From contig NZ_JACJRC010000017.1 of the NCBI RefSeq assembly GCF_014697025.1, positions 1 to 64,000 on the forward strand: DNA of 64,000 nt. The letters run 5' to 3'. The notes under the pieces are model-generated. The model did not search any database. It saw only the letters and a program-made list of their open reading frames with translations, and was not told the DNA's origin. Each line of letters begins with the position of its first letter. The stretch's first letter is position 1. The DNA is from Alkalinema sp. FACHB-956 (lineage in GTDB: Bacteria; Cyanobacteriota; Cyanobacteriia; Leptolyngbyales; Leptolyngbyaceae). Positions 1 to 64,000 of this stretch are shown here, in pieces. The position numbers were made by a program, and so were the translations under genes.

Positions 1-163
1 ATCAGCATTGCCTGGAGCGCTTTATTGCAAGGTTAGACCTTGACCCAACTTTGATTAAATCACACCCCAACTACCCTAGCCTGCTCCACTACGGGGCTTT
101 GGCTCCATAAATCTGTCCGGACCATTGATGTATTTCACCCAATATTGAGAAAGGACTATCTCT

Positions 164-982
164 CTATTTGTTGAAGTCTCGTCTTCGTTTAACCGTAAAT
201 TTTACGCTAGTTCGTATCAGATGCTCTATTGATGGATTCAATGGTTGGGTCTCAGCATAGTGAAGTGCAGCGATTGGTTTTTGATGCGATGTGGATAGAA
301 GCCATTTTTCTTTGTAGCCTTTGTAGAGAATTTGGCAAAATTCCTCCAACTCGGTGTCATCCTCAAAGTCATCCCATTTGCATGTAGCTGCTAACTTTAC
401 AGCATCATAGGATAAAGGCTCATCTTGTAACCCTAGGAGCACTGGTATGAAGTCGTAGCGCCGTTTGGACATGCATTTTGCCCGTTTGCGCTCCGGTGAA
501 CTTTCCCTGGCCCGTTCTGCTTTCTTGGCCTCTAGTGAAAGTCCTTCAAATCTTTCACTATTTGTACGTGGCTTCTTTCCTGCTTTGTAGCAGTTACTGC
601 AGACGCCCTTGGTGAACCCCTCGCCTCCGCAGTTACCAGAAACCATTGAATGAACCCAATATTTGAGGTACAGGTTTTCCCCAAACTCTTTCACTACCAT
701 CACCCAGAAAATGAGCAACACAATCAATCGAGGGCAACGATTAATATCACTCAGCATGGCTTTTTTGCCGTTTGCTGAGATGTATATCAAATCGTGAAGG
801 CTATATTTTTGGTACTTTGGATCGCCAGAAGCAGCCCTGTGTATCCGATTATTAATAGTTGATCCACTATTAAGAGTTTTCTCTAGATATGCTACTTGAA
901 ACGGACTAAGCCACTCTCCCTTCCAATGCACTTCGATAATTCCATCGTCAGCCAAGCGCCAGTCTTTGTCCTTGATAATCAC
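164..982 (-). CDS. Unrecognised 272-residue protein with a possible zinc-binding knuckle
   Basis: I do not recognise the family. The protein has a hydrophobic stretch at about residues 85-98, three cysteines (C118, C128, C131, the last two as CSNC) that could be half of a zinc site, and a strongly basic segment at about 148-175. The C-terminus is also basic. No signal peptide is evident. Its start overlaps the end of a small minus-strand frame at 948-1112 by 35 bases in another frame, as in translationally coupled gene pairs. Base composition is more AT-rich than in the neighbouring housekeeping genes, which may indicate acquired DNA. A DNA- or RNA-binding role would be a guess from the basic character alone. 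Confidence 0.55.
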   Translation of the reverse strand: MIIKDKDWRLADDGIIEVHWKGEWLSPFQVAYLEKTLNSGSTINNRIHRAASGDPKYQKYSLHDLIYISANGKKAMLSDINRCPRLIVLLIFWVMVVKEFGENLYLKYWVHSMVSGNCGGEGFTKGVCSNCYKAGKKPRTNSERFEGLSLEAKKAERARESSPERKRAKCMSKRRYDFIPVLLGLQDEPLSYDAVKLAATCKWDDFEDDTELEEFCQILYKGYKEKWLLSTSHQKPIAALHYAETQPLNPSIEHLIRTSVKFTVKRRRDFNK

Positions 983-1112
983 TGGACATCTCCACTATGT
1001 CTAACAACTTTTTCAAATTACCATTATCAGCAAAATTTCTCTGTCGCAGTAATGCCATTTGGTAACGATCGGCCTCCGGGGACAGATCCACCGCCTGGGT
1101 TCGATAGGCCAT
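948..1112 (-). CDS. Small 54-residue protein overlapping the next gene
   Basis: An ATG at 1112 is preceded by AGGAG about 10 bases upstream and opens a 54-codon frame ending in TGA at 948. The N-terminus reads MAYRTQAVDLSPEADR. From memory, this resembles short cyanobacterial proteins that sit upstream of unrelated partner genes and begin with RTQA-x-D-x-SPEA-like motifs. The stop lies inside the start of the 272-residue gene at 164-982, so the two would be translationally coupled. The second half of the peptide does not look conserved, so it may be a truncated or frame-shifted family member. Function is unknown. Confidence 0.4.
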   Translation of the reverse strand: MAYRTQAVDLSPEADRYQMALLRQRNFADNGNLKKLLDIVEMSSDYQGQRLALG

Positions 1113-1226
1113 CTTGCGCAAACTCCTGAGCCACTACTCTTAACTTGCTATTATTCTTCCTTTCCCATTCTCAATTTTCAATTCCCCTGGTAAGGTGTTA
1201 GGCTATCGTGACCTGGATGGCTGGCG

Positions 1227-3425
1227 ATGAAACGGTGGATCCTACTGATTTGTTTTCTGATGGGCCTCGGCGCAGCGATCGCCTTCCATTGGCCCTCTTC
1301 CCTGCTGCATACCCTGGGAATTAGCCCACGGGGTACCTACCAAAGTATCATTCTCGACTTCCGGGAGGATGCTGGCGATGGTGCCATTTTGACCCAGTTG
1401 GAAGCGGCTGCCAAACAGTTCAACCTCAATCCGCGCCTGAACAGCGAATTTTCAGAAGCCGATCATATCTACATTGTGCAAGGTGGCAAAAAGCTTCTGA
1501 AACAGCTCCGCAAGTCAGAACTCGCCAACTACACCGAAGCGATCGAACCTAACTACCTCTACAGCATCCCAGAAGCCAGCCAAGTCCGACTGCCGTTGCC
1601 CGCCGAGAAACCGGAAAAAGGTCGCATTCCGAACGATCCCCTCTATCCCCGCCAGTGGAACCTGCAACGCATCAACGTAGAGGCCGCATGGCAAATTAAC
1701 AAAGGCAAAGGCACGATCGTCGCTGTCATCGACACCGGCATTAGTCGCGTCTCTGACTTTGCCCAAACCGACTTTCTCTCTGGCTACGACTTCATTAACG
1801 ACAATACCGACGCCACCGACGACCACGGCCACGGGACCCATCTGGCAGGCACGATCGCCCAATCGACGAACAATGGCTACGGTGCAGCGGGCATTGCCCC
1901 TGAAGCCACCCTCCTCCCAATTAAAGTGCTGAGCGTGGGGGGCAGTGGCACCGTAGCCGACATTGCCGAAGCGGTTCGCTTTGCCGCAGACAAGAGCGCC
2001 AGTGTGATTAATCTGAGTATGGTCGGGGATGGCGACAGTCGGCTGCTGCAAAAGGCGATCGACTATGCCCATCGCAAAGGAGCCGTGATTATTGCCGCTG
2101 CCGGAAATAACAGCCAAGACTATGTTTCGTTCCCAGCCCGTTATCGCCATGTGATTGGGGTCTCCGCACTGGATGCGGCAATGAACCATGCTCCCTACTC
2201 CAACTACGGGGCAGGCGTGGATCTGGCCGCGCCCGGTGGCTTCATTCGCGGGGAAGATCCCAGCGGCGGCATTATCCAAAACACCTTCGATCGCCGGATG
2301 CAGGTGTCCATTTTTGCTCCCTACCAGGGCACAAGTTTGGCCGCAGCCCATGTCTCCGGCGTAGCGGCGTTACTGCATACCGCTGGCGTCATCGATCCCG
2401 ATCGCCTCACGACCCTCCTGAGCCGATCGGCCCAGCCCCTGCCCAGTGATCCCAAAAATTACTACGGAGCCGGTAAGTTAGACGCCGTCGCTGCCCTCAA
2501 ACTGGCGCAGTCCAATGTTGTCCCTGAAGCCAATGTGTTCGATCGCTGGCGAGATCAGGGTCGGATTCCAGCCCAATTCTGGTTGGATGAAAAAACCATT
2601 GCCATCCCACCGAAATTGACTATGTTGGGTCTTGCGATCGGTTTGACCCTGTGGCTCGGCCATTGGCGATCGAGAAGTTTCCATTGGGGGTTGCTGCCTG
2701 GGTTGTTCTTTGGGAGTTGTGGACTGTTTCTGCTGCGGAATGTGTACGTGTTTGATTGGGCTCAACTGCCACTGCGCATTCTGGGCAGTTCGGTCTCGGA
2801 ATGGGGCACCCTGCTCCAAGATGCCCTCGTGCTCAATCCCCTCACCGCGAGTTGCCTTGTTCCAGCGATCGTCACGCTGATCAGCACAAGATTTCGCCCA
2901 GATCCCATCCCTGCCTCGGCGATCGTGTCTCCTCCAGAGTCTATCCCTGGGCAACCCAGCAACGCAGGCTCGGGCTGGCGGAATTTAGGAATTGGCATCA
3001 GTCTTGGTATGACCGCAGCCCTGTTGGTCAATGCAGTGGTGGCTCCAGACCTCATGGGCCTGTCCGATCGTCTGCTAGCCCAGGGGTACTTAGTGGTCAA
3101 TGCGCTTCTGTGCTACAACTTGGCTCGCTTTCTGCAATTGCCCTGGGATCAGTTTGTCCAGGAATTAGACCCTCGGGTTAGCCTCCAGCGGCGCTGGCAG
3201 CGCGTTCGCGAACTATGGGCTCCCATCCAAGGGTTCTTCCGGTTCCGCCGATCTAGCGATCGACCCTCCAGCGATCGACGCAGACAGCTCCTGCCAAAAA
3301 GCAACCGTGAAACCAGTGCCCGCGCAAAAGCGACTCGTGACAAGAATGCCCGTGACAAGAACGCCCGTGACAAGAACGCCCGTGAAAAAGCCCTCGCAAA
3401 ACCCAAACCTCCCCGCAAAAATTAG
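1227..3425 (+). CDS. S8 family subtilisin-like serine peptidase with C-terminal membrane region
   Basis: The catalytic triad is visible: D169 in AVIDTG, H202 in DHGHGTH and S370 in QGTSLAAAH, with the oxyanion asparagine N294 in AAGNN. Residues 4-22 form a signal or anchor helix, and residues 40-115 resemble an inhibitor-like propeptide. After the protease domain (about 150-430) there are several hydrophobic segments at about 463-510, 545-560, 588-607 and 620-640, suggesting a membrane-embedded C-terminal half. The last 60 residues are extremely basic (RRSSDR, then ARDKN repeats). The family cleaves peptide bonds. The substrate is unknown, and location at the cytoplasmic or thylakoid membrane is inferred. 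A long antisense reading frame over 1515-2351 is judged a shadow. Confidence 0.88.
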   Translation: MKRWILLICFLMGLGAAIAFHWPSSLLHTLGISPRGTYQSIILDFREDAGDGAILTQLEAAAKQFNLNPRLNSEFSEADHIYIVQGGKKLLKQLRKSELANYTEAIEPNYLYSIPEASQVRLPLPAEKPEKGRIPNDPLYPRQWNLQRINVEAAWQINKGKGTIVAVIDTGISRVSDFAQTDFLSGYDFINDNTDATDDHGHGTHLAGTIAQSTNNGYGAAGIAPEATLLPIKVLSVGGSGTVADIAEAVRFAADKSASVINLSMVGDGDSRLLQKAIDYAHRKGAVIIAAAGNNSQDYVSFPARYRHVIGVSALDAAMNHAPYSNYGAGVDLAAPGGFIRGEDPSGGIIQNTFDRRMQVSIFAPYQGTSLAAAHVSGVAALLHTAGVIDPDRLTTLLSRSAQPLPSDPKNYYGAGKLDAVAALKLAQSNVVPEANVFDRWRDQGRIPAQFWLDEKTIAIPPKLTMLGLAIGLTLWLGHWRSRSFHWGLLPGLFFGSCGLFLLRNVYVFDWAQLPLRILGSSVSEWGTLLQDALVLNPLTASCLVPAIVTLISTRFRPDPIPASAIVSPPESIPGQPSNAGSGWRNLGIGISLGMTAALLVNAVVAPDLMGLSDRLLAQGYLVVNALLCYNLARFLQLPWDQFVQELDPRVSLQRRWQRVRELWAPIQGFFRFRRSSDRPSSDRRRQLLPKSNRETSARAKATRDKNARDKNARDKNAREKALAKPKPPRKN
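3336..3395 (+). repeat. 15-bp in-frame tandem repeat in the protease tail
   Basis: Three copies of a 15-bp unit (3336-3350, 3351-3365, 3366-3380) and a partial fourth encode RDKNA repeats at the C-terminus of the S8 peptidase. Copies 2 and 3 are identical, so the expansion looks recent. Confidence 0.9.
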
Positions 3426-3488
3426 GCGGAACTAGATTGGGATGTGCTCGAGGGCCGTGATTGAGAGCCGTGATTTACCGTAATAGGT

Positions 3489-3547
3489 TCAAAATCATTG
3501 ACTCAAAAATTATCAACTCAAAAATCATTAACTCAAAATGTTCTAGG
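3489..3547. repeat. Degenerate 15-bp tandem array at a stop codon
   Basis: Four units of 14-15 bp beginning TCAAAA (3489-3502, 3503-3517, 3518-3532, 3533-3547). The last and most diverged unit contains the stop codon of the minus-strand thioredoxin-fold gene at 3543-3545, so the array extends downstream from that gene's 3' end. Confidence 0.8.
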
Positions 3548-3890
3548 AATTGGTTTCGGCATTCGCGCCATCCGCATCGATCGCTAGAATGGCCTGGAGC
3601 CGACTGCGAAATTCCCCCTTGGGATGGCCCCCTTTAACCTCTCCCAGAATTTGAAATTCGCCCTCAGGCGCGTCACACACCAGATAAGTAGGCCAACCCA
3701 TCTCCGACTTATCGGGATATTGGGCTAGCAATACCTTGCGATATTTCCGATAGGTGGCCGTGTCCTGCATTTTGACATCGATAAACCGGAGTCCCAGTTC
3801 TTCGGCAACTTTCTGGTCGTAAAAGGCCATTTTGTGACAAATGCCGCAATCTTCCGAAGAAAACTTAATGACGGCTCGATCGTCAGCCAT
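3543..3890 (-). CDS. Thioredoxin-fold protein with a CGIC active site
   Basis: A 115-residue protein with a single thioredoxin-like domain. The redox motif is CGIC near residue 16, in FSSEDCGICHKM, and the cis-proline context is GWPTYLV. Such proteins exchange dithiol and disulfide with partner proteins. CGIC differs from the WCGPC of classical thioredoxin (one lies at 63480), so the partner and redox potential probably differ. The start at 3890 is preferred because GGGAGATAA lies 7 bases upstream. An upstream in-frame ATG would add six residues without a good ribosome-binding site. There is no signal peptide, so a cytosolic location is likely. Confidence 0.78.
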   Translation of the reverse strand: MADDRAVIKFSSEDCGICHKMAFYDQKVAEELGLRFIDVKMQDTATYRKYRKVLLAQYPDKSEMGWPTYLVCDAPEGEFQILGEVKGGHPKGEFRSRLQAILAIDADGANAETNS

Positions 3891-4026
3891 AACTTTATCT
3901 CCCATCACACTGCCATCGATACTACCGCAGATTCTCCGAGGGGTTATACCGTCTGAAAAAACGTTTTACACAACGATTCAGATTGCGTTATCGCAACCAG
4001 TTACCGTAATCAGCTATCCCAGCCAG

Positions 4027-4287
4027 TTATCGCAAAAACGGTGGACGGCGCAGATCCAGCGGTTTAGCTTTGACAATTTCGCTCATAAATCGGCGCAGGG
4101 CTTGCTCACGGTTTTTCATGAATTCTGACCAAAAACCGGGCTGAAATTCATCCATCGTCTTAGCTAAGGCCCAAACATCCACGGCCAAGATGTTATAGAG
4201 CGTTTCATCCTCACGCCGTAGGGAGTCAATCTGTTCTAAAACGTCATCATCATCAGTGGGTCGGCGACGATCGTGATTAAATAACAT
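4027..4287 (-). CDS. Small conserved-looking cytosolic protein, 86 residues
   Basis: The frame starts with ATG after GGAG and encodes an acidic N-terminal half (DDDDVLEQIDSLRREDE) and a basic C-terminus ending LDLRRPPFLR. It has no membrane segment, signal peptide or known motif. Composition and the ribosome-binding site support a real gene. I do not recognise the family. It is separated from the thioredoxin-fold gene by about 140 bases on the same strand, so it may share a transcript with it. Confidence 0.5.
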   Translation of the reverse strand: MLFNHDRRRPTDDDDVLEQIDSLRREDETLYNILAVDVWALAKTMDEFQPGFWSEFMKNREQALRRFMSEIVKAKPLDLRRPPFLR

Positions 4288-4819
4288 ATCTCAAGCTCCA
4301 ATGTGATGGCTTTGGATGAAAGACTCTGGTGATGAATGGGTTACAGATGAATTGATTACAAAGGACAGGCTCTCTAAACAATCGCCAATCCTCTGACAAC
4401 CCAGCACAGATTCAAAAAATCAGAGTTGGGAACACGATCGATGCAAAGAATCTGAAAATTGTCCTGAAACAAACTAAAAATAGGGGTTTCAAGCCAGATA
4501 ACGATCGTATTCTCTCATATTCTTCAATGACAGATTCAATGGCAAGTTGCTTCGATCCGTCTATTTTGCGGATCAGAGTCAGCGGATCAGAGTCATATAG
4601 ACCAGAACGATGGTTAGCCATACCCCTGATTTTCAGCACCTATGCAAATTGCTGGAGATGCCAATGGCGAGGGATCCCGTTGAAGGAACCCGATCGTGCT
4701 GTTACATCGTGCTGTTATAGCGGGCTAAATTTGCAATGTCACGGTTATCAATCCCCCAGATAGACCGATCCCACAGATAATAGTAGAAGCGTGATACTAC
4801 ATTGATAGCTCTACTTACT
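4288..4819. other. Gene-poor spacer with two short tandem duplications
   Basis: No convincing gene. It holds an exact 14-bp duplication (GCGGATCAGAGTCA at 4568-4581 and 4582-4595) and a 13-bp duplication (4693-4705, 4706-4718). A 75-codon minus-strand frame at 4412-4639 has no ribosome-binding site and no recognisable product. Confidence 0.6.
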
Positions 4820-5368
4820 ATGTTTCGGCAAGTTCCCCTAGCCCTTCTGTTATTGGTAATCGGTGGTTTGCTCACCGTTGTTGGATTTTATGCCTATGCA
4901 ACCGATAACGCCACCCTGAATTTGGCTGGCTTTTTCTATGGTATTCCAGGGCTGTTAGGGGGATTAGCGCTCAAAGCTGCGGAGCTAAAGCCCGTCCCCT
5001 TGACTCAACCGACTGTCGCGGATGTATTGCGCCTACGCAAACAACAAGCAACCCCGACGCAATCCACCATCCTGAAAGATGTGACTCGGTATCGCTACGG
5101 GCAAAAAGCCCATTTGGATAGCTCGTTGACCTACCTTGGGCTGAGCCCGACGGATGAAGAGCGTCCAGTGCTGACGGGAATTAACGAAACCGTTGTAGAA
5201 GGGGCCTATGCCCTAGGGCTGGAATTTGATTCCCCGATGGTGCCCTTGGCCACCTGGCAGGAGAAACAGGACAAAATGACCGCGTATTTTGGCCCAGGCA
5301 TCCGCGTACATCTGGAAAACCCTTCGGAGAATAAGGTGCTGCTTTCTCTGATTGCGGTTCCTGGATAA
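4820..5368 (+). CDS. DUF2854-type conserved cyanobacterial membrane protein
   Basis: A 182-residue protein with two adjacent N-terminal membrane helices (about residues 5-24 and 33-52) followed by a soluble domain of about 125 residues containing YRYGQKAHLDSSL and GPGIRVHLENPSENKV. The layout and sequence match, from memory, the DUF2854 family of cyanobacteria and plastids, whose function is not established. The ATG at 4820 is preferred over an in-frame TTG at 4802, because MFRQVPLALLLLVIGG gives a compact start directly before the first helix. The thylakoid or plasma membrane is the likely location. Confidence 0.72.
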   Translation: MFRQVPLALLLLVIGGLLTVVGFYAYATDNATLNLAGFFYGIPGLLGGLALKAAELKPVPLTQPTVADVLRLRKQQATPTQSTILKDVTRYRYGQKAHLDSSLTYLGLSPTDEERPVLTGINETVVEGAYALGLEFDSPMVPLATWQEKQDKMTAYFGPGIRVHLENPSENKVLLSLIAVPG

Positions 5369-5438
5369 TGCGATAGCAGCTGTCGCGGTTTTACGCCGGC
5401 CAATGATCCCCAACCGATCGCGGCACTCGACGATCGCG

Positions 5439-5696
5439 TTACTTCTCTAACCGAATCGCGTACCACTGCAAATACTCTCCGGGTTCAGGCTTCAGTTCGC
5501 AGACGTTGTCCAGCAAGTATTGGGCTTGATCGTCGATCGAAGCGATGGCTTGTACATCTGGATCCAAAACATCGGGATAGGTTTGGATCACCTGTTTCAG
5601 TTTTTCTTTCATGTCTACGGCAGTCAAAAATTGTTCTGGCTGATTGGTTTCCAGCACAACATAGTGATCCTGCTGGTACATCAAAGATTGAGACAT
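5439..5696 (-). CDS. Chlororespiratory reduction protein 7 (CRR7) homologue
   Basis: The 85-residue protein has the hallmarks of the CRR7 family: an N-terminal MYQQDHYVVLETNQPEQFL and a C-terminal CELKPEPGEYLQWYAIRLEK. In plants CRR7 is needed for assembly or stability of the chloroplast NDH complex. The cyanobacterial role is less certain, so the function is inferred from the family. Length matches the usual 80-90 residues. The ndhC-ndhK-ndhJ genes of the same complex lie elsewhere in the window, at 53.2-54.8 kb. It converges with the DUF2854 gene across a 70-base spacer. Confidence 0.8.
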   Translation of the reverse strand: MSQSLMYQQDHYVVLETNQPEQFLTAVDMKEKLKQVIQTYPDVLDPDVQAIASIDDQAQYLLDNVCELKPEPGEYLQWYAIRLEK

Positions 5697-5745
5697 GGTT
5701 ATTAGGTTGCGTAGGGACTAACAAGACCTTAACGCAAAACGAAAA

Positions 5746-5784
5746 CTGAACCTGTAATCTGAAGCTGCAATCTGAACCTGTAGT
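5746..5784. repeat. 13-bp tandem array, three units
   Basis: CTGAACCTGTAAT, CTGAAGCTGCAAT and CTGAACCTGTAGT at 5746-5758, 5759-5771 and 5772-5784, with no indels. It lies upstream of the CRR7 gene and of the rpsD promoter. Confidence 0.85.
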
Positions 5785-5901
5785 GGATCAAGTGGCGGCG
5801 CAAAAGGCTGATCCCAAGCTGATCACAATGATGACGGAGCGGAGATCGCGACCGTGATCGGGCCTCCCAGAGCTTGTACTTGTAGCAAAATTTTCCGCGA
5901 T

Positions 5902-5930
5902 CGTGCTTTTTAGAAAAACTCAGCTATAAT
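5902..5930 (+). promoter_or_regulatory. Probable rpsD promoter
   Basis: A perfect TATAAT at 5925-5930 is followed 39 bases later by the rpsD start. The -35 region is weak (TGCTTT near 5904-5909). This is the only consensus -10 element I noted in the spacer. Confidence 0.6.
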
Positions 5931-5968
5931 GAGAGACTGTGATTATTTTCGAGTAACAAGGAAGTTCC

Positions 5969-6577
5969 ATGTCGCGTTATCGTGGGCCACGTTTAAGAAT
6001 TGCACGCCGTTTGGGTGAGCTACCCGGCTTGACCCGTAAACAAGCTCGTCGGGCTTACCCACCCGGTCAGCATGGTCAGGCGCGTAAGAAAAAGTCTGAA
6101 TATGCGATTCGTCTGGAAGAAAAGCAAAAGCTGCGTTTTAACTACGGTTTGAGCGAAAAGCAATTGCGTCGTTACGTCCAAAAGGCTCGTCGTGCAGCGG
6201 GTTCGACCGGTTTGGTGCTGCTGCAACTGCTGGAAATGCGTCTGGACAACACCGTGTTCCGGATGGGCATGGCTCCGACGATTCCAGGGGCACGCCAATT
6301 GGTGAACCATGGTCACGTGACTGTGAATGGCAAAGTGGTGGACATCGCTTCCTACCAATGCCGTCCCGGTGAGGTGATTGCGGTACGTGACAGAGCTGCT
6401 TCCCGGAAGTTGGTGGAAGCAAACCTGCAATATCCTGGTCTTGCTAACCTTCCCAGCCACCTGGAGTTTGATAAGAACAAACTGACCGGTAAGGTGAATG
6501 GGGTGATTGAGCGGGAGTGGGTTGCACTACAAGTCAATGAACTCCTGGTGGTTGAGTACTACTCTCGACTGGTCTAA
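5969..6577 (+). CDS. rpsD: 30S ribosomal protein S4
   Basis: The 202-residue protein begins [20 protein letters not shown] and has the S4 family layout: an N-terminal basic domain with YPPGQHG, then an S4 RNA-binding domain around residues 90-150 ([34 protein letters not shown]). S4 binds 16S rRNA early in small-subunit assembly. It is full length for cyanobacteria. As usual in cyanobacteria it stands alone instead of in an alpha operon. A -10 box at 5925, a GGAAG site before the ATG and a hairpin terminator at 6631-6662 make it a monocistronic unit. Confidence 0.97.
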
Positions 6578-6630
6578 AATTTCACGTTTTATCGAGAACT
6601 TTCCGCGGCAAAAAACTCGAAGATTGTTTC

Positions 6631-6662
6631 CACCTCTTGGTCCGTCAGCCAAGGGGTTTTTT
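6631..6662 (+). terminator. rpsD intrinsic terminator
   Basis: CCTCTTGG (6633-6640) pairs with CCAAGGGG (6649-6656), with one G-U pair, and is followed directly by TTTTTT. It is 55 bases after the rpsD stop. Confidence 0.8.
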
Positions 6663-6752
6663 GCATCTTTTTAGCCCACATTGTGCACTTTAAACTGTCA
6701 CCTTGAGCATTAAAGACCCTCAAGACAACAAGTCTAGCTGTAGCCAATTTGA

Positions 6753-6962
6753 TTAGGACGCGGCTTGATTGAGAACAGCTTCCATCGCCTCGTGCAAAGT
6801 CAGCTCCCGACTCTAACTGGCGACGAATCCAACTTTTCAACCAAGCCCAACACTTTTCAATGCGATTCAAATCTAGCGACTAGGGCGGCAAATGTTTGAG
6901 GGGGGCGACGACCTGCGCGCCTGCTACCCCAATAATTAATTGGGCAATGCGCCCCCCATGAT
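6753..6962 (-). pseudogene. IS630-family transposase remnant
   Basis: Read on the minus strand, the sequence gives GGRIAQLI, then LPP-stop-SLDLNRIEKCWAWLKS and, after a frame change, ELTLHEAMEAVLNQAAS-stop at 6753. These are the last third of an IS630-type DDE transposase, whose usual motif is LPPYSPDLNRIEKCWAWLKS. The tyrosine codon is replaced by TAG near 6880, and a frameshift lies near 6815. The N-terminal two thirds are missing. It cannot encode an active transposase. An open frame running on to 6589 is fortuitous and includes the rpsD terminator. Confidence 0.82.
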
Positions 6963-6976
6963 AATAAGAACGTTCA

Positions 6977-7120
6977 GTGTAAGTGCTGTTTGGCAAAGCG
7001 ATACCAATGATCGATCTCAAAGCAACGCAAGTAGTGCTGCCAAATCATCGCCAGGGCCGGGATCTCCAGTCCACCCCGAATTAACCACAAGGGTTTGAGA
7101 GGGCATCGTTGAACGGCTCC
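6977..7120 (-). pseudogene. Second DDE transposase remnant, different family
   Basis: The minus strand encodes LKPLWLIRGGLEIPALAMIW followed by HYLRCFEIDHWYRFAKQHLH and a stop. The pattern K-P-L-W-L ... YLRRF-x-x-DHWYRFAKQ is one I know from a cyanobacterial DDE transposase family distinct from IS630. About 45 residues remain. It abuts the IS630 remnant on one side and a TnpB remnant on the other, so at least two insertion and deletion events occurred here. Confidence 0.65.
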
Positions 7121-7122
7121 GT

Positions 7123-7500
7123 GTGTTAACTGAACTCATCGAAAATCCTCATCTCACCCAGAAAAATGATGAGAAAGTTCGCAAGGTTGCTAAACAAAAA
7201 CGGCGCAAACGTGCCCCTAAAAAAGGAGTCAGAGCGTCACGCCGTTGGAAGAAAGTCAACAAGCGAGAATCTAATCTAAAGGCTAAAGTTATACGTCAGC
7301 GCAAAGACTGGCAACACAAGGTTACTTCAGATATTGCAAGTCGTTATGACATCGGAGTAACTGAAAAGCTGAATACGAAAGGGATGACTCGCAAAGCGAA
7401 AAAAGGAAGTTAGCGTAAAGCTCAGAAAGCAGGTCTAAACCGCTCCATTCTCTCCGTTGGATTCGGGACTCTGAACAAGATGATCTCGTACAAAGAAACA
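7123..7500 (+). pseudogene. Truncated TnpB (IS200/IS605-type) remnant
   Basis: The frame starts at a GTG within the homologous region and gives LTELIENPHLTQKNDEKV, a lysine- and arginine-rich segment, RQRKDWQHKVTSDIASRYD, VTEKLNTKGMTR, then a TAG at 7411-7413. The same frame continues KAGLNRSILSVGFG beyond the stop. This is the middle of a TnpB nuclease. The N-terminal domain with the first RuvC aspartate, and the zinc-finger C-terminus with the last one, are absent. The RuvC glutamate context is altered (VTEKL where VVEDL is usual). It is inactive, and its right-end hairpin survives at 7525-7569. Confidence 0.8.
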
Positions 7501-7524
7501 AAAATCCTCTGCTATGGCGGAAAC

Positions 7525-7569
7525 TGGGGGCTTAGAAACCCCATCCACCTATGGAGTGGGGTAGTTCAT
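7525..7569 (+). mobile_element. Relic right end of an IS200/IS605-type element
   Basis: GGGGGCTTAGAAACCCCATC followed by a short hairpin (CCCCA-TCCA loop TGGA-G-TGGGG, 7540-7562) and GTAGTTCA resembles the subterminal hairpin at the right end of TnpB elements. It lies directly after the TnpB remnant in the same orientation. Confidence 0.6.
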
Positions 7570-8198
7570 TAGCTCCAGTTGTATTTTTCCGAATATTACG
7601 TAGCTTGTCTAATGCTCTTTTTGCTTCATCACTAAATCCAGTGGGCGGTCGATATTGTGCTCTGTTATGAACAAGAACCCCCAGGTGAGAGACTGCATTG
7701 CAATCTTCCACCACGAAGTTGTAGACGATCGACTCTTGAGGCTAGCGATCGAACCTCTGCACAACTGAGATTGACCTGTCTTTGAAGAGGAACACGAGAT
7801 CGCCTGCTGCTGCATCTCCTAGTCCCAGACAATGTCCTTTCTGAAGCAAGTTACTAAATCTGTAACCAGACTTCCTGGCCAGAAAATTGTGACTACAATG
7901 TTTGACTACAATGGCAGCATCCCTGGCGATCGAGATCCGTAGTTTTAATCCTCAGTCTACCCAAACCCGCAAGGTTACAAATATTTATCATGGGAGATTG
8001 CTGAATCGAGGATAGTTACATTGCAGTTACATGCAGTTACATTGCAGTCACATTGCATAAGTCATCCGGTGCAGAGATATAGGGATTACGAGATGCGAAC
8101 CATGCCCAGGGTTGCCTTCGCTGAATTTGTACCACTGGATGGGTACTCTTGGGTGAGTACTCGTGGATTGTTTTGATTTGTTGTTGTGAGGAGAATTC
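7570..8198. other. Spacer without a clear gene
   Basis: Short frames on the minus strand (7532-7714 and 7609-7815) look partly coding-like but are interrupted and match nothing I recognise. They may be further mobile-element debris. The second half holds a small tandem array at 8014-8056 and the leader of the VWA gene. Confidence 0.5.
8014..8056. repeat. 10-11-bp tandem array, four units
   Basis: AGTTACATTGC, AGTTACATGC, AGTTACATTGC and AGTCACATTGC at 8014-8024, 8025-8034, 8035-8045 and 8046-8056, about 140 bases upstream of the VWA gene. Confidence 0.85.
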
Positions 8199-8201
8199 GT
8201 G

Positions 8202-10601
8202 ATGTTCCTGAAACTCAATCTATTGCATCGAGTGAGTGCGATCGTGTTGGCAACCCTACTTCCTGCATTATCGATCGCGCCTGCCTACGCCGATCTTCGT
8301 CCTGAACCTCCTCGCGGCATTTGTACCAACATCGAACCCCTCACCCAAACCGATGCCAACGTACAAGCCCTGCGGCGACTGGCCCAACGCTATGGGATTG
8401 CAGCACCTATGCTCCAATCCAAAACCCTAGAGCGCATTGAATTTGGGCAAGAACTGGGACGTATCGTTAACGAACTCTTTCAAAAATCCCTGAACGGTTC
8501 CATTGCCGTTACCAGTACAGACATCACCACGATCGATCAACTCCAGCAAGCCTTTGGCCGCGAATTACAAGCTGCCGGTCGCTATCCGATCGAAGCACGA
8601 TTTTTCCGGGCTCCCACGGCCCAGGAAGTCGCCCAGTTGCGATCGTTACTGCAAAAATACGCGCCTCAAACCCCGGAAGCTGCGCTCCCCAACAGCCCCA
8701 CCCGCCCGGTTTTTGCGAAAGCTTTAGGAGATTTTCTGACCCAGTTGTATAAGAAACTGGCCGCGGATAAGAAAGCGACCCGCCCCAGCAATCCAGACCT
8801 AGCCATTATTCAACAACTGGAAAGTAACTATTCCCCCGAATTGGCCCAGCAACCTAACCAGGATGAACGTCTAGAGGCCAGAGTCGCCACCCTCCAGTCC
8901 CAGCAATTTTCCACAACAACCAAGCTTTCTGGGGAAGTTCTGTTTGCTGGCAAGGATCAACTGCATACTCGATTGAATGGCGGTATGGCCAACGTCCGCG
9001 TGCGACCGGGGAGCGCCACTGCCTCAAAACCCAACGCCCCAAAACTGAGTGCACCTCAAACCGTTCTTGCGCCTTTGTCCGCCCCACCCCCTACGGGAAT
9101 GCCTGCCCCAGAACCCGGTCGCTTTAGCGATCGCGATCGCATTCATAAACCGGGAACGGGTAATACGGAAAACTACAACCCGATCGAAGAAAATCCCTTC
9201 CAACGGTCGATCACAGCCCCCCTGTCCACCTTCTCCATTGATGTAGATACGGCATCCTACAGTAATACCCGCCGCTTTATTGCCAGTGGTCAGGTGCCTC
9301 CCAAGGATGCGGTGCGAATTGAGGAATTGATTAACTATTTCCCTTACCGCTACCCGCAACCAGAGGGCAATCGTCCTTTTTCCGTCACAACAGAGGTCAG
9401 TCAAGCCCCCTGGAATCCCAAGCATCAACTGGTGCGCATTGGTTTGAAAGGCAAGCAATTACAGGAAGTGCCACCCAGTAATTTAGTCTTTTTAATTGAT
9501 GTTTCCGGTTCCATGGGTGCACCTAATAAATTACCGTTGGTGCAACGATCGCTATGCTTATTAACGCGACAGTTGACGGGGCGCGATCGCGTCACGCTGG
9601 TTGTCTATGCAGGCAACGCCGGATTGGTACTGCCACCGACCCCAGGGGATCAAAAGCAGAAAATCATGGCTGCGATCGAACAACTGGAAGCAGGTGGTTC
9701 CACAGCCGGTGGCCAAGGCATTGAACTCGCCTACAAAAAAGCCCAGGAAAGCTTCATCAAAGGGGGCAATAATCGCGTCATCTTAGCAACGGATGGGGAT
9801 TTTAATGTCGGTGCTTCTAGTGATGCCGAATTGGTTCGCTTGATTGAACAGAAGCGGGATAAAGGAATTTTCTTAACTGTTCTCGGTTTTGGCACTGGCA
9901 ATTACAAAGATTCCAAAATGGAGCAACTGGCCGACAAAGGCAATGGCAATTACGCCTACATTGACACCTATAATGAAGCCAAGAAAGTTCTCGGAACCGA
10001 TCTGCGCGGAACACTCTTCACGATCGCCAAGGATGTGAAAATCCAAGTGGAGTTTAATCCTAGCAAAGTGCAAGCCTACCGCTTAATTGGCTATGAAAAC
10101 CGGGCTTTACGGGATCAGGATTTCAACGACGATCGTAAAGATGCAGGTGAAATTGGTGCAGGTCATACGGTAACCGCCCTCTATGAAGTGATTCCTACGG
10201 GGGTGGAAATGGATGTGAAATTACCCTCGATCGATGACTTGAAATACCAAATGCCTAAAGGAGATAGCACCGCTACAAATTCACCGGAATTGATGCAGGT
10301 GAAGTTACGCTATAAACAGCCTACAGATTCCACTAGCCAACTGATCAGCCAACCTGTGCTGGCCCAATCGACCTCGATCGAAGCAACGTCATTAGATATG
10401 CAGTTTGCAACCTCTGTGGCAATGTTCGGTTTAGTCCTGCGGGATTCGGAGTTTAAAGGGAAAGCCTCGATTCAAGATGTCTTGGCTCTGGCGAAGCGAT
10501 CACAGGGAGATGATCCCGAAGGCTATCGCCAAGAATTTGTACAACTGGTGGAGCAATACCGCAGTTTAGCAACTTCGAAACCAGCAACCAACGATCGCTA
10601 G
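8202..10601 (+). CDS. Exported VWA-domain protein, YfbK-like
   Basis: The protein has a signal peptide in the first 30 residues (ending in an AYA region), a long linker, then a YfbK-type architecture: a family-specific segment (about 325-420, containing FSIDVDTASYSNTRRFI), a von Willebrand A domain (about 428-600) whose metal-ion site is DVSGSM at about residue 433, and a C-terminal DUF3520-like domain (about 620-795). VWA domains bind ligands or partner proteins through the bound metal ion. The partner here is unknown. A GTG sits directly before the ATG at 8202; the ATG is preferred, with GAGGAG just upstream. A periplasmic or outer-surface location is inferred. Confidence 0.85.
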   Translation: MFLKLNLLHRVSAIVLATLLPALSIAPAYADLRPEPPRGICTNIEPLTQTDANVQALRRLAQRYGIAAPMLQSKTLERIEFGQELGRIVNELFQKSLNGSIAVTSTDITTIDQLQQAFGRELQAAGRYPIEARFFRAPTAQEVAQLRSLLQKYAPQTPEAALPNSPTRPVFAKALGDFLTQLYKKLAADKKATRPSNPDLAIIQQLESNYSPELAQQPNQDERLEARVATLQSQQFSTTTKLSGEVLFAGKDQLHTRLNGGMANVRVRPGSATASKPNAPKLSAPQTVLAPLSAPPPTGMPAPEPGRFSDRDRIHKPGTGNTENYNPIEENPFQRSITAPLSTFSIDVDTASYSNTRRFIASGQVPPKDAVRIEELINYFPYRYPQPEGNRPFSVTTEVSQAPWNPKHQLVRIGLKGKQLQEVPPSNLVFLIDVSGSMGAPNKLPLVQRSLCLLTRQLTGRDRVTLVVYAGNAGLVLPPTPGDQKQKIMAAIEQLEAGGSTAGGQGIELAYKKAQESFIKGGNNRVILATDGDFNVGASSDAELVRLIEQKRDKGIFLTVLGFGTGNYKDSKMEQLADKGNGNYAYIDTYNEAKKVLGTDLRGTLFTIAKDVKIQVEFNPSKVQAYRLIGYENRALRDQDFNDDRKDAGEIGAGHTVTALYEVIPTGVEMDVKLPSIDDLKYQMPKGDSTATNSPELMQVKLRYKQPTDSTSQLISQPVLAQSTSIEATSLDMQFATSVAMFGLVLRDSEFKGKASIQDVLALAKRSQGDDPEGYRQEFVQLVEQYRSLATSKPATNDR

Positions 10602-10800
10602 TTATCAGACTCTAGAACACCTAATCCTCCTGAAACTCCGTAAAATAAATGATGGGTCTTAGGTTACGATCGGAAACCCTTGAGCTTCTCTAAACGCAAC
10701 TATTAGGGAATCTCAAGGGTAATGAGTCAAGTGAGCGATCAACAATCGAAAAATGCACGATCGCTCAATCCACTTCAACAGTCAGGTGATGGAATCAAGA

Positions 10801-11484
10801 TTACTCCGCTATGGTATTTAGCGAGCTTTTCCGTTTGCGGAATAGCCCAATACCCATGCCAATCAATCCCGGCAGCAATGCAGGCGTTGGCACTGCGGTC
10901 ACACTGACGTCATCCAAGTAAGAACCATAGGTGTCAGAAGGTTCTGTTAAGTTACCAAAGCTAAGACGTGTAGTGGTGGAAGTTGCTGTTAACAGGTAAG
11001 AGTAAACACTCCAATTGGTATTGGTGAGACCTGTACCATTCTTGATGAGGGTATCTACCGGCGTTCCGCCCCAGGAAATATTCATTCTACTTAGCGTAGA
11101 TGCACTAGGAGGCGTTGCACTAGAAGATGAGTTCTGAGGACGTGCAGAAAACGCAAACGTGAGTTTATAAACCTGACCAATCACTGTCGCCAAATCTTGG
11201 GAAATTTCAGTGACACTGTTACCGTCTAACTCGGTAAATTGGTTTCCCTCATAAGGGTCACCTGCGGCACGGCGCTGAATTTCAATTCCAGCACCGGATA
11301 CTCCTCCTGTTTGAAACCATCCAGGAATCGGATTCTGAATCAAGAATGAACCGTCAGCGGCGAGTGCTGGATTTTCAAAGCCACCATTGGTGACGATGCT
11401 AGCAGCCTGAGCAGCATTGCCAACGCTCAGGGTTACTAATGTAACTGTAGCGGAAGCAATTGCTAATGGTTGAATGCGAATCAT
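10801..11484 (-). CDS. PTPA-CTERM exported protein with a DUF642-like domain
   Basis: The 227-residue protein has a signal peptide (ending near AAQAAS), a single beta-rich domain opening with IVTNGGFENPAL and containing IPGWFQTGG and GNQFTELDG, as in DUF642 or choice-of-anchor galactose-binding-like folds, and a C-terminal sorting tail VPTPALLPGLIGMGIGLFRK with a basic end. Such tails are processed by exosortase-type systems, so display on the surface or in the matrix is inferred. The start at 11484 is supported by AAGGAG 9-14 bases upstream; an in-frame start further upstream lacks this and would bury the signal peptide. No exosortase gene is present in the window. Confidence 0.85.
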   Translation of the reverse strand: MIRIQPLAIASATVTLVTLSVGNAAQAASIVTNGGFENPALAADGSFLIQNPIPGWFQTGGVSGAGIEIQRRAAGDPYEGNQFTELDGNSVTEISQDLATVIGQVYKLTFAFSARPQNSSSSATPPSASTLSRMNISWGGTPVDTLIKNGTGLTNTNWSVYSYLLTATSTTTRLSFGNLTEPSDTYGSYLDDVSVTAVPTPALLPGLIGMGIGLFRKRKSSLNTIAE

Positions 11485-12199
11485 AGAACTATTCTCCTTC
11501 GAGAATCGTGAAGTACGGGTTTCGAAGGTAGATGCTGAATGTGACTGTGCCATTACAGAAATGTAAAAAATGGCCTCAAGCAATCATCAAAACGTAATTT
11601 GAAGAAAATATTCACCTACAACATCACATCTAATCGTGTGATGGTAATCTGCACAGAAGTCGAAAGAAGCAAACAAAAACTCTGGTCAATCAAGTCAGCA
11701 AACTGACATGAATCAGATAATACACATAACCTTCGGTACTATCGATTCATATGATTCTGGTAAATCCCTGATTAGATTAATTCAGCCTTGAATGGTAGGG
11801 TTATTCATTACGCCATCTCAAATCTCTAATCACATAGTTCAACTTCAAAATTGACGATGAGATTGAAACCATGGGATTGAATTAAGGAGTGAATGGTATC
11901 TGATACTCCTAGATTTAAATCCTATATCTGAACTCCCTTGAAGAATATCTGTAGAGAAATCAAGTATACGGGGGTGAGTGGCGAACCACAAAATCTAAAA
12001 AATCTAATTTCGTGGAGTTGAATGTAATCATCTTGACAAAAACTTGGAGATTTCTCGTAGGCTTTACTAAAGCTTGAAGGATAAACTCGGCAAAATATAT
12101 CTTGGCTTTAAACTACATCTGGATAATTATGCTAGTGCTAAGTATTTTTAACACAAATCTGTAAATCCCCGGCAAATCCTCAGCGCAGCTTGTTGATCG

Positions 12200-12243
12200 C
12201 TGATTAACTGCTGATTAGCTACTGATTGGCTACTGATTGACTG
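12200..12243. repeat. 11-bp tandem array, four units
   Basis: CTGATTAACTG, CTGATTAGCTA, CTGATTGGCTA and CTGATTGACTG run without indels at 12200-12210, 12211-12221, 12222-12232 and 12233-12243. Confidence 0.9.
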
Positions 12244-12256
12244 CTTGCTGATCAAA

Positions 12257-12278
12257 GCTGAGCAGTCAGTCGCTCAGC
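12257..12278 (-). terminator. Possible terminator after the DUF3352-TPR gene
   Basis: GCTGAGC (12257-12263) and GCTCAGC (12272-12278) form a 7-bp stem with an 8-base loop, 50 bases beyond the minus-strand stop. The following T-rich run is weak. Confidence 0.35.
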
Positions 12279-12329
12279 TCGGTTTCACCTGTTTGGGAAA
12301 TACTCATCGATCGGTGCTCCGTGATGCTT

Positions 12330-15308
12330 CTAGGATGATTTACCCAACGCCACGATCGCCCGTTCCACCCGTTGCACAGCGGTTAAATTTCCCCGTTCTT
12401 GATATAACTCCTTGGCTTTTTTGAGGGAAAACTCAGCCCCTTTCAGATCGCCAAGACGTTTACGGGCTAAGCCATGGGCCTCATGGACATCAGGACTGTT
12501 GGGATCCAATTCCAGCGCCCAACCACAATCTTCGGTTAGTGCGGCCTTTTCACCCAGACCTACCCGCGCGTAGCAGCGAGCTGCAAACAGTTCTGCTTCC
12601 ACTTCGGCCATATCCTGTTCGATCGCCTGGTTACAGTCCTCCACCGCCTTGGCAAATTCGCCTAGCTGCGCCCGTGCGTAGCAACGATTGCCTAACGATG
12701 TATGACTATCCCCTCCCAGCATCAGGCTGAGCGTAAAGTTTGCTCCGGCACGCTTGAGGTCTGCTGAGGGCACATCTGCTTGGTAGAGATTAATGGCTTG
12801 GGTTGCATCCTCGATCGCGCCGGGATAGTCTTCTAGCTCAACTTTGGCGTAGGCACGCAATTCGTAGGCTTTGGCCGATTGATTTTGATCCAATTTGAGG
12901 GCAGCGGTGCTGTCGGCAATTGCCCCAGGAAAGTCGTAGAGGTTGCCCTTGGCTAAACTGCGTAATAGGTAAGCAGTGGAATTTTGGCTATCTTTCTGCA
13001 AGGTCGTATCCAAATCGGCGATCGCGCCCACAAAATCGCGAGTTTTCTGTCGGACAACAGCGCGTTTGAAATAGGCTGCATGCTGGTTGGGATCGAGCCG
13101 TAGCGCTCGGTTGTAATTGGCGATCGCGCCATCGCTATCTCCCAAACCTTTCTTATCACCCAGTTCAATCAATTCCTGGGCTGTTAAGGGTTTGAGCGGG
13201 CGAGAGGCCAAGGCTAAAAAGCCGTCGGAAGAGAGGGCATTGCCTTCAAAGTTACTGGTGCCGCTTAAACTACGAATGCTGCCAACCACATCCCCGATCG
13301 TGCGATTGGGTTCATTGTCGATCGGCGTTTTCAACACGTCCCCAAACCCAAACCCGTTAGCAAGGGAAATCAGGGCACTGGGATTGAGATAGAAATAGCC
13401 CATATTGGGTTTAGGTAAGGGAGCGATCGCTGCTTGGAAATTAGCAGAGTCGGATAGCTTTGTCCAAGGGGTCGGAACCAAGTTAGTGGCACTATCCACC
13501 CCGCTTAAAATCATCAGCGTATCCGGCGTAACCCAGCCATGGGAGAGCACACTCACGAGTGGAGTCGGGAGTTTTGGGGTTGAGGCTTTGCTGGGAGTTT
13601 TGCTGGGAGTTTTGCTGGGAGTTTTGCTAGGTGCTTTTGCCGTGGGACGATCGGGGCGATTGGCCTTTTTCCGAGGTGCGTTGGTGGGGGCACTGGTGGA
13701 TGCGCTGGTGGGGGCAGGAACTTCCCAACTGGTGAACCTTTGGCCTTTGATCTCCCTAGGCTTAATCGTTAAACCTGTGCCAAAGCGCGTGGTCATCAAA
13801 TTATCCACCTTCGCCAACGTTCTCTCCGCTGCGGCCCGATCGCTCGTTTGAATCAACGCACCCACCCCAATTGCTAGCTTGGGATCCATGGTGGGGAAAA
13901 AGCCCCCTTGGGTCGGAAAAACAAATCCGGCATATTCCTTATCCATCCAAGGGAAAATATCCCGATCGTCAATGCCAACTAGACTTTGGGAGAGCTTGCG
14001 GAAATTTTCCACACCCGTTTTAAACCTAGGATTCAGTTCAATGCCTTGGTTGAAGGCTTTCCAGTAAAACGCCAAATTCGCGCTATTGGTCATGCCATAG
14101 GTCACTTGCGGCATACGATCGGGCAAGAGATTGGGACTATTCAGCGCTTGCAACGTTTCTGGGGGGATTGGCTGATTAAAGGTGACTGAAGCTTGCATCC
14201 GCAGTCCTTCTGGTTGTGCCCAAGCAAAGCCAAAAATGTCGCCATAGTAGGATTCAATTTTTTGGGTCAGTTCTGGGGAAGCTTTGGGCACAGGGAACGG
14301 CAAAGCAAAGGGGAAATCTTGCAAGGTTTGGCTGCTGTCTTCCAGGGTGGAGGCAACAATTTTGCTGTAGCTGCCAAATCCCATAAACAGTGATTTGGGA
14401 AAACGCGGATCGCTTAAGGTTTTCCGGAATCCTGGCGTTTCACTCAGCCGATCGGGGTGATCTTGGGCATCAATCAATTTACGAATGGCGTCGGGTGTTG
14501 TGGCGCTGACAACGTAGCCACTGGGCAGATAGGCGATCGCGTATCCCGGCAATTTGAAGGGTTTCCGAGGTGTCGGCGTTTCCTGGGGAGCAGGCAGGGG
14601 CAGGGGTTGGGGCGTGGGAGCGGTGGTAATGGCGATCGAATTACCGAGAGATCGAGAACGAGAAACAGAAGCGGGATTAGTAGAAGACCCCGAATCCACA
14701 AAACTAATGGATGGTTTCAAAAACTGGGGCGCTAATGCATCAATGTTATTCGGAGAATCACCAGGCTCATTTTCTGGTAAAGGGGTTGGAGACACTTCGG
14801 GTTCTCCTAAGGTTTCCGGTTCCCACACCAGCAAGTTAATCCCTTTATAGGTTTGTTCGATCGGTTTTTTGCCCTTTTCCTGTCTCACCCGATCGAGAAA
14901 TTTGGGAATGGGGGTGGCATCTTTCACCGGAGCCAACATCACGACGCGAGTGTCTGAAGCGCCAGAACCCGTCAGTAAAGCAATGCCAACAGAACCGCCT
15001 AACCACGGTTGCACATCCGTGTAGAAATTGACATTCCCTACGATCGGGCTAAATAAAAAACCAGGGGTTGTAAAATCTCGGGGAAATAGGCCAAATTTAG
15101 CCAGATCCTCCCATAGGGCATCATCGGGATTGATCAGAAAAATGCCTGCGGTATCGGCGGGGAGAATTTTACTAATGGCGGGTGGTTCGATCGGGGTTGG
15201 GGTTGAAGCGGGAGACAGGGATTGCGCGATTCCTGGCTGTGGGAACATCCCGGCTGAGCTCAGGGTCAGTGCAGACAGTGCAGGAATCAAAAATTGACGC
15301 ATAGCCAT
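12330..15308 (-). CDS. Exported DUF3352 protein with C-terminal TPR repeats
   Basis: A 992-residue protein with a signal peptide (about residues 1-28), a DUF3352-type domain over roughly 40-540 (beginning ISKILPADTAGIFLINPDDA), a proline/serine/lysine-rich linker with TPSK repeats (about 545-600), the rest of the DUF3352-like region, and at least six TPR-like helical repeats from about residue 695 to the C-terminus (for example AIANYNRALRLDPNQHAAYF). TPRs mediate protein-protein contacts. DUF3352 has no established function. The protein is probably periplasmic. Start is ATG at 15308 or 15302, which differ by two residues. It stands alone between two spacers. Confidence 0.85.
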   Translation of the reverse strand: MAMRQFLIPALSALTLSSAGMFPQPGIAQSLSPASTPTPIEPPAISKILPADTAGIFLINPDDALWEDLAKFGLFPRDFTTPGFLFSPIVGNVNFYTDVQPWLGGSVGIALLTGSGASDTRVVMLAPVKDATPIPKFLDRVRQEKGKKPIEQTYKGINLLVWEPETLGEPEVSPTPLPENEPGDSPNNIDALAPQFLKPSISFVDSGSSTNPASVSRSRSLGNSIAITTAPTPQPLPLPAPQETPTPRKPFKLPGYAIAYLPSGYVVSATTPDAIRKLIDAQDHPDRLSETPGFRKTLSDPRFPKSLFMGFGSYSKIVASTLEDSSQTLQDFPFALPFPVPKASPELTQKIESYYGDIFGFAWAQPEGLRMQASVTFNQPIPPETLQALNSPNLLPDRMPQVTYGMTNSANLAFYWKAFNQGIELNPRFKTGVENFRKLSQSLVGIDDRDIFPWMDKEYAGFVFPTQGGFFPTMDPKLAIGVGALIQTSDRAAAERTLAKVDNLMTTRFGTGLTIKPREIKGQRFTSWEVPAPTSASTSAPTNAPRKKANRPDRPTAKAPSKTPSKTPSKTPSKASTPKLPTPLVSVLSHGWVTPDTLMILSGVDSATNLVPTPWTKLSDSANFQAAIAPLPKPNMGYFYLNPSALISLANGFGFGDVLKTPIDNEPNRTIGDVVGSIRSLSGTSNFEGNALSSDGFLALASRPLKPLTAQELIELGDKKGLGDSDGAIANYNRALRLDPNQHAAYFKRAVVRQKTRDFVGAIADLDTTLQKDSQNSTAYLLRSLAKGNLYDFPGAIADSTAALKLDQNQSAKAYELRAYAKVELEDYPGAIEDATQAINLYQADVPSADLKRAGANFTLSLMLGGDSHTSLGNRCYARAQLGEFAKAVEDCNQAIEQDMAEVEAELFAARCYARVGLGEKAALTEDCGWALELDPNSPDVHEAHGLARKRLGDLKGAEFSLKKAKELYQERGNLTAVQRVERAIVALGKSS
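13585..13632 (-). repeat. 12-bp in-frame repeat encoding TPSK
   Basis: Four consecutive copies of a 12-bp unit (GTTTTGCTGGGA on the plus strand) encode the TPSK linker repeats of the DUF3352-TPR protein. The middle copies are identical. Confidence 0.9.
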
Positions 15309-15480
15309 GAATTTGCCCCAATGGAACCGAATGAATGCTCTCTCAATAGGTTAACCTGAGGTTTCTGATGTGGAGCGTTGATTTTGCTGGAAGTGGAATC
15401 CCATTACTTAGCAGTCAATCTTTCTGCGTTCTTTCTGTATTTTTCCTGCGTTTTTCCTGCGTTCTTCCTAAACTACATAA

Positions 15481-15524
15481 TAATAAAGCCGGACTGATAG
15501 TGTTTATCAATCCGGCTTTATTAA
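15481..15524 (-). terminator. tRNA-Pro terminator hairpin
   Basis: AATAAAGCCGGA and TCCGGCTTTATT form a perfect 12-bp stem, extended by partial CTGATA/TATCAA pairing inside. It lies directly downstream of the minus-strand tRNA. Confidence 0.85.
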
Positions 15525-15531
15525 ATTCAAA

Positions 15532-15605
15532 TCGGAGCGGCGGGATTTGAACCCACGACCCCCACTACCCCAAAGTGGTGCGCTACCAAGCTGCGCTACG
15601 CCCCG
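15532..15605 (-). tRNA. tRNA-Pro(GGG)
   Basis: On the minus strand the molecule folds into a complete cloverleaf: acceptor CGGGGCG pairs with CGCTCCG (one G-U), the anticodon stem CCACT/AGTGG encloses the loop TTGGGGT with anticodon GGG, and the T-arm is GTGGG-TTCAAAT-CCCGC. The discriminator base is A. The CCA end is not encoded. It reads CCC and CCU codons. Confidence 0.95.
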
Positions 15606-15734
15606 TAACCGTTCGCCTGAACTCGCGTCCAGCGCTCAGCTATACTAACACTACCAAATTAATTTATGCAACTCTTTTCTGAAGAAACTTGTGAAAAAGT
15701 TTGTGAAAGGATTTGGGCAAGCCTTGGGTGGTCA

Positions 15735-16100
15735 TCAAAATACGCGAAGGGTTTGTAACGCCTGCAAGAATTCTGCAACGACCCCACAGGGCCAAAAGCC
15801 TTCCACCCGTCGGCCTGTATTCAGGATGCAGCGAAGGCTGTAGCTATGGGGAAACCCTTCCGCTTCTAGCCACAGGCGATCGGTTTCCAACTCACAGGCG
15901 ATCGTTTCTTCGTCCATCAGTTCCGCCGCGATCGCTTGCATCGCTCCATCCAGTTGCCCCGCTAATTGACACAGGTCTTCAAATTCCGCGGCGGTCAGTT
16001 CGATCGCCCAATCCTCAGTACCGACCAATGCCGGAAATTCTAGGGCTGCTGGATCCCAACCCACGCGCCACCCCGATCCCGACTTCATCACCCGCGACAT
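15735..16100 (-). CDS. DUF1818 family conserved cyanobacterial protein
   Basis: The 121-residue protein starting at 16100 (MSRVMKSGSGWRVGWDPAAL) has family-typical segments WAIELTAAEFEDLC, AIAAELMDEETIACELE and GRRVEGFWP. The function of DUF1818 is unknown; the proteins are small, soluble and widespread in cyanobacteria. The reading frame stays open to 16235, but that extension runs through the right end of a TnpB element and is not part of the family, so the internal ATG is the true start. The element's right-end hairpin lies about 45 bases upstream of this start and may have replaced the native promoter. Confidence 0.82.
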   Translation of the reverse strand: MSRVMKSGSGWRVGWDPAALEFPALVGTEDWAIELTAAEFEDLCQLAGQLDGAMQAIAAELMDEETIACELETDRLWLEAEGFPHSYSLRCILNTGRRVEGFWPCGVVAEFLQALQTLRVF

Positions 16101-16142
16101 ACTTTTCTTGGCTCTACCGCTTCTGTGGACTACTTTGACACT

Positions 16143-16164
16143 CCCCGTGGCTAAAAGCCAGGGG
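16143..16164 (-). ncRNA. Right-end hairpin and possible omega-RNA 3' region
   Basis: In studied TnpB elements the guide (omega) RNA comes from the end of tnpB and the right-end hairpin, with its guide segment in the flanking DNA. Here that flank is the leader of the DUF1818 gene. The hairpin is visible; transcription is inferred. Confidence 0.4.
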
Positions 16165-16174
16165 ATTCTTGGTT

Positions 16175-17365
16175 CTACGACAGTGCTTGCTGTAGCAGGC
16201 TTTCGCCAACCACAGTAGAGGCTCCATCTCCCCAAGCGTTTCCCACGTCTAGCATGAGGCTTCCCGTATGCCCTACGGTAGCTAATCCCCGACTCAGGAT
16301 GTTTCTAGCTGCGTTGTGGTCTCTATCCATTTCACACCCACACTGGCAAGAGTGGGTTCTTTGGGATAGAGACTTTTTCACAATCACGCCGCAGTTAGAG
16401 CATTCTTGGCTGGTATAGGCTGGTGGAACAGCAATCGTGATCTTAGAAAACACTTTGCCGTAGTACTCCACCCAGCACCTGAACTGATACCAAGATGCAT
16501 CGTTAATCGATTTGGCAAGGCAATGATTCCGCACCATATTTTTGATTCTCAAATCTTCGTAGGCCACAACATCGTTAGATGTGATTACGCACCTTGCCAG
16601 CTTCACGGCGTGGTCTTTACGCTGCCTGCTTATTTTGAGATGACGCTTGCCTAAAATCTGCCTTGCTTTTCTCCGATTGCTTGAACCTTTAACTTTCTTG
16701 GAAACTCTACGCTGACTACGCTTCAAGACTTTTTCGGCCTTGCGCAGAAAGCGGGGATTTTCAATCGTCACGCCCGTCGAATCAGCGTAGAACTCTTGCA
16801 AGCCCACATCCAAACCGACAGCTTTTCCTGTTGGTTCAACGGTTTCAAGACGGTCAGCAGATACACAAAATTGCACATAGTAGCCATCAGCCCGTTTGAC
16901 CAGTCTCACCCGTTTAATTTGGTCGATTGGATAGAAATGCAGGTCACGAGTCCCTTTCATTTTCAATCGACCAATGCCACATTTATCGGTAAACGTGATT
17001 GACTTGCGGTCATCCGAGAGTTTCCAGCCGGAGGTTTTGTATTCCACACTGCGACAATTTTTCTGAAAAGTTGGAAATCCTTTCTTACCAGGAACCTTCT
17101 TTTTGCAGTTGTCGTAGAACCTTGAAATACTTGCCCATGCTCGTTCTGCTGCTGCTTGTCGAGCCATTGAATTCAACTTATTTGCGAAGTCAAATTCTTT
17201 CGCCAGTAGTGAGCAGTGGCGGGAGAGTTCAACCCAGGATTTAGCCTGTCCATCCATCCACAGTCGAATTGACTTGTTCCGAATGAACTGAGTCACGCGG
17301 ATCGCTTCATCCACTGCTCTGAACTGTGCAGGCTTGCCGTAGGTTTTGAACTCAAGCACTAGCAT
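16175..17365 (-). CDS. tnpB: RNA-guided endonuclease TnpB, apparently intact
   Basis: A 396-residue TnpB with an N-terminal helix-turn-helix-like region (MLVLEFKTYGKPAQFRAVDE), a central basic segment, and a complete RuvC site: D186 in VGLDVGL, E270 in AYEDLRIKNM and the DRDHNAARN motif (D347/D349). The zinc ribbon uses C322/C325 and C340/C342. No internal stop or frameshift is seen. Family members cut DNA next to a short motif under guidance of an omega RNA and help the element persist at donor sites. AGGAGG precedes the ATG, and an 11-bp inverted repeat lies just upstream. Confidence 0.92.
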   Translation of the reverse strand: MLVLEFKTYGKPAQFRAVDEAIRVTQFIRNKSIRLWMDGQAKSWVELSRHCSLLAKEFDFANKLNSMARQAAAERAWASISRFYDNCKKKVPGKKGFPTFQKNCRSVEYKTSGWKLSDDRKSITFTDKCGIGRLKMKGTRDLHFYPIDQIKRVRLVKRADGYYVQFCVSADRLETVEPTGKAVGLDVGLQEFYADSTGVTIENPRFLRKAEKVLKRSQRRVSKKVKGSSNRRKARQILGKRHLKISRQRKDHAVKLARCVITSNDVVAYEDLRIKNMVRNHCLAKSINDASWYQFRCWVEYYGKVFSKITIAVPPAYTSQECSNCGVIVKKSLSQRTHSCQCGCEMDRDHNAARNILSRGLATVGHTGSLMLDVGNAWGDGASTVVGESLLQQALS

Positions 17366-17380
17366 GAGTGTTTCCTCCTA

Positions 17381-17409
17381 CTCTTATGATAGCAGGTTTA
17401 TCATAAGAG
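17381..17409 (-). promoter_or_regulatory. Perfect 11-bp inverted repeat in the tnpB leader
   Basis: CTCTTATGATA (17381-17391) and TATCATAAGAG (17399-17409) flank a 7-base loop, directly upstream of the tnpB ribosome-binding site. It may be a left-end recognition hairpin or a translational control structure. Confidence 0.6.
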
Positions 17410-17585
17410 CGGCGGATAAGTTATCAGCTTGTTGCGCCAGATCTGGGTTGCTTCCTCCCGTTGGTCGGTCACTCGGCTTATATCCCCGCGTCTGAAGCCG
17501 GGGGCTTTACGCCTGCTTTTCGGTAAGTGGACTGTCTTAAGTCACTGAGCTAATGCGTTAAAAAAATACGTTAAAAATTCGCATC

Positions 17586-18140
17586 CTACTTCAGCAGAGA
17601 TGCGCCCCCTGTGCGAGGAGCAGTGGGTAAGGGGAGATCGGAGGGTGCAGTGCCTGCCTGCCCAGGACGCACTTTAGTCGCCATTAACGTATCCACAAGA
17701 GCCTGCACTAGGGCATTACGTTGGTTGCGATCGAGCTTTTGAATTGCCACCCGATCGGCATCCATGGGATTACTCTTCAGCGTCCCTGCACCGGGATAGG
17801 TCGCTGGATCCATGATTTCGTTGACCCCTAGGTAATCCGCCAGAGTGAGCTTCCAGTCTAGGCGATAGTTGGCAGGCCGCCCTTTGGTGTAGAGGTGGTA
17901 ACGAATCAGCCGATTCACTAACGTGCTTTTGGTATCTTGCTTGCCTGTGATTCGGCTCACGTACTGATTTTCCAAGGGCAAGAAGGAAATCTTCTGATAG
18001 ATTTGCTGGCTTGCTTCGTTGGCTCCCACGGTTTGGGCCGACAGGGGCTGAGTGACGAAGAGCGGTTGGGTGAGGAAGAGCGGTTGGGCAATGAGGATCG
18101 TCGCGATCGTGAGTGAAAGTCCCCAAAAGCGTTTGAACAT
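17586..18140 (-). CDS. Exported conserved protein of unknown function
   Basis: A 184-residue protein with a signal peptide (FKRFWGLSLTIATILIAQPL) that contains a repeated FLTQPL/FVTQPL motif, then a compact domain with QQIYQKISFLPLENQYVSRI and DADRVAIQKLDRNQRNALVQ. I recall similar exported cyanobacterial proteins, but no function is known to me. The ATG at 18140 is chosen because it starts immediately before the hydrophobic segment; the frame extends 14 codons upstream without support. A periplasmic location is inferred. Confidence 0.65.
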   Translation of the reverse strand: MFKRFWGLSLTIATILIAQPLFLTQPLFVTQPLSAQTVGANEASQQIYQKISFLPLENQYVSRITGKQDTKSTLVNRLIRYHLYTKGRPANYRLDWKLTLADYLGVNEIMDPATYPGAGTLKSNPMDADRVAIQKLDRNQRNALVQALVDTLMATKVRPGQAGTAPSDLPLPTAPRTGGASLLK

Positions 18141-18300
18141 AGGTGATTTCCCAGGTGATCTCAAAATCAATCTCCAACTCAAAGGTGGATCTCCAGGGTA
18201 AATCTCAAGCGTAGATCGCTGGGAGCCTTGGAGCCTTTTTGCTGGTCAGGCTTCGTGGTTTGTAGGCATCGCTCTGCTGTGCAGCGACAGAAACGACAAA

Positions 18301-18340
18301 GAGATGAGCTAAGGGGTTTCCGTGACCCTTGGCCCATCTC
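18301..18340 (-). terminator. Probable rpoZ terminator
   Basis: A long imperfect stem (GAGATG...AAGGG pairing with CCCTT...CATCTC) lies 25 bases after the rpoZ stop, followed on the minus strand by a T-rich stretch. Confidence 0.6.
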
Positions 18341-18363
18341 CTCACAGCAGGTTTGCTGGGAAC

Positions 18364-18627
18364 TTATTCTCCGATGATTTCTGGCTGGGTCAGCTCATCG
18401 GACATTTCGATAATGGCTCGCATGACGGGCTTCATCATGGGGTCTTCCACGGCATCAAACTCTTCGAAACGACGACGCTTCGCCCGGTTCGCCACCTGCA
18501 CGGTGATGCGGTAGCGATTAGATGCGGCACTAATCAGGTCATCCGCCCGCCGCATGAGCTGCTCAGTATCCAGGGTTGAGCGTTTGTAAAGGGATCCGGA
18601 CTTGGATGTAGTCTTGGACTTACGCAA
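18364..18627 (-). CDS. rpoZ: RNA polymerase omega subunit
   Basis: The core [20 protein letters not shown] followed by [11 protein letters not shown] and the C-terminus [20 protein letters not shown] are characteristic of cyanobacterial RpoZ, which promotes assembly of the core enzyme and influences sigma-factor recruitment. There is no ATG at the 5' end. A TTG at 18627 preceded by GAGAGAGG at a good distance gives 87 residues and is the preferred start; a TTG at 18657 would add ten residues. The gene stands alone, with a terminator hairpin downstream. Confidence 0.92.
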
Positions 18628-19076
18628 AGCAGCCTCTCTCAAAAGGTAAGACAACAAAAACTGAAATCGATCAAGACAAATCAGTCAACACTAAGGCAGA
18701 TCAAACCGCTTAGATATCCAGCGTAGATCAATTTTCCCCAGATTGACAGGATACCCTAGCACACTTTTGGGGGATACAGCCTACGATCGCCTCCAGTGAA
18801 GTCCCGACCATAGCAAAGATAAAGTTAGACCTCTAGATATGAAGATTTGAAAATTTTTCTTAATAATGCTAGATTCCAAGCCAGGAAGGTTGGGTAGTTT
18901 ACCGGAACGATCGCGGAGATCGGTTTTAGTAATCTCGTGACTCGCCCTTGGGGACAGACTTCACTTTCTTCCTATCTTGTAGTCTCCTGTTGTCAATTCC
19001 CGTCCTGGGATCGATCGCTGATCTTGCTGGATTGACTGAATCCCTGTATTTATCGCTGTATTTAAACGTCTGAACT
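18628..19076. other. Divergent spacer, no gene seen
   Basis: About 450 bases separate rpoZ and the SGNH hydrolase gene. It must contain both promoters. I see no RNA gene or repeat beyond scattered HIP1 cores. Confidence 0.55.
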
Positions 19077-19787
19077 ATGCATTTTTCGACTGCCACGATC
19101 GCTCATCCCATGCGGCTAAAACAGCCAACCCAGCGCTGGATTGTGATGGGGGATAGCCTAGTTTATGGGTTTGGGGATCCGATCGGGGGCGGCTGGGTAG
19201 AACGGTTGCGCCGCCAATGGATGAGTCCAGACTGCACCGACCATGTGCTCTACAACCTGGGGGTGCGGGGAGATGGCATCAACCAAGTGTTGCAGCGCTT
19301 GGAGACGGAATTTCGGCTGCGGGGAGAGGTGCGCAATCGCCTGCCGGATGCACTGATTTTGTCCGTGGGCACGAATGACTCACCGCGACTGGGCCGATCG
19401 GATGGCCGCAATTTTCTGGATTTTGCAGCCTTTCAAGGGGCGATCGGGCAATTGCTGGATCAGGCGCAAGGGCTCTGTCCGGTGTATTTTGTGGGCATGG
19501 TGCCGGTGAATGAAGCCGCGATGCCCTTTTTGGATTGTCTGTATTACAACCATGCTGACCAGTTCCGCTACAAAGAGGCCACCCGCAAAGCCTGCGAGCA
19601 ACGAGGCATCCCCTACTTAGATTTATTTGAGCGGTGGATGGCCAAGGGAACGACCTGGTGTCACCAGCGGTTGACGCAGGATGGTCTGCATCCCAATGCC
19701 TTGGGCTACGAAACGATGTTGGCGGATGTGCTGGCCTGGGATGCCCTGGCGGCACTCAGTCATCCGCAGGCCGCGATCGCACCGTAA
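19077..19787 (+). CDS. SGNH/GDSL-type esterase or lipase
   Basis: A 236-residue hydrolase with all four SGNH blocks: GDSLVYGFGDP (nucleophile serine), NLGVRGDG (oxyanion glycine), VGTNDSPR (oxyanion asparagine) and DGLHPNALGY (catalytic Asp and His). Such enzymes hydrolyse ester or thioester bonds in lipids or acylated sugars. The substrate cannot be read from the sequence. No signal peptide is seen, so it is likely cytosolic. It lies 82 bases upstream of rdgB on the same strand and may be cotranscribed. An alternative start 11 codons later (MRLKQPTQRW) is possible. Confidence 0.85.
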   Translation: MHFSTATIAHPMRLKQPTQRWIVMGDSLVYGFGDPIGGGWVERLRRQWMSPDCTDHVLYNLGVRGDGINQVLQRLETEFRLRGEVRNRLPDALILSVGTNDSPRLGRSDGRNFLDFAAFQGAIGQLLDQAQGLCPVYFVGMVPVNEAAMPFLDCLYYNHADQFRYKEATRKACEQRGIPYLDLFERWMAKGTTWCHQRLTQDGLHPNALGYETMLADVLAWDALAALSHPQAAIAP

Positions 19788-19869
19788 GCGATTGGGGCTA
19801 TTCTGGGGATGGGCGTTGTATAACGTTCAATCCGGCTGTTCGTTGAATTGTGTGCGGGAAGGAAAAAAC

Positions 19870-20460
19870 ATGACGGTGTTGGTGGTCGCCACTGGCAATC
19901 CTGGGAAGTTGAAGGAAATTCAAGCCTATTTCAGCGAAGGTTCGGGCTGGGAATTAGAACTAAAGCCACCGGAATTGGATGTGGAGGAAACGGGCGTAAC
20001 GTTTTTGGAAAATGCTTGCTTGAAGGCATCACAGGTAGCGCTGGCGACAGGGTGCTGGGCGATCGCCGATGATTCCGGGCTAGCGGTAGATGGGTTGGAT
20101 GGTGCGCCGGGGGTCTTTTCGGCGCGGTATGGTACCAGTGACGACGATCGCATCGATCGGGTGCTGCGGGAGTTAGGGGATACCACCGAGCGACGGGCAC
20201 AGTTTATCTGTGCGATCGCGGTGGCCCGTCCGGATGGCACGATCGTGGTTCAGGAAGAGGGCATCTGCCCGGGGGAAATTTTGCAGACTCGGCGAGGTGA
20301 GGGTGGCTTCGGTTACGATCCCATCTTTTTTGTCCCAGAAAAGAATCTAACCTTTGCGGAAATGTCGCCGGAAATGAAGCATGAGTTAAGCCATCGAGGG
20401 CGAGCCTTTCAACGGGTGATGCCACAGTTAGAGGCGCTGCTGACCAATGCGAATGATTAG
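19870..20460 (+). CDS. rdgB: Non-canonical purine NTP pyrophosphatase (RdgB/HAM1)
   Basis: The 196-residue enzyme carries ATGNPGKLKEI at the N-terminus, the metal-binding ADDSGLAVDGLDGAPGVFSA block, GEGGFGYDPIFF and the SHRGRAFQ motif that contacts the base. It hydrolyses ITP, dITP and XTP to monophosphates, keeping deaminated purines out of DNA and RNA. The start at 19870 follows GGAAGGAAAA; the open frame extends 63 codons upstream but overlaps the preceding gene. Its stop codon overlaps the convergent glycosyltransferase stop by four bases. Confidence 0.95.
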   Translation: MTVLVVATGNPGKLKEIQAYFSEGSGWELELKPPELDVEETGVTFLENACLKASQVALATGCWAIADDSGLAVDGLDGAPGVFSARYGTSDDDRIDRVLRELGDTTERRAQFICAIAVARPDGTIVVQEEGICPGEILQTRRGEGGFGYDPIFFVPEKNLTFAEMSPEMKHELSHRGRAFQRVMPQLEALLTNAND

Positions 20461-21626
20461 CGAATAATGGCTTGGTAACGTTGACCAATTTGGCTAGCGA
20501 TCGCGTCCCAACTGTAATGCTGTTTTGCGTAATCTTGGGCATGGAGTCCTCGATAACGCAAATCATGGTGATCTTTGAGCGCTGTCTTCAGGGTGTTGTA
20601 AACGCTTTCGGAGGTACATTCACAAATCCAGCCGGATTCGGACTGTTCAATTTGATGATAGATATGAACTTGATTGGAAATTACAACCGGCGTTCCAACA
20701 GACATGGCTTCAGCAACGGCAATGCCAAAGTTTTCATAATAGGATGGTAAAACAAATAAATCTGCGACCTGTAGTAGCTCAGTTTTGAGACTACCGGATA
20801 CAAAGCCCGTCAGAGTGGTGCGATCGTGCAGTTGAGATTGCTGGATTTTCTGCTTAATCTGGGTTTCATAGCCTGAATCCTGGGGATTCCCCCCCGCTAG
20901 AATGAAGTGAAAGGGCGTTGTTTGACTGAGTTTTTCCAAGGCTGGAATCAGTAAGTCTAGCCCCTTTTTCGGATCGATGCGGGACATGAAGAGTAGAATC
21001 GGTCGATCGTTCGGTAAGTTTAAGGCAGCCTTCGTTTCAGCGATCGATCGTTCAGCAGCGGGTAACTGCACCCCCAAGGGATACACCCAGTCTAGGGACT
21101 GCGTCCCAAACCGTTCTGAAACTTTGGCTTCTTGCTCACTGGTGAAATGCAGCGCCGCCGCCCCTGCTAAATTCGGGCGTTCTAAAACCTGTGCGTAAAG
21201 TTGTTTGATGGTTCGTTTTTTCTGTAAATCCGCTGGATCAAGGGTTCCCAGGGGGCGCAGGATATAGGGCAATCCCCTCATTCGCGCGATCGTCGCCGCT
21301 AGGGACGTGACGGGAGAAAATAGGGCGTGAATGTGAGCGACATCATAGCGATCGGCATTTTCCCAAAGCCAGGTTAATAGGTCGATCGAAAATTTATACC
21401 GCCGAAAGGGCGCACACCGGAAATAGAGAATCTCATAACCATCCTGTTCCACAGGAATTCCCAACGGGACTGGGAGCGGTGCCTGTCCTGCATCTCCGTT
21501 GGCGTCGGTGGTGAGAATCGTCACTTGTACGCCCGATCGGGCCAGCGCTGACGACAAACCCAGCACCATCTGACTGGGGCCACCGTACACCAGCGAAATT
21601 GAAGGAATGATTTGCAGGATTTTCAT
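20457..21626 (-). CDS. GT4 glycosyltransferase, HpsP-like
   Basis: The 389-residue protein is a GT-B fold retaining glycosyltransferase. Its N-terminal domain has IPSISLVYGGPSQMVLGLS and AHIHALFSPVTSLAA, and its C-terminal domain has LFMSRIDPKKGLDLLIPAL and the E-x7-E type motif in PSYYENFGIAVAEAMSVGTP. It transfers a sugar from a nucleotide donor to a polysaccharide or lipid acceptor. The sequence resembles, from memory, the hormogonium polysaccharide enzyme HpsP, but no other hps genes are in the window, so the assignment is tentative. It follows the DUF928 gene by 58 bases, a spacer built wholly from 16-bp repeats. Confidence 0.85.
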   Translation of the reverse strand: MKILQIIPSISLVYGGPSQMVLGLSSALARSGVQVTILTTDANGDAGQAPLPVPLGIPVEQDGYEILYFRCAPFRRYKFSIDLLTWLWENADRYDVAHIHALFSPVTSLAATIARMRGLPYILRPLGTLDPADLQKKRTIKQLYAQVLERPNLAGAAALHFTSEQEAKVSERFGTQSLDWVYPLGVQLPAAERSIAETKAALNLPNDRPILLFMSRIDPKKGLDLLIPALEKLSQTTPFHFILAGGNPQDSGYETQIKQKIQQSQLHDRTTLTGFVSGSLKTELLQVADLFVLPSYYENFGIAVAEAMSVGTPVVISNQVHIYHQIEQSESGWICECTSESVYNTLKTALKDHHDLRYRGLHAQDYAKQHYSWDAIASQIGQRYQAIIR

Positions 21627-21630
21627 GCAG

Positions 21631-21694
21631 GTTAATTTAATATCGCAGATGCTTAATATCCCAGGTGCTTAATCTCCCAAACCCTTAATAGCGC
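21631..21694. repeat. Four-unit 16-bp array at the DUF928 stop codon
   Basis: Units at 21631-21646, 21647-21662, 21663-21678 and 21679-21694 share a CTTAAT-like core, without indels. The last contains the stop TAA of the DUF928 gene (21685-21687), and the aligned position in each other unit also reads TTA on the plus strand. The array fills the spacer up to the next gene. Confidence 0.9.
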
Positions 21695-22545
21695 ACTTGG
21701 GATTGAGGGCAACGGACTTTCTCGTCAGCGCGCTGGCTCCCGAACGGTGTTTCACTATGGCACCCGGCAGCCCGTTTCATTTTACGCTCTTGTTCTACCG
21801 TTTTCTTCAACCCCCCCTGTTCTAGGAGATCGAGTAAAGCGGTTTTGAGCGCTTTGTTTTGCGGTTGATCCAGCAAGGGGCCAGCCAAGCTATCCACTGC
21901 GTCATACCACAGTCCCGCCTCCGCGTAGATAGCCGATCGATCGGGGATGGCGTCTACTTTTGCGATCGCTTCATTGAGTTTTTTGGGAGACTCGACCCGT
22001 TGCAAGTTGGCTTTGATTAACCCCACATTTTCAAAGGATTTCTTAGGGTTACAAACGACTTCCACCGACCATTGGTAGGTTTTTCCAGTTTGGAGTTCCG
22101 GTTGATCGCTGGGATAGGGCAGCGGCATAAATCCCGGTTCGCTAGATTCCACTCGCTGGATAAATAAAGGCTTTTTGCCCACTTCACCCAAACGCATTTC
22201 GATCGGACGTTTGCCTGTGAAGTAAACATACAGGGTTGGACGAGGATTCACCGTTTCTCCCCCATGACTCACCGGAGCCAGCATCGAAAGAAACATCGAC
22301 TCACTCGTGTTAGCGCATTTCACACTGGGGCTGCTCCGCACCCCTGTGCCATCGGTTCGAATCGGAGTAGGTCGGTTGGGGGGATTATATTTAGTCCGTT
22401 GAGCCGCGATCGCCGGTTGACTCCATTCCAGCAGAAGTGATTGCCGTCCCGTTCCAGAATTGACAAAACTCTGGAGGGCAATGAGCGCCGCTACGCTGGT
22501 TAAGAAGGTACTCGTGGAAAACCGCAAAGGGTGCAATCTAGGCAT
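21685..22545 (-). CDS. DUF928 family exported protein
   Basis: A 286-residue protein with an N-terminal signal or anchor segment (about residues 9-28) and a DUF928 domain at about 75-190 (FLSMLAPVSHGGETVNPRP, LYVYFTGKRPIEMRL and ELQTGKTYQWSVEVVCNP). In cyanobacteria DUF928 genes frequently neighbour CHASE2-domain sensors, as here, and the domain is presumed to be extracytoplasmic. Its ligand is unknown. It is the fourth of five consecutive minus-strand envelope-related genes. The C-terminus ends CPQSQVRY. Confidence 0.8.
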   Translation of the reverse strand: MPRLHPLRFSTSTFLTSVAALIALQSFVNSGTGRQSLLLEWSQPAIAAQRTKYNPPNRPTPIRTDGTGVRSSPSVKCANTSESMFLSMLAPVSHGGETVNPRPTLYVYFTGKRPIEMRLGEVGKKPLFIQRVESSEPGFMPLPYPSDQPELQTGKTYQWSVEVVCNPKKSFENVGLIKANLQRVESPKKLNEAIAKVDAIPDRSAIYAEAGLWYDAVDSLAGPLLDQPQNKALKTALLDLLEQGGLKKTVEQERKMKRAAGCHSETPFGSQRADEKVRCPQSQVRY

Positions 22546-22770
22546 ATTCAGGACTCCTAATAGACAGATTGAGAATCAGTAGTTCGCGAAACTGAGTGAC
22601 GAATGATTTAACTTGGACGAGAAATATGGTGACTGTATCCCTGATTCGATAGATTTCACAGATTATTCACTCACACATAGGATTCACTCACGATATGCTT
22701 ATGCGACTGGATCACTGGCGCACTGACCGGAGAATTAGCCGAAGCACGGGCTGGAGTATTGGCCAGAGCT

Positions 22771-24774
22771 CTATTCTGGCGCAGTGGAGGGAACTAGGCC
22801 CGATTCACTGGTCGCTACAATCTGATAGACCTGCGTGGGTTGTTCCCGCCCTTTGAGTTGAACCGAACCGATCGATCGCGCTGCAAATTGCGACTGCACA
22901 AACTGGTAAGTTGCATCACTGACCAGCACTCGACATAGCCCCCCATCAATACTTTTATCGAAGCTTTCTAATCGAGCAGCAATGTTGACCGTATCGCCGA
23001 TCGCGGTGTAATCCATGCGTTGTTGGCCCCCGAGACTTCCGGTCACAGCGGTTCCCGTGGAAATCCCTACCCGCATTTGGATTGTGGGCAACCCTTCCCT
23101 GACCCATTTTTGGTTTAAGCTGTCTAGCGCTAAACCCATTTTGACAGCGCAATCCACCGCATTCAGGGCATCTTGCCGAATCTCTTGGGGAGTCGTGCGG
23201 GCGATCGGTACTCCAAATACAGCCATAATGGCGTCTCCGATGAACTTATCGACGACGGCACCGTGATCCAAGACAATCTGAGTCATGGCTGCCATATAGT
23301 CGTTCAACCAATCCATTAAAATCTCGGGATCGGTGCGCTCCGAAATCGTACTGAAATCCTTAATATCCGTGAACAGTATTGTTACGGTCATCTTGCGGCC
23401 TTTCAATCTGCCGTTACCGAGTAATTGCTCCCGATCGCGCCAGATGGCTTCGGCAATTTGCGGGGTGACATAACGGCCAAATAGGTTCATAACGAGCTTG
23501 CGATCGTTACGTTCTAAACTACTGACGTAGCCGGTTAGCGCGATCGCCGAGAGTCCCAAGGCCAAGGCAGGCGGCACCACAGGAATCCACCAGCCTGCTA
23601 GAAACACCCCATAGGTAATGCCAAACAAACACCCCTCCGCCACTGATAAGGCCAAAATGCCATAGCGCGGATTGCGATAGATCCAGGCTAACAGCCCTCC
23701 GATCGTCGCCCAGAGCAAAATCCAGGTGGCTTCCCTCGGTTCAGAAATTTGCCATTGCAGAGGAAAGCCCTTGAGAAAGAGTTGGAGCGGGGGATCGGCC
23801 CAGACGCGCAAATTCGATCGGCCATCCAACGCCGCACTGATAACTTGACTTGCGACATTGGCTTGAATTTCCACGCCGTGGGTTTTTTCGGGGGTGGTGA
23901 TGGTGTTGCCGCTGTAGGGAGTGTAGAAAAAATCCTTGAGGCTCTCTGCGGTCGGGCCAATCAAGACAATGCGATCGCGGAAAGCATTCCCAGCAATTTT
24001 GCCCTGCAAGACCTCCCGCATCGGAATCGTCTGAAAGGTGCGAGACGGGCCTCGGTAGTTCAGCAGAATTTGGTAGCCGCCCGCATCTGCCCCCACATAG
24101 CTACCGTCATTGGGTTCAAAGATGGGAAACACGGCATTCCTGAGACGCAGGGCAGGGGATGTTTCACTTTCCGCTTCCGGTTGAATGCCTTGCTTATCTA
24201 AATACATCAGAGCCAGCCGCAACCCCAAACTTTCCAGGGATTCACGACCGTCGGGGGTTGTCCAGTAGAGCAGGGCGCGGCGCAGTTTACCATCGCCATC
24301 GGCCACGATGTTATTAGACGCGGTTTGGCCCTTTTGTTTGAGCAAGTTGGCAGGATTAACCGCCGAAGCATCCTGGCTGCCAAGGCGCTTTTCAATGCCG
24401 ATTAAGTTGGGCAGCTTTGCCAAAACCTGGGTCAATCGCTTGGAACCCGGTTCCACGGGCACATCCCGGAAAAAGTCCAGCCCGATCGCGCGGGGTTGTT
24501 GCTGCTGGATGGTTTCGATCACCTGGGCCAGGGTATTGTCGTCCATGGGCCAGCGACCGATCGCCTGAATATCGGCCTCGTCCACCCCCACAATGACAAT
24601 GCGATCGTCCGTGGGTTCCTGGGGCCGCAGCCGAAAATATTGATCCAGTGCCATCCACTCCAAGGGTTGCAGCCAGCCCAAAGCCCGCAGCAGCACGATC
24701 GCCCCTGTGACCGCTGGAATAATCATCCAAAGGCCGCGCCACTGCCAAAGTTGTTTACCAAGGCGGTTCACCAT
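22771..24774 (-). CDS. CHASE2-domain adenylate cyclase
   Basis: The protein has an N-terminal membrane helix, an extracytoplasmic CHASE2 domain of about 300 residues (GLDFFRDVPVEPGS, IVLIGPTAESLKDFFYTPYS), three closely spaced membrane helices at about 345-425, and a class III cyclase domain (from about 450). The metal-binding aspartates are in ILFTDIKDFS and FIGDAIMAVFG. DYTAIGDTVNIAARLES carries the Asp/Thr signature usually linked to ATP specificity, so the product is probably cAMP. The ATG at 24774 gives 667 residues; a GTG at 24822 lies in an inverted repeat and is less likely. CHASE2 senses an unknown extracytoplasmic signal. Confidence 0.92.
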   Translation of the reverse strand: MVNRLGKQLWQWRGLWMIIPAVTGAIVLLRALGWLQPLEWMALDQYFRLRPQEPTDDRIVIVGVDEADIQAIGRWPMDDNTLAQVIETIQQQQPRAIGLDFFRDVPVEPGSKRLTQVLAKLPNLIGIEKRLGSQDASAVNPANLLKQKGQTASNNIVADGDGKLRRALLYWTTPDGRESLESLGLRLALMYLDKQGIQPEAESETSPALRLRNAVFPIFEPNDGSYVGADAGGYQILLNYRGPSRTFQTIPMREVLQGKIAGNAFRDRIVLIGPTAESLKDFFYTPYSGNTITTPEKTHGVEIQANVASQVISAALDGRSNLRVWADPPLQLFLKGFPLQWQISEPREATWILLWATIGGLLAWIYRNPRYGILALSVAEGCLFGITYGVFLAGWWIPVVPPALALGLSAIALTGYVSSLERNDRKLVMNLFGRYVTPQIAEAIWRDREQLLGNGRLKGRKMTVTILFTDIKDFSTISERTDPEILMDWLNDYMAAMTQIVLDHGAVVDKFIGDAIMAVFGVPIARTTPQEIRQDALNAVDCAVKMGLALDSLNQKWVREGLPTIQMRVGISTGTAVTGSLGGQQRMDYTAIGDTVNIAARLESFDKSIDGGLCRVLVSDATYQFVQSQFAARSIGSVQLKGREQPTQVYQIVATSESGLVPSTAPE

Positions 24775-24783
24775 AGGAAAAAA

Positions 24784-24834
24784 GTGGGATCTCGTTAATG
24801 GGTTCCATTCATTAGATCCCACCCCTAAGGGTGC
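24784..24834 (-). promoter_or_regulatory. Nested inverted repeats before the cyclase gene
   Basis: GTGGGATCT (24784-24792) pairs perfectly with AGATCCCAC (24814-24822), and an inner AATGG/CCATT (24797-24801, 24805-24809) extends the stem. A small CACCC/GGGTG hairpin follows to about 24834. It sits in the spacer after the M23 gene and before the cyclase start, so it could attenuate read-through or protect mRNA ends. Confidence 0.65.
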
Positions 24835-24864
24835 CCACCAGGAAACAAAATCCGGCAGGGAAAA

Positions 24865-25992
24865 TTACGATCGGGGTTGAGTGCCTTGAGGCGTTCCTGG
24901 GGAATTGGCTTGAGGGTTGGCTGGATTTTTCGCAACTTGCAGGGATTTCACCAGATCGGCCATGGCGGTTTCTAACTGGAGTCCGGCATCCAGGGCGACC
25001 CAACCTTCGTCGGTCAGTTGCCGCAATTCAAAGTGCAAGTGGGGGCCGGTGGAATTCCCGGTGCTGCCCACCCGACCGATCGCGGAACCCTGCTGGATCA
25101 GTTCCCCCGGCTTGACGAAAATTTCCGATAGGTGGGCGTAGAGTGTTTGTTGGGTGCCGTCGCTATGTTCCAGGGCGATCGTCAAGCCATAGCCTCCCAG
25201 GAAATCGGCTAGCAAGACCCGCCCCGCTAACGCGGCTAACACAGGTGTTCCCATGGGTGCACCGATGTCCGTGCCAGTATGCATCCGTTGATCCCCGGTA
25301 ATCGGGTGGATGCGCCAACCAAACAGCGAGGTAATCGGAGCTGGGATCGCCAAGGGGAACATCAATTTCAGATTGCCATTGCCCATGCGACCAAAGGGAC
25401 GGATCAGCTTTTTGCTGAAATAACTAGGTGCACTGGCGATCGCATTGGGATTGACAGTGGCTGGCGTCCAACTGGGGCCACTGGCCGAGAAATTGAGAGA
25501 CCCGACGCGCACGGGAGCCGCACTCGGGCTAGACCCCGCCGCGATCGTAGTACTGGAGGAGGGTTTCCCCTCAGCGACGGGCGCTTCTCGTTGGGTGGCT
25601 CCGAGGCTATAATCCGTGCGATCGATGAACACATCCGCCGATTCTACTTGCAGCGGTGCATCCCCTGCGCCCTCACGGGTTGGGGGGGCAGCCTCCTGGG
25701 GCATGGCCTCGATCTGGATAACCGGATCCGCATCGGGCACACTGGTGCTACCTAAGCTTGCTTCTGTTGGTTCTGCACCAGTCGGAGCGGGACTGGTGAC
25801 TGCGCCAGCACTGTCTAGGTCACTGGTTTGAGCTAGGACACTGGTTTGGGCGAGGGCGATCGCAGTCAAAGGCACGAAACTGAGCAAGCAACCGAGACTG
25901 AGCCCGATCGATCGACGATAGGATAATCGGCGATAGGACAATTTGCCCAAGGGGAGAAGTTGATGTAACTGAATCTGAGGCTTGGAAGTCAT
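24865..25992 (-). CDS. M23 family metallopeptidase (LytM domain)
   Basis: A 375-residue protein with an N-terminal hydrophobic segment (about residues 27-50), a low-complexity Ala/Pro/Ser region to about 180, and a LytM domain at about 235-345. Zinc-ligand motifs are complete: H and D in RMHTGTDIGAPMG, and HLHFEL. Family members cut peptidoglycan cross-links or act as non-catalytic activators; because the ligands are present an active endopeptidase is likely. Export to the periplasm is inferred. It lies between the TolC-type gene (93 bases upstream) and the CHASE2 cyclase on the same strand. Confidence 0.9.
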   Translation of the reverse strand: MTSKPQIQLHQLLPLGKLSYRRLSYRRSIGLSLGCLLSFVPLTAIALAQTSVLAQTSDLDSAGAVTSPAPTGAEPTEASLGSTSVPDADPVIQIEAMPQEAAPPTREGAGDAPLQVESADVFIDRTDYSLGATQREAPVAEGKPSSSTTIAAGSSPSAAPVRVGSLNFSASGPSWTPATVNPNAIASAPSYFSKKLIRPFGRMGNGNLKLMFPLAIPAPITSLFGWRIHPITGDQRMHTGTDIGAPMGTPVLAALAGRVLLADFLGGYGLTIALEHSDGTQQTLYAHLSEIFVKPGELIQQGSAIGRVGSTGNSTGPHLHFELRQLTDEGWVALDAGLQLETAMADLVKSLQVAKNPANPQANSPGTPQGTQPRS

Positions 25993-26056
25993 GGCTAGAA
26001 AGGGTTAGGCAATGGGAGTCAAAAAACTAGCAGTCTGGAGCCGGATCACTGAACTC

Positions 26057-26098
26057 TGATTTCCGAGCGATTATTTCCGAGCTATTATTCCCGGGCGA
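26057..26098. repeat. Three-unit 14-bp array at the TolC stop codon
   Basis: TGATTTCCGAGCGA, TTATTTCCGAGCTA and TTATTCCCGGGCGA at 26057-26070, 26071-26084 and 26085-26098. The TTA opening the last unit is the complement of the TolC-type gene's stop TAA, and the middle unit repeats it. Confidence 0.92.
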
Positions 26099-27899
26099 TA
26101 TTGCTGATCGCTCGTCGTAATTGCGCTAGCGATCGGTTGTAGCCAATGATGGCGCTGAGGCGGTTGCCCTGGGCGCGGGTCAGATCGGTCTGGGCATTGA
26201 TCACATCAGTCTGGGTTCCCACCCCTTCCCGGAAACGAATTCTGGCCAGATACAGCGCCCGTTCTGCTTGTGTGACAGCCAGGGTCGTGGTTTCGATACT
26301 GGCTGCGTTGGCTTGTAGGCTGGCGTAGGCTTGCTCAACTTCAAAGCGAACCACATTACGGGTTTGGGCAAAGCGAGTTTCCGCGATTTGCTTATTAATT
26401 TCCTGTTGCTTGGCTTGGGCGCGGGCACTGCCCCCATCAAAGAGCGACCAACGCGCGACGGCAGACAGGCTATAACCATCGGAAAAACCGGGTACCGGCT
26501 GCTCAAAAATCTTCAGGAGATTATAGTCGGCTTGCACACTCAGGGTTGGCCCCAGGGTCGCCAGTGCCGCTTTGCGTTGGGCTTCGCTGATCTCTCGTTG
26601 TACCAGTTGGGTTTCCATTTCTGCCCGGTTTTTGTAGGCAGTAATAATGCTCTCTTCGAGGGATAGTTTCCATTCCCCGGCTTTCTCAACCGGATCGGCG
26701 GCGAGAATTTCAGCAAATTCCGGCAGGCTGAGTAACTGTGCTAGTTGGCGGCGGCGAATTGTCCAGTTGGCTTGGGAGTTAGTTAATTGTTGTTGGTTAT
26801 TGGCCAGTTGCACCTGCGATCGCAACACATCAAAGCTGGTACCCAATCCCGCCCGCAGCAGTTTTTCACTATCGCTCAAACTTTGTTGGGCATTTTCCAC
26901 GGCAGCTCGGTTAATCCGTACCTGTTCTTCCGCATCCTGTAGGTCGTAATAGGCACTGGCCACATCAAACTGGATTTTTTCCTGGGCCTGTTCCAGCGCC
27001 AGTTCAGCAGTGCGTACCTGTTTTTCCGCGGCGCGAATTTGGGCCGGTCGCCGCCCGGAGGTATAGATATCGTAGTTCAGTTGAATTTGGGTATTGAGGC
27101 TGGTAATGGGCTGATCATCCCCTTCTGGTGGTGCTTGCTGAAAGGCTTTTTGAAAGGGATCTAAGCGATCGAAGGCAATCCGCTGGGAGCGTAGGGAGAT
27201 TTCAGTGCTGGCATTTTCCGATCGGGTAAAAGTTCCTTGTAGCTCCAGCGTGGGAAAGAGGCTGGCTTGCGCCTGACGCAGGACTGCTTTGCTGCGTTCC
27301 AACTCCAATTTGCTGACTTGAATGTCCCGATTATTCCGTTCTGCTAATTCCAGCGCTTGGTTCAGCGTAATCGGTTGGGCACCCGCTAGTTTGACTTCCT
27401 CGGTCTTGGTGGGAAACAGCAACGGGTTGGCGTGGGGATTCAGCAATTCTGGTGCAGGAGCCTTCCGCTGGTCTTCAGTGAGCAAGGATTTCCGTTCCTG
27501 AAGCATACCCGGTGTAGCCGGTTTAACGGATGGCGTTGACAGGTTTGGTTGGGCCTGGGTGGGTTGATCCTGGCTGGGGGGTAAGGGGGTGCTGGATTTG
27601 GGGACAGACGACTTGGATGGGGTTGCCGGGACGAGATTGGAATTGTTGGGGGCAGGGTTAGGGGAACTTGCCGGTTGGGTTTGCTGGAGAGAACTGGGCA
27701 GCGGCATGGTTTGGGGAGAAAATTCCTCGGGGGCATTTACCGCAGCCAGGAGTTTCCCTAAATGAGGTGACTGTAGCTCAAATGATGGCTGGCTCAAAGG
27801 CTTTTGCGGCGCGACCGACTGGGCAGAACTGGAACCTGCATGACCTACGGTGATTAATGCACCGACCCCTGCAAGAAAGAAAAGATGCAATGTCTTCAT
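26085..27899 (-). CDS. TolC family outer-membrane efflux/secretion protein
   Basis: A 604-residue protein with a signal peptide (FFLAGVGALITVGHAGSSSA), a 130-residue proline/serine-rich region, and two outer-membrane efflux protein repeats (about 180-385 and 400-600) with long coiled-coil segments such as QIRAAEKQVRTAELALEQAQ and TQTDVINAQTDLTRAQGNRL. TolC proteins are trimeric outer-membrane channels used by type I secretion and RND or ABC efflux pumps. No matching inner-membrane pump is adjacent, so the partner must be elsewhere. It heads the minus-strand run that continues with the M23 peptidase. Confidence 0.93.
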   Translation of the reverse strand: MKTLHLFFLAGVGALITVGHAGSSSAQSVAPQKPLSQPSFELQSPHLGKLLAAVNAPEEFSPQTMPLPSSLQQTQPASSPNPAPNNSNLVPATPSKSSVPKSSTPLPPSQDQPTQAQPNLSTPSVKPATPGMLQERKSLLTEDQRKAPAPELLNPHANPLLFPTKTEEVKLAGAQPITLNQALELAERNNRDIQVSKLELERSKAVLRQAQASLFPTLELQGTFTRSENASTEISLRSQRIAFDRLDPFQKAFQQAPPEGDDQPITSLNTQIQLNYDIYTSGRRPAQIRAAEKQVRTAELALEQAQEKIQFDVASAYYDLQDAEEQVRINRAAVENAQQSLSDSEKLLRAGLGTSFDVLRSQVQLANNQQQLTNSQANWTIRRRQLAQLLSLPEFAEILAADPVEKAGEWKLSLEESIITAYKNRAEMETQLVQREISEAQRKAALATLGPTLSVQADYNLLKIFEQPVPGFSDGYSLSAVARWSLFDGGSARAQAKQQEINKQIAETRFAQTRNVVRFEVEQAYASLQANAASIETTTLAVTQAERALYLARIRFREGVGTQTDVINAQTDLTRAQGNRLSAIIGYNRSLAQLRRAISNIARE

Positions 27900-28465
27900 A
27901 CGAACCTGGTTAAACCCAAAGCGTCAACAGCAAATAGCGGATAGATTGCAGCAAACACAACCTTAAGCAGGATAGCGCTTGAAACGGAGGATCGGCAAAA
28001 ATCTTCGTAGGATGGGGGCGATCGGTGCCCGACCCTATAACGATCGCGCAATCACTAGATCACGCAATAGCTATTGTCCAGTTTTCCCGTTGTCATCCCT
28101 CTCAAGTGCTTCTACACCCTTCTCAATCGGAGGCTGAATCACCTATGTAAATCACCTATGTAAACTGCTTCTGTGAATGGCTGCTGTAAAAAGTTGTCGA
28201 TGCAAATTGCCGGTGCAAATTGCCAGGGACCAAAGTTCGTCTCCTTATCCTATCTCACCACTCCAGCGATCGCCGGTCAGCTCCAAGCAGTAACCCAAGC
28301 AAAAGAACTGGCGTCATGGTGAACCGAATCTCTGTGGACAGTTTCCTGGAGACAGTTCTATGACAGGCCAGTTCTACGGTTTGTAGGGAATTTAATCCAA
28401 TCCCCCTTCATCTATACAATCTCTAGTTTAAAGAGAGTAAAGGATCCAGAGTCTCGCTCAATTCA
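27900..28465. other. Spacer with a 13-bp array and no gene
   Basis: About 565 bases between the TolC-type start and the GH57 stop, both on the minus strand. It should contain the TolC promoter. The only structure I see is the array at 28138-28225. Confidence 0.55.
28138..28225. repeat. 13-bp degenerate tandem array, seven units
   Basis: The first two units (ATCACCTATGTAA at 28138-28150 and 28151-28163) are identical. Later units (28164-28176, 28177-28189, a 16-base unit at 28190-28205, 28206-28218 and a partial) have diverged but keep the GTAA/GCAA end. Confidence 0.75.
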
Positions 28466-29944
28466 TTACGACTCGATCAGGGCAACACCTCGGCGGTACA
28501 GTTCCCGCGCGTAGTCTGTCCAAGCCCCTTGGCCCCAATAGCGGAAGCAACTGGTTTCCGTCAGCAATACATAAAGTAGTGCGGCCTGGTAAGTGGGATT
28601 TTGGGTGAAGCTAGGATTTTCTGCCACCGGCCGATCGAACTTGGCGTGGAACTTCGCACTGAGTTGATTCATCGGCTCCAGGACGTTGTCATAGCCCCGC
28701 ACCCAACTCAAATCATTGGTCCAGGAGGCTCCATCCATGCTGAATCGGTGATCTTCCTGCTTTAGGGTTGCGATCGCCTGTTCCACTTTCTCGGGGGTTG
28801 CCGTAGCCGGATCCACCCGCTGCCAGATTTTATGCTGCTGGACGGCTTGCACCTTGGGATAGTCGTCGGGGCTGACGCCTGCTGCTTCGATGAGTTCCAA
28901 ATATTCCGTGCCATTAAATCCAACGGTGCGGCTACCGGCATCGCGAATGTTATGCCAAACGGGTTGGAAATCGCGGGGGAACTCATTCATCATGACGCCG
29001 CCGTTCTCGCCATCGGCAATCTGCGAGACCAGGGACGGCACTTCGATCGAACCAATCCGCTGTCTACCCCGGCCCTTAGCTTCGTGGTAGGGCTGCATTT
29101 GGGCCACCAGTTTGGTGTCGGATCCCTGGGTTTTGATCAATGCAGTAATGCTGACCGTTTCACCGTGGGAGTTGCGGGCGACCAGTTGGTTCGGAAGGTA
29201 CTTTTGATCCTGAGGGACGCCGGATCCGTCAAGATTTTCGATCGAATGTTCCTGTACCAGCAACCACTTATAACCGCAGTCCTTCAATGCCTTGATGTAC
29301 TCATACAAGGTATCGGGGTGGTTGGGCAGATGCATTTCGGGAGGTGAAAAGCCTTTCACCCGTCTCAGCGCATCAAAGCCGAACATCGCAGCAAAGTGGT
29401 GTTGCCAAGCTTGGATGTGCAGTTTGATATCGGGGATGGGCGTGGACGGCACGACTGCATGGCTCCACATAGTGCCCAGCCACTCGACATGGGGCCAATA
29501 TTTCGCGTTGCAAGTAATCGTTTTCAGCTTGTCGAGAATGTCATCTCGCCCCATCTGACGCAAGCCCCAGAGCAAATTACCGGAATAATCCAGCATAATG
29601 CGAGGGTTACAGCCGCTATCGACGAGTTCAGGAATAAAATCTCCCATGCGGGAATAGCACCAAGCAAAGACACTGGCGTTGTGGTTGTCGCCTTCGCCTT
29701 GGTGTTCAAACATGTGTTGCAAATTACAAATCAGTTCCCCATTCGCGCCAGCGGGAATCGTCGGCTGATGCATATGGAGAGCGCAGGCAAAGCCGGAATG
29801 AATCTCTTCCAAACGCAAATTGGAAACGGGGAGGAAGACGGGATCGGAATGATTGGTAACGGCACTGATTTCCGACTCCAGGCCGCAAATGCTCGGCAGC
29901 CCTGCCCGAATTTCCTCTAGCGGAGAGGTGGCAACAGCAATCAT
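28466..29944 (-). CDS. Glycoside hydrolase family 57 enzyme
   Basis: A 492-residue protein with GH57 landmarks: an N-terminal HSGFACALHMHQP, a conserved EWLGTMWSHAVVPSTP, the probable nucleophile glutamate in GFSPPEMHLPNHP, and a later EVPSLVSQIADGENGG. The family contains alpha-amylases, 4-alpha-glucanotransferases and branching enzymes acting on alpha-glucans. The exact activity here cannot be decided from motifs. It is divergent from glgA2 across a 340-base spacer, which suggests a joint role in glycogen metabolism. It is cytosolic, with no signal peptide. Confidence 0.88.
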   Translation of the reverse strand: MIAVATSPLEEIRAGLPSICGLESEISAVTNHSDPVFLPVSNLRLEEIHSGFACALHMHQPTIPAGANGELICNLQHMFEHQGEGDNHNASVFAWCYSRMGDFIPELVDSGCNPRIMLDYSGNLLWGLRQMGRDDILDKLKTITCNAKYWPHVEWLGTMWSHAVVPSTPIPDIKLHIQAWQHHFAAMFGFDALRRVKGFSPPEMHLPNHPDTLYEYIKALKDCGYKWLLVQEHSIENLDGSGVPQDQKYLPNQLVARNSHGETVSITALIKTQGSDTKLVAQMQPYHEAKGRGRQRIGSIEVPSLVSQIADGENGGVMMNEFPRDFQPVWHNIRDAGSRTVGFNGTEYLELIEAAGVSPDDYPKVQAVQQHKIWQRVDPATATPEKVEQAIATLKQEDHRFSMDGASWTNDLSWVRGYDNVLEPMNQLSAKFHAKFDRPVAENPSFTQNPTYQAALLYVLLTETSCFRYWGQGAWTDYARELYRRGVALIES

Positions 29945-30283
29945 GAAAGCTCCTTTCTGTGGGTGCTTGTGTGGCCTGTTCGATCGTAGAAGATCCCGAT
30001 TTCCAGGAAGTTAAATTAACCTATCGAATTTTGCCGAAATCATCAGAATTCCGACAGTAAAACCCATCACCCAATCCATAGGATGGGCACTGGTCAATAG
30101 TTCCCAGCGTAGCGGTGATTGCTCAAGATTCCGATTACCCTACAAAAATCTATGTTTCGTATCAGAGATACTTATCTGATATTTTTTCCTTAATTTCGTT
30201 TGCCACACTACGAAATGTAATAGGGTATTCTGTTTCAATGGGTTCGTAAAAATTGACATTTATTAAAAGAAGAGGTGTGTTGG
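29945..30283. promoter_or_regulatory. Divergent promoter region between GH57 and glgA2
   Basis: A 339-base AT-rich spacer that must drive both genes. The glgA2 side has AGAAGAGG as ribosome-binding site. No riboswitch or clear operator is recognised. Confidence 0.55.
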
Positions 30284-31759
30284 ATGTATATCGTGCAGAT
30301 TGCCTCTGAGTGCGCTCCGGTAATCAAAGCTGGTGGCTTGGGTGATGTGATTTACGGCCTCAGCCGAGAGTTGGAAAATCGGGGACACTGTGTGGAAATT
30401 ATTCTGCCGATGTACGACTGCATGCGGTACGACCACATCTGGGGGTTGCACGAAGCCTATCGAGATCTGTGGGTGCCTTGGGATAATGGTCAAGTACACT
30501 GCTCAGTTTTTTGTGGCTGGGTGCATGGGCGTCTTTGCTTCTTCATTCGGCCCCATTCTGACCAAAACTTCTTCGATCGGGGTATTTACTACGGTTCTAC
30601 CGATGATCACATGCGGTTTGCCTTCTTTAGTAAGGCGGCGCTGGAATTCTTACTGGTAGCAAATAAACGGCCTGATATTATCCATTGCCACGATTGGCAA
30701 ACGGGATTGATTCCAGTGATGCTGTATGAAATGTATGCATACCACGGCATGGATAGGCAGCGGATTTGCTACACCATTCATAACTTTAAGCACCAGGGAA
30801 TCGCTGGCGCGGATGTATTACATGCAACAGGATTAAACCGCGAAGATTACTATTTCCAATACGATAAGCTACGGGATAATTTCAATCCCTTCGCCATTAA
30901 TTACATGAAGGGTGGAATTGTTTATTCCAACTATGTGAATACGGTTTCGCCACACCATGCTTGGGAAGCAAGATTCTCGGGGATTAGCTATGGCTTAGGT
31001 CACACGTTGGAACTTCACCAAGGCAAGTTTGGCGGAATTTTGAATGGCATTGACTACGATGTTTGGAATCCGGAAGTCGATCGCTACTTGCCCCATCACT
31101 ACTCCTCAACCACCTTTGCGGAGAAGCAGAAAAATAAACAAGCCCTGCGCGATCGCCTAATGTTGAGTGACGATCATGATAAACCGATCGTGGCTTACAT
31201 TGGGCGCTTGGATGATCAAAAGGGTGTGCATTTAGTCCACCATGCGATCTACTACACACTGCATCGCGGTGGACAGTTTGTGCTGCTCGGTTCGGCGACG
31301 GAACCGGGAATTAATGCCTACTTCCAGCATGAGAAATACTACTTGAATGACAATTCCGATTGTCATTTAGAGCTTGGGTTTAACGAGGAACTATCCCACC
31401 TGATCTATGCCGGGGCGGATATGATTGTAGTCCCCAGTAACTATGAACCCTGTGGGCTCACCCAGGTGATCGGACTGAAGTATGGTGTGGTGCCGATCGT
31501 GCGGGGTGTGGGCGGTTTGGTGAATACGGTGTTCGACTGGGATTATGACCAAGAACGCACACCGGAAGAACGTAACGGGTTTGTGTTCTATCAAACCGAC
31601 CCCCATGCCTTGGAATCGGCAATGGGGCGTTCCTTTGACCTGTGGTACAACAATCCGGATCTATTCCGCAAGTTAGCAATTCAGGGGATGGAGTGTGATA
31701 ATTCCTGGAATCTCCCTGGCGAACAATACATGAGTGTGTATGAGCACATTCGTGCCTAA
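30284..31759 (+). CDS. glgA2: Glycogen synthase, GlgA2 type
   Basis: The 491-residue GT5 enzyme begins MYIVQIASECAPVIKAGGLG; KAGGLGDV binds the ADP-glucose phosphates. The C-terminal domain has AYIGRLDDQKGVHLV and VPSNYEPCGLTQVIGLKYG, with the catalytic glutamate region EPCGL. It transfers glucose from ADP-glucose to alpha-1,4-glucan. The sequence, including LWVPWDNGQVHCSVFCGWVH, matches from memory the second cyanobacterial synthase (GlgA2) and not GlgA1. An in-frame GTG three codons upstream is rejected because the Shine-Dalgarno sequence overlaps it. Confidence 0.95.
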   Translation: MYIVQIASECAPVIKAGGLGDVIYGLSRELENRGHCVEIILPMYDCMRYDHIWGLHEAYRDLWVPWDNGQVHCSVFCGWVHGRLCFFIRPHSDQNFFDRGIYYGSTDDHMRFAFFSKAALEFLLVANKRPDIIHCHDWQTGLIPVMLYEMYAYHGMDRQRICYTIHNFKHQGIAGADVLHATGLNREDYYFQYDKLRDNFNPFAINYMKGGIVYSNYVNTVSPHHAWEARFSGISYGLGHTLELHQGKFGGILNGIDYDVWNPEVDRYLPHHYSSTTFAEKQKNKQALRDRLMLSDDHDKPIVAYIGRLDDQKGVHLVHHAIYYTLHRGGQFVLLGSATEPGINAYFQHEKYYLNDNSDCHLELGFNEELSHLIYAGADMIVVPSNYEPCGLTQVIGLKYGVVPIVRGVGGLVNTVFDWDYDQERTPEERNGFVFYQTDPHALESAMGRSFDLWYNNPDLFRKLAIQGMECDNSWNLPGEQYMSVYEHIRA

Positions 31760-31775
31760 TATCTTCGCGCCTAAT
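31748..31775. repeat. Two-unit duplication at the glgA2 stop codon
   Basis: ATTCGTGCCTAAT (31748-31760) and ATCTTCGCGCCTAAT (31761-31775). The first contains the stop TAA (31757-31759); the second repeats GCCTAAT. Confidence 0.7.
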
Positions 31776-31807
31776 TGAGACTAACAGAATAAGAAGGATT
31801 CATTTCA

Positions 31808-31843
31808 AACTCTCCCATCGCTAAGCTTGGGAGAGTTTTTTTT
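31808..31843 (+). terminator. glgA2 intrinsic terminator
   Basis: AACTCTCCCA (31808-31817) and TGGGAGAGTT (31828-31837) form a perfect 10-bp stem followed by a run of T to 31843. Confidence 0.92.
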
Positions 31844-31867
31844 ACACTGCTATTGTCCCCCACGGGC

Positions 31868-32266
31868 TTAGGCGTCCGGCTTAGGGTTTTCAAGGTCATC
31901 GAGGGTTTGCCAAATCAGCCGTTTGGCCTGGAGTTTCCAGCCCCAGCGTTGGATCGCGATCGCCAGTCCCCCCCCCGCGATCGTAGCCAGCAAATCCACC
32001 GGTTGCATAAAGGAAATGCCAAACAGCAGCCCCAACCCCGCAATGCCCCAAAACGGTAGCGCAACGGTTTGCCGTTGGTTCATCACCAGTTTCCCAATCG
32101 GATCCGTAGGTAACTCTTGGTTGAGTTGCTCCTTGACCTGTTGGCGATCGGCCAAAGTGGTAGAAATGCCAACTTTGCGGCGGAGTTTCTCCAGTTTGCG
32201 GGCGTCGGTGCTGTACTGAGTCAGCTCATCCTCTGCCATCATAATTAGACGATCGTACTGGCTCAT
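31868..32266 (-). CDS. Small membrane protein of unknown function
   Basis: A 132-residue protein. The N-terminal half (to about residue 70) is helical and charged, with coiled-coil character (DARKLEKLRRKVGISTTLAD), followed by two membrane segments at about 72-88 and 91-103 and a short charged tail. No known family motif is seen. It converges with glgA2 and stands alone. Inner-membrane location is inferred from the helices. Confidence 0.6.
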   Translation of the reverse strand: MSQYDRLIMMAEDELTQYSTDARKLEKLRRKVGISTTLADRQQVKEQLNQELPTDPIGKLVMNQRQTVALPFWGIAGLGLLFGISFMQPVDLLATIAGGGLAIAIQRWGWKLQAKRLIWQTLDDLENPKPDA

Positions 32267-33373
32267 GGGTAATGGGTTGAAGGTTAATTAAACAATTGTT
32301 AAGTTTAGTATCGCATAAAGCTGGGCGGAAAATGGGGAAAGGGTCTCTATGGGTTGGTTGAGATGAATAAAGCAATCGCATTCAAACTTCACTTATAGTC
32401 ACTAATAGTTGATAATCAATTCTCTCCTTGATTGATTTATTGTGTTTTTTATGTTTTATAAGCGTTTAATTTTGCGTTATTTAAATCTAAAAATTGACAA
32501 CTACTAATTTGAATCAAATAGATTAATTTAAATATTTAATCCTTTCTTTAATGTGCTTCTATTCAATATTCAATCGATGTTTTACAAGATGTTGAAATTA
32601 TTGACTAGAAGGCTTTTTGAGATTTTTGCAATTTGCAGCCGGTGCAGTCGGGCTAATGTGTCTACTCTAAGGTTGGACAAGCTGGAAGATTCAGTAATTT
32701 GACTCGTGCAAAGTAGCTGAATTCTACATCTTCCCATATGCTTATCTCAGTTGAATACTTGGGGGTTTAACATGATCGATTCAAAATCACAATCAACTTA
32801 CATCTCCTTTTGCCTCTCTTCGAGTCCCTTCCCCATTGCTAATGGCGGAATATTTGTCGGTTCTGGTATCGGGGGATTCTTTTGATTCCTTAATGAATTG
32901 CGTTACAATAAAATAAGGGTTCATCACAACCCACAAAAGATGAAATGTCCTTGCTCTTCAGCACATTGAGAACGCTTATCCGGTAACGCTTAATCAGGCA
33001 ATGCTTAACTGCGAAATACTTAACCAAGAAATGCTTGGCATGTATTCAATACAAAGTTTGCTAGGGAGTGTTAAAGGTTGTCCTGTGATTTTTGTATTTA
33101 AAAATACTGTACTTGAAACGCCTAAAGATACGCAATTAAAATTATACTTTTCATTAATTTTCGGTGTGATCCGGATAAAAAAGAATTAGTTTTTCTGAGT
33201 GTTCAACCATCGGAATTGCACAAAAAAACTATCTATAACCATCATGACTTTTGCGATTGGGAGGGCATTCTTTAACTAGGGGGTGTCTATCAGTGGGTAG
33301 CACCCGTCTCAATGGCCAATAGGATTGGAGACTATTTTTTGTTCAGCTTGGAGTAAATTGTCCCGAGGTTCCC
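32267..33373. other. 1.1-kb AT-rich spacer before the hybrid kinase
   Basis: No credible gene. A 62-codon frame at 33001-33189 starts inside a repeat array and has no ribosome-binding site. It holds the 15-bp array at 32971-33042 and a small hairpin near 33283-33310 (GGGTGTCTA and TAGCACCC). The region probably contains the long leader and promoter of the hybrid kinase. Confidence 0.55.
32971..33042. repeat. 15-bp degenerate tandem array, five units
   Basis: Units begin AACGCTTA, AACGCTTA, AATGCTTA, AATACTTA and AATGCTTG at 32971, 32985, 33000, 33015 and 33030, the first being 14 bp long and the others 15 bp. Confidence 0.85.
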
Positions 33374-36300
33374 GTGGAAGACTTGCCGATCGCCCATCCC
33401 CACTCACTCTTCTCCCAAGATGTCATTGCCCATCCTCCCATCCCCCCCGTAGCAAATCCTCAGGACACGGCACGACGGTATGATCCGAATGATTTACTTC
33501 AGGCCATCATGGCGGCGCAATCCCAGTTTATCAATGCGGAAGCGCCAAAAGCCCTCTTTAACGGTTTGCTGGAGAACCTGCTGATCCTCACCAATAGCGC
33601 CTATGGATTTATTGGAGAGGTTCTTTACAGTTCTACCCAGGAACCCTATTTCCCCGAAGCCCACATGAAAATTCGGGGCTGTCCTTATTTGAAGACCCAT
33701 TCCATTACGAATATTGCCTGGGACGAGGCCACCCGCCAACTCTATGACGAGTATGAGCCCAAAGGGATGGAGTTCCGGAACCTCAACACCCTATTTGGGA
33801 CAGTGTTGGTGACGGGCAAGCCCCTCATTTCCAACGAACCCAGCACCGATCCACGGCGCGGTGGCCTACCCAAGGGACATCCTCCCCTCAATGCATTTCT
33901 AGGCATTCCCCTCTACAACGAAGGGGTTCTTGTCGGGATGATTGGGCTTGCTAATCGTCCCAATGGCTATCAACCAGAGATTCTGGAAGAATTTAAACCA
34001 TTTTTGGCAACTTGTAGTGGTATCATCGCGGCCTATCGCAATGAACGCCGCCGCTATGATGCAGAATTGGCGTTGCGCAGTGCCGAAGAAAAGTATCGCA
34101 GCATTTTTGAAAACGCATCGGAAGGAATTTATCAATCGACGATCGAAGGACGATATCTCAGCGTTAATCCGGCTTTAGCAAAACTGTATCGGTATGAATC
34201 TCCCGAGGAATTAATTACTAACGTTAACGATATTGAGACAGAAATTTATCTCAAGCCCGGTCTGCGCCAAGAATTACTCAATCAAGTCAATGCGAATGGC
34301 TCCGTAATTGGTCATGAGTGCCAAGTTTACGATCGCTTTGGCAACATTCTCTGGATTTCGGAGAATATGCGAGCGGTACGGAATGAGGATGGTCAGATTC
34401 TTTACTATGAAGGATCAGTCAGTAACATCACCCAACGGAAGCTTGCAGAAGCTGATTTATGCCAGCAGATTGATAAGGAGCGGGTTCTGCGGCGCATTAC
34501 CTTAGAAATTTCGCGTTCCTTTGATGTGCAGCAAATTCTCACAACCGCCGCTGCCGAAGTACGGAAGTTTCTGAATGTCGATCGGGTTCTTTTCTACTGC
34601 TTTGCCGAGCATTTGAGCGGCGGCATTCTGGTTGAATCTAGTGATCCCGATTGGTTGTTACCTCAAGCACATTTCACTGCTGATCATTCACTGCAACTAC
34701 AGCAAACGATTATCTTTCAAGATCAAGTTACCGAAACCCACGCCAATATTTACCAATCCAATCTCTCAATGGATTATGTGAACTGGCTGAGCGCATTAAA
34801 TGTACAGGCGATCGCCAGCGTACCCATTTTGCAAGGTGATCAACTTTGGGGCTTACTCATTGCCCACCATTGTCAGGCTCCGCACCACTGGGAAGATTTG
34901 GAAATTGACCTGCTGCAACAGTTAACAACCCAAATTGGGATTGCGCTGCAACAGTCTCAGCTCTATCAGCAAACCCAAGCTGAACTCCAGGAACGGGAAC
35001 GGATGGAGCAGGAGCTTCGGGAAAGTGAAGCGGCCATGCGCGAGCTGTATCAAATTATTTCCCAGTCCGATCGGGACTTTGAGAACGCGATCCGCGAACT
35101 TCTAAAAATGGGCTGCCTCAAACTAGGCATGAACATGGGAATGCTATCTCAGGTCGTGGATGATCAGGTGGAAGTTTTATATTCCTGGTGTTCCAGTGGG
35201 GCTGTCTGTAAGCAAGTGACGATCCCCTTAGAAGAAACCTACTGCCAGGAAGTCTTACAGCGTCAGAAAACTGTCAGCATTCTCTCAGTCACGGGTTCCG
35301 AGTGGCCTCATCGCACCTGCCACCGCGAACTCAACATTCAGTCTTACCTAGGCACCCCTATCTGGGTGCATGGGCAACTCTATGGAACCTTGGCTTTTTA
35401 CGGCTTCTCCCATCGGAGTCAGCCTTTTCGATCGATCGAACAGGAAATTCTGCATCTCATGGCGCAATGGATCGGGAGTGAAATCGAGCGCCAAAAAGCT
35501 GCCCAAGAATTAGCCCAAGCCCGCGATGAAGCCCTCGCAGCCACCCGCGCCAAAAGTGAATTTCTGGCCACGATGAGCCATGAAATTCGCACCCCCATGA
35601 ATGCGGTCATCGGGATGACGGGCTTGCTCCTAGATACCCCCCTCACCCCGGAACAGGCGGATTTTGTTGAAACGATTCGCAATGGAGGGGATACCCTACT
35701 GACGGTCATTAATGACATTCTCGATTTTTCCAAAATTGAATCTGGTAAGTTGGAACTCGAAGAGCAACCCTTTGATTTGCAACTTTGCCTAGAAGAAGCT
35801 GTTGATTTAGTGATGCCCCAGGCGCAGGAAAAACGACTGGAGATCGCCCATCAGATCGAAGCAACGGTACCCCATTGCATCCTGGGGGATGTGACCCGGC
35901 TCCGCCAAGTGTTGGTCAATTTGTTAAGTAACGCGGTTAAATTTACAGAACGGGGGGAAGTTATGGTGTCCGTGACCCCCTATGTTCCACCCAGTTCCGC
36001 AGAAGACCTGGAGCATCCTGTTTCCCCTCCTGAGCAGATAGAGATCTGTTTTGCCGTTCAGGATTCTGGGATTGGGATTCCCCCCGAACGCATGGATCGC
36101 TTGTTTAAACCCTTTAGTCAAGTTGATTCGTCAACGACCCGTAAATACGGCGGTACTGGGTTGGGGTTAGTTATCTGCAAACAGCTCATTGAGATTATGG
36201 GAGGCCATATTTGGGTTGAAAGTGAAGTCGATCGCGGAACTACCTTTTACTTCACGATCGCTGCCCAGCCCCTCAAGGAGTTTCCCCAGCCCCAACCCCC

Positions 36301-37648
36301 GTCCTCCCATGTCATGGATGGTAAACGGGTTCTAGTGGTAGATGACAACCCTGTCCACGGCAAAATTTTGCACCAGCAATTGAATAACTTGGGCATAGTC
36401 TCCCAGATCGTCGATTCTGGCAAAGCGGCCCTCGCTTGTCTCCAGCAAAATACGCCCTTCGATTTGGCCATTATTGATATGCGAATGCCGCAGATGAATG
36501 GTTTGGAACTCGCCCAGACGATTCATCAGTTGCCCCAATGCTCCAAGCTACCCTTAGTCCTGATGAGCTCCCTCGATCGGAGTGAATTGGGATCCGCTCA
36601 AACTAGCGAGCATTTTGCAGGCATTTTATCCAAGCCGCCGAAGCGATCGCAACTGTTTGATACCTTGGTGGAAATCTTCGATCGTCAACCTCAGCCTGGG
36701 GCCGTGTCGAGTAGCGACGCCTCCAATCAAATTGACAGCCAACTGGCCGAGCAGCATCCCCTACGGATTTTGCTCGTCGAAGATAATGCTGTGAATCAAA
36801 AACTAGCTATTCAACTGTTGAAGCGCTTGGGATACCGTGCCGATATTGCGAGCAACGGCCTAGAAGCTTTGGATGCGGTGCAGCGCCAAACCTACGATCT
36901 CATTTTCATGGACGTACAAATGCCGGAAATGGATGGTTTGACAGCGACGCAGGAACTCTGCAAGCGTTATGCCGCCCATCAACGGCCTCGAATTGTTGCG
37001 ATGACGGCCAATGCGATGGCGGGCGATCGCGAAAAATGCCTCAATGCTGGGATGGATGACTATGTCAGTAAACCCGTGCGCATTAAAAACCTAGTCCAAG
37101 CCCTCAAAAATACCCAACCCCGACTAACCACGACCCCGTTGGAGGACTCCGCCATGCTGAATAATCGTAGCCTTGCAGCGCTCACCCTCACGTCTGAGAC
37201 CCCAGCTACTCCGGCGGTCTCTCCGGAATCGTCCTCTACAGCCCCAGCATCACCCGCCCAAAACCAGCAACCGCCTGCGATCGATGAGGAAGCCATCAGT
37301 GAACTCATTGACATGTTGGGAGAAGAGGGAACCAGCGTCTTTGTAGAAATTATTCACAATTATTTTGAAGATGCACCCACCTGTCTTCGTCAGATGGAGC
37401 AGGCGATCGCCCAACAGGATGCCAATGGGCTCAGAGCCGCAGCCCATACCCTCAAAGGAATCAGTGCCGCGATCGGAGCTTTGCCCTTGAGTGAAATCTG
37501 TAAGGAACTGGAACTGTTTGGACGGCAGGGCAATGTTGACCCAGCCCAGATGCCGATTATGCCCCTACTTCAGCAAGCTCAGCAGGAGTACGATCGGGTG
37601 GAGGCAGAGTTACACCTTCGCCTTCGTCCCTTTACTACACCAGTTTAG
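33374..37648 (+). CDS. Large hybrid sensor histidine kinase with two receivers and HPt
   Basis: A 1424-residue cytosolic phosphorelay protein. Domains in order: GAF (about 45-225), PAS (240-360), GAF (370-530), GAF (555-705), HisKA with phospho-accepting H736 in [10 protein letters not shown], HATPase (about 850-970, with [11 protein letters not shown] and GGTGLGL), receiver 1 (D1035 in IIDMRMP), receiver 2 (D1180 in [11 protein letters not shown]) and a C-terminal HPt domain (H1358 in AAHTLKG). All phosphotransfer residues are present, so a full His-Asp-His relay is possible within one chain. No membrane helix is seen; the input is probably a cytosolic ligand or chromophore, although no clear bilin cysteine was identified. 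The start is GTG. The partner regulator is not in the window. Confidence 0.93.
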
Positions 37649-37691
37649 GTGCCATGCCAGTTTAGGTCTCTATGCCAATTTAGGCGGGCTG
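37640..37691. repeat. Three-unit array at the kinase stop codon
   Basis: CCAGTTTAGGTGCCATG, CCAGTTTAGGTCTCTATG and CCAATTTAGGCGGGCTG at 37640-37656, 37657-37674 and 37675-37691. The first includes the last two codons and the stop TAG (37646-37648); each later unit repeats TTTAG. Confidence 0.92.
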
Positions 37692-37775
37692 ACCCGCGCC
37701 CGATCGTCTGCTCCAACCTATCCAGTCTGCTTCAAATTATCCAGTCCACTCAAGCCTAAACAGTCCGCTGATCCC

Positions 37776-37813
37776 CAAGCTGGGGCTAGCCCACTGTTCT
37801 GCGGCTAGCCGAC
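37776..37813. repeat. Two-unit 19-bp duplication at the aroA stop codon
   Basis: Two 19-bp units (37776-37794 and 37795-37813) share GGGCTAGCC/CGGCTAGCC cores. The second contains the stop codon of minus-strand aroA at 37805-37807. A further weak 19-20-bp series lies at about 37718-37775. Confidence 0.75.
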
Positions 37814-39154
37814 AATCTGTTCTAGGGTTGCCACAAAGTCAGGGTAGGAAATGGAAGCGGCCTCTGCCCGATGAATCGTGGTTGTTCCAGCCGCATTCAA
37901 AGCTGCGATCGCTAAACTCATGGCAATGCGGTGGTCGGTATAGCTGTCCACAGCAGTGCCTGTGAGGGGAGTCCCGCCTGTGATTTCCATGCCATCGGGT
38001 AATTCTGTAACCCGAGCTCCCATGGCGTTCAATTGGTTCGCCATCACCGTGATGCGATCGCTCTCCTTCACCCGCAGTTCTTCCGCATCCTGAATCACCG
38101 TTGTCCCCTCCGCAAAGGCAGCGGCCACCGCCAGCACCGGAATTTCATCAATCAACCGAGGAATGATGTCCCCCGCAATGCGCGTCGCTTTGAGGGCACT
38201 GTGGCGCACCCGCAGGTCAGCAACCGGCTCACCCGCCACTTCCCGCTCGTTTTCCAGGGTGATGTCCGCACCCATCGACTGAAGGGCTTCTAAAATTCCT
38301 GTGCGGGTAGGATTAATGCCCACATTTTCCACAGTTAGATCGGATCCTGGTACAATCGCACCCGCTACCAGCCAAAAGGCCGCTGAACTGATATCGCCTG
38401 GAACCACCACGGTTTGCCCTTGCAGCCTTGCTTGCCCTGTCACGGTGGCGCTAATGGTTTCCGGATCGACTTCAACTTCAGCCCCAAAGGCTCGCAGCAT
38501 TCGCTCGCTGTGATCGCGGGAGAGCGCCGGTTCTGTTACCGTCGTTTTGCCGTCGGCCATCAATCCGGCGAGTAAGATGCAGGATTTGACCTGTGCTGAG
38601 GCGATCGGGGATTGATAGTGGATGGGCTTAAGCACTTGCCCCTTAACGGACAGCGGTGCCAAGGAATCCGCTTGACGACCCCAGATCTGGGCTCCCATCA
38701 TTTGCAACGGCTTCACGACCCGAGACATCGGGCGCGATCGCAGGGAAGAATCACCCGTCACGGTGAAGTATTTTCCCGGATGGGATGCCAGAATACCTAG
38801 CATCAGTCTTAGTGTGGTACCTGAATTGCCTGCGTTGAGCACATCCAAGGGCTCCTGTAGGCAACCTAACCCAATCCCTTTCACCCGGACTTCTTGGGTA
38901 TTCAGGTCAGAAATCTCGGCTCCCATGGCCCGAAAGCACTCAGCCGTACTGCGCGGATCTTCCCCCAGCAGTAGCCCATGGATAATCGTTTCACCTTCGG
39001 CCAGCGCGCCCAACATGAGCGATCGATGGGAAATGGACTTATCGCCAGGAATCTTAATCCGCCCGTGGAGTCCATGGCAGGCTGAGCCACCCTGTATCAC
39101 GAGATCCTGATGATGGCTGACGGGTTTCACTGTTATGACGGTGGTTGTGGCCAT
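37805..39154 (-). CDS. aroA: 3-phosphoshikimate 1-carboxyvinyltransferase (EPSP synthase)
   Basis: The 449-residue enzyme joins shikimate-3-phosphate and phosphoenolpyruvate in the aromatic amino-acid pathway. Motifs visible: [20 protein letters not shown] (substrate lysine and Ser), [47 protein letters not shown] and [16 protein letters not shown]. Length is normal. The ATG at 39154 ([13 protein letters not shown]) is chosen; the frame is open for 34 more codons upstream, with no family similarity. It converges with the hybrid kinase gene across a repeat-filled spacer. Confidence 0.96.
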
Positions 39155-39464
39155 AGGGAATTCGATAGACTGGCGAAAGTTGCGATCGTCTATCCTATCA
39201 AGGAATTGAAAGCGTAGATGGAAAATTCGCAAGGGATTTCTTGAGACCCAAGCCATGGGGCCTACGTCTAAGTCCCTCGGTTGCTCGTTGAGTGGAGTTC
39301 AATCAGTGTTGTTCGATCGCTATAGCTCGATTGCGGTAGCTCGATCTCAGTTCAGCGCTGACCCACAGTTAGGCAGAGCTAGACAATCTGAATTTTCGAT
39401 CCAACGGCTGCATCTGACTTTTCTCTGTTTGATCCTGTGACTTCTCAATTGTGTGGTTCCCCTT

Positions 39465-39947
39465 ATGTTGACTCATTTCCGTCGCCCTGTTTGCCTGTCC
39501 GTCATGTCTGCGGACTTGGCCATTTGCTCTAACGTTGAAACCGTTGGCACCTTGTACCAGCGGGATGCCCAACGCTTCCATCTGCTGCTGACCGAACCTA
39601 AAGTCTGTGAACCCTGCGCACCTATTGAGCATCCTGGGGTTCCCTCTGCGGATCAGCTACGGTTGATTTGGATTGAGATGTCGCCCCTCCGTGTCACCAT
39701 GACGATGCAGGGAAATGGCAAGCTGAGCTATCGCCATCTGTGGGAACGGAACGCCTATGGATTGAGTCGCTACTGGTTGCAAGGGGATGATGTAGGGCAA
39801 AGTCACCAACTCCAACTGCGCAACTTCACGGTGGGTTTACACCTCGATGGCAACCCCCTACCCACAGCCTTGGCACTGGAATATGAACTATGGTCAGCCC
39901 ACAGCCGTCTAGGTCGGTATACGCTTCAACTTGATATCCAGCACTAA
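39465..39947 (+). CDS. Conserved hypothetical protein, 160 residues
   Basis: I do not recognise the family by name. The protein contains VETVGTLYQRDAQRFHLLLT, three cysteines in LTEPKVCEPCAPIE and the N-terminal region, and a C-terminal domain rich in beta-strands (LRLIWIEMSPLRVTMTMQ, GRYTLQLDIQH). No signal peptide or membrane helix is seen. Either a GTG at 39453 or the ATG at 39465 could be the start, and neither has a strong ribosome-binding site. It is divergent from aroA. Downstream there is a weak duplication of the 3' end (ATATCCAGC at 39934 and 39961). Confidence 0.6.
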   Translation: MLTHFRRPVCLSVMSADLAICSNVETVGTLYQRDAQRFHLLLTEPKVCEPCAPIEHPGVPSADQLRLIWIEMSPLRVTMTMQGNGKLSYRHLWERNAYGLSRYWLQGDDVGQSHQLQLRNFTVGLHLDGNPLPTALALEYELWSAHSRLGRYTLQLDIQH

Positions 39948-40061
39948 GCGCTGAGTTGCAATATCCAGCTGTAAATCTCTAATTCCAGCATCCAATTCCC
40001 TCGTCTTATTTCAACGTCCAATTCCACCCTGCCTATCTCGTCCTAAGGATAAGTGGTTCGA

Positions 40062-40103
40062 TCGACCGAGTTAATCGACCGAGTTAACAGTACTGCGAAT
40101 TAA
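40062..40103. repeat. 13-bp array at the GH104 stop codon
   Basis: TCGACCGAGTTAA is repeated exactly at 40062-40074 and 40075-40087, followed by a 16-bp relative ending ATTAA at 40088-40103. The last contains the minus-strand stop codon (40100-40102), and TTA recurs in each unit. Confidence 0.88.
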
Positions 40104-41158
40104 CGCCCAGTCGCTTTAACAGTACTGGTCGATCGATCAGCATTGGTAGGCATCTGTGGAGTGCCAATCTGAATCGTGCCAATCTGACCAATCTGAATCG
40201 TGGGTGTGGCGGGCATACTGGCTAAGCTCAATTCCTCCCGCAGCACCCGTTGATACACTTGAGGCAAGCTGGCACTCATGGAATTGGTCTCAATACCATA
40301 GCCGAGACTCGTCCAAGTCGGAGACAGGATTTCTAAGACTTGGGTAATTTTGCCCTGCCGCAACAAACTGGACAAATCGGTGCCCCACGCGGTGGCATCA
40401 CTTAACCAACGGTAGACAACCGCATCTTGGTATAACGGCTCGAAACTATAGCGATGCCATAGCCAAAACCCGCCAGGGTGGGGATGGTAGCGTTCAGCTT
40501 GTTCCAGCCAAGTAGTGGTGATGAACTGATAGCGTCCAGCCGCTGTTGTACATTGCCCAACGTTAGGGCCTACGGCGATCGGCACACAGCGATCGGGATG
40601 ACGGCTGAGGTCTTGGGTATATTCGCCCCCGTAAATCACGGCGTAGGGATTCTGCACATTGGACTCACTGGCCGAGATTGTCCGCATTAGTGCCCGAATA
40701 TATGGATCGCCCCCTTGCATGACCAATGGTGTTTCGGCTCCTTTCCCTAGGGTTCCGCCCCAGGGCATCCGTTGTTCTCGGAGATTGAGCACAATAAAGA
40801 TCAACCACAGAATGATGGTGCAGTGGACGAGAAATTTGCCAAGGGTATAGTCTTTGGAAGGAGTTGCATCGGCCATACTGACATCAGCTTTGAACAGTAA
40901 AGTACGTCGCAAGAGGCTACCGGGCAGGAGTGGCAGCAGATTTAGGGTAGGCACCAGCCTGAGCCGAGATGGCCGCAGAGCTGGGCTGGCTTGAGCAGTT
41001 GGTTGGCTTCGGACGTGCGATCGCACCTGGCCCTTAAGCTTGCCTTGAAGGATGGTCAACAACCTGTTTTTCGCCGTTATTCCAGCCTCGATCTGAGCCA
41101 CCATCCATGACGGAGGCATCGATCGCCGTCGGGAACTTCGGGGACGGTGCTTGGGCAT
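40100..41158 (-). CDS. Membrane-anchored GH104-like muramidase
   Basis: A 352-residue protein with a basic N-terminal cytosolic segment of about 105 residues, one membrane helix (about 107-124, FLVHCTIILWLIFIVLNL) and a lysozyme-like domain at about 140-310. The proposed catalytic glutamate is in MRTISASESNVQNPYAVIYG, followed by GRYQFITTTWLEQAERY, as in phage-related GH104 muramidases. It would cut glycan strands of peptidoglycan from the periplasmic side. No phage genes are near, and the anchor is unlike a phage lysozyme, so a cellular wall-remodelling role is favoured. Start ATG at 41158. Confidence 0.82.
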   Translation of the reverse strand: MPKHRPRSSRRRSMPPSWMVAQIEAGITAKNRLLTILQGKLKGQVRSHVRSQPTAQASPALRPSRLRLVPTLNLLPLLPGSLLRRTLLFKADVSMADATPSKDYTLGKFLVHCTIILWLIFIVLNLREQRMPWGGTLGKGAETPLVMQGGDPYIRALMRTISASESNVQNPYAVIYGGEYTQDLSRHPDRCVPIAVGPNVGQCTTAAGRYQFITTTWLEQAERYHPHPGGFWLWHRYSFEPLYQDAVVYRWLSDATAWGTDLSSLLRQGKITQVLEILSPTWTSLGYGIETNSMSASLPQVYQRVLREELSLASMPATPTIQIGQIGTIQIGTPQMPTNADRSTSTVKATGR

Positions 41159-41196
41159 TGTACTCCAGTTTAACCAGAAGGAACGATGGGTTCGAT

Positions 41197-41324
41197 GCGA
41201 CCTGAAGGCAATTCAATCTGTAAGCAATGCAATTTGCAAGCAATGCAACTTGAAAGCAATCCAACTTGCAACCAATCCAACCTGAAACTAATACAATCTG
41301 TGACAACTTTAACCTGTGACAACT
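41197..41324. repeat. Eight-unit 16-bp degenerate tandem array
   Basis: Eight units of exactly 16 bp run from 41197 to 41324 without indels, for example TCAATCTGTAAGCAAT, GCAATTTGCAAGCAAT, GCAACTTGAAAGCAAT and CCAACTTGCAACCAAT. It occupies most of the spacer between the ABC gene and the GH104 gene. Further weak copies continue to about 41345. Confidence 0.92.
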
Positions 41325-41396
41325 GTAATCCACTGTAATCCGCCACAGATTAACTACACCAGGGCAACTGTACAAGCAACCTGTTGCAAACTCCAG

Positions 41397-43046
41397 CTAT
41401 GCACAATTCATTTGCAGCATGGGAGCAGCGGCGAGTAGTGTTTGGGTGTAAGAATGCTGCGGATTATCGAATACAGCGGAAGTTTGGTCAAGTTCAACGA
41501 TTTTTCCTTGATACATAACCGCAATCCGATCGCAGAAAAACCGCGCGACCCAAAGATCATGGGTAATGAATAGGTAAGTTAACTCAAACTCGTCCTTGAG
41601 TTCCTGCATCAGTTCCAGCACTTGGGTGCGTACCGTGGCATCCAACATACTGACGGGTTCATCACAAATGACCAGCTTGGGTCGGGTAATCAACGCCCGC
41701 GCGATCGCCACCCGCTGCTGTTGGCCTCCCGAGAGTTCCCCTGGATAGCGATCGTAAAATTCCTTAGGATGCAAGCCGACCCGCTGTAGCATGGCTTCTA
41801 CTTGGGGTTTTGCGGTTTGGGGAGTAGCCATTTGATGGATCAACAAGGGATCGGCAATGCTATCCCCGATCGTCATCCGAGGATTTAAACAAGCATGGGG
41901 ATCTTGGAAAATCATTTGAATATCTCGCCGTTGCCGCAGCATAGCCTGACGCTTCAGGGGAGCCAAATCCTGGCCTAAAAATTCGACTTGTCCCGCAGTA
42001 GGCTTGAGCAGTTGCAAAATTGTGCGGGACAGCGTGGATTTGCCGCACCCCGACTCACCCACTAGCCCCAAGGTTTCCCCTGGATAGAGGTCCAAATCGA
42101 TGCCGTCCACTGCGCGAATCGTGCGATCGTTGGCTTTGGAAAAGACCTTGGCCAGAAAATTAGCTTCCAGGGTGTAGTACTGTTTTAAGCTCCGTAGACG
42201 TAATAGGGGGGATGGTGATATAGCAGACTCAGTCGATCCAGCAGGCTCAGCAGCAGGATTGTGGTTGCCTTGGAGGTAGAGCGCTGACTGCAACAGGGAT
42301 TTGGTGTAGTCGTGCTGCGGATTTTGAAATACTTCGGGAGTGGCTCCCCACTCGACCAAGTGGCCGTCGTACATGACGGCAATGCGATCGCAATATTCAC
42401 CCACCAGAGCCAAATCATGGGAAATCAGAATTAACGCCATATTGCGGTCTTCGCAGAGACGTTTGAGTTCCTGCAAAATTTGGGCTGCAACCGTGACATC
42501 CAAGCTGGTTGTCGGTTCATCGGCGATGATTAACTTGGGATTCAACAGCAGTGCTAGGGCGATCGCCACCCGTTGCCGCATTCCCCCACTGAATTCATGG
42601 GGATACTGCGACCAGCGCTCGGCTGGAATTTTGACCGCTTGCAAGACTTCTAGGGCACGGGCTTTGGCTTCTTTTGTGGAAATCTCAGGACGGTGGGCTT
42701 GGAGGGTTTCTAGGCAATGCTCGCCGATCGTCAACAATGGATTCAATCGCGTCATTGGATCCTGGAAAATGAGCGCAATTTCCTCCCCCCGGAACCGTTG
42801 CAGTTGACGATCGGAGAGTTGGTATAGATTTTGACCTGCAAATTGAATTTGACCTTCCACGATCGCCGCATCGGAGAGCAACCGCACAATAGCCCGCCCG
42901 ATCGTGGATTTGCCACACCCCGACTCGCCCACCAAGCCTAACCGTTCCCCCGGTTGTAGAACGAGCGAAACATCATCCACAACCCAAGGTGCATGAGAAC
43001 TGTAGGCAATCTTGAGGTGATCGATCGTGAGCAATGCTTCAACCAT
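41397..43046 (-). CDS. Dipeptide/oligopeptide-type ABC transporter with two fused ATPase domains
   Basis: The 549-residue protein contains two nucleotide-binding domains, each with Walker [10 protein letters not shown] (about residues 40-48 and 328-336), signature motifs ([12 protein letters not shown] and [12 protein letters not shown]) and Walker B ([12 protein letters not shown] and [12 protein letters not shown]). Both halves resemble DppD/DppF-type ATPases that power uptake of peptides, nickel or related solutes. Permease and binding-protein genes are absent from the window, as is common in cyanobacteria. The ATG at 43046 is the preferred start; upstream the frame runs through a 15-bp repeat array. 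Confidence 0.92.
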
Positions 43047-43084
43047 AGGAAAGGGAAGATTAAGGGAGAGCAAGGTAATGAGTG

Positions 43085-43144
43085 CACTTTTACTGGTAGC
43101 ACTTTTACTGGTAGCACCTTCACTAGGGACAATGCTGCTAGGGA
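43085..43144. repeat. 15-bp tandem array, four units
   Basis: CACTTTTACTGGTAG is repeated exactly at 43085-43099 and 43100-43114, then diverged units follow at 43115-43129 and 43130-43144. It lies directly upstream of the ABC gene start. Confidence 0.88.
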
Positions 43145-43210
43145 TGCTGCTAACGATAATGTCATCAATACAATCTTGCAGCAATCTTACCCTGAGTTTG
43201 ATGGTGCTCG

Positions 43211-43252
43211 CGTCTTTAGTGTCACGTCTTTAGTGTCGTGTCTTGAGCAAGG
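43211..43252. repeat. 14-bp tandem array, three units
   Basis: CGTCTTTAGTGTCA, CGTCTTTAGTGTCG and TGTCTTGAGCAAGG at 43211-43224, 43225-43238 and 43239-43252, between the ABC gene and the PatD-like gene. Confidence 0.85.
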
Positions 43253-43260
43253 CCACCGTG

Positions 43261-43731
43261 CTAGGGGCGTTCTTGGGGATTCTCAACGGTTTGCCCTAGC
43301 TGATGCAAAATTCCATCGCAGTAACGAATCAGGGTTTCTAGCCGATCGATGACCTGCTGGGTGCGTTGCCCCTGCGTCTGTGCTTGCCGTGCCGCCGTCA
43401 AAAACGTGCAATCCAAACCCACGAGCCGCAGTTCTTTACTAATTTCAGCTTGATAGGATTGCACCTTAATCCGATGGGCAGGGTGGATATCCTCTAAGGG
43501 GATTGTTAGGATCTGCTGCCGGAACATTTGCTGGAGATTGGCGACTCCTTCGGTCATCGTGGGAACCGTCAGATTGGTGGCAGGAGAGGCAACACGATCG
43601 CGATCGTGGGAAGGATGGGTTACAGCAGCCTGACGCCGATCGGCCCCCTCTCTCACAGACTGCAACAGTTGCATTAGTTGATCCCGAAAGTCCTCATAAA
43701 TCTGATGCTGTACGGGGGAATCCTGGTTCAT
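43261..43731 (-). CDS. PatD-like protein (heterocyst frequency control family)
   Basis: The 156-residue protein is helical, with a conserved-looking C-terminal half: LQQMFRQQILTIPLEDIHPA, then YQAEISKELRLVGLDCTFLT and a final LETLIRYCDGIL. This matches my memory of the PatD family, first defined by a gene affecting heterocyst frequency in Anabaena but also found in cyanobacteria without heterocysts. Its biochemical role is not known to me. It has no signal peptide or membrane helix. It precedes the ABC gene on the same strand with a 215-base spacer containing two tandem arrays. Confidence 0.65.
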   Translation of the reverse strand: MNQDSPVQHQIYEDFRDQLMQLLQSVREGADRRQAAVTHPSHDRDRVASPATNLTVPTMTEGVANLQQMFRQQILTIPLEDIHPAHRIKVQSYQAEISKELRLVGLDCTFLTAARQAQTQGQRTQQVIDRLETLIRYCDGILHQLGQTVENPQERP

Positions 43732-44302
43732 CCTGGTTGGCGGTGCAATGCTGGCGGTGCAATGGGGAAAACCTTATAGTTGCTGCGGGGATCGTCCTCA
43801 GGCTTTTCTAACAACATGAAGAAGTGTATCAAGAATCTTGATAGAATGGGGGGATATCTTCTAAAAGTGCTTAGCAACAGCGAAAGTTGTTAGAACTTTC
43901 CTCAACCCCGGATTTTTCAACAACAGAGCTTTTGTTTTTTAAAGAAAATTTCACAAGAGTGCCAATTCCTCCACCCAGATGCAATTTTGCATCCCATGGG
44001 GCAATGGTTGGTAAAGATTAAGTTAACAATCTAGAAACCCATGGTTATAAGTCCATAGTTATAAACACATGGTGCACCTGGAGCGTTTTTCACCCTTTTT
44101 GACGGAATTTTGTTTCAATCTCCTGACGCTGACCCTAGGATGATTCGATACTTTCAAGAACTTCGAACTTCACTGTCGAACTTCACTGTCGAACTTCACT
44201 GTAGTCTGCATCCTGTACCCTTCCGCAACCAGCATCTATAGACTGTCCTAGCAAAATTCCAGCCAAGTCTTTATCCAAATCTAGTGCATTCGGGCGGCTA
44301 GC
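43732..44302. other. Divergent spacer between the PatD-like gene and the (p)ppGpp enzyme
   Basis: About 570 bases with no gene. It contains a weak 14-bp duplication near 44037-44073 (CCATGGTTATAAGT-like) and a clean 13-bp array at 44165-44203. Promoters for both flanking genes should lie here. Confidence 0.55.
44165..44203. repeat. 13-bp tandem array, three near-identical units
   Basis: GAACTTCACTGTC occurs at 44165-44177 and 44178-44190, and GAACTTCACTGTA at 44191-44203, about 100 bases before the start of the (p)ppGpp enzyme gene. Confidence 0.93.
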
Positions 44303-46567
44303 ATGAATCTCCCCATCCGATCCCTTCCTACCGATCTCAACCTTCCTCCTTGGTTGCGAGCCTGCCTCTTGGATGGTGCAGCCACGCCCAATGACCCCGA
44401 TCCCTGGAGGGGCAATGACTTGATTTGTCGAGCCTTTGACTTCGCTTACAAGCTCCATGAAGGGCAACGGCGCGTTTCGGGAGAACCGTATATTGCCCAT
44501 CCGGTGGCCGTTGCGGGAATTTTGCGGGATCTCGGGGGCAGCAGTAGCATGATTGCCGCTGGGTTTCTCCACGATATCGTAGAAGATACGGAGGTGTCCT
44601 GCGAGGACATTGAAGAGCGGTTTGGCCCGGAAGTGCGGGTGCTGGTGGAGGGCGTCACGAAGCTCTCGAAATTCAATTTCTCTAGTAAGAAGGAGCGGCA
44701 GGCCGAGAATTTTCGGCGCATGTTCTTGGCCATGGCCAAGGATATCCGGGTAATTGTGGTCAAACTGGCCGATCGGCTGCATAACATGCAAACCCTGGAG
44801 CATCTGGCGGACGAAAAGCGGCGGCGCATTTCCCAGGAAACCCGAGATATTTTTGCACCCTTGGCCAACCGTCTAGGGATTGGCAACATCAAGTGGGAAC
44901 TGGAAGATCTTGCGTTTAAATACCTCGAGCCGGAAGCCTACCGCGAAATTAGTCAACGGGTGGCAGAACGACGAACTGTTCGGGAAGAGCAACTGTTTCA
45001 AGTGAAAGAAACGCTCAAACCTCGCTTAGAAGAACTTGGGATTCACTGGCTAGACATCAGTGGACGGCCTAAGCACTTGTATGGCATCTACCAAAAGATG
45101 CAACGGCAACAGAAAGAATATGAGCAAATTTATGACATTGCCGCCATTCGCATCATTGTGGAAAACAAGGATGAATGTTACCGAGCCTTGGCGGTGGTGC
45201 ACGACATGTTTCGTCCCATTCCCGGACGATTTAAGGACTACATCGGCTTACCGAAACCGAATCGTTACCAATCCCTGCATACGGGGGTGATTGGTCTAGG
45301 TGGTCGGCCCTTGGAAGTGCAAATTCGCACCATGGAAATGCACCATGTGGCGGAATATGGGATTGCTGCCCACTGGAAGTACAAGGAATCCGGGGGCTCG
45401 AATAGCACCCAGATGAATACGACCGATGAGAAGTTCACCTGGTTACGTCAACTTTTGGACTGGCAGAGCGATCTCAAGGATGCGCAGGAATACTTAGATA
45501 CGATCAAAGATAATCTTTTCGACAGTGAAATTTACGTCTTTACGCCCCAAGGCGAAGTCATTCCCCTCAGTCCCAAGGCGACACCCGTCGATTTTGCCTA
45601 CCGGATTCACAGCGAAGTGGGTAACCACTGTGCCGGGGCGCGGGTGAATGGACGGATGGTGACCTTAGATACTCGCTTGGAGAACGGCGATATTGTTGAA
45701 ATTCTCAATCAGAAGAATTCGCGGCCCAGTTTGGACTGGTTGAATTTTGTTGTCACGCCCAGTGCCCGTAACCGGATTCGGCAGTGGTACAAGCGATCGC
45801 ACCGGGATGAAAATATTGCCCGAGGTCGCGACATGCTGGAGAAATCCCTGGGCAAAAATGGCTTTGAGGCGTTGCTCAAGTCTCCGCCAATGCAGACCGC
45901 CGCAGAACGATGTAACTACCAGAGCGTAGACGATCTCCTAGCAGCAGTGGGATACGGCGAAGTGACGCTGAACCATGCGCTCAATCGGATTCGGGATGCC
46001 GTGAAAGCCCAGTCCCCCGCTCCAGCCTCGGAGACGACGGCGGCCACGGTCAACTTCAGTCCGAAAACCCCTCCTGCTCCGACACCGATGCCCTCGAAAT
46101 CACCGATCGCGGGGGTTGAGGGCTTGCTCTATCACATTGCCAAGTGCTGTCACCCAGTACCGGGGGAATCGATTATTGGGGTAGTGACCCGAGGCCATGG
46201 CATTTCCATCCATCGCCAAGGGTGTCCCAACTTAGAACGAGTGGAAGGGGAACGGTTGATCCCCGTCAGTTGGAATCCTACGAATAACGATCGTGGCCGA
46301 CAGCAGACCTATCCTGTGGAAATTCAAATTGAAGTGATCGATCGGGTGGGAGTGCTCAAAGATCTGCTTTCCCGTTTGACGGACAACAATATCAATGTGC
46401 GCAACGCCCAAGTTAAAACCTATCCGGATCAGACAGCCACGATCGATCTCGGCATCGATATATGTGACCATCGACAACTGGAACATACCTTTACCCAAAT
46501 TCGCAAAATGACGGATGTCTTGAATTTGCGCCGTGTCACCCAGGTAGATGAGTCATTACTCGCTTGA
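44303..46567 (+). CDS. Bifunctional (p)ppGpp synthetase/hydrolase (RelA/SpoT)
   Basis: A 754-residue Rel enzyme. The N-terminal HD hydrolase domain has H66 in YIAHP and H90-D91 in FLHDIVEDTE; the synthetase domain includes RPKHLYGIYQKMQRQ and KPNRYQSLHTGVIG; a TGS domain lies at about 408-470 (YVFTPQGEVIPLSPKATPVD) and an ACT domain at the C-terminus (VGVLKDLLSRLTDNNINVRN). It makes and degrades the alarmone (p)ppGpp in response to starvation and, in cyanobacteria, darkness. As both active sites look complete it is likely the sole long Rel protein of the cell. The gene stands alone with a 570-base leader region. Confidence 0.95.
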   Translation: MNLPIRSLPTDLNLPPWLRACLLDGAATPNDPDPWRGNDLICRAFDFAYKLHEGQRRVSGEPYIAHPVAVAGILRDLGGSSSMIAAGFLHDIVEDTEVSCEDIEERFGPEVRVLVEGVTKLSKFNFSSKKERQAENFRRMFLAMAKDIRVIVVKLADRLHNMQTLEHLADEKRRRISQETRDIFAPLANRLGIGNIKWELEDLAFKYLEPEAYREISQRVAERRTVREEQLFQVKETLKPRLEELGIHWLDISGRPKHLYGIYQKMQRQQKEYEQIYDIAAIRIIVENKDECYRALAVVHDMFRPIPGRFKDYIGLPKPNRYQSLHTGVIGLGGRPLEVQIRTMEMHHVAEYGIAAHWKYKESGGSNSTQMNTTDEKFTWLRQLLDWQSDLKDAQEYLDTIKDNLFDSEIYVFTPQGEVIPLSPKATPVDFAYRIHSEVGNHCAGARVNGRMVTLDTRLENGDIVEILNQKNSRPSLDWLNFVVTPSARNRIRQWYKRSHRDENIARGRDMLEKSLGKNGFEALLKSPPMQTAAERCNYQSVDDLLAAVGYGEVTLNHALNRIRDAVKAQSPAPASETTAATVNFSPKTPPAPTPMPSKSPIAGVEGLLYHIAKCCHPVPGESIIGVVTRGHGISIHRQGCPNLERVEGERLIPVSWNPTNNDRGRQQTYPVEIQIEVIDRVGVLKDLLSRLTDNNINVRNAQVKTYPDQTATIDLGIDICDHRQLEHTFTQIRKMTDVLNLRRVTQVDESLLA

Positions 46568-46592
46568 CTAATCTTAACTAATGTTGAATGAG
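46563..46592. repeat. 10-bp array at the Rel stop codon
   Basis: CTTGACTAAT, CTTAACTAAT and GTTGAATGAG at 46563-46572, 46573-46582 and 46583-46592. The first contains the stop TGA (46565-46567). Confidence 0.72.
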
Positions 46593-47270
46593 GGATTGGT
46601 GCGTTATTGGGATGTGTTACTTGTCCTTGGGAGCCTTGCTGGGATGCCTGACTGGGATGTCTTGGTTGATACGTCTATTTCATTTCAAGAATTGCAAAAT
46701 CTTCCGGGATTTCCAGTCAGCAGTTGTATAAATTGAACAAGGTCAGTTCTCTGTTTCCAGTTTTGATGCATGAATCTAAACGCATCCCTTGGACTCTAGG
46801 ACAATACGCAATGAGATGGAAATTCCCTTCCTGGAATTAAAGCTCTTTGGATCACAGGCGGTTGCACTCAGTTTTCCTCTGTAGCGGAACTTTTTCCCTG
46901 CATCATCGTCTGATTCCTGCATAAAGTCATTCAAGCGAGTCGTATATATACGGCAGTAGGCTCACCTAATCCCCCAACGGTTTGTCCTTTGAATCGACCT
47001 CGCCCTATGACACTTCTTGAAGTGTCTGCCATAAAAATCGCCGAATTGGTGTTTAGATTCTATGAAGGAAGGGGAATTCCACGGAGTTCCTTGGTGGTTT
47101 AGGTAGTATAAAAACACTCAGTACCCAGGACGTATAATCTCCTGAATTTGGTTGATTTTCTTCGAAATTAGAAAAATCTCCAAGTTTCCGGGATGTGATG
47201 TGTCTAACCACTTGGGGCTGAGGACTCGGCTTAAGATGCTCAAGACCCAGGGATTGACCTCAGGAGAACA
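46568..47270. other. 700-base spacer with no gene
   Basis: No plausible frame or RNA gene. It holds the 10-bp array at its start and a perfect 12-base palindrome CGTATATATACG at 46941-46952. The gene that follows has CAGGAG as ribosome-binding site. Confidence 0.55.
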
Positions 47271-48593
47271 ATGAGTGAAGGTTATAACAGCAGGGGCACA
47301 GTGGACGTGAATCATTGGGTGAACCATAATTTTCGATCGATCGGTGCTGAAGAACAACAGCTCTACAATCATTTACTTCAGACAGTTCAGTCAGAGACTC
47401 CCCAAGAGTTGATCGATCGGATGCGGCTGCTTTTTATCGAAGGCACCAACTATCCCGATCACAATGTTCTTAAAAACTTAGATCGACTCCTCCTCTCAGA
47501 TATTGAAATTGAAGAATTTCAATTCATTCTGAATCGCTGCATTCATATCCTGACCAATCGTTGGCAAGGTCGGCCCCAAACCCAATTGGCCATTCCCGAC
47601 CTCATCCATCTGTTTGAAAGTTCTCCGTCTCGGCCTGTGAATGAATTTAGCCGAGCCAAGGCAATCAAACGGCTGCGGGAATTCATGCGATATTTCCTGG
47701 AAACCGAGCACTTTTTAACCTTGCGTCGATTGGCGCACGTTCTGGAAAGTAATAACGATCCCGCCCAAACCCGACTTCCGCTAGGTAAGCTGATTCGTCG
47801 GTATCCCTATCTCTATTCCCATTGCTTGGTCAGCGAATCCAGTTCCGTAGAAGATCAACAATCGATTCGGGACTTGCAGGACACCATGCAACGGCAGTAT
47901 GAACTGGATCTATCCCAATTTGTGACCTATCAAATCCGGCGATCGCACCTGTTTAACCGCACTGGATCGGAGACGGTCGGTCGTACCCTCTATCCGGTCA
48001 AAAATCCGACTTTGCTGACAGAACCGGAAGTCTGTTCAGCCCTACGACAATTTGCAGGGAAGGTGCAGGGTAATTGTACCCATCGTGACCTCGCACAACG
48101 GTTTATCACCCATACCAATGAAGTGCGATCGTTTAAATCCTTTAAGGATGATCTCTACGAATATCTACTATTTACTGTGGATCCAGAGTACGGTCGTCGG
48201 CAGTTTAACAATCAACTCTATGACTGCCTAAATAAAGTTTTGCCGGAAAATAATGCTCAACCCTTTAACGAGTTTCTATTGCTGCGGACTTGTAGTCAGT
48301 TACTGAATTTCCTGATTGTTGAGAGTCCGCAACGACCTAAGCATTTTGTGTTTGTGGATTTGTTGTCCAATATTGGCCCAATTTTTACAACTAGCCTGTT
48401 GTTGAAGATCGTACTGATTTGTCGGAAAGTTAAACCCTATCTAGAAAAGCGGTTTTCGATTCTCTTCAACCACTATGAAACCCATGCCCAGGAATCTGTG
48501 CAATGGCTGGTGGCATCCCTGGAGCATCTCAATATTGCCCTCAGTACAAATTTTGGCAAAATGAATGTGGCCTTGGTGAATCAACTGGTTTAA
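47271..48593 (+). CDS. Unrecognised 440-residue cyanobacterial protein
   Basis: The protein appears soluble and mostly helical, with no signal peptide, membrane helix or known catalytic motif. Conserved-looking blocks are VQSETPQELIDRMRLLFIEG, IEEFQFILNRCIHILTNRWQ and LPLGKLIRRYPYLYSHCLV. I recall similar proteins as long cyanobacterial hypotheticals. The helical, tryptophan-anchored pattern would suit a scaffold or adaptor, but that is a guess. The ATG at 47271 is preceded by CAGGAG at ideal spacing. It is flanked by a 700-base leader and a stop-anchored repeat array, and is not in an operon. Confidence 0.7.
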   Translation: MSEGYNSRGTVDVNHWVNHNFRSIGAEEQQLYNHLLQTVQSETPQELIDRMRLLFIEGTNYPDHNVLKNLDRLLLSDIEIEEFQFILNRCIHILTNRWQGRPQTQLAIPDLIHLFESSPSRPVNEFSRAKAIKRLREFMRYFLETEHFLTLRRLAHVLESNNDPAQTRLPLGKLIRRYPYLYSHCLVSESSSVEDQQSIRDLQDTMQRQYELDLSQFVTYQIRRSHLFNRTGSETVGRTLYPVKNPTLLTEPEVCSALRQFAGKVQGNCTHRDLAQRFITHTNEVRSFKSFKDDLYEYLLFTVDPEYGRRQFNNQLYDCLNKVLPENNAQPFNEFLLLRTCSQLLNFLIVESPQRPKHFVFVDLLSNIGPIFTTSLLLKIVLICRKVKPYLEKRFSILFNHYETHAQESVQWLVASLEHLNIALSTNFGKMNVALVNQLV

Positions 48594-48626
48594 TCACTGG
48601 TTTAATCAAAAGTCGGTTTAATCAAA
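48584..48626. repeat. Three-unit array at a stop codon
   Basis: ACTGGTTTAATC (48584-48595), ACTGGTTTAATCAAA (48596-48610) and AGTCGGTTTAATCAAA (48611-48626). The first includes the stop TAA (48591-48593), and GGTTTAATC recurs in all. Confidence 0.9.
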
Positions 48627-48983
48627 ATCGAGTGGAGTTGAAACTGGTGTCAATGGCTCAGAAACACCTCAATGCCCCCAATCATCCCTCGATGCCCCCA
48701 ATCATTTCCCAATCATCGACTGTCGCAACTCATCTCCTTCAACAGCCCCCCTCATCAACTGTGCCCCAATTGTGTGAGTGAGATCGACGTGTAGTCTGTG
48801 AGATATGTAGTCTGTGAACTGAATTCCGTAGCTCTCTTCAATGCGGGACTGCAATCCGAAAAAGCGAATGGTACGATCGCAACCATGACCGGTAACGCTC
48901 TTGATAGCCATTTAACGGGTAGGCATTGATGAGTTAAGCGATTTCCGCCTGTTCTGGTTGTGCCACAGTAGCCTCTAGGTGCG
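48594..48983. other. Spacer with several short duplications
   Basis: About 390 bases without a credible gene. In addition to the stop-anchored array it has a 20-bp duplication (48670-48689 and 48690-48709, sharing ATGCCCCCAATCAT) and a 16-bp one near 48788-48820 (TGTAGTCTGTGA). Confidence 0.6.
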
Positions 48984-50465
48984 ATGACCTCCTTTCTCCC
49001 CCCCAGCGAAGAAAATTCTCGTCCCATTTTTCCTGTTGAGTTTGATCCCGCGATCGAGGAAACCCTCCTCAGTTTCGATGAAATCCAAGCTGAACTCAAT
49101 TACCGCAATGCCCAGTCCGCGTTGCAGGAAATGGTCGATCGCTTAGATCTACAACCCCAGGAACGGCAGGGCTTGGAGCAGGAATTAGCCAGTCTATCCA
49201 GTATGTTAGAGAAGCTGGAGCGATCGGTGGTGCACATAGCAGCCTTTGGCATGGTGGGTCGGGGGAAATCGTCACTGCTGAATGCTTTGATTGGACAACC
49301 CGTGTTTCAAGCAGGGGCGATCCATGGAGTCACGCAAACGACCCATCAGGCAACGTGGATTCTGAACCAAGAACCCCTCCCCTCGGCCCAATCCCTCTCC
49401 TCAGCACAACAATGGATTCGCAAAGCCACCAGCCAAATGGGCGCGCAGATTGAATTGATTGATACCCCGGGGATTGATGAAGTAGGGGGAGAGGATCGGG
49501 AACTGCTGGCGAAAGCGGTGGCTCAGCAGGCAGACCTGCTTCTGTTTGTGGTGTCTGGGGATATTACCCAAGTGGAATTTCAGGCCCTGGCTCAACTGCG
49601 GGAAGTGGGTAAGCCGATGATTCTGGTCTTCAACAAGATCGATCAATATCCTGAAGTCGATCGCCAGAGTATTTACGCCAAGATTCGGGATGAACGGGTG
49701 AAAACGTTACTGTCCCCTGACGAAATTGTCATGGCTTCCGCTGCGCCTCTCACCCCGATCGGTACTCGGCAGGCCGATGGTCGGATTGTTGTGCAGATGG
49801 TGGCGGGGGAACCGCAGGTACAGGATCTCAAGCTGAAAATTTTGGAGGTGCTCGATCGGGAAGGCAAAGCCTTGCTGGCCTTGAACTCCATGCTGTTTGC
49901 CGATGGGATTAACGAACGGATTGTCGATCGCAAGCTACAAATTCGGGAATCCAGTGGCGATCGGGTGATCTGGAATGGGGTGATGGCGAAGGCAGTGGCG
50001 GTGGCGGTCAATCCCATCACCGTCATCGATATCCTCAGCAGTGCCGCGATCGATGTAGCCATGATTCTCAGCCTGTCTAAGCTCTATGGCATTCCCATGA
50101 CCGAAAAAGGCGCGATCGGGTTACTGAAAAATATCGGCCTCGCCATGGGGGGAATTAGTGCGAGTGAGTTGCTGGCAGATTTGGGCTTGAGTTCTCTCAA
50201 GGGCTTGCTGGGGTTAGCAGTGCCGGCAACAGGGGGCCTATCGGCGTTGCCCTATCTATCCGTGGCGATCGCCCAAGCGGGCGTTGCGGGCGTGGCCACC
50301 CATAGCATCGGCCAGATTGCCCGGACTTATTTGGCCAACGGCGCAACCTGGGGACCCGATGGGCCAAAGGCGGTGGTGGATCAAATCTTATCATCCCTGG
50401 ATGAGCGATCGATCCTCAGCCGCATTCGCGAAGAATTGCGAGCGAAACTCGGTCGGCAGCAGTAA
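48984..50465 (+). CDS. Era/dynamin-like GTPase with C-terminal DUF697 domain
   Basis: A 493-residue GTP-binding protein. G1 is GMVGRGKSS (about residues 89-97), G3 is DTPGIDE (from D160) and G4 is NKID (about 217). The C-terminal part (about 335-475) is hydrophobic, with ITVIDILSSAAIDVAMILSL and glycine-rich helices typical of DUF697, which usually associates with membranes. The family hydrolyses GTP, and its cellular role in cyanobacteria is unsettled. The start is ATG at 48984. It converges with pnp across a spacer that carries the pnp terminator. Confidence 0.88.
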   Translation: MTSFLPPSEENSRPIFPVEFDPAIEETLLSFDEIQAELNYRNAQSALQEMVDRLDLQPQERQGLEQELASLSSMLEKLERSVVHIAAFGMVGRGKSSLLNALIGQPVFQAGAIHGVTQTTHQATWILNQEPLPSAQSLSSAQQWIRKATSQMGAQIELIDTPGIDEVGGEDRELLAKAVAQQADLLLFVVSGDITQVEFQALAQLREVGKPMILVFNKIDQYPEVDRQSIYAKIRDERVKTLLSPDEIVMASAAPLTPIGTRQADGRIVVQMVAGEPQVQDLKLKILEVLDREGKALLALNSMLFADGINERIVDRKLQIRESSGDRVIWNGVMAKAVAVAVNPITVIDILSSAAIDVAMILSLSKLYGIPMTEKGAIGLLKNIGLAMGGISASELLADLGLSSLKGLLGLAVPATGGLSALPYLSVAIAQAGVAGVATHSIGQIARTYLANGATWGPDGPKAVVDQILSSLDERSILSRIREELRAKLGRQQ

Positions 50466-50534
50466 AGGGAGAGGGGCAATTATCCCGCCCCTCCTTGGGT
50501 CGCACAATCAAAAAACCTCCTTGTGTAGCACGCA

Positions 50535-50569
50535 CAAAAAAACGAGTGAACCGAAATTGCCCACTCGTT
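50535..50569 (-). terminator. pnp terminator
   Basis: AACGAGTG (50541-50548) pairs with CACTCGTT (50562-50569). On the minus strand the stem is followed by seven or more T. The other strand has a weaker T-run and may also serve the converging GTPase gene. Confidence 0.82.
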
Positions 50570-50628
50570 AATTTTGTTGAGAAGGCTTCTGGCAGTAGAG
50601 GTATTACTCACTCCTTGCAGAAGCCATC

Positions 50629-50666
50629 GTTTCAGCTAACGTTTCGCAGTTTCCCTAACGCTTTGC
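50629..50666. repeat. Two-unit 19-bp duplication at the pnp stop codon
   Basis: Two 19-bp units, 50629-50647 and 50648-50666, share CTAACG-TTT-GC. The second contains the stop of minus-strand pnp (50655-50657), and the copied CTA sits at the same offset in the first. Confidence 0.8.
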
Positions 50667-52802
50667 CCCTGCTTTTGCAGAAGCTGCTTCATCGGGATGA
50701 ATGCCCAAGCGGGTCAGGTTAATGCGGCCTCGGTTGTCGATTTCCCGAATCTTGACAATCACTTCATCCCCCACGGAGACTTCATCTTCCACGGTCTTGA
50801 CGCGGTGATCGGCGAGTTGGGAAATGTGAATCATGCCTTCCTTACCCGGCAGGAATTCCACAAAAGCCCCGATCGGGATTGTGCGGGTCACCCGACCGGC
50901 ATAGACATCCCCTTCTTTGACCCGTTTGGTCATGCCTTCGATAATGGACTTGGCACGGGTGGCTTTCGCCCCATCCAAACCAGAAATGGTAACGGTTCCA
51001 TCATCGGCAATGTCGATCTTCGTTCCCGTTTCTTCGGTGATGCCCTTGATGGTCTTCCCACCAGGCCCAATCACCATGCCAATTTGTTCTGGATCGATCT
51101 TGATCGTCATCAAGCGGGGGGCATAGGGCGACAGTTCAGCGCGGGGAGTGTCGATCGCCTCTAGCATCTTGCTTAAGATGTGCAATCGAGCCGGTTGGGC
51201 CTGTAACACCGCTTTACGAATCACGTCCATCGGTAGCCCAGCAATTTTCATATCGAGCTGGAGAGCCGTAATCCCACTGTCAGTACCGGCGACCTTAAAG
51301 TCCATATCACCCAGGAAGTCTTCAATGCCCTGGATATCGGTCAAAATTCGGATTTCGCTCCCCTCTTTGATCAGCCCCATGGCAGCTCCGCTCACGGGCT
51401 TGATAATGGGGACACCCGCATCCATCAATGCCAAGGTGGATCCTGAGACGGAACCCATGGAGGTGGATCCGTTAGAAGATAAGACTTCTGAAACAACCCG
51501 AATTACGTAGGGGAAATCGGACTTCTTCGGTAACACCGGAATCAAAGCCCGCTCGGCCAAGGCCCCGTGACCAATTTCCCGCCGCCCCGGCGATCGCATC
51601 GGCTTGGTTTCCCCAACGGAGTAGGGCGGCATGTTGTAGTGGTGGATGTAGCGCTTTTCGCTATCCGGGTGGAGGTCGTCCAATTCCTGGGCATCCCCAG
51701 GAGAGCCCAGGGTTGCCACGGACATGACTTGCGTCAAGCCGCGATTGAACAAGCCAGAGCCATGTACCCGCTTGGGCAGAATCCCCACGCGGCAGGAAAT
51801 GGGACGGACTTCATCCAGTTTCCGACCATCCACCCGCACGCCATCTTCCACCACCTGTTTGCGCATCAGCTTTTTGGTGATGGACTTAAAGGTTTCCGGC
51901 AATGCTTTGGCGTTCGCGGTTGCGGCGACTTTGACGGGATCCTCGTCCGGCAGCAATTCAATTTCTGCTTTGATGGCGTCTTTGACTTCATCTAGCGCCG
52001 CATCCCGAATGTTTTTATCCTTTTCAAAGCGACCTAGGATTGCCTTCACTGGGGCAGTCGCCCGATCGGCGATGAAGTTTTCCAGGGTTTGATCCACTTC
52101 CGGTGCTTCTTCTTTCACCAGTTCAATGCCCAGTTGCTTACAAATTTCCAACTGGGTGCCGATCAATTCTCGGACGGCCTCATAGCCAAAGTCGATCGCT
52201 TCGATCATGTCTGCTTCGGGCAACTGGTTTGCCCCCGCTTCCACCATGATGACGCCATCGGGAGACCCCGCAACCACGAGGTCTAAATCCCCCTGCTCAA
52301 TTTCTTCGTAGGTAGGATTGAGGATAAAGTCATCGCCCACTAAGCCGACGCGCACGGCTGCCATCGGACCATTGAAGGGAATTCCGGCCAGCAAGGTCGC
52401 CATGGAGGCCCCGGTTACGGCGAGGACATCCGGCGGCACTTTTTCATCTAGGGAAACCGTCGTGGCCACAATTTGGATATCATCCCGCAACCAGCCTGGA
52501 AACAGGGGACGCATGGGGCGATCGATGAGCCGTCCAATCAAAATTGCCTTTTCCGGTGGCCGCCCTTCCCGGCGCAGAAATCCCCCTGGGAACCGGCCTG
52601 CAGCATACATCCGCTCTTCGTAATCTACTGTCAGGGGAAGAAAATCAATGCCTTCTCTGGCTGTGGAGCGTGTCACCGCCACCAGCACGGCGGTGTCCCC
52701 TGATTCAATCAGTACAGAACCACCAGCCTGGGGAGCCAGCAGTCCCATCTTCAGTCGAATCTCTCGTCCATCGAAAGATATCGACTTGGTCACTTCTTCC
52801 AT
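50655..52802 (-). CDS. pnp: Polyribonucleotide nucleotidyltransferase (PNPase)
   Basis: A 715-residue phosphorolytic 3'-5' exoribonuclease. It has two RNase PH-like domains (the first with [20 protein letters not shown], the second with [20 protein letters not shown] and [19 protein letters not shown]), an intervening helical domain, a KH domain (about 555-615, [20 protein letters not shown]) and a C-terminal S1 domain (about 622-690). It degrades RNA and in cyanobacteria can also add heteropolymeric tails. It is full length. There is no rpsO immediately upstream, unlike in many bacteria; the gene has a 437-base leader region. Confidence 0.97.
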
Positions 52803-53239
52803 GTATTCCTTTGTCCTTTGCTTTTTCTCTTTTATCTATTCTGACGCAATCCTAACACTGATTTAACTGAGTCAAGAGGTGACTTCGATCGCCCCATGGA
52901 TCAGGGGATCAGAGTCATACATGATGCCCATCGATCGGTCTCTTGATTCGCTCAAAACAGTTACTGTGGAGTTATTGCTCTTCTTTAGCCGCTCACTTTA
53001 TAAGGCATTCTAAACGATTCCTTCGGGTGAGATCACACTGGCCGATCGGCAATTTAAGTAACACTTTGAGTAACACTGCAACTACGCTTTTCAGTCAACG
53101 CACTATTCAGCAAAATTTCCATTAAAAAATTCCATCAAAAAAGGTGGGAATTCCCACCTTTTACCTAATATTAAGCCGAATTTTCAGGCTGAATCTATGA
53201 CCTTTATCTAGGAGGCATCCTGTCTAGTAAGCAGCCTAT
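52803..53239. other. Spacer between ndhJ and pnp
   Basis: It contains the ndhJ 3' duplication array (53215-53254), the ndhCKJ terminator (53139-53162) and the pnp promoter region. No gene is seen. Confidence 0.65.
53137..53164 (-). terminator. ndhC-ndhK-ndhJ terminator
   Basis: A perfect 24-base palindrome (AAAAGGTGGGAA followed by TTCCCACCTTTT, 53139-53162) makes a strong GC-rich stem flanked by A and T runs; it could act on either strand. Confidence 0.85.
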
Positions 53240-53254
53240 CTAATAAGCATCCTG
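53215..53254. repeat. 16-bp array at the ndhJ stop codon
   Basis: GCATCCTGTCTAGTAA (53215-53230), GCAGCCTATCTAATAA (53231-53246) and a partial GCATCCTGG. The middle unit contains the ndhJ stop TAG (complement at 53240-53242), and the last codons of ndhJ form the shared GGATGCTTA core. Confidence 0.9.
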
Positions 53255-53761
53255 GAGTTCGTAGAAGTCGGGGGAGACGTAGTCCTTACGCAGAGGCCAA
53301 CCCACCCAATCTTCCGGCATGAGAATACGCTTTAACTGTGGGTGTCCTTCGTAGACAATGCCGTACATATCGTAGGACTCGCGCTCCTGCCAGTCAGCCC
53401 CTTTCCAGATCCAGTAGACCGACGGAACTTTGGGATTGTCCCGAGGCAGCGACACCTTTAAGCGTACTTCTTCGGCTTGGGTGGCATTATCGACCACTTT
53501 AATTAAGTGATAGAAACTCACCAGAGCAGCACCGGGGCCTGCATCATAGGCTCCTTGGCACTGCAAACAATTAAACCCGTAGGCATAGAGGGCACTGGCA
53601 AAGGGAATCAGGAAATCTGCCTCCACCTGGATCATTTCGACCCCGGAAGCATCAACGCCTAGGAATTCATGGTCAAACCCTTGGGCTGTCAACCACTTGG
53701 AAACCGTTCCCGCTTCTGCGATCGCGCCCGCTGCACCGGCTGCTTTCTTGTCTTCTGGCAT
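53240..53761 (-). CDS. ndhJ: NAD(P)H-quinone oxidoreductase subunit J
   Basis: The 173-residue NDH-1 hydrophilic-arm subunit, related to 30-kDa NuoC, has the signature [20 protein letters not shown] followed by [14 protein letters not shown] near the C-terminus. It is part of the module linking the ferredoxin-accepting arm to the membrane domain for cyclic and respiratory electron flow at the thylakoid. It starts one base after the ndhK stop, so the genes are cotranscribed and probably translationally linked. Length is normal. Confidence 0.97.
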
Positions 53762-53762
53762 A

Positions 53763-54476
53763 CTATGCTTTCTCCTTTGCCGCTTCTAACTCGCCTGCGA
53801 CGGGGATGCCAAAGGCTTCCATCAGCTCCTTCGGTGGAGCTTGGCGGGTTTCGGCCATCAGGTACTTGCCATCCACGATCGGCTCCACGGGCTTCAGGTT
53901 GTGGGTGGTGCTGTAGTAGCGGTGGGTTTGCCGCAGCATGCCCCGCTCTTGGATGGATTCGTTGGCCACTTTTTTCCGCAGTTTGACGATCGCGTCAATG
54001 ATGGCCTCTGGGCGCGGTGGGCAACCGGGCAAATACACATCCACGGGAATCAGCTTGTCTACCCCACGCACCGCCGTGGGCGAATCCACGCTGAACATCC
54101 CCCCGGTAATCGTGCAAGCACCCATGGCAATGACGTACTTCGGCTCGGGCATCTGTTCGTACAGGCGCACCAGGGCCGGAGCCATCTTCATGGTCACGGT
54201 ACCCGCAGTAATAATCAGATCCGCTTGTCGGGGGGTTGATCGGGGCACTAGGCCAAAGCGATCGAAATCAAACCGAGAACCAATCAATGCTGCAAACTCA
54301 ATAAAACAGCAGGCAGTTCCATAGAGTAACGGCCAGAGACTGGATAACCTAGCCCAGTTGTACAGGTCATCCACCGTCGTCAGAATCACGTTCTCGGACA
54401 GTTCTTCTGTGACTGTAGGACGCTCAACGGGGTTCATCATCAGACTTTGCTGACCTGCTTTCAGATCGGGATTCAT
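53763..54476 (-). CDS. ndhK: NAD(P)H-quinone oxidoreductase subunit K
   Basis: The iron-sulfur subunit that carries cluster N2 (NuoB homologue). Cysteine ligands appear in [17 protein letters not shown] and [11 protein letters not shown]. The protein begins [20 protein letters not shown] if the ATG at 54476 is used; that ATG overlaps the ndhC stop as ATGA, a typical coupling. In-frame starts at 54482 and 54503 are possible but lie deeper in ndhC. About 237 residues. It is the middle gene of the ndhC-ndhK-ndhJ operon. Confidence 0.96.
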
Positions 54477-54835
54477 GACCATTCCAACGCTCCTTTCCGC
54501 CAAGCGTATACCAGACCGACTACCAGAATTGCGATGAAAATCAATGCCTCCACGAAGGCAAGTAAGCCTAACTTATGGAACGCCACCGCCCAGGGATACA
54601 GGAAGACTGTTTCCACATCAAAAATGACGAACACCAAGGCAAACATGTAGTAGCGAATGTTGAATTGGATCCAAGCACCACCCACAGGTTCCATCCCCGA
54701 TTCATAGGTTGTGCGACGTTCAGGGCCACGCCGACTTGGGCGCACTAGCTTTGCCGCCAGTAACGCTAGAACGGGTACTAGGCTGCAAACCAGCAAGAAC
54801 CCGAGGAGATACTCATAGCCGCTTAGTACGAACAC
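54473..54835 (-). CDS. ndhC: NAD(P)H-quinone oxidoreductase subunit 3
   Basis: A 120-residue membrane subunit (NuoA homologue) with three helices (about 4-26, 62-82 and 92-112). The loop [20 protein letters not shown] after the first helix is the family hallmark, followed by [15 protein letters not shown]. It belongs to the thylakoid NDH-1 complex and is first in the ndhCKJ operon. The spacer to divergent rubA contains an 11-bp inverted repeat. Confidence 0.97.
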
Positions 54836-55171
54836 GATTCTGCCTCTCTATTGACCGCGCTGCCTCTTCGTGGAGTAAGCAAAATAACTTAGTTAACTTT
54901 CATTATAGTCAGCCAAGGTCTTTGCATTTTGCTGATTTCACCGCTTAGCCAGACAAAGTTTTAATCGGAAGAATTCACTCTAGCCTATCCATCGCAGCGG
55001 AATGACTAGGCTAGAGTCTATACTTTCTGGCCTTGCCAGTGCCTGTGCCCCTGCGAGACACGGTTCGCTGAAGCTGGATGGAAATCGGTCGCCCTGCAAT
55101 CGCCATGTAATAATAAGTTCTGTAACAAAGGTTTCAGATTTGCTCGACTATTCGTCTACCCCGATTCAGCC
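54836..55171. promoter_or_regulatory. Divergent ndhC / rubA control region
   Basis: A 336-base spacer between two photosynthesis operons. Besides the inverted repeat at 54977-55017 I see no other structure. Confidence 0.6.
54977..55017. promoter_or_regulatory. Perfect 11-bp inverted repeat between ndhC and rubA
   Basis: ACTCTAGCCTA (54977-54987) and TAGGCTAGAGT (55007-55017) are exact reverse complements separated by 19 bases. No T-run follows on either side, so it is not a typical terminator; an operator or RNA leader hairpin is possible. Confidence 0.75.
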
Positions 55172-55594
55172 ATGAGTACCGAAACACCGGACACCCCAAA
55201 TGCGCAATCTGCGGAGACGCCGCCTGAGGAACAAGTCATTCAGCTCGTCAGCCCAGAGGCAGCAGACTCCACTGCTGCTCCTGAAGATTTTGATTGTTAC
55301 GAATGTGCTGCCTGTGGTTATGCCTATGAGCCTCTCAAAGGTGATAGCCGCAGTGAAATTCCACCGGGAACAGAGTTTAAGGATTTGTCTCCCAAGTGGC
55401 GCTGTCCTGTCTGTGGCGCACCCAAAAGCCGTTTTCAAAATATTGGTCGAGCGGGCAAAGCCTCAGGGTTTAAGGAAAATCTGCGCTATGGATTGGGGGT
55501 GAATACCCTGACACCGGGCCAGAAAAACCTGCTCATTTTTGGCAGCTTGTTGCTGTTTTTCATCTTCTTTCTGAGCCTATACGGGCTGCAATAG
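55172..55594 (+). CDS. rubA: Membrane-anchored rubredoxin RubA
   Basis: The 140-residue protein has an acidic N-terminal tail, a rubredoxin domain with both iron knuckles (CAACGYAYEP and CPVCGAPKSRF, about residues 50-88) and a C-terminal membrane helix (about 116-135). RubA is a thylakoid protein required for photosystem assembly in cyanobacteria. The next gene is ycf48 (30-base spacer) and then psbEFLJ, the conserved order for this locus. The ATG at 55172 fits. Confidence 0.96.
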   Translation: MSTETPDTPNAQSAETPPEEQVIQLVSPEAADSTAAPEDFDCYECAACGYAYEPLKGDSRSEIPPGTEFKDLSPKWRCPVCGAPKSRFQNIGRAGKASGFKENLRYGLGVNTLTPGQKNLLIFGSLLLFFIFFLSLYGLQ

Positions 55595-55623
55595 TTTGAC
55601 GTTTAGACAAGAGGCTACGAGTC

Positions 55624-56664
55624 ATGCATTGGATTTTGAATGGCTGGAAACGCCTGCTAGGCTGGAAACGCCTGTTTGTGGTGGGCGCGATCGTCCTCCT
55701 GAGCACGGTTTCCCTGATGGCACCAGCTAACGCAGCCCGTCTTCAGGATCTTCCCAATGAGCCTTGGGAAGTGGTGGCTTTACCGACCCAAGAAAGCATG
55801 TTGGATCTGGCGTTTACCAGTAATCCAAACCATGGCTGGATGGTGGGAACCAATTCGACCTTGTTGGAAACCTTTGATGGCGGCCAAACCTGGAAGGAAC
55901 GCCAACTGGATTTAGGCACGCAGAAATATCGCTTCAGTGCGGTGAGCTTTGCGGGGGATGAAGGTTGGGTGGCGGGGCAGCCCGCGATTCTCCTGCATAC
56001 CCCCGATGGTGGCCAGTCCTGGGAACGGATGCCCTTGAGCGAAAAATTACCCGGTTCACCGGAATTTTTGGAAGCCTTGGGCCAGGGTGACCTGGAAATG
56101 GTGACTGATGTGGGTGCCATCTACCACACTACTGATGGTGCACTGAATTGGAAAGCCATGGTGGATGATGCCTTCGGGGTGGTGCGGAGTTTGCATCGAT
56201 CGGCGGATGGCCAGTATATTGCTGTTTCTTCGCGCGGGAATTTCTTCTCCATTTGGAAGCCCGGTTCGCGTCAGTGGGAGCCGTTTAACCGCAACAGTTC
56301 CCGCCGTCTGCAAAATATGGGCTTTACCCCCGACGATCGCCTGTGGATTATTGCGCGGGGTGGCAGTATTCAATTCACCAATTCCCCCGACCCGGAAGAT
56401 TGGCAAAAGGCTCAGGCCCCCGAATCCTTTAACAGTTGGGGCTTTTTGGATATGGCCTACCGCACAAATGATGAAGTGTGGATTGTTGGGGGCAGTGGTT
56501 CTCTCTTAGTCAGCTTTGATAACGGTCAAACCTGGTACCACGATGCCAAGATGGATCAGGATGTACCGGCCAACCTCTATAAGATTGAGTTCCTCAACGA
56601 GAATGACGGTTACATCTTGGGGCAGCGGGGTACCTTCCTGCGCTATCGCGGTGCTACAGCCTAG
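55624..56664 (+). CDS. ycf48: Photosystem II assembly factor Ycf48 (HCF136)
   Basis: A 346-residue exported beta-propeller protein. The N-terminal signal peptide (to about residue 38, ending NAARLQD) contains a duplicated GWKRLLGWKRL segment. It is followed by repeated BNR-like blades such as TFDGGQTWKERQL, HTPDGGQSWERMP and SFDNGQTWYHDAK. Ycf48 binds precursor D1 and aids assembly of the PSII reaction centre at the lumenal side. It lies between rubA and psbE, and its 3' end is copied downstream in a repeat array. Confidence 0.97.
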   Translation: MHWILNGWKRLLGWKRLFVVGAIVLLSTVSLMAPANAARLQDLPNEPWEVVALPTQESMLDLAFTSNPNHGWMVGTNSTLLETFDGGQTWKERQLDLGTQKYRFSAVSFAGDEGWVAGQPAILLHTPDGGQSWERMPLSEKLPGSPEFLEALGQGDLEMVTDVGAIYHTTDGALNWKAMVDDAFGVVRSLHRSADGQYIAVSSRGNFFSIWKPGSRQWEPFNRNSSRRLQNMGFTPDDRLWIIARGGSIQFTNSPDPEDWQKAQAPESFNSWGFLDMAYRTNDEVWIVGGSGSLLVSFDNGQTWYHDAKMDQDVPANLYKIEFLNENDGYILGQRGTFLRYRGATA

Positions 56665-56709
56665 ATATTCTTGTCGGGCTCGACATTCTTGTCTGCCTAG
56701 ACATTCTCG
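56660..56709. repeat. Three-unit array at the ycf48 stop codon
   Basis: CCTAGATATTCTTGTCGGG (56660-56678), CTCGACATTCTTGTCTG (56679-56695) and CCTAGACATTCTCG (56696-56709). The first includes the stop TAG (56662-56664); GACATTCT recurs. Confidence 0.82.
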
Positions 56710-57071
56710 AACCTGCTGAGGCACACGACTGCAAGGGGAGCAACCTGAGCCTGGGAGATTCTCTGGACGCAGGAAAACTGCTGAATGGCGGCCATCGGTG
56801 GGGGACGGGCGGTCATTGTGAACCTGCGTTAGCCACCGTCAACCCAAGATTTAGCTGGAGTTGGAGCAACCGGCCCGATCGCTTGGATGAGACAGGTTAA
56901 TAGAACTTAATATTTCCTATCATCCTTGCATCATCTCATTTCATCCTGTATCTCTCATTGGAGATCCCAGCTTCCGTTGTAAATCCCTGTTGGTGTCCCT
57001 TGTGGCCGTTTCAGTCGTGTCCTATGATGATTTGTATCGAAAATTAACTTGTTGTTTGTGGAGGGGCTTCG
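56665..57071. promoter_or_regulatory. Spacer and probable promoter region upstream of psbE
   Basis: A 407-base gap separates ycf48 from psbE, long enough for an independent psbEFLJ promoter. The psbE ribosome-binding site is GGAGGGG, six bases before the ATG. No other structure is seen beyond the ycf48 array. Confidence 0.55.
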
Positions 57072-57341
57072 ATGGCTGGTACTACTGGTGAGCGCCCATT
57101 TGGCGACATCGTGACAAGTATTCGTTACTGGGTGATTCACAGCATTACCATTCCAATGCTGTTTATTGCAGGTTGGTTGTTTGTGGCAACGGGCTTGGCT
57201 TACGACGTGTTTGGTACGCCCCGTCCTAACGAGTATTTCCCCGCAGCACGTCAAGAATTGCCCATCCTGAGCGATCGCCAAGATGCGCGTCAGCAGATGG
57301 ATCAATTTGTGAAAGACATCCAAAAGTCGAAGAAGAAATAG
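57072..57341 (+). CDS. psbE: Cytochrome b559 alpha subunit
   Basis: An 89-residue PSII protein with the haem-ligand histidine in [18 protein letters not shown] and one membrane helix (about 20-40). The lumenal domain contains [10 protein letters not shown]. With PsbF it forms cytochrome b559 in the PSII core. It is slightly longer than the typical 80-84 residues because of a basic IQKSKKK tail. First gene of psbEFLJ. Confidence 0.98.
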
Positions 57342-57374
57342 TCGTCCACTTTTTTATCCAAGGTTAGAGTTGCT

Positions 57375-57497
57375 ATGGCTAATCAACCCACTGTTTATCC
57401 GATTTTTACGTTCCGTTGGCTGGCCATTCACGGTCTAGCTGTACCCTCCGTCTTTTTCCTGGGTGCGATCGCTGCAATGCAGTTCATTCAACGCTAG
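57375..57497 (+). CDS. psbF: Cytochrome b559 beta subunit
   Basis: A 40-residue protein: [20 protein letters not shown] followed by the rest of one membrane helix and a QFIQR end. The histidine in WLAIHG is the second haem ligand of cytochrome b559. It lies 33 bases after psbE and 23 before psbL. Confidence 0.98.
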
Positions 57498-57520
57498 ATA
57501 ATTAAAGCGAGGATAGTGAT

Positions 57521-57646
57521 ATGGCAATGGAGAGAAGTTCTAACCCCAACAAGCAACCGGTGGAACTAAACCGGACATCCCTCTACCTAGGTTTGCTCCT
57601 AATTTTTACGCTGGGCATTTTGTTCTCCAGCTATTTCTTCAACTAG
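57521..57646 (+). CDS. psbL: Photosystem II protein L
   Basis: The conserved core [20 protein letters not shown] followed by a helix ending FSSYFFN identifies PsbL, needed for quinone binding and PSII dimer stability. The family norm is 39 residues starting at MERSSNPN (57527). An ATG two codons earlier (57521) has the better spacing from the AGGA at 57510-57513, which would give 41 residues, so the start is ambiguous. Confidence 0.97.
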
Positions 57647-57730
57647 GTGATTGTCTCAGCTAGTTTAGGGTTGGCTCGTTTTTTTTACAATTTCGACTTT
57701 ACGAAGCTTGCTGGTTAGGAGAAGAAATCA

Positions 57731-57850
57731 ATGTTGCAGAATGGTCGCATCCCTCTGTGGATCGTTGCTACGGTCGCCGGAACTGGCGTGTTAGTGGTTG
57801 TAGGTCTGTTTTTCTACGGTGCCTACGCGGGTCTGGGTTCTTCAATGTAG
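57731..57850 (+). CDS. psbJ: Photosystem II protein J
   Basis: The 39-residue protein begins [20 protein letters not shown] and has a single membrane helix followed by [10 protein letters not shown]. PsbJ influences quinone exchange and forward electron transfer in PSII. It is last in psbEFLJ; the 84-base gap after psbL contains an eight-T run at about 57683. A strong terminator follows at 57896. Confidence 0.98.
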
Positions 57851-57895
57851 TCTTGAATGGAGTCTTCGGGCTGTATTCCAGATTTTTATCAATGC

Positions 57896-57930
57896 AAAAG
57901 CCGCCTCAAGTTAGGCGGCTTTTGTTTTGT
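57896..57930 (+). terminator. psbEFLJ terminator
   Basis: AAAAGCCGCCT (57896-57906) pairs with AGGCGGCTTTT (57913-57923) around a 6-base loop, and T-rich sequence follows. Confidence 0.93.
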
Positions 57931-57972
57931 CGAACTGGAATTTTGTCGAACTGGAATTTCGTCGAACTGAAC
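57925..57972. repeat. 16-bp tandem array after the psbJ terminator
   Basis: TTTTGTCGAACTGGAA twice exactly (57925-57940, 57941-57956), then TTTCGTCGAACTGAAC (57957-57972). The array begins inside the T-run of the terminator. Confidence 0.93.
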
Positions 57973-58034
57973 TGGTTTTGCGGATCTGCTGTCTCAGCGG
58001 ATTGCAGCAGTTGCAGATCTCTGAAAAGCCCATG

Positions 58035-58064
58035 AAAAAGGGGCGATCGAAGTTTCGATGCCCC
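58035..58064 (-). terminator. psaI terminator
   Basis: GGGGC-G-ATCGAA (58040-58051) pairs with TTCGAT-GCCCC (58054-58064), allowing one bulge; on the minus strand the stem is followed by TTTTT. Confidence 0.8.
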
Positions 58065-58083
58065 CTAAGGTCTAAGTACTTTA

Positions 58084-58113
58084 GCTTTCAGTACCTGAGC
58101 TTTCAGTACCTGA
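58084..58113. repeat. 15-bp exact duplication downstream of psaI
   Basis: GCTTTCAGTACCTGA at 58084-58098 and 58099-58113, between the psaI stop and its terminator, with a diverged third copy to the left. Confidence 0.93.
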
Positions 58114-58124
58114 GTCTGTAACTT

Positions 58125-58232
58125 TTAAGCGTCTTTTTCGACGTACAGGAACAGCAAACCCATGCCAACTAGAGGCAGGAGCCAGCACACTGCGGGGATG
58201 AGAAACCAGGTTAAGTAGGATGCTGCGTACAT
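58125..58232 (-). CDS. psaI: Photosystem I subunit VIII (PsaI)
   Basis: A 35-residue frame too short for most gene callers: [20 protein letters not shown] followed by [15 protein letters not shown]. The ASYL-x-W-x-LIP start, one membrane helix, G-LF and acidic end agree with PsaI, which stabilises PsaL and PSI trimerisation. AGGAAAA lies upstream of the ATG. It follows dxr on the same strand by 109 bases and has its own terminator at 58035-58064. psaL, often its neighbour, is not in the window. Confidence 0.88.
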
Positions 58233-58341
58233 AAACGTTTTCCTATCGATCGAATGATTCCACCTGTGAATCTACTGCGAAATGATGAAGCCTGGTTTGC
58301 AGTTCTTAGAATTCTTAACAATTGCGAGATGTTGCTAGGGA

Positions 58342-59523
58342 TTAACGCATCACTAAATCCCGTGCTCCAGCCGCTTCCAGAACCGCCTGTCTGGCCCAGC
58401 GATCGGCCTCTAGAATGTCCTCTAAGCTGGGTTGTTGGGTGTTCTGAGTCTGGTAACGATCGCAGGTCTTCTCAATCAGTTTAGGAATGTCTAGGAATTT
58501 AATTTTTTCATCTAAGAAAAGCGCTACGGCTTGTTCATTGGCTGCATTCAGCACCGCAGGCATACAGCCCCCGGCCCGACCCGCTGCGTAGGCCAGGTTC
58601 ATGCAGGGATATTTTGCGTGATCGGGCTCTCGGAAGGTGAGACTGCCCACTTTCACGAGATCCAGGGTTTCCCAGTCGGTGTAGATGCGATCGGGGTAGG
58701 ACAGGGCATAGAGCAGGGGCAGGCGCATATCGGCCCAGCCCAGTTGAGCCAGCACGGAGGTGTCCTGGAGCTCGATCATCGAGTGGATAATACTTTGTGG
58801 ATGGATCACAATGTCGATCGCGTTGTAGTCCATGCCAAACAGGAAGTGGGCTTCGATGACCTCCAAGCCTTTATTCATCAACGTGGCGGAGTCGATCGTG
58901 ATTTTGCGACCCATGGCCCAGTTGGGATGCTTCAGAGCGTCGGCCACCGTGACATGGGCTAAATCCTCCACTGGGCGATCGCGGAATGCGCCCCCGGATG
59001 CCGTTAAAATCACCCGCCGCAGACCCTTGTCAGGTACACCTTGAAGACATTGGAAAATGGCCGAATGCTCGGAATCTGCCGGGAGCAATTTAACCCCGTG
59101 TTTCTGGATCAACGGCAGCACGACGGGGCCACCCGCAATCAAGGTTTCTTTGTTGGCGAGGGCAATGTCTTTTTTCGCTTCGATCGCCGCGATCGTCGGC
59201 AACAGTCCTGCACAGCCAACGATACCCGTGACGACCACTTCCGCAGCCCCATAGCGGGCCACTTCCACGACCCCGGCTTCGCCAGCCAAGATGATGGGTT
59301 GGGGTTTCAGATCCGCGATCGCTGCTTTCAACTCCTCCAGTTTGCTTTCATCTTGCAGCGCAATGATTTCTGGTTGGAACTGCCGCACCTGCTGGGCAAA
59401 CAACTCGACATTACGCCCCGCAGCCATCCCGACAATCCGGAATTGCTCAGGGTACTGGGCCACAATATCCAGGGTTTGCGTTCCGATCGAACCTGTTGAA
59501 CCGAGAAGAGTTAGTGCTTTCAC
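58342..59523 (-). CDS. dxr: 1-deoxy-D-xylulose 5-phosphate reductoisomerase
   Basis: The enzyme makes 2-C-methyl-D-erythritol 4-phosphate in the MEP isoprenoid pathway with NADPH and a divalent metal. Visible are [18 protein letters not shown] (NADPH fold), [33 protein letters not shown] (substrate and metal), [15 protein letters not shown] and [20 protein letters not shown]. There is no ATG: GTG at 59523 gives the family-like start [12 protein letters not shown] (393 residues), and GTG at 59532 would add three residues. It is divergent from the P-domain subtilase. Confidence 0.96.
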
Positions 59524-59757
59524 GATCGCCACACCTAAACGTCTCCCTTATCTTACGGGAAAGGGTCGAACTTCCTAATCCGTGGCACGGGGGAACTCGG
59601 CTACTTTCCGAAAAGCGAGGATTCCAGCCCGTAGAGCAAGATAGGACTTTGATAAGAATGCAAGCAAAAAGACCCAGACAGTAATTATCTGTAAACTTTA
59701 TCTGCCACTTCTTAGCCCAGCCCCTACACTGAAATTGACTTTGATGAGGCGATCGCC

Positions 59758-61869
59758 ATGACGAATCCCCAAGGCTCTAATCCAGCCACCGCCCCCAAGG
59801 GAAACGCAGCCATGCCCGATGATAGTCGGGGGATAATTCTACAGCGGGGAGGTGAAGAAATTGTCCTGGAAAAATCGGAAGATCGGTTTACGGTCAAGGC
59901 TACTTCAAAGGAAGAGGTGCCAGGGTTAGCGGCCCAGGTCTCGGCACAAGTGAATCGGAACTCTCCACCTAAAATGTCGGAATTTGTCGTGCCTGCCCAT
60001 CAGCGAGATCAGGCAATGGCTAATATTCGCAATTCCGATGTCGTGAAATATGCCAGCCACGTTTATTGCTTTAAAGATGACCCCGCTTCACGGGTTTATT
60101 TAACCAATCAATTAACGGTTCAGTTTGCCCCCCATTTGGGTGATCACAGTGTCACGCAAATTACCAATGAATTTGGTTTGAAACGAGTCAAGCCGATCGA
60201 GGGAATTACCAATGCCTTTGTCTTTGAGGTGACTGATGGATCTTCAGAAAATCCAATTAAGGTTGCTAATCGCCTCATGCAACGATCGGACGTGCTAACG
60301 GCGGAACCTAATATTATTGTCGAAAGTCAGCAACATTACCGTCCCCGTGATCCGCAATATCCTAAACAATGGCATTTAAATCATAATGGTGGTAATGAGT
60401 TAGCCTCCGGCTCCCATATTTTTGCGGAACAGGCGTGGGATGTCACCCGAGGCAATCGATCGGTTGTGGTTGCGGTGATGGATGACGCGATCGATGTGAA
60501 CCATCCCGACTTCCAGGGTTTAGGAAAAATTGTAGCTCCCCGCGATTTTCGAGGGAAAGATTTTATGCCGTTGCCCGATGAACCGGGGGAAGATCATGGA
60601 ACCTCCTGTGCAGGGGTGGCTGTGGCAGAGGAAAACGGCATTGGAGCGGTTGGAGCAGCTCCGGGCTGCGCGCTGATGCCCATTCGGACGACCGGATTTT
60701 TGGATGACGAGTCGATCGAAGAGTTATTTCTTTGGGCGATTAACAAAGGTGCTTCCGTCATTTCCTGTAGTTGGGGGCCGAGTGCGGTTTACTATCCCCT
60801 TTCCCTGCGGCAAAAGGCCGTGCTGACCCGTGCGGCGACCCAAGGAAGGCGGGGTAAGGGCTGTGTGATTGTTTTTGCGGCGGGGAATGCCAATCGACCC
60901 ACCGATGGGGTGGTGAACGAACGTGGCTGGCCCCGCGATGCCATCAAAGGCCCTACCCGTTGGTTAGGGGGCTTTACGGTGCATCCCGATGTGATTACGG
61001 TGACGGCGTCCACCAGTTTGGGTAAAAAGGCCGCCTATAGCAATTGGGGGCCGCAGGCGTCGGTTTGTGCGCCGAGCAATAACGCCCCCCCCGGCGTAGG
61101 CTTACCGGATCTGGGCTACGTGGCGACGCCGCCGGAGGTGAATATCTATCTCCCTGGTTTAGGCATTGTTACGACCGATCGCGTGGGGGCAGCGGGCTAT
61201 GATCCGTCCAGTTACACCCCGGATTTTGGTGGCACCTCCAGCGCTTGCCCGTTAGTAGCTGGAGTCGCGGCTCTGGTACTGTCTGCAAATCCCGATTTGA
61301 CCGCGCGGGAAGTGCGACAAATTCTGGAACAAACGGCAGATAAAATTGTCGATCCCGAGCCCGATCCGCAATTCGGATTTCGCAAAGGCACCTATGAAGC
61401 CAGTGGCCGATCGGATTGGTTTGGTTACGGAAAAGTCAATGCTGCAAAAGCTGTGCAAATGGCAGTGAAGAAACGGGCGGTACCGTTGACTGCGCCGCGA
61501 TCGGTACAAGCCCAAAACAATACTGCACAGACTATTCCCGATGGGGATCCCCAGGGCGTATTAAGCACTGTACAAATCAATGATACAGGTACGGTTCAGG
61601 ATATTAGCGTGACGATCGACATTGATCATGGCTATTTGGGTGATTTGGAAATTCGGCTGGTGGCACCCAGCGGGCAATCGGTCCTACTCCAAGGTCGCAC
61701 GTTAGGGATTAAAACCAAGTTGCAAACGCTCTATAACCTGCAAAATACACCTGCGTTGCGTTTGCTCTTGGGGGAAGCCAGTCAAGGTCGTTGGCAAGTT
61801 CAAGTGATTGATTCGGTACCCACGGATTCTGGCACGCTGAACTGGTGGCAACTCAAGCTGGGTATTTAA
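59758..61869 (+). CDS. Subtilisin-like peptidase (S8) with C-terminal P-domain
   Basis: A 703-residue protease with D242 in VAVMDDAIDVNHPDF, H280 in EDHGTSCAGVA, N377 in FAAGNAN and S494 in GGTSSACPLVAG. About 200 residues precede the catalytic domain and resemble a propeptide. The last 110 residues (from about 590) form a proprotein-convertase P-domain (ISVTIDIDHGYLGDLEIRLV, then a final LNWWQLKLGI). Family precedents are kexin-like and calcium-dependent cyanobacterial proteases. No signal peptide is visible, so it may act in the cytosol or leave by a non-classical route. Substrate unknown. Confidence 0.93.
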   Translation: MTNPQGSNPATAPKGNAAMPDDSRGIILQRGGEEIVLEKSEDRFTVKATSKEEVPGLAAQVSAQVNRNSPPKMSEFVVPAHQRDQAMANIRNSDVVKYASHVYCFKDDPASRVYLTNQLTVQFAPHLGDHSVTQITNEFGLKRVKPIEGITNAFVFEVTDGSSENPIKVANRLMQRSDVLTAEPNIIVESQQHYRPRDPQYPKQWHLNHNGGNELASGSHIFAEQAWDVTRGNRSVVVAVMDDAIDVNHPDFQGLGKIVAPRDFRGKDFMPLPDEPGEDHGTSCAGVAVAEENGIGAVGAAPGCALMPIRTTGFLDDESIEELFLWAINKGASVISCSWGPSAVYYPLSLRQKAVLTRAATQGRRGKGCVIVFAAGNANRPTDGVVNERGWPRDAIKGPTRWLGGFTVHPDVITVTASTSLGKKAAYSNWGPQASVCAPSNNAPPGVGLPDLGYVATPPEVNIYLPGLGIVTTDRVGAAGYDPSSYTPDFGGTSSACPLVAGVAALVLSANPDLTAREVRQILEQTADKIVDPEPDPQFGFRKGTYEASGRSDWFGYGKVNAAKAVQMAVKKRAVPLTAPRSVQAQNNTAQTIPDGDPQGVLSTVQINDTGTVQDISVTIDIDHGYLGDLEIRLVAPSGQSVLLQGRTLGIKTKLQTLYNLQNTPALRLLLGEASQGRWQVQVIDSVPTDSGTLNWWQLKLGI

Positions 61870-61905
61870 CCCGGCAGATTTAACTCGGCAGATTTAACCC
61901 TACTA
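61864..61905. repeat. Three-unit 14-bp array at the P-domain protease stop codon
   Basis: ATTTAACCCGGCAG, ATTTAACTCGGCAG and ATTTAACCCTACTA at 61864-61877, 61878-61891 and 61892-61905. The first includes the stop TAA (61867-61869), and TAA is present in every unit. Confidence 0.94.
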
Positions 61906-61923
61906 AATTGAATCTTGCCCAAT

Positions 61924-61959
61924 CTAACCCTTAGCTTCTAGCTAACCCTTAGCTTCTAG
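61924..61959. repeat. Exact 18-bp duplication at the GNAT stop codon
   Basis: CTAACCCTTAGCTTCTAG at 61924-61941 and again at 61942-61959. The CTA at 61942-61944 is the complement of the GNAT stop TAG, so the last six codons (LEAKG-stop) are copied perfectly downstream. Confidence 0.96.
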
Positions 61960-62829
61960 AAAGTTATAAATCGCCCAATCTCCGATCGCGCAATAGCCAA
62001 TTTTGGCGTAGATGTGATTCGAGGTTGGGTTTTTCAGATCAGTAAAAATAAAACAGGCTTGGCAACCCTGATCAAGCTGTATTTGGCTAATGGTATGCAC
62101 GCAGGCAGTGGCATAACCTTTACGTCGATGGTGTAGAGGCGTAAATACTGGGCCAACTCTTGCAAACTGCGGACTAAAACGCTGAGCACATACAAAGGAA
62201 ACGGGTTCGCTATCATGACTAGAATCACTAATGGCATCTAGCCAAAGATAGGCACGCTGTTGTTGGATAAACAAATCGATCGAAGCGTCTACATCATCAG
62301 TGGCATTAGCAACCGATCGTTCTGGGAAAACCTCTTGATTAAACGTCCGATAGGCTTCGATTAACCAAGTTCGATCGGTTTCGGTAGCTAATCTTAGGTA
62401 TCCCGATGTGGGCGCAATCGGTTGACAGGCCGTGAGTTGATGTAACCGCATCGCCATTTCCAGTTCATGGGACTGTCCCGTCGTGGCTGTCCAAAGGGAA
62501 GCAAACTGCTGGGCTTCAGTCACCATTGCAGAAACACCAGGCATCGATCGACCCTGCGCCTGTAAATGCTCAATGACCAGTTGGATTGCCCTAGACTCCA
62601 ATCCAAAGGACAGTAACAATGGATAGGGGGGCATTTGTAGCACGACTCCAGTAATCTCGCTTGCATGGTCTAAATAGGCTATGAAGCATTGCTGTAAGCG
62701 ATTTTCGTCTAGGGCTGCCAGCGTTTGCCAGACGCCTAGCAGCAGATTGTTCTCCGCAGGATATTGCAATAAAAACTCAGTGAGCGCTGCTGAAATTGTT
62801 GCGAAATCAGTGATGGGATACAGTTGCAT
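61942..62829 (-). CDS. GNAT-family N-acetyltransferase
   Basis: A 295-residue protein whose C-terminal half (about 150-290) is a GNAT domain: VSFVCAQRFSPQFARVGPVF then PLHHRRKGYATACVHTIS, which holds the acetyl-CoA pyrophosphate loop R-x-x-G-Y/A, and NPTSNHIYAKIGY near the end. The N-terminal half is a degenerate repeat of the fold, as in two-domain GNATs. The acceptor is unknown. Its ATG (62829) overlaps the stop of kptA as TAATG, indicating translational coupling; the frame also extends 18 codons upstream within kptA. Confidence 0.85.
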   Translation of the reverse strand: MQLYPITDFATISAALTEFLLQYPAENNLLLGVWQTLAALDENRLQQCFIAYLDHASEITGVVLQMPPYPLLLSFGLESRAIQLVIEHLQAQGRSMPGVSAMVTEAQQFASLWTATTGQSHELEMAMRLHQLTACQPIAPTSGYLRLATETDRTWLIEAYRTFNQEVFPERSVANATDDVDASIDLFIQQQRAYLWLDAISDSSHDSEPVSFVCAQRFSPQFARVGPVFTPLHHRRKGYATACVHTISQIQLDQGCQACFIFTDLKNPTSNHIYAKIGYCAIGDWAIYNFLEAKG

Positions 62830-63383
62830 TAGGAATCCTCCAAACGACGGATGTATTGGGGCGGAACATGATCGGTCAGCCACACGCCATTCTCCGATCG
62901 GTAAAATGTCAATCCAGCTTGGTGCATCGCAGCGGCATCCACCACGAGCACCACAGGTTTACCATGGCGCATTCCCACTTTTTTCGCAGTCATGGTGTCG
63001 TAGGACAGATGGACATGGTGCCGCGTCATTTTGAGCAACCCAGTTTGCAAAATTGCCTCGACCGATCGCGCCCCCGTCCCGTGGTAGAGAACCTTAGGCG
63101 GTACTTGTGGTTCCAATTGCAGATCAATTGCCACGGTATGGCCTTGGTTGGCGCGGATTTTCTCCCCCGTTGCATCAAAGGAGAAGCGCTGTTTGTCATT
63201 GGTTGTCACCACTGCTTCCAAGTCCGCACGGCTGATAGCGAACCCATGCTGAGCACAGGCTTGTAATAAGTCTGCCACACTCACCCAGCCGCCGGGTTCC
63301 AATTGCAGCCCGATTTCCTCGGGTTTGTGGCGTAGGTGACAACTGAGGTATTTACTCACGTTGGTTCGGCGATCGCGATTCAT
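62829..63383 (-). CDS. kptA: RNA 2'-phosphotransferase (KptA/Tpt1)
   Basis: The 184-residue enzyme has the Tpt1 features: SKYLSCHLRHKPEEIGLQL, the pair IRANQGHT, the YHGT motif and HHVHLSYD. Tpt1 removes a 2'-phosphate from RNA using NAD+, forming ADP-ribose 1'',2''-cyclic phosphate. In eukaryotes it completes tRNA splicing, and its role in bacteria is unsettled; repair of 2'-phosphorylated RNA or NAD+-linked modification are proposals. The start is ATG at 63383. It is cotranscribed with the overlapping GNAT gene and divergent from thioredoxin. Confidence 0.93.
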   Translation of the reverse strand: MNRDRRTNVSKYLSCHLRHKPEEIGLQLEPGGWVSVADLLQACAQHGFAISRADLEAVVTTNDKQRFSFDATGEKIRANQGHTVAIDLQLEPQVPPKVLYHGTGARSVEAILQTGLLKMTRHHVHLSYDTMTAKKVGMRHGKPVVLVVDAAAMHQAGLTFYRSENGVWLTDHVPPQYIRRLEDS

Positions 63384-63416
63384 GGCTTTCTCCCAAATAT
63401 CAAAAAAGTGATTAGC

Positions 63417-63461
63417 ATAGAGTCATGATTCATAGAGTCATGATTCATTGAGTCGTCATTC
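63417..63461. repeat. 15-bp tandem array between kptA and trxA
   Basis: ATAGAGTCATGATTC twice exactly (63417-63431, 63432-63446), then ATTGAGTCGTCATTC (63447-63461). It occupies half of the 96-base divergent promoter spacer. Confidence 0.93.
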
Positions 63462-63479
63462 CACTGTGAGGTCACATCC

Positions 63480-63797
63480 ATGGCCGTCAAAAAGCAATTT
63501 CGTAATCTAGAAGAACTCCTCTCAGACTCAGATATTCCTGTATTAGTAGACTTTTATGCAGAATGGTGTGGCCCTTGTCAGGTCATGGCGAAGGTGTTGG
63601 AACAGGTGAATGCCCAGACGACCGATCGGCTCAAAGTTGTCAAAATCAACACGGAAACCTATCCTCAGCTAGCCTCGCAGCACGAAGTCACAGCCCTACC
63701 CACCTTAGTTCTCTTTAAACAGGGACAACCCGTCCATCGCATTGAAGGGCTTGTGCAGGCAAAACAACTTCTGGCACAGATCCAACCGTTCCTATAA
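63480..63797 (+). CDS. trxA: Thioredoxin
   Basis: A 105-residue thioredoxin with the classical active site EWCGPCQVMAKVLEQ, and ALPTLVLFKQGQP supplying the cis-proline. It reduces protein disulfides using electrons from thioredoxin reductase. The N-terminus (MAVKKQFRNLEELLSDSDIP) resembles cyanobacterial y- or m-type variants, but the subtype is not certain. It is divergent from kptA, with the promoter region largely made of 15-bp repeats. Confidence 0.92.
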   Translation: MAVKKQFRNLEELLSDSDIPVLVDFYAEWCGPCQVMAKVLEQVNAQTTDRLKVVKINTETYPQLASQHEVTALPTLVLFKQGQPVHRIEGLVQAKQLLAQIQPFL

Positions 63798-63822
63798 CCA
63801 ATCCAGTCCTATAACCCATCTA
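63788..63822. repeat. Duplication at the thioredoxin stop codon
   Basis: GTTCCTATAACCAATCCA (63788-63805) and GTCCTATAACCCATCTA (63806-63822). The first includes the stop TAA (63795-63797), and CCTATAACC is copied. Confidence 0.82.
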
Positions 63823-63864
63823 TCAACGAATCTGATTGCAAAGCATGGGATAGCTTTGCAATGC

Positions 63865-63940
63865 TACAAGTACATTCGGGTTACACAAGTACATTCGGGT
63901 TACACAATTACATTTGGGTTACACAAGTACATTCGGGTTA
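63865..63940. repeat. 19-bp tandem array, four units
   Basis: Four 19-bp units at 63865-63883, 63884-63902, 63903-63921 and 63922-63940, of the form CACAAGTACATTCGGGTTA. Units 2 and 4 are identical, unit 1 differs only at its first base, and unit 3 differs at two positions. Confidence 0.96.
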
Positions 63941-64000
63941 ACGTGAGTTCGACGAGAGGAGTGGCATAAAAGGAAAGCTGAGACTACGGTTGAAAGAAGA

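Follow-up and report, generated by a model that had tools for sequence, protein, structure and literature searches.

A diverged 16-bp tandem array between an ABC ATPase gene and a lysozyme-like gene of Alkalinema sp. FACHB-956, a probable lineage-specific minisatellite in an array-rich genome

The tandem array at positions 41197 to 41324 of the window (the whole 64,000-nucleotide stretch of DNA analysed here) is very probably a lineage-specific intergenic minisatellite, which was duplicated in tandem, has since been decaying by substitution, and is, by extrapolation, one of about a thousand arrays in this genome. As the preliminary description had stated, and as the self-match scan confirmed, the array consists of eight 16-bp units in perfect register without a single indel despite their divergence. 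The majority consensus is GCAACCTGAAAGCAAT, with no strand assigned. Thirty of its 128 bases depart from that consensus, units 1 to 8 match it at 14, 13, 13, 15, 12, 13, 9 and 9 of 16 positions, respectively, and five columns of the unit (4, 7, 8, 14 and 16) are invariant. When self-matches over 112 positions were compared at all lags from 8 to 60 across the whole window, lag 16 gave the highest value, 88 of 112 at 41200 (87 of 112 from 41197), and the array score was 53.5 in comparison to a best score of 10.0 in 200 single-base shuffles of the spacer. The array thus has the properties that define a minisatellite, namely head-to-tail units of about 10 to 60 bp repeated far above chance. TRF split it into 41200-41287 and 41298-41328, both with a period of 16 and 0% indels, probably because units 7 and 8 have a common set of changes. 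A separate 10-bp tandem duplication, two copies of ACTGTAATCC at 41322 to 41341 (TRF, 100% match, period 10, no strand), touches the array end.

The genes on either side are both on the minus strand: a double ABC ATPase of the Opp/Dpp peptide-transporter type (41397 to 43184, with a provisional start codon), identified from the ORF list, Pfam and NCBIfam, and a lysozyme-like gene of the phage lambda type (40100 to 41158), assigned by homology. The lysozyme-like protein showed weak similarity to the phage lambda lysozyme 1am7 (E 7.5e-4, residues 169-288) and matched the phrog_90 endolysin with E 7.9e-12, with no Pfam match at E 0.001 and no NCBIfam match at 0.01. From the ABC stop to the nominal lysozyme-like start codon at 41158 there are 238 bases, of which the array takes up 128, so that the earlier statement that it fills the spacer between an ABC ATPase gene and a muramidase gene is right as to location and wrong as to the filling. 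Where the lysozyme-like gene starts is uncertain, as homology begins at residues 85 to 138 in 15 of the 16 relatives that share the gene pair; the conserved part runs from about residue 95, which is a Met in this frame, at 40876. One relative, L032, matches from residue 62 and has, in a 15-base block (AAACTGGAGTACAAT), an ATG that is in frame and in the corresponding position, and the N-terminal part of the protein alone scored 47 in comparison to a shuffle mean of 28.8 (P 0.004); given this match and the ATG, the longer start at 41158 may be genuine. The block is common to L032 (2 differences), L033 and L034 (1 each) and, in the alignments with these relatives, contains a promoter-like TACAAT (41157 to 41162, minus strand) that shares bases with the nominal start codon; the array lies upstream of TACAAT, with its closer edge 34 bp away. 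We regard this block as a putative promoter; a promoter consensus scan did not list it, and for 40800-41500 the scan gave two other sites (0.5 expected), neither of which adjoins the array.

Read-through along the minus strand would transcribe the array, which could then be a terminator, an attenuator or a structured leader between the two genes. This is very unlikely, as no excess of RNA folding was found on either strand (z -0.15 and 0.05), terminator-like sites numbered 0 with 0.7 expected by chance, and the relatives lack the element. The notion that the array encodes a repeated part of a longer protein is harder still to credit. A 113-aa minus-strand frame (41034-41375) does cross it, and the frame of the lysozyme-like gene extends without a stop through unit 1 to about 41212, but in the latter no start codon lies upstream of 41158, homology starts far inside the protein in nearly all relatives as given above, and a period of 16 is not divisible by 3, unlike the periods of 50 of the 52 coding arrays sampled in this genome.

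The preliminary description had proposed selection for spacing, for instance through an array of bound proteins, with relatives expected to keep the period while the sequence changed, and it had named the absence of the array from relatives as the outcome that would speak against this. The gene pair was counted only if the ABC match lay upstream of the lysozyme match, on the same strand and within 3000 bases of it, which gave 16 relatives from genomes outside the focal genus (13 other genomes and 8 of 47 loci, with 5 common to both sets); L004, L006, L007, L011 and L012 were omitted from the spacer list, as they have the same places and distances as L032-L034, L036 and L037. None of these 16 relatives carries a 16-bp array in the orthologous spacer, which is the adverse outcome that the preliminary description had named, and the spacer DNA itself matches only one of the 42 genomes of the order, which is its own. 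The distances from the ABC stop to the lysozyme match range from 23 to 803 bases among the relatives, and the 476-base "spacer" of L037 is mostly ABC gene, the ABC match ending there at a frame break. A conserved, iteron-like protein-binding array, with position and period kept among relatives, was thus found in 0 of 16. With spacers of such different lengths, and with 16 bp being just one among many periods in this genome (24 of the 133 non-coding arrays sampled), the proposal of spacing selection through a protein array was not borne out.

Other periodicities do occur in these spacers. That of Myxacorys almedinensis (L036) has its own 15-bp array of about five TTTAACCACGAATTG-like units at spacer positions 172-245 (score 44, shuffle maximum 11.5), which is unrelated in sequence to the focal array and lies nearer the lysozyme start. 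Slight excesses over 200 shuffles were observed for L034 (13.5 in comparison to 11.5, period 12), L032 (10.5 in comparison to 10, period 13) and L013 (9.5 in comparison to 8.5, period 11), and the spacers of the remaining 12 of the 16 relatives gave no periodicity score above their 200 shuffles. By eye, the 803-base spacer of L034 also contains a segment with inverted ends (AGGACTTACGCATTGACA and its complement), which looks like a miniature insertion element and is missing from the spacer of L033.

The results on age and growth showed that the mean similarity of units at separations of 1 to 7 was 12.4, 11.2, 10.2, 9.5, 9.7, 8.5 and 7.0 of 16, respectively. This neighbour gradient, with r = 0.68 and P = 0.0018 among all 40,320 possible orders of the units, is what local duplication in minisatellites leads one to expect, that is, neighbours are most alike, and it was never reproduced in 3000 simulations in which eight identical units diverged independently; the units therefore appear to have been added beside each other while mutation continued. 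Among 36 non-coding arrays with at least four full units, neighbours were likewise more alike in 30, with ties in 4 and the reverse in 2. As to the other origin named in the preliminary description, an old expansion in an indel-poor place, the gradient and the company of similar arrays favour the old expansion, but a special rarity of indels at this place has no support, arrays free of indels being common in this genome (462 of 558 TRF arrays with periods of 9 to 40). The indel-free arrays amount to 50 of 78 with at least 3.5 copies and 13 of 21 with at least five, and, among TRF arrays with a match of 85% or less, to 104 of 156 overall, 16 of 37 with at least 3.5 copies and 5 of 12 with at least five. 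That the focal array keeps perfect register is unremarkable, yet not the rule at its age and length, and in an array-rich genome an array that has diverged without indels argues only weakly for spacing selection.

Variation is uneven among the columns of the unit (variance/mean 1.59), with P = 0.004 if mismatches are scattered randomly and P = 0.029 under simulation of growth by duplication, and this may indicate weak constraint on some columns. The neighbour gradient is also steeper than in 99.2% of the growth simulations, which indicates that the growth model is crude. Both the uneven columns and the steep gradient stand against a wholly neutral picture, and both depend on this crude model.

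A BLAST search of the unit in its own genome found one other place, L002 1501-1573 (G000:C19:27202-27274), where a repeat of about five units with a 15-bp period seems, by eye, to follow the reading frame of a gene on the minus strand (Gly-Ser-Asn-Ala-Thr-like). Its unit is about one deletion and one substitution apart from the focal unit, which may reflect kinship or coincidence. No other non-coding array of the focal unit was found by BLAST in this genome, and the single other place, being coding, does not make a dispersed tandem family of the STRR/LTRR/TAACTGA type, in which the same unit stands in tandem at many loci. Single sites like AAGCAATNCAACTTG, a 15-base pattern allowed up to two mismatches, numbered 70 in comparison to 33 for the backward control, with 4 in the focal array, 3 in the C19 coding repeat and 63 elsewhere; this excess may be due to composition or to a weak motif.

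The latter possibility bears on the idea of a lineage-specific regulatory array, in which the units, each with a CAAYYTGNAA-like core, would hold bound protein at intervals of 1.5 turns upstream of the promoter of the lysozyme-like gene. The surplus of sites resembling the unit, the short distance to a promoter-like block common to three relatives, and the five invariant columns with their uneven variation under neutral growth are all consistent with it, but L032, L033 and L034 have the block without such an array, the genome has no second non-coding array of the unit, its only other BLAST place being the 15-bp-period coding repeat, and at least five invariant columns arise in 12.5% of neutral simulations. 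We consider this regulatory reading unlikely.

A minisatellite origin is in keeping with the array load of the genome, which was sampled over the window and 40 stretches of 20 kb (L099-L138) on contigs 1-4 and 17, making 864 kb of 6.16 Mb. The ungapped scan, with periods of 8-40, a fixed score cut-off and a simple ORF mask to define non-coding DNA, is blind to arrays with indels; TRF detects those, yet breaks up some arrays, among them the focal one. The scan found 185 arrays, of which 133 were non-coding and 52 coding, in comparison to none in dinucleotide shuffles of 10 of the 41 stretches. Non-coding periods span 9-40, with 117 of the 133 at 11-19 and 16 the commonest (24 arrays), and the focal array ranks 11th by score among the 185; among the 133 it has the 6th highest score and the 2nd highest copy number. 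Periods divisible by 3 make up 50 of the 52 coding arrays in comparison to 37 of the 133 non-coding ones, and some of the 15-bp coding arrays may belong to pentapeptide-repeat proteins. Arrays were carried by 104 of the 529 gaps of at least 30 bp, at 1.15, 0.79 and 0.64 per kb for convergent, same-direction and divergent gaps, respectively. In this sample of the genome, each kb of non-coding DNA carries about 0.8 short tandem arrays, and by extrapolation the whole genome has about 1,300 arrays, about 950 of them non-coding. The number of array pairs with a common 9-mer was 93 in comparison to 53-75 in five controls, and the corresponding numbers were 42 in comparison to 16-26 for 10-mers, 9 in comparison to 2-7 for 11-mers, and 1 in comparison to 0-2 for 12-mers; the arrays are largely unrelated in sequence, with a slight excess of short common words.

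When the same ungapped method was used on 19 genomes, the load of non-coding arrays with periods of 9-20 was 0.73 per kb in this genome (G000), 0.48 in G057, 0.23 in G052, 0.12 in G019, 0.07 in G015, 0.06 in G021 and zero in the other 13, the samples of the other genomes being small (20-400 kb, with a single 20-kb stretch each for G031 and G053). Of the 18 others, ten belong to the same family and have loads of 0-0.12 per kb, far below that of this genome, and G057, a distant cyanobacterium of another family (L172-L178), has a load similar to that of G000, with 17 non-coding arrays of any period in 25 kb of non-coding DNA. As a tentative possibility, a genome-wide process may seed largely unrelated arrays, with a preference for units of about 11-19 bp, through a replication or repair trait that the sampled family mates lack, and the focal array may be one of its products. 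Repair genes were searched in 16 of the 19 genomes, leaving out G031, G050 and G053. MutS2, SbcD and RecJ were rejected as a cause of the load; all three match in all 16 genomes, MutS2 being above the cut-off in 15 and in pieces below it in G010. G000, G057, G052 and G019, which have the highest loads, all lack the Y-family polymerase domain (PF00817), but so do 6 of the 12 others, so that this is no more than a weak lead. Through comparison of relatives, the contrast in load at the genome level could allow tests of what gives rise to minisatellites, and the array load of this genome is the part which deserves specialist attention. The parts of PMC4666352, PMC5987646, PMC2884548 and PMC4679880 consulted here hold no account of a load of unrelated 11-19-bp arrays, and one may exist elsewhere in print.

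For the focal minisatellite, a 16-bp stretch would have been duplicated in tandem by slippage or unequal exchange, further units would have been added locally while the units mutated, and the array would now be decaying by substitution. Arrays inside genes are filtered by selection on the reading frame, with intergenic DNA tolerating them, and the focal array would be without function. The register would be kept because substitutions outnumber indels and an indel ends the recognisable array. With its units well diverged, the array is likely to be old and may have ceased to vary.

Like bacterial minisatellites or VNTRs, the focal array is lineage-specific and intergenic and has head-to-tail imperfect units in the 10-20 bp range; it differs from them in that its units are well diverged. 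The STRR and LTRR repeats of Nostoc are short tandem repeats in intergenic DNA, with one unit sequence at many loci. According to the portions considered of a survey of long simple sequence repeats of 5-11 nt in bacteria, such repeats are sporadically distributed, heptanucleotides are the most abundant class in most genomes, units in multiples of three are likeliest in coding regions, and arrays of the TAACTGA heptamer also occur in cyanobacteria (PMC4679880). So far as those portions go, the arrays of this genome resemble the 5-11 nt repeats in their sporadic spread and in the coding bias of multiples of three, and differ from them in having mostly 11-19 bp units that are diverged. The TAACTGA arrays, on the same partial account, and the STRR/LTRR repeats are, like the focal array, short tandem repeats in intergenic cyanobacterial DNA, but they place one unit at many loci, whereas the arrays of this genome largely have units of their own. 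Set beside these systems, the focal array itself is ordinary, a diverged, lineage-specific minisatellite in a permissive spacer.
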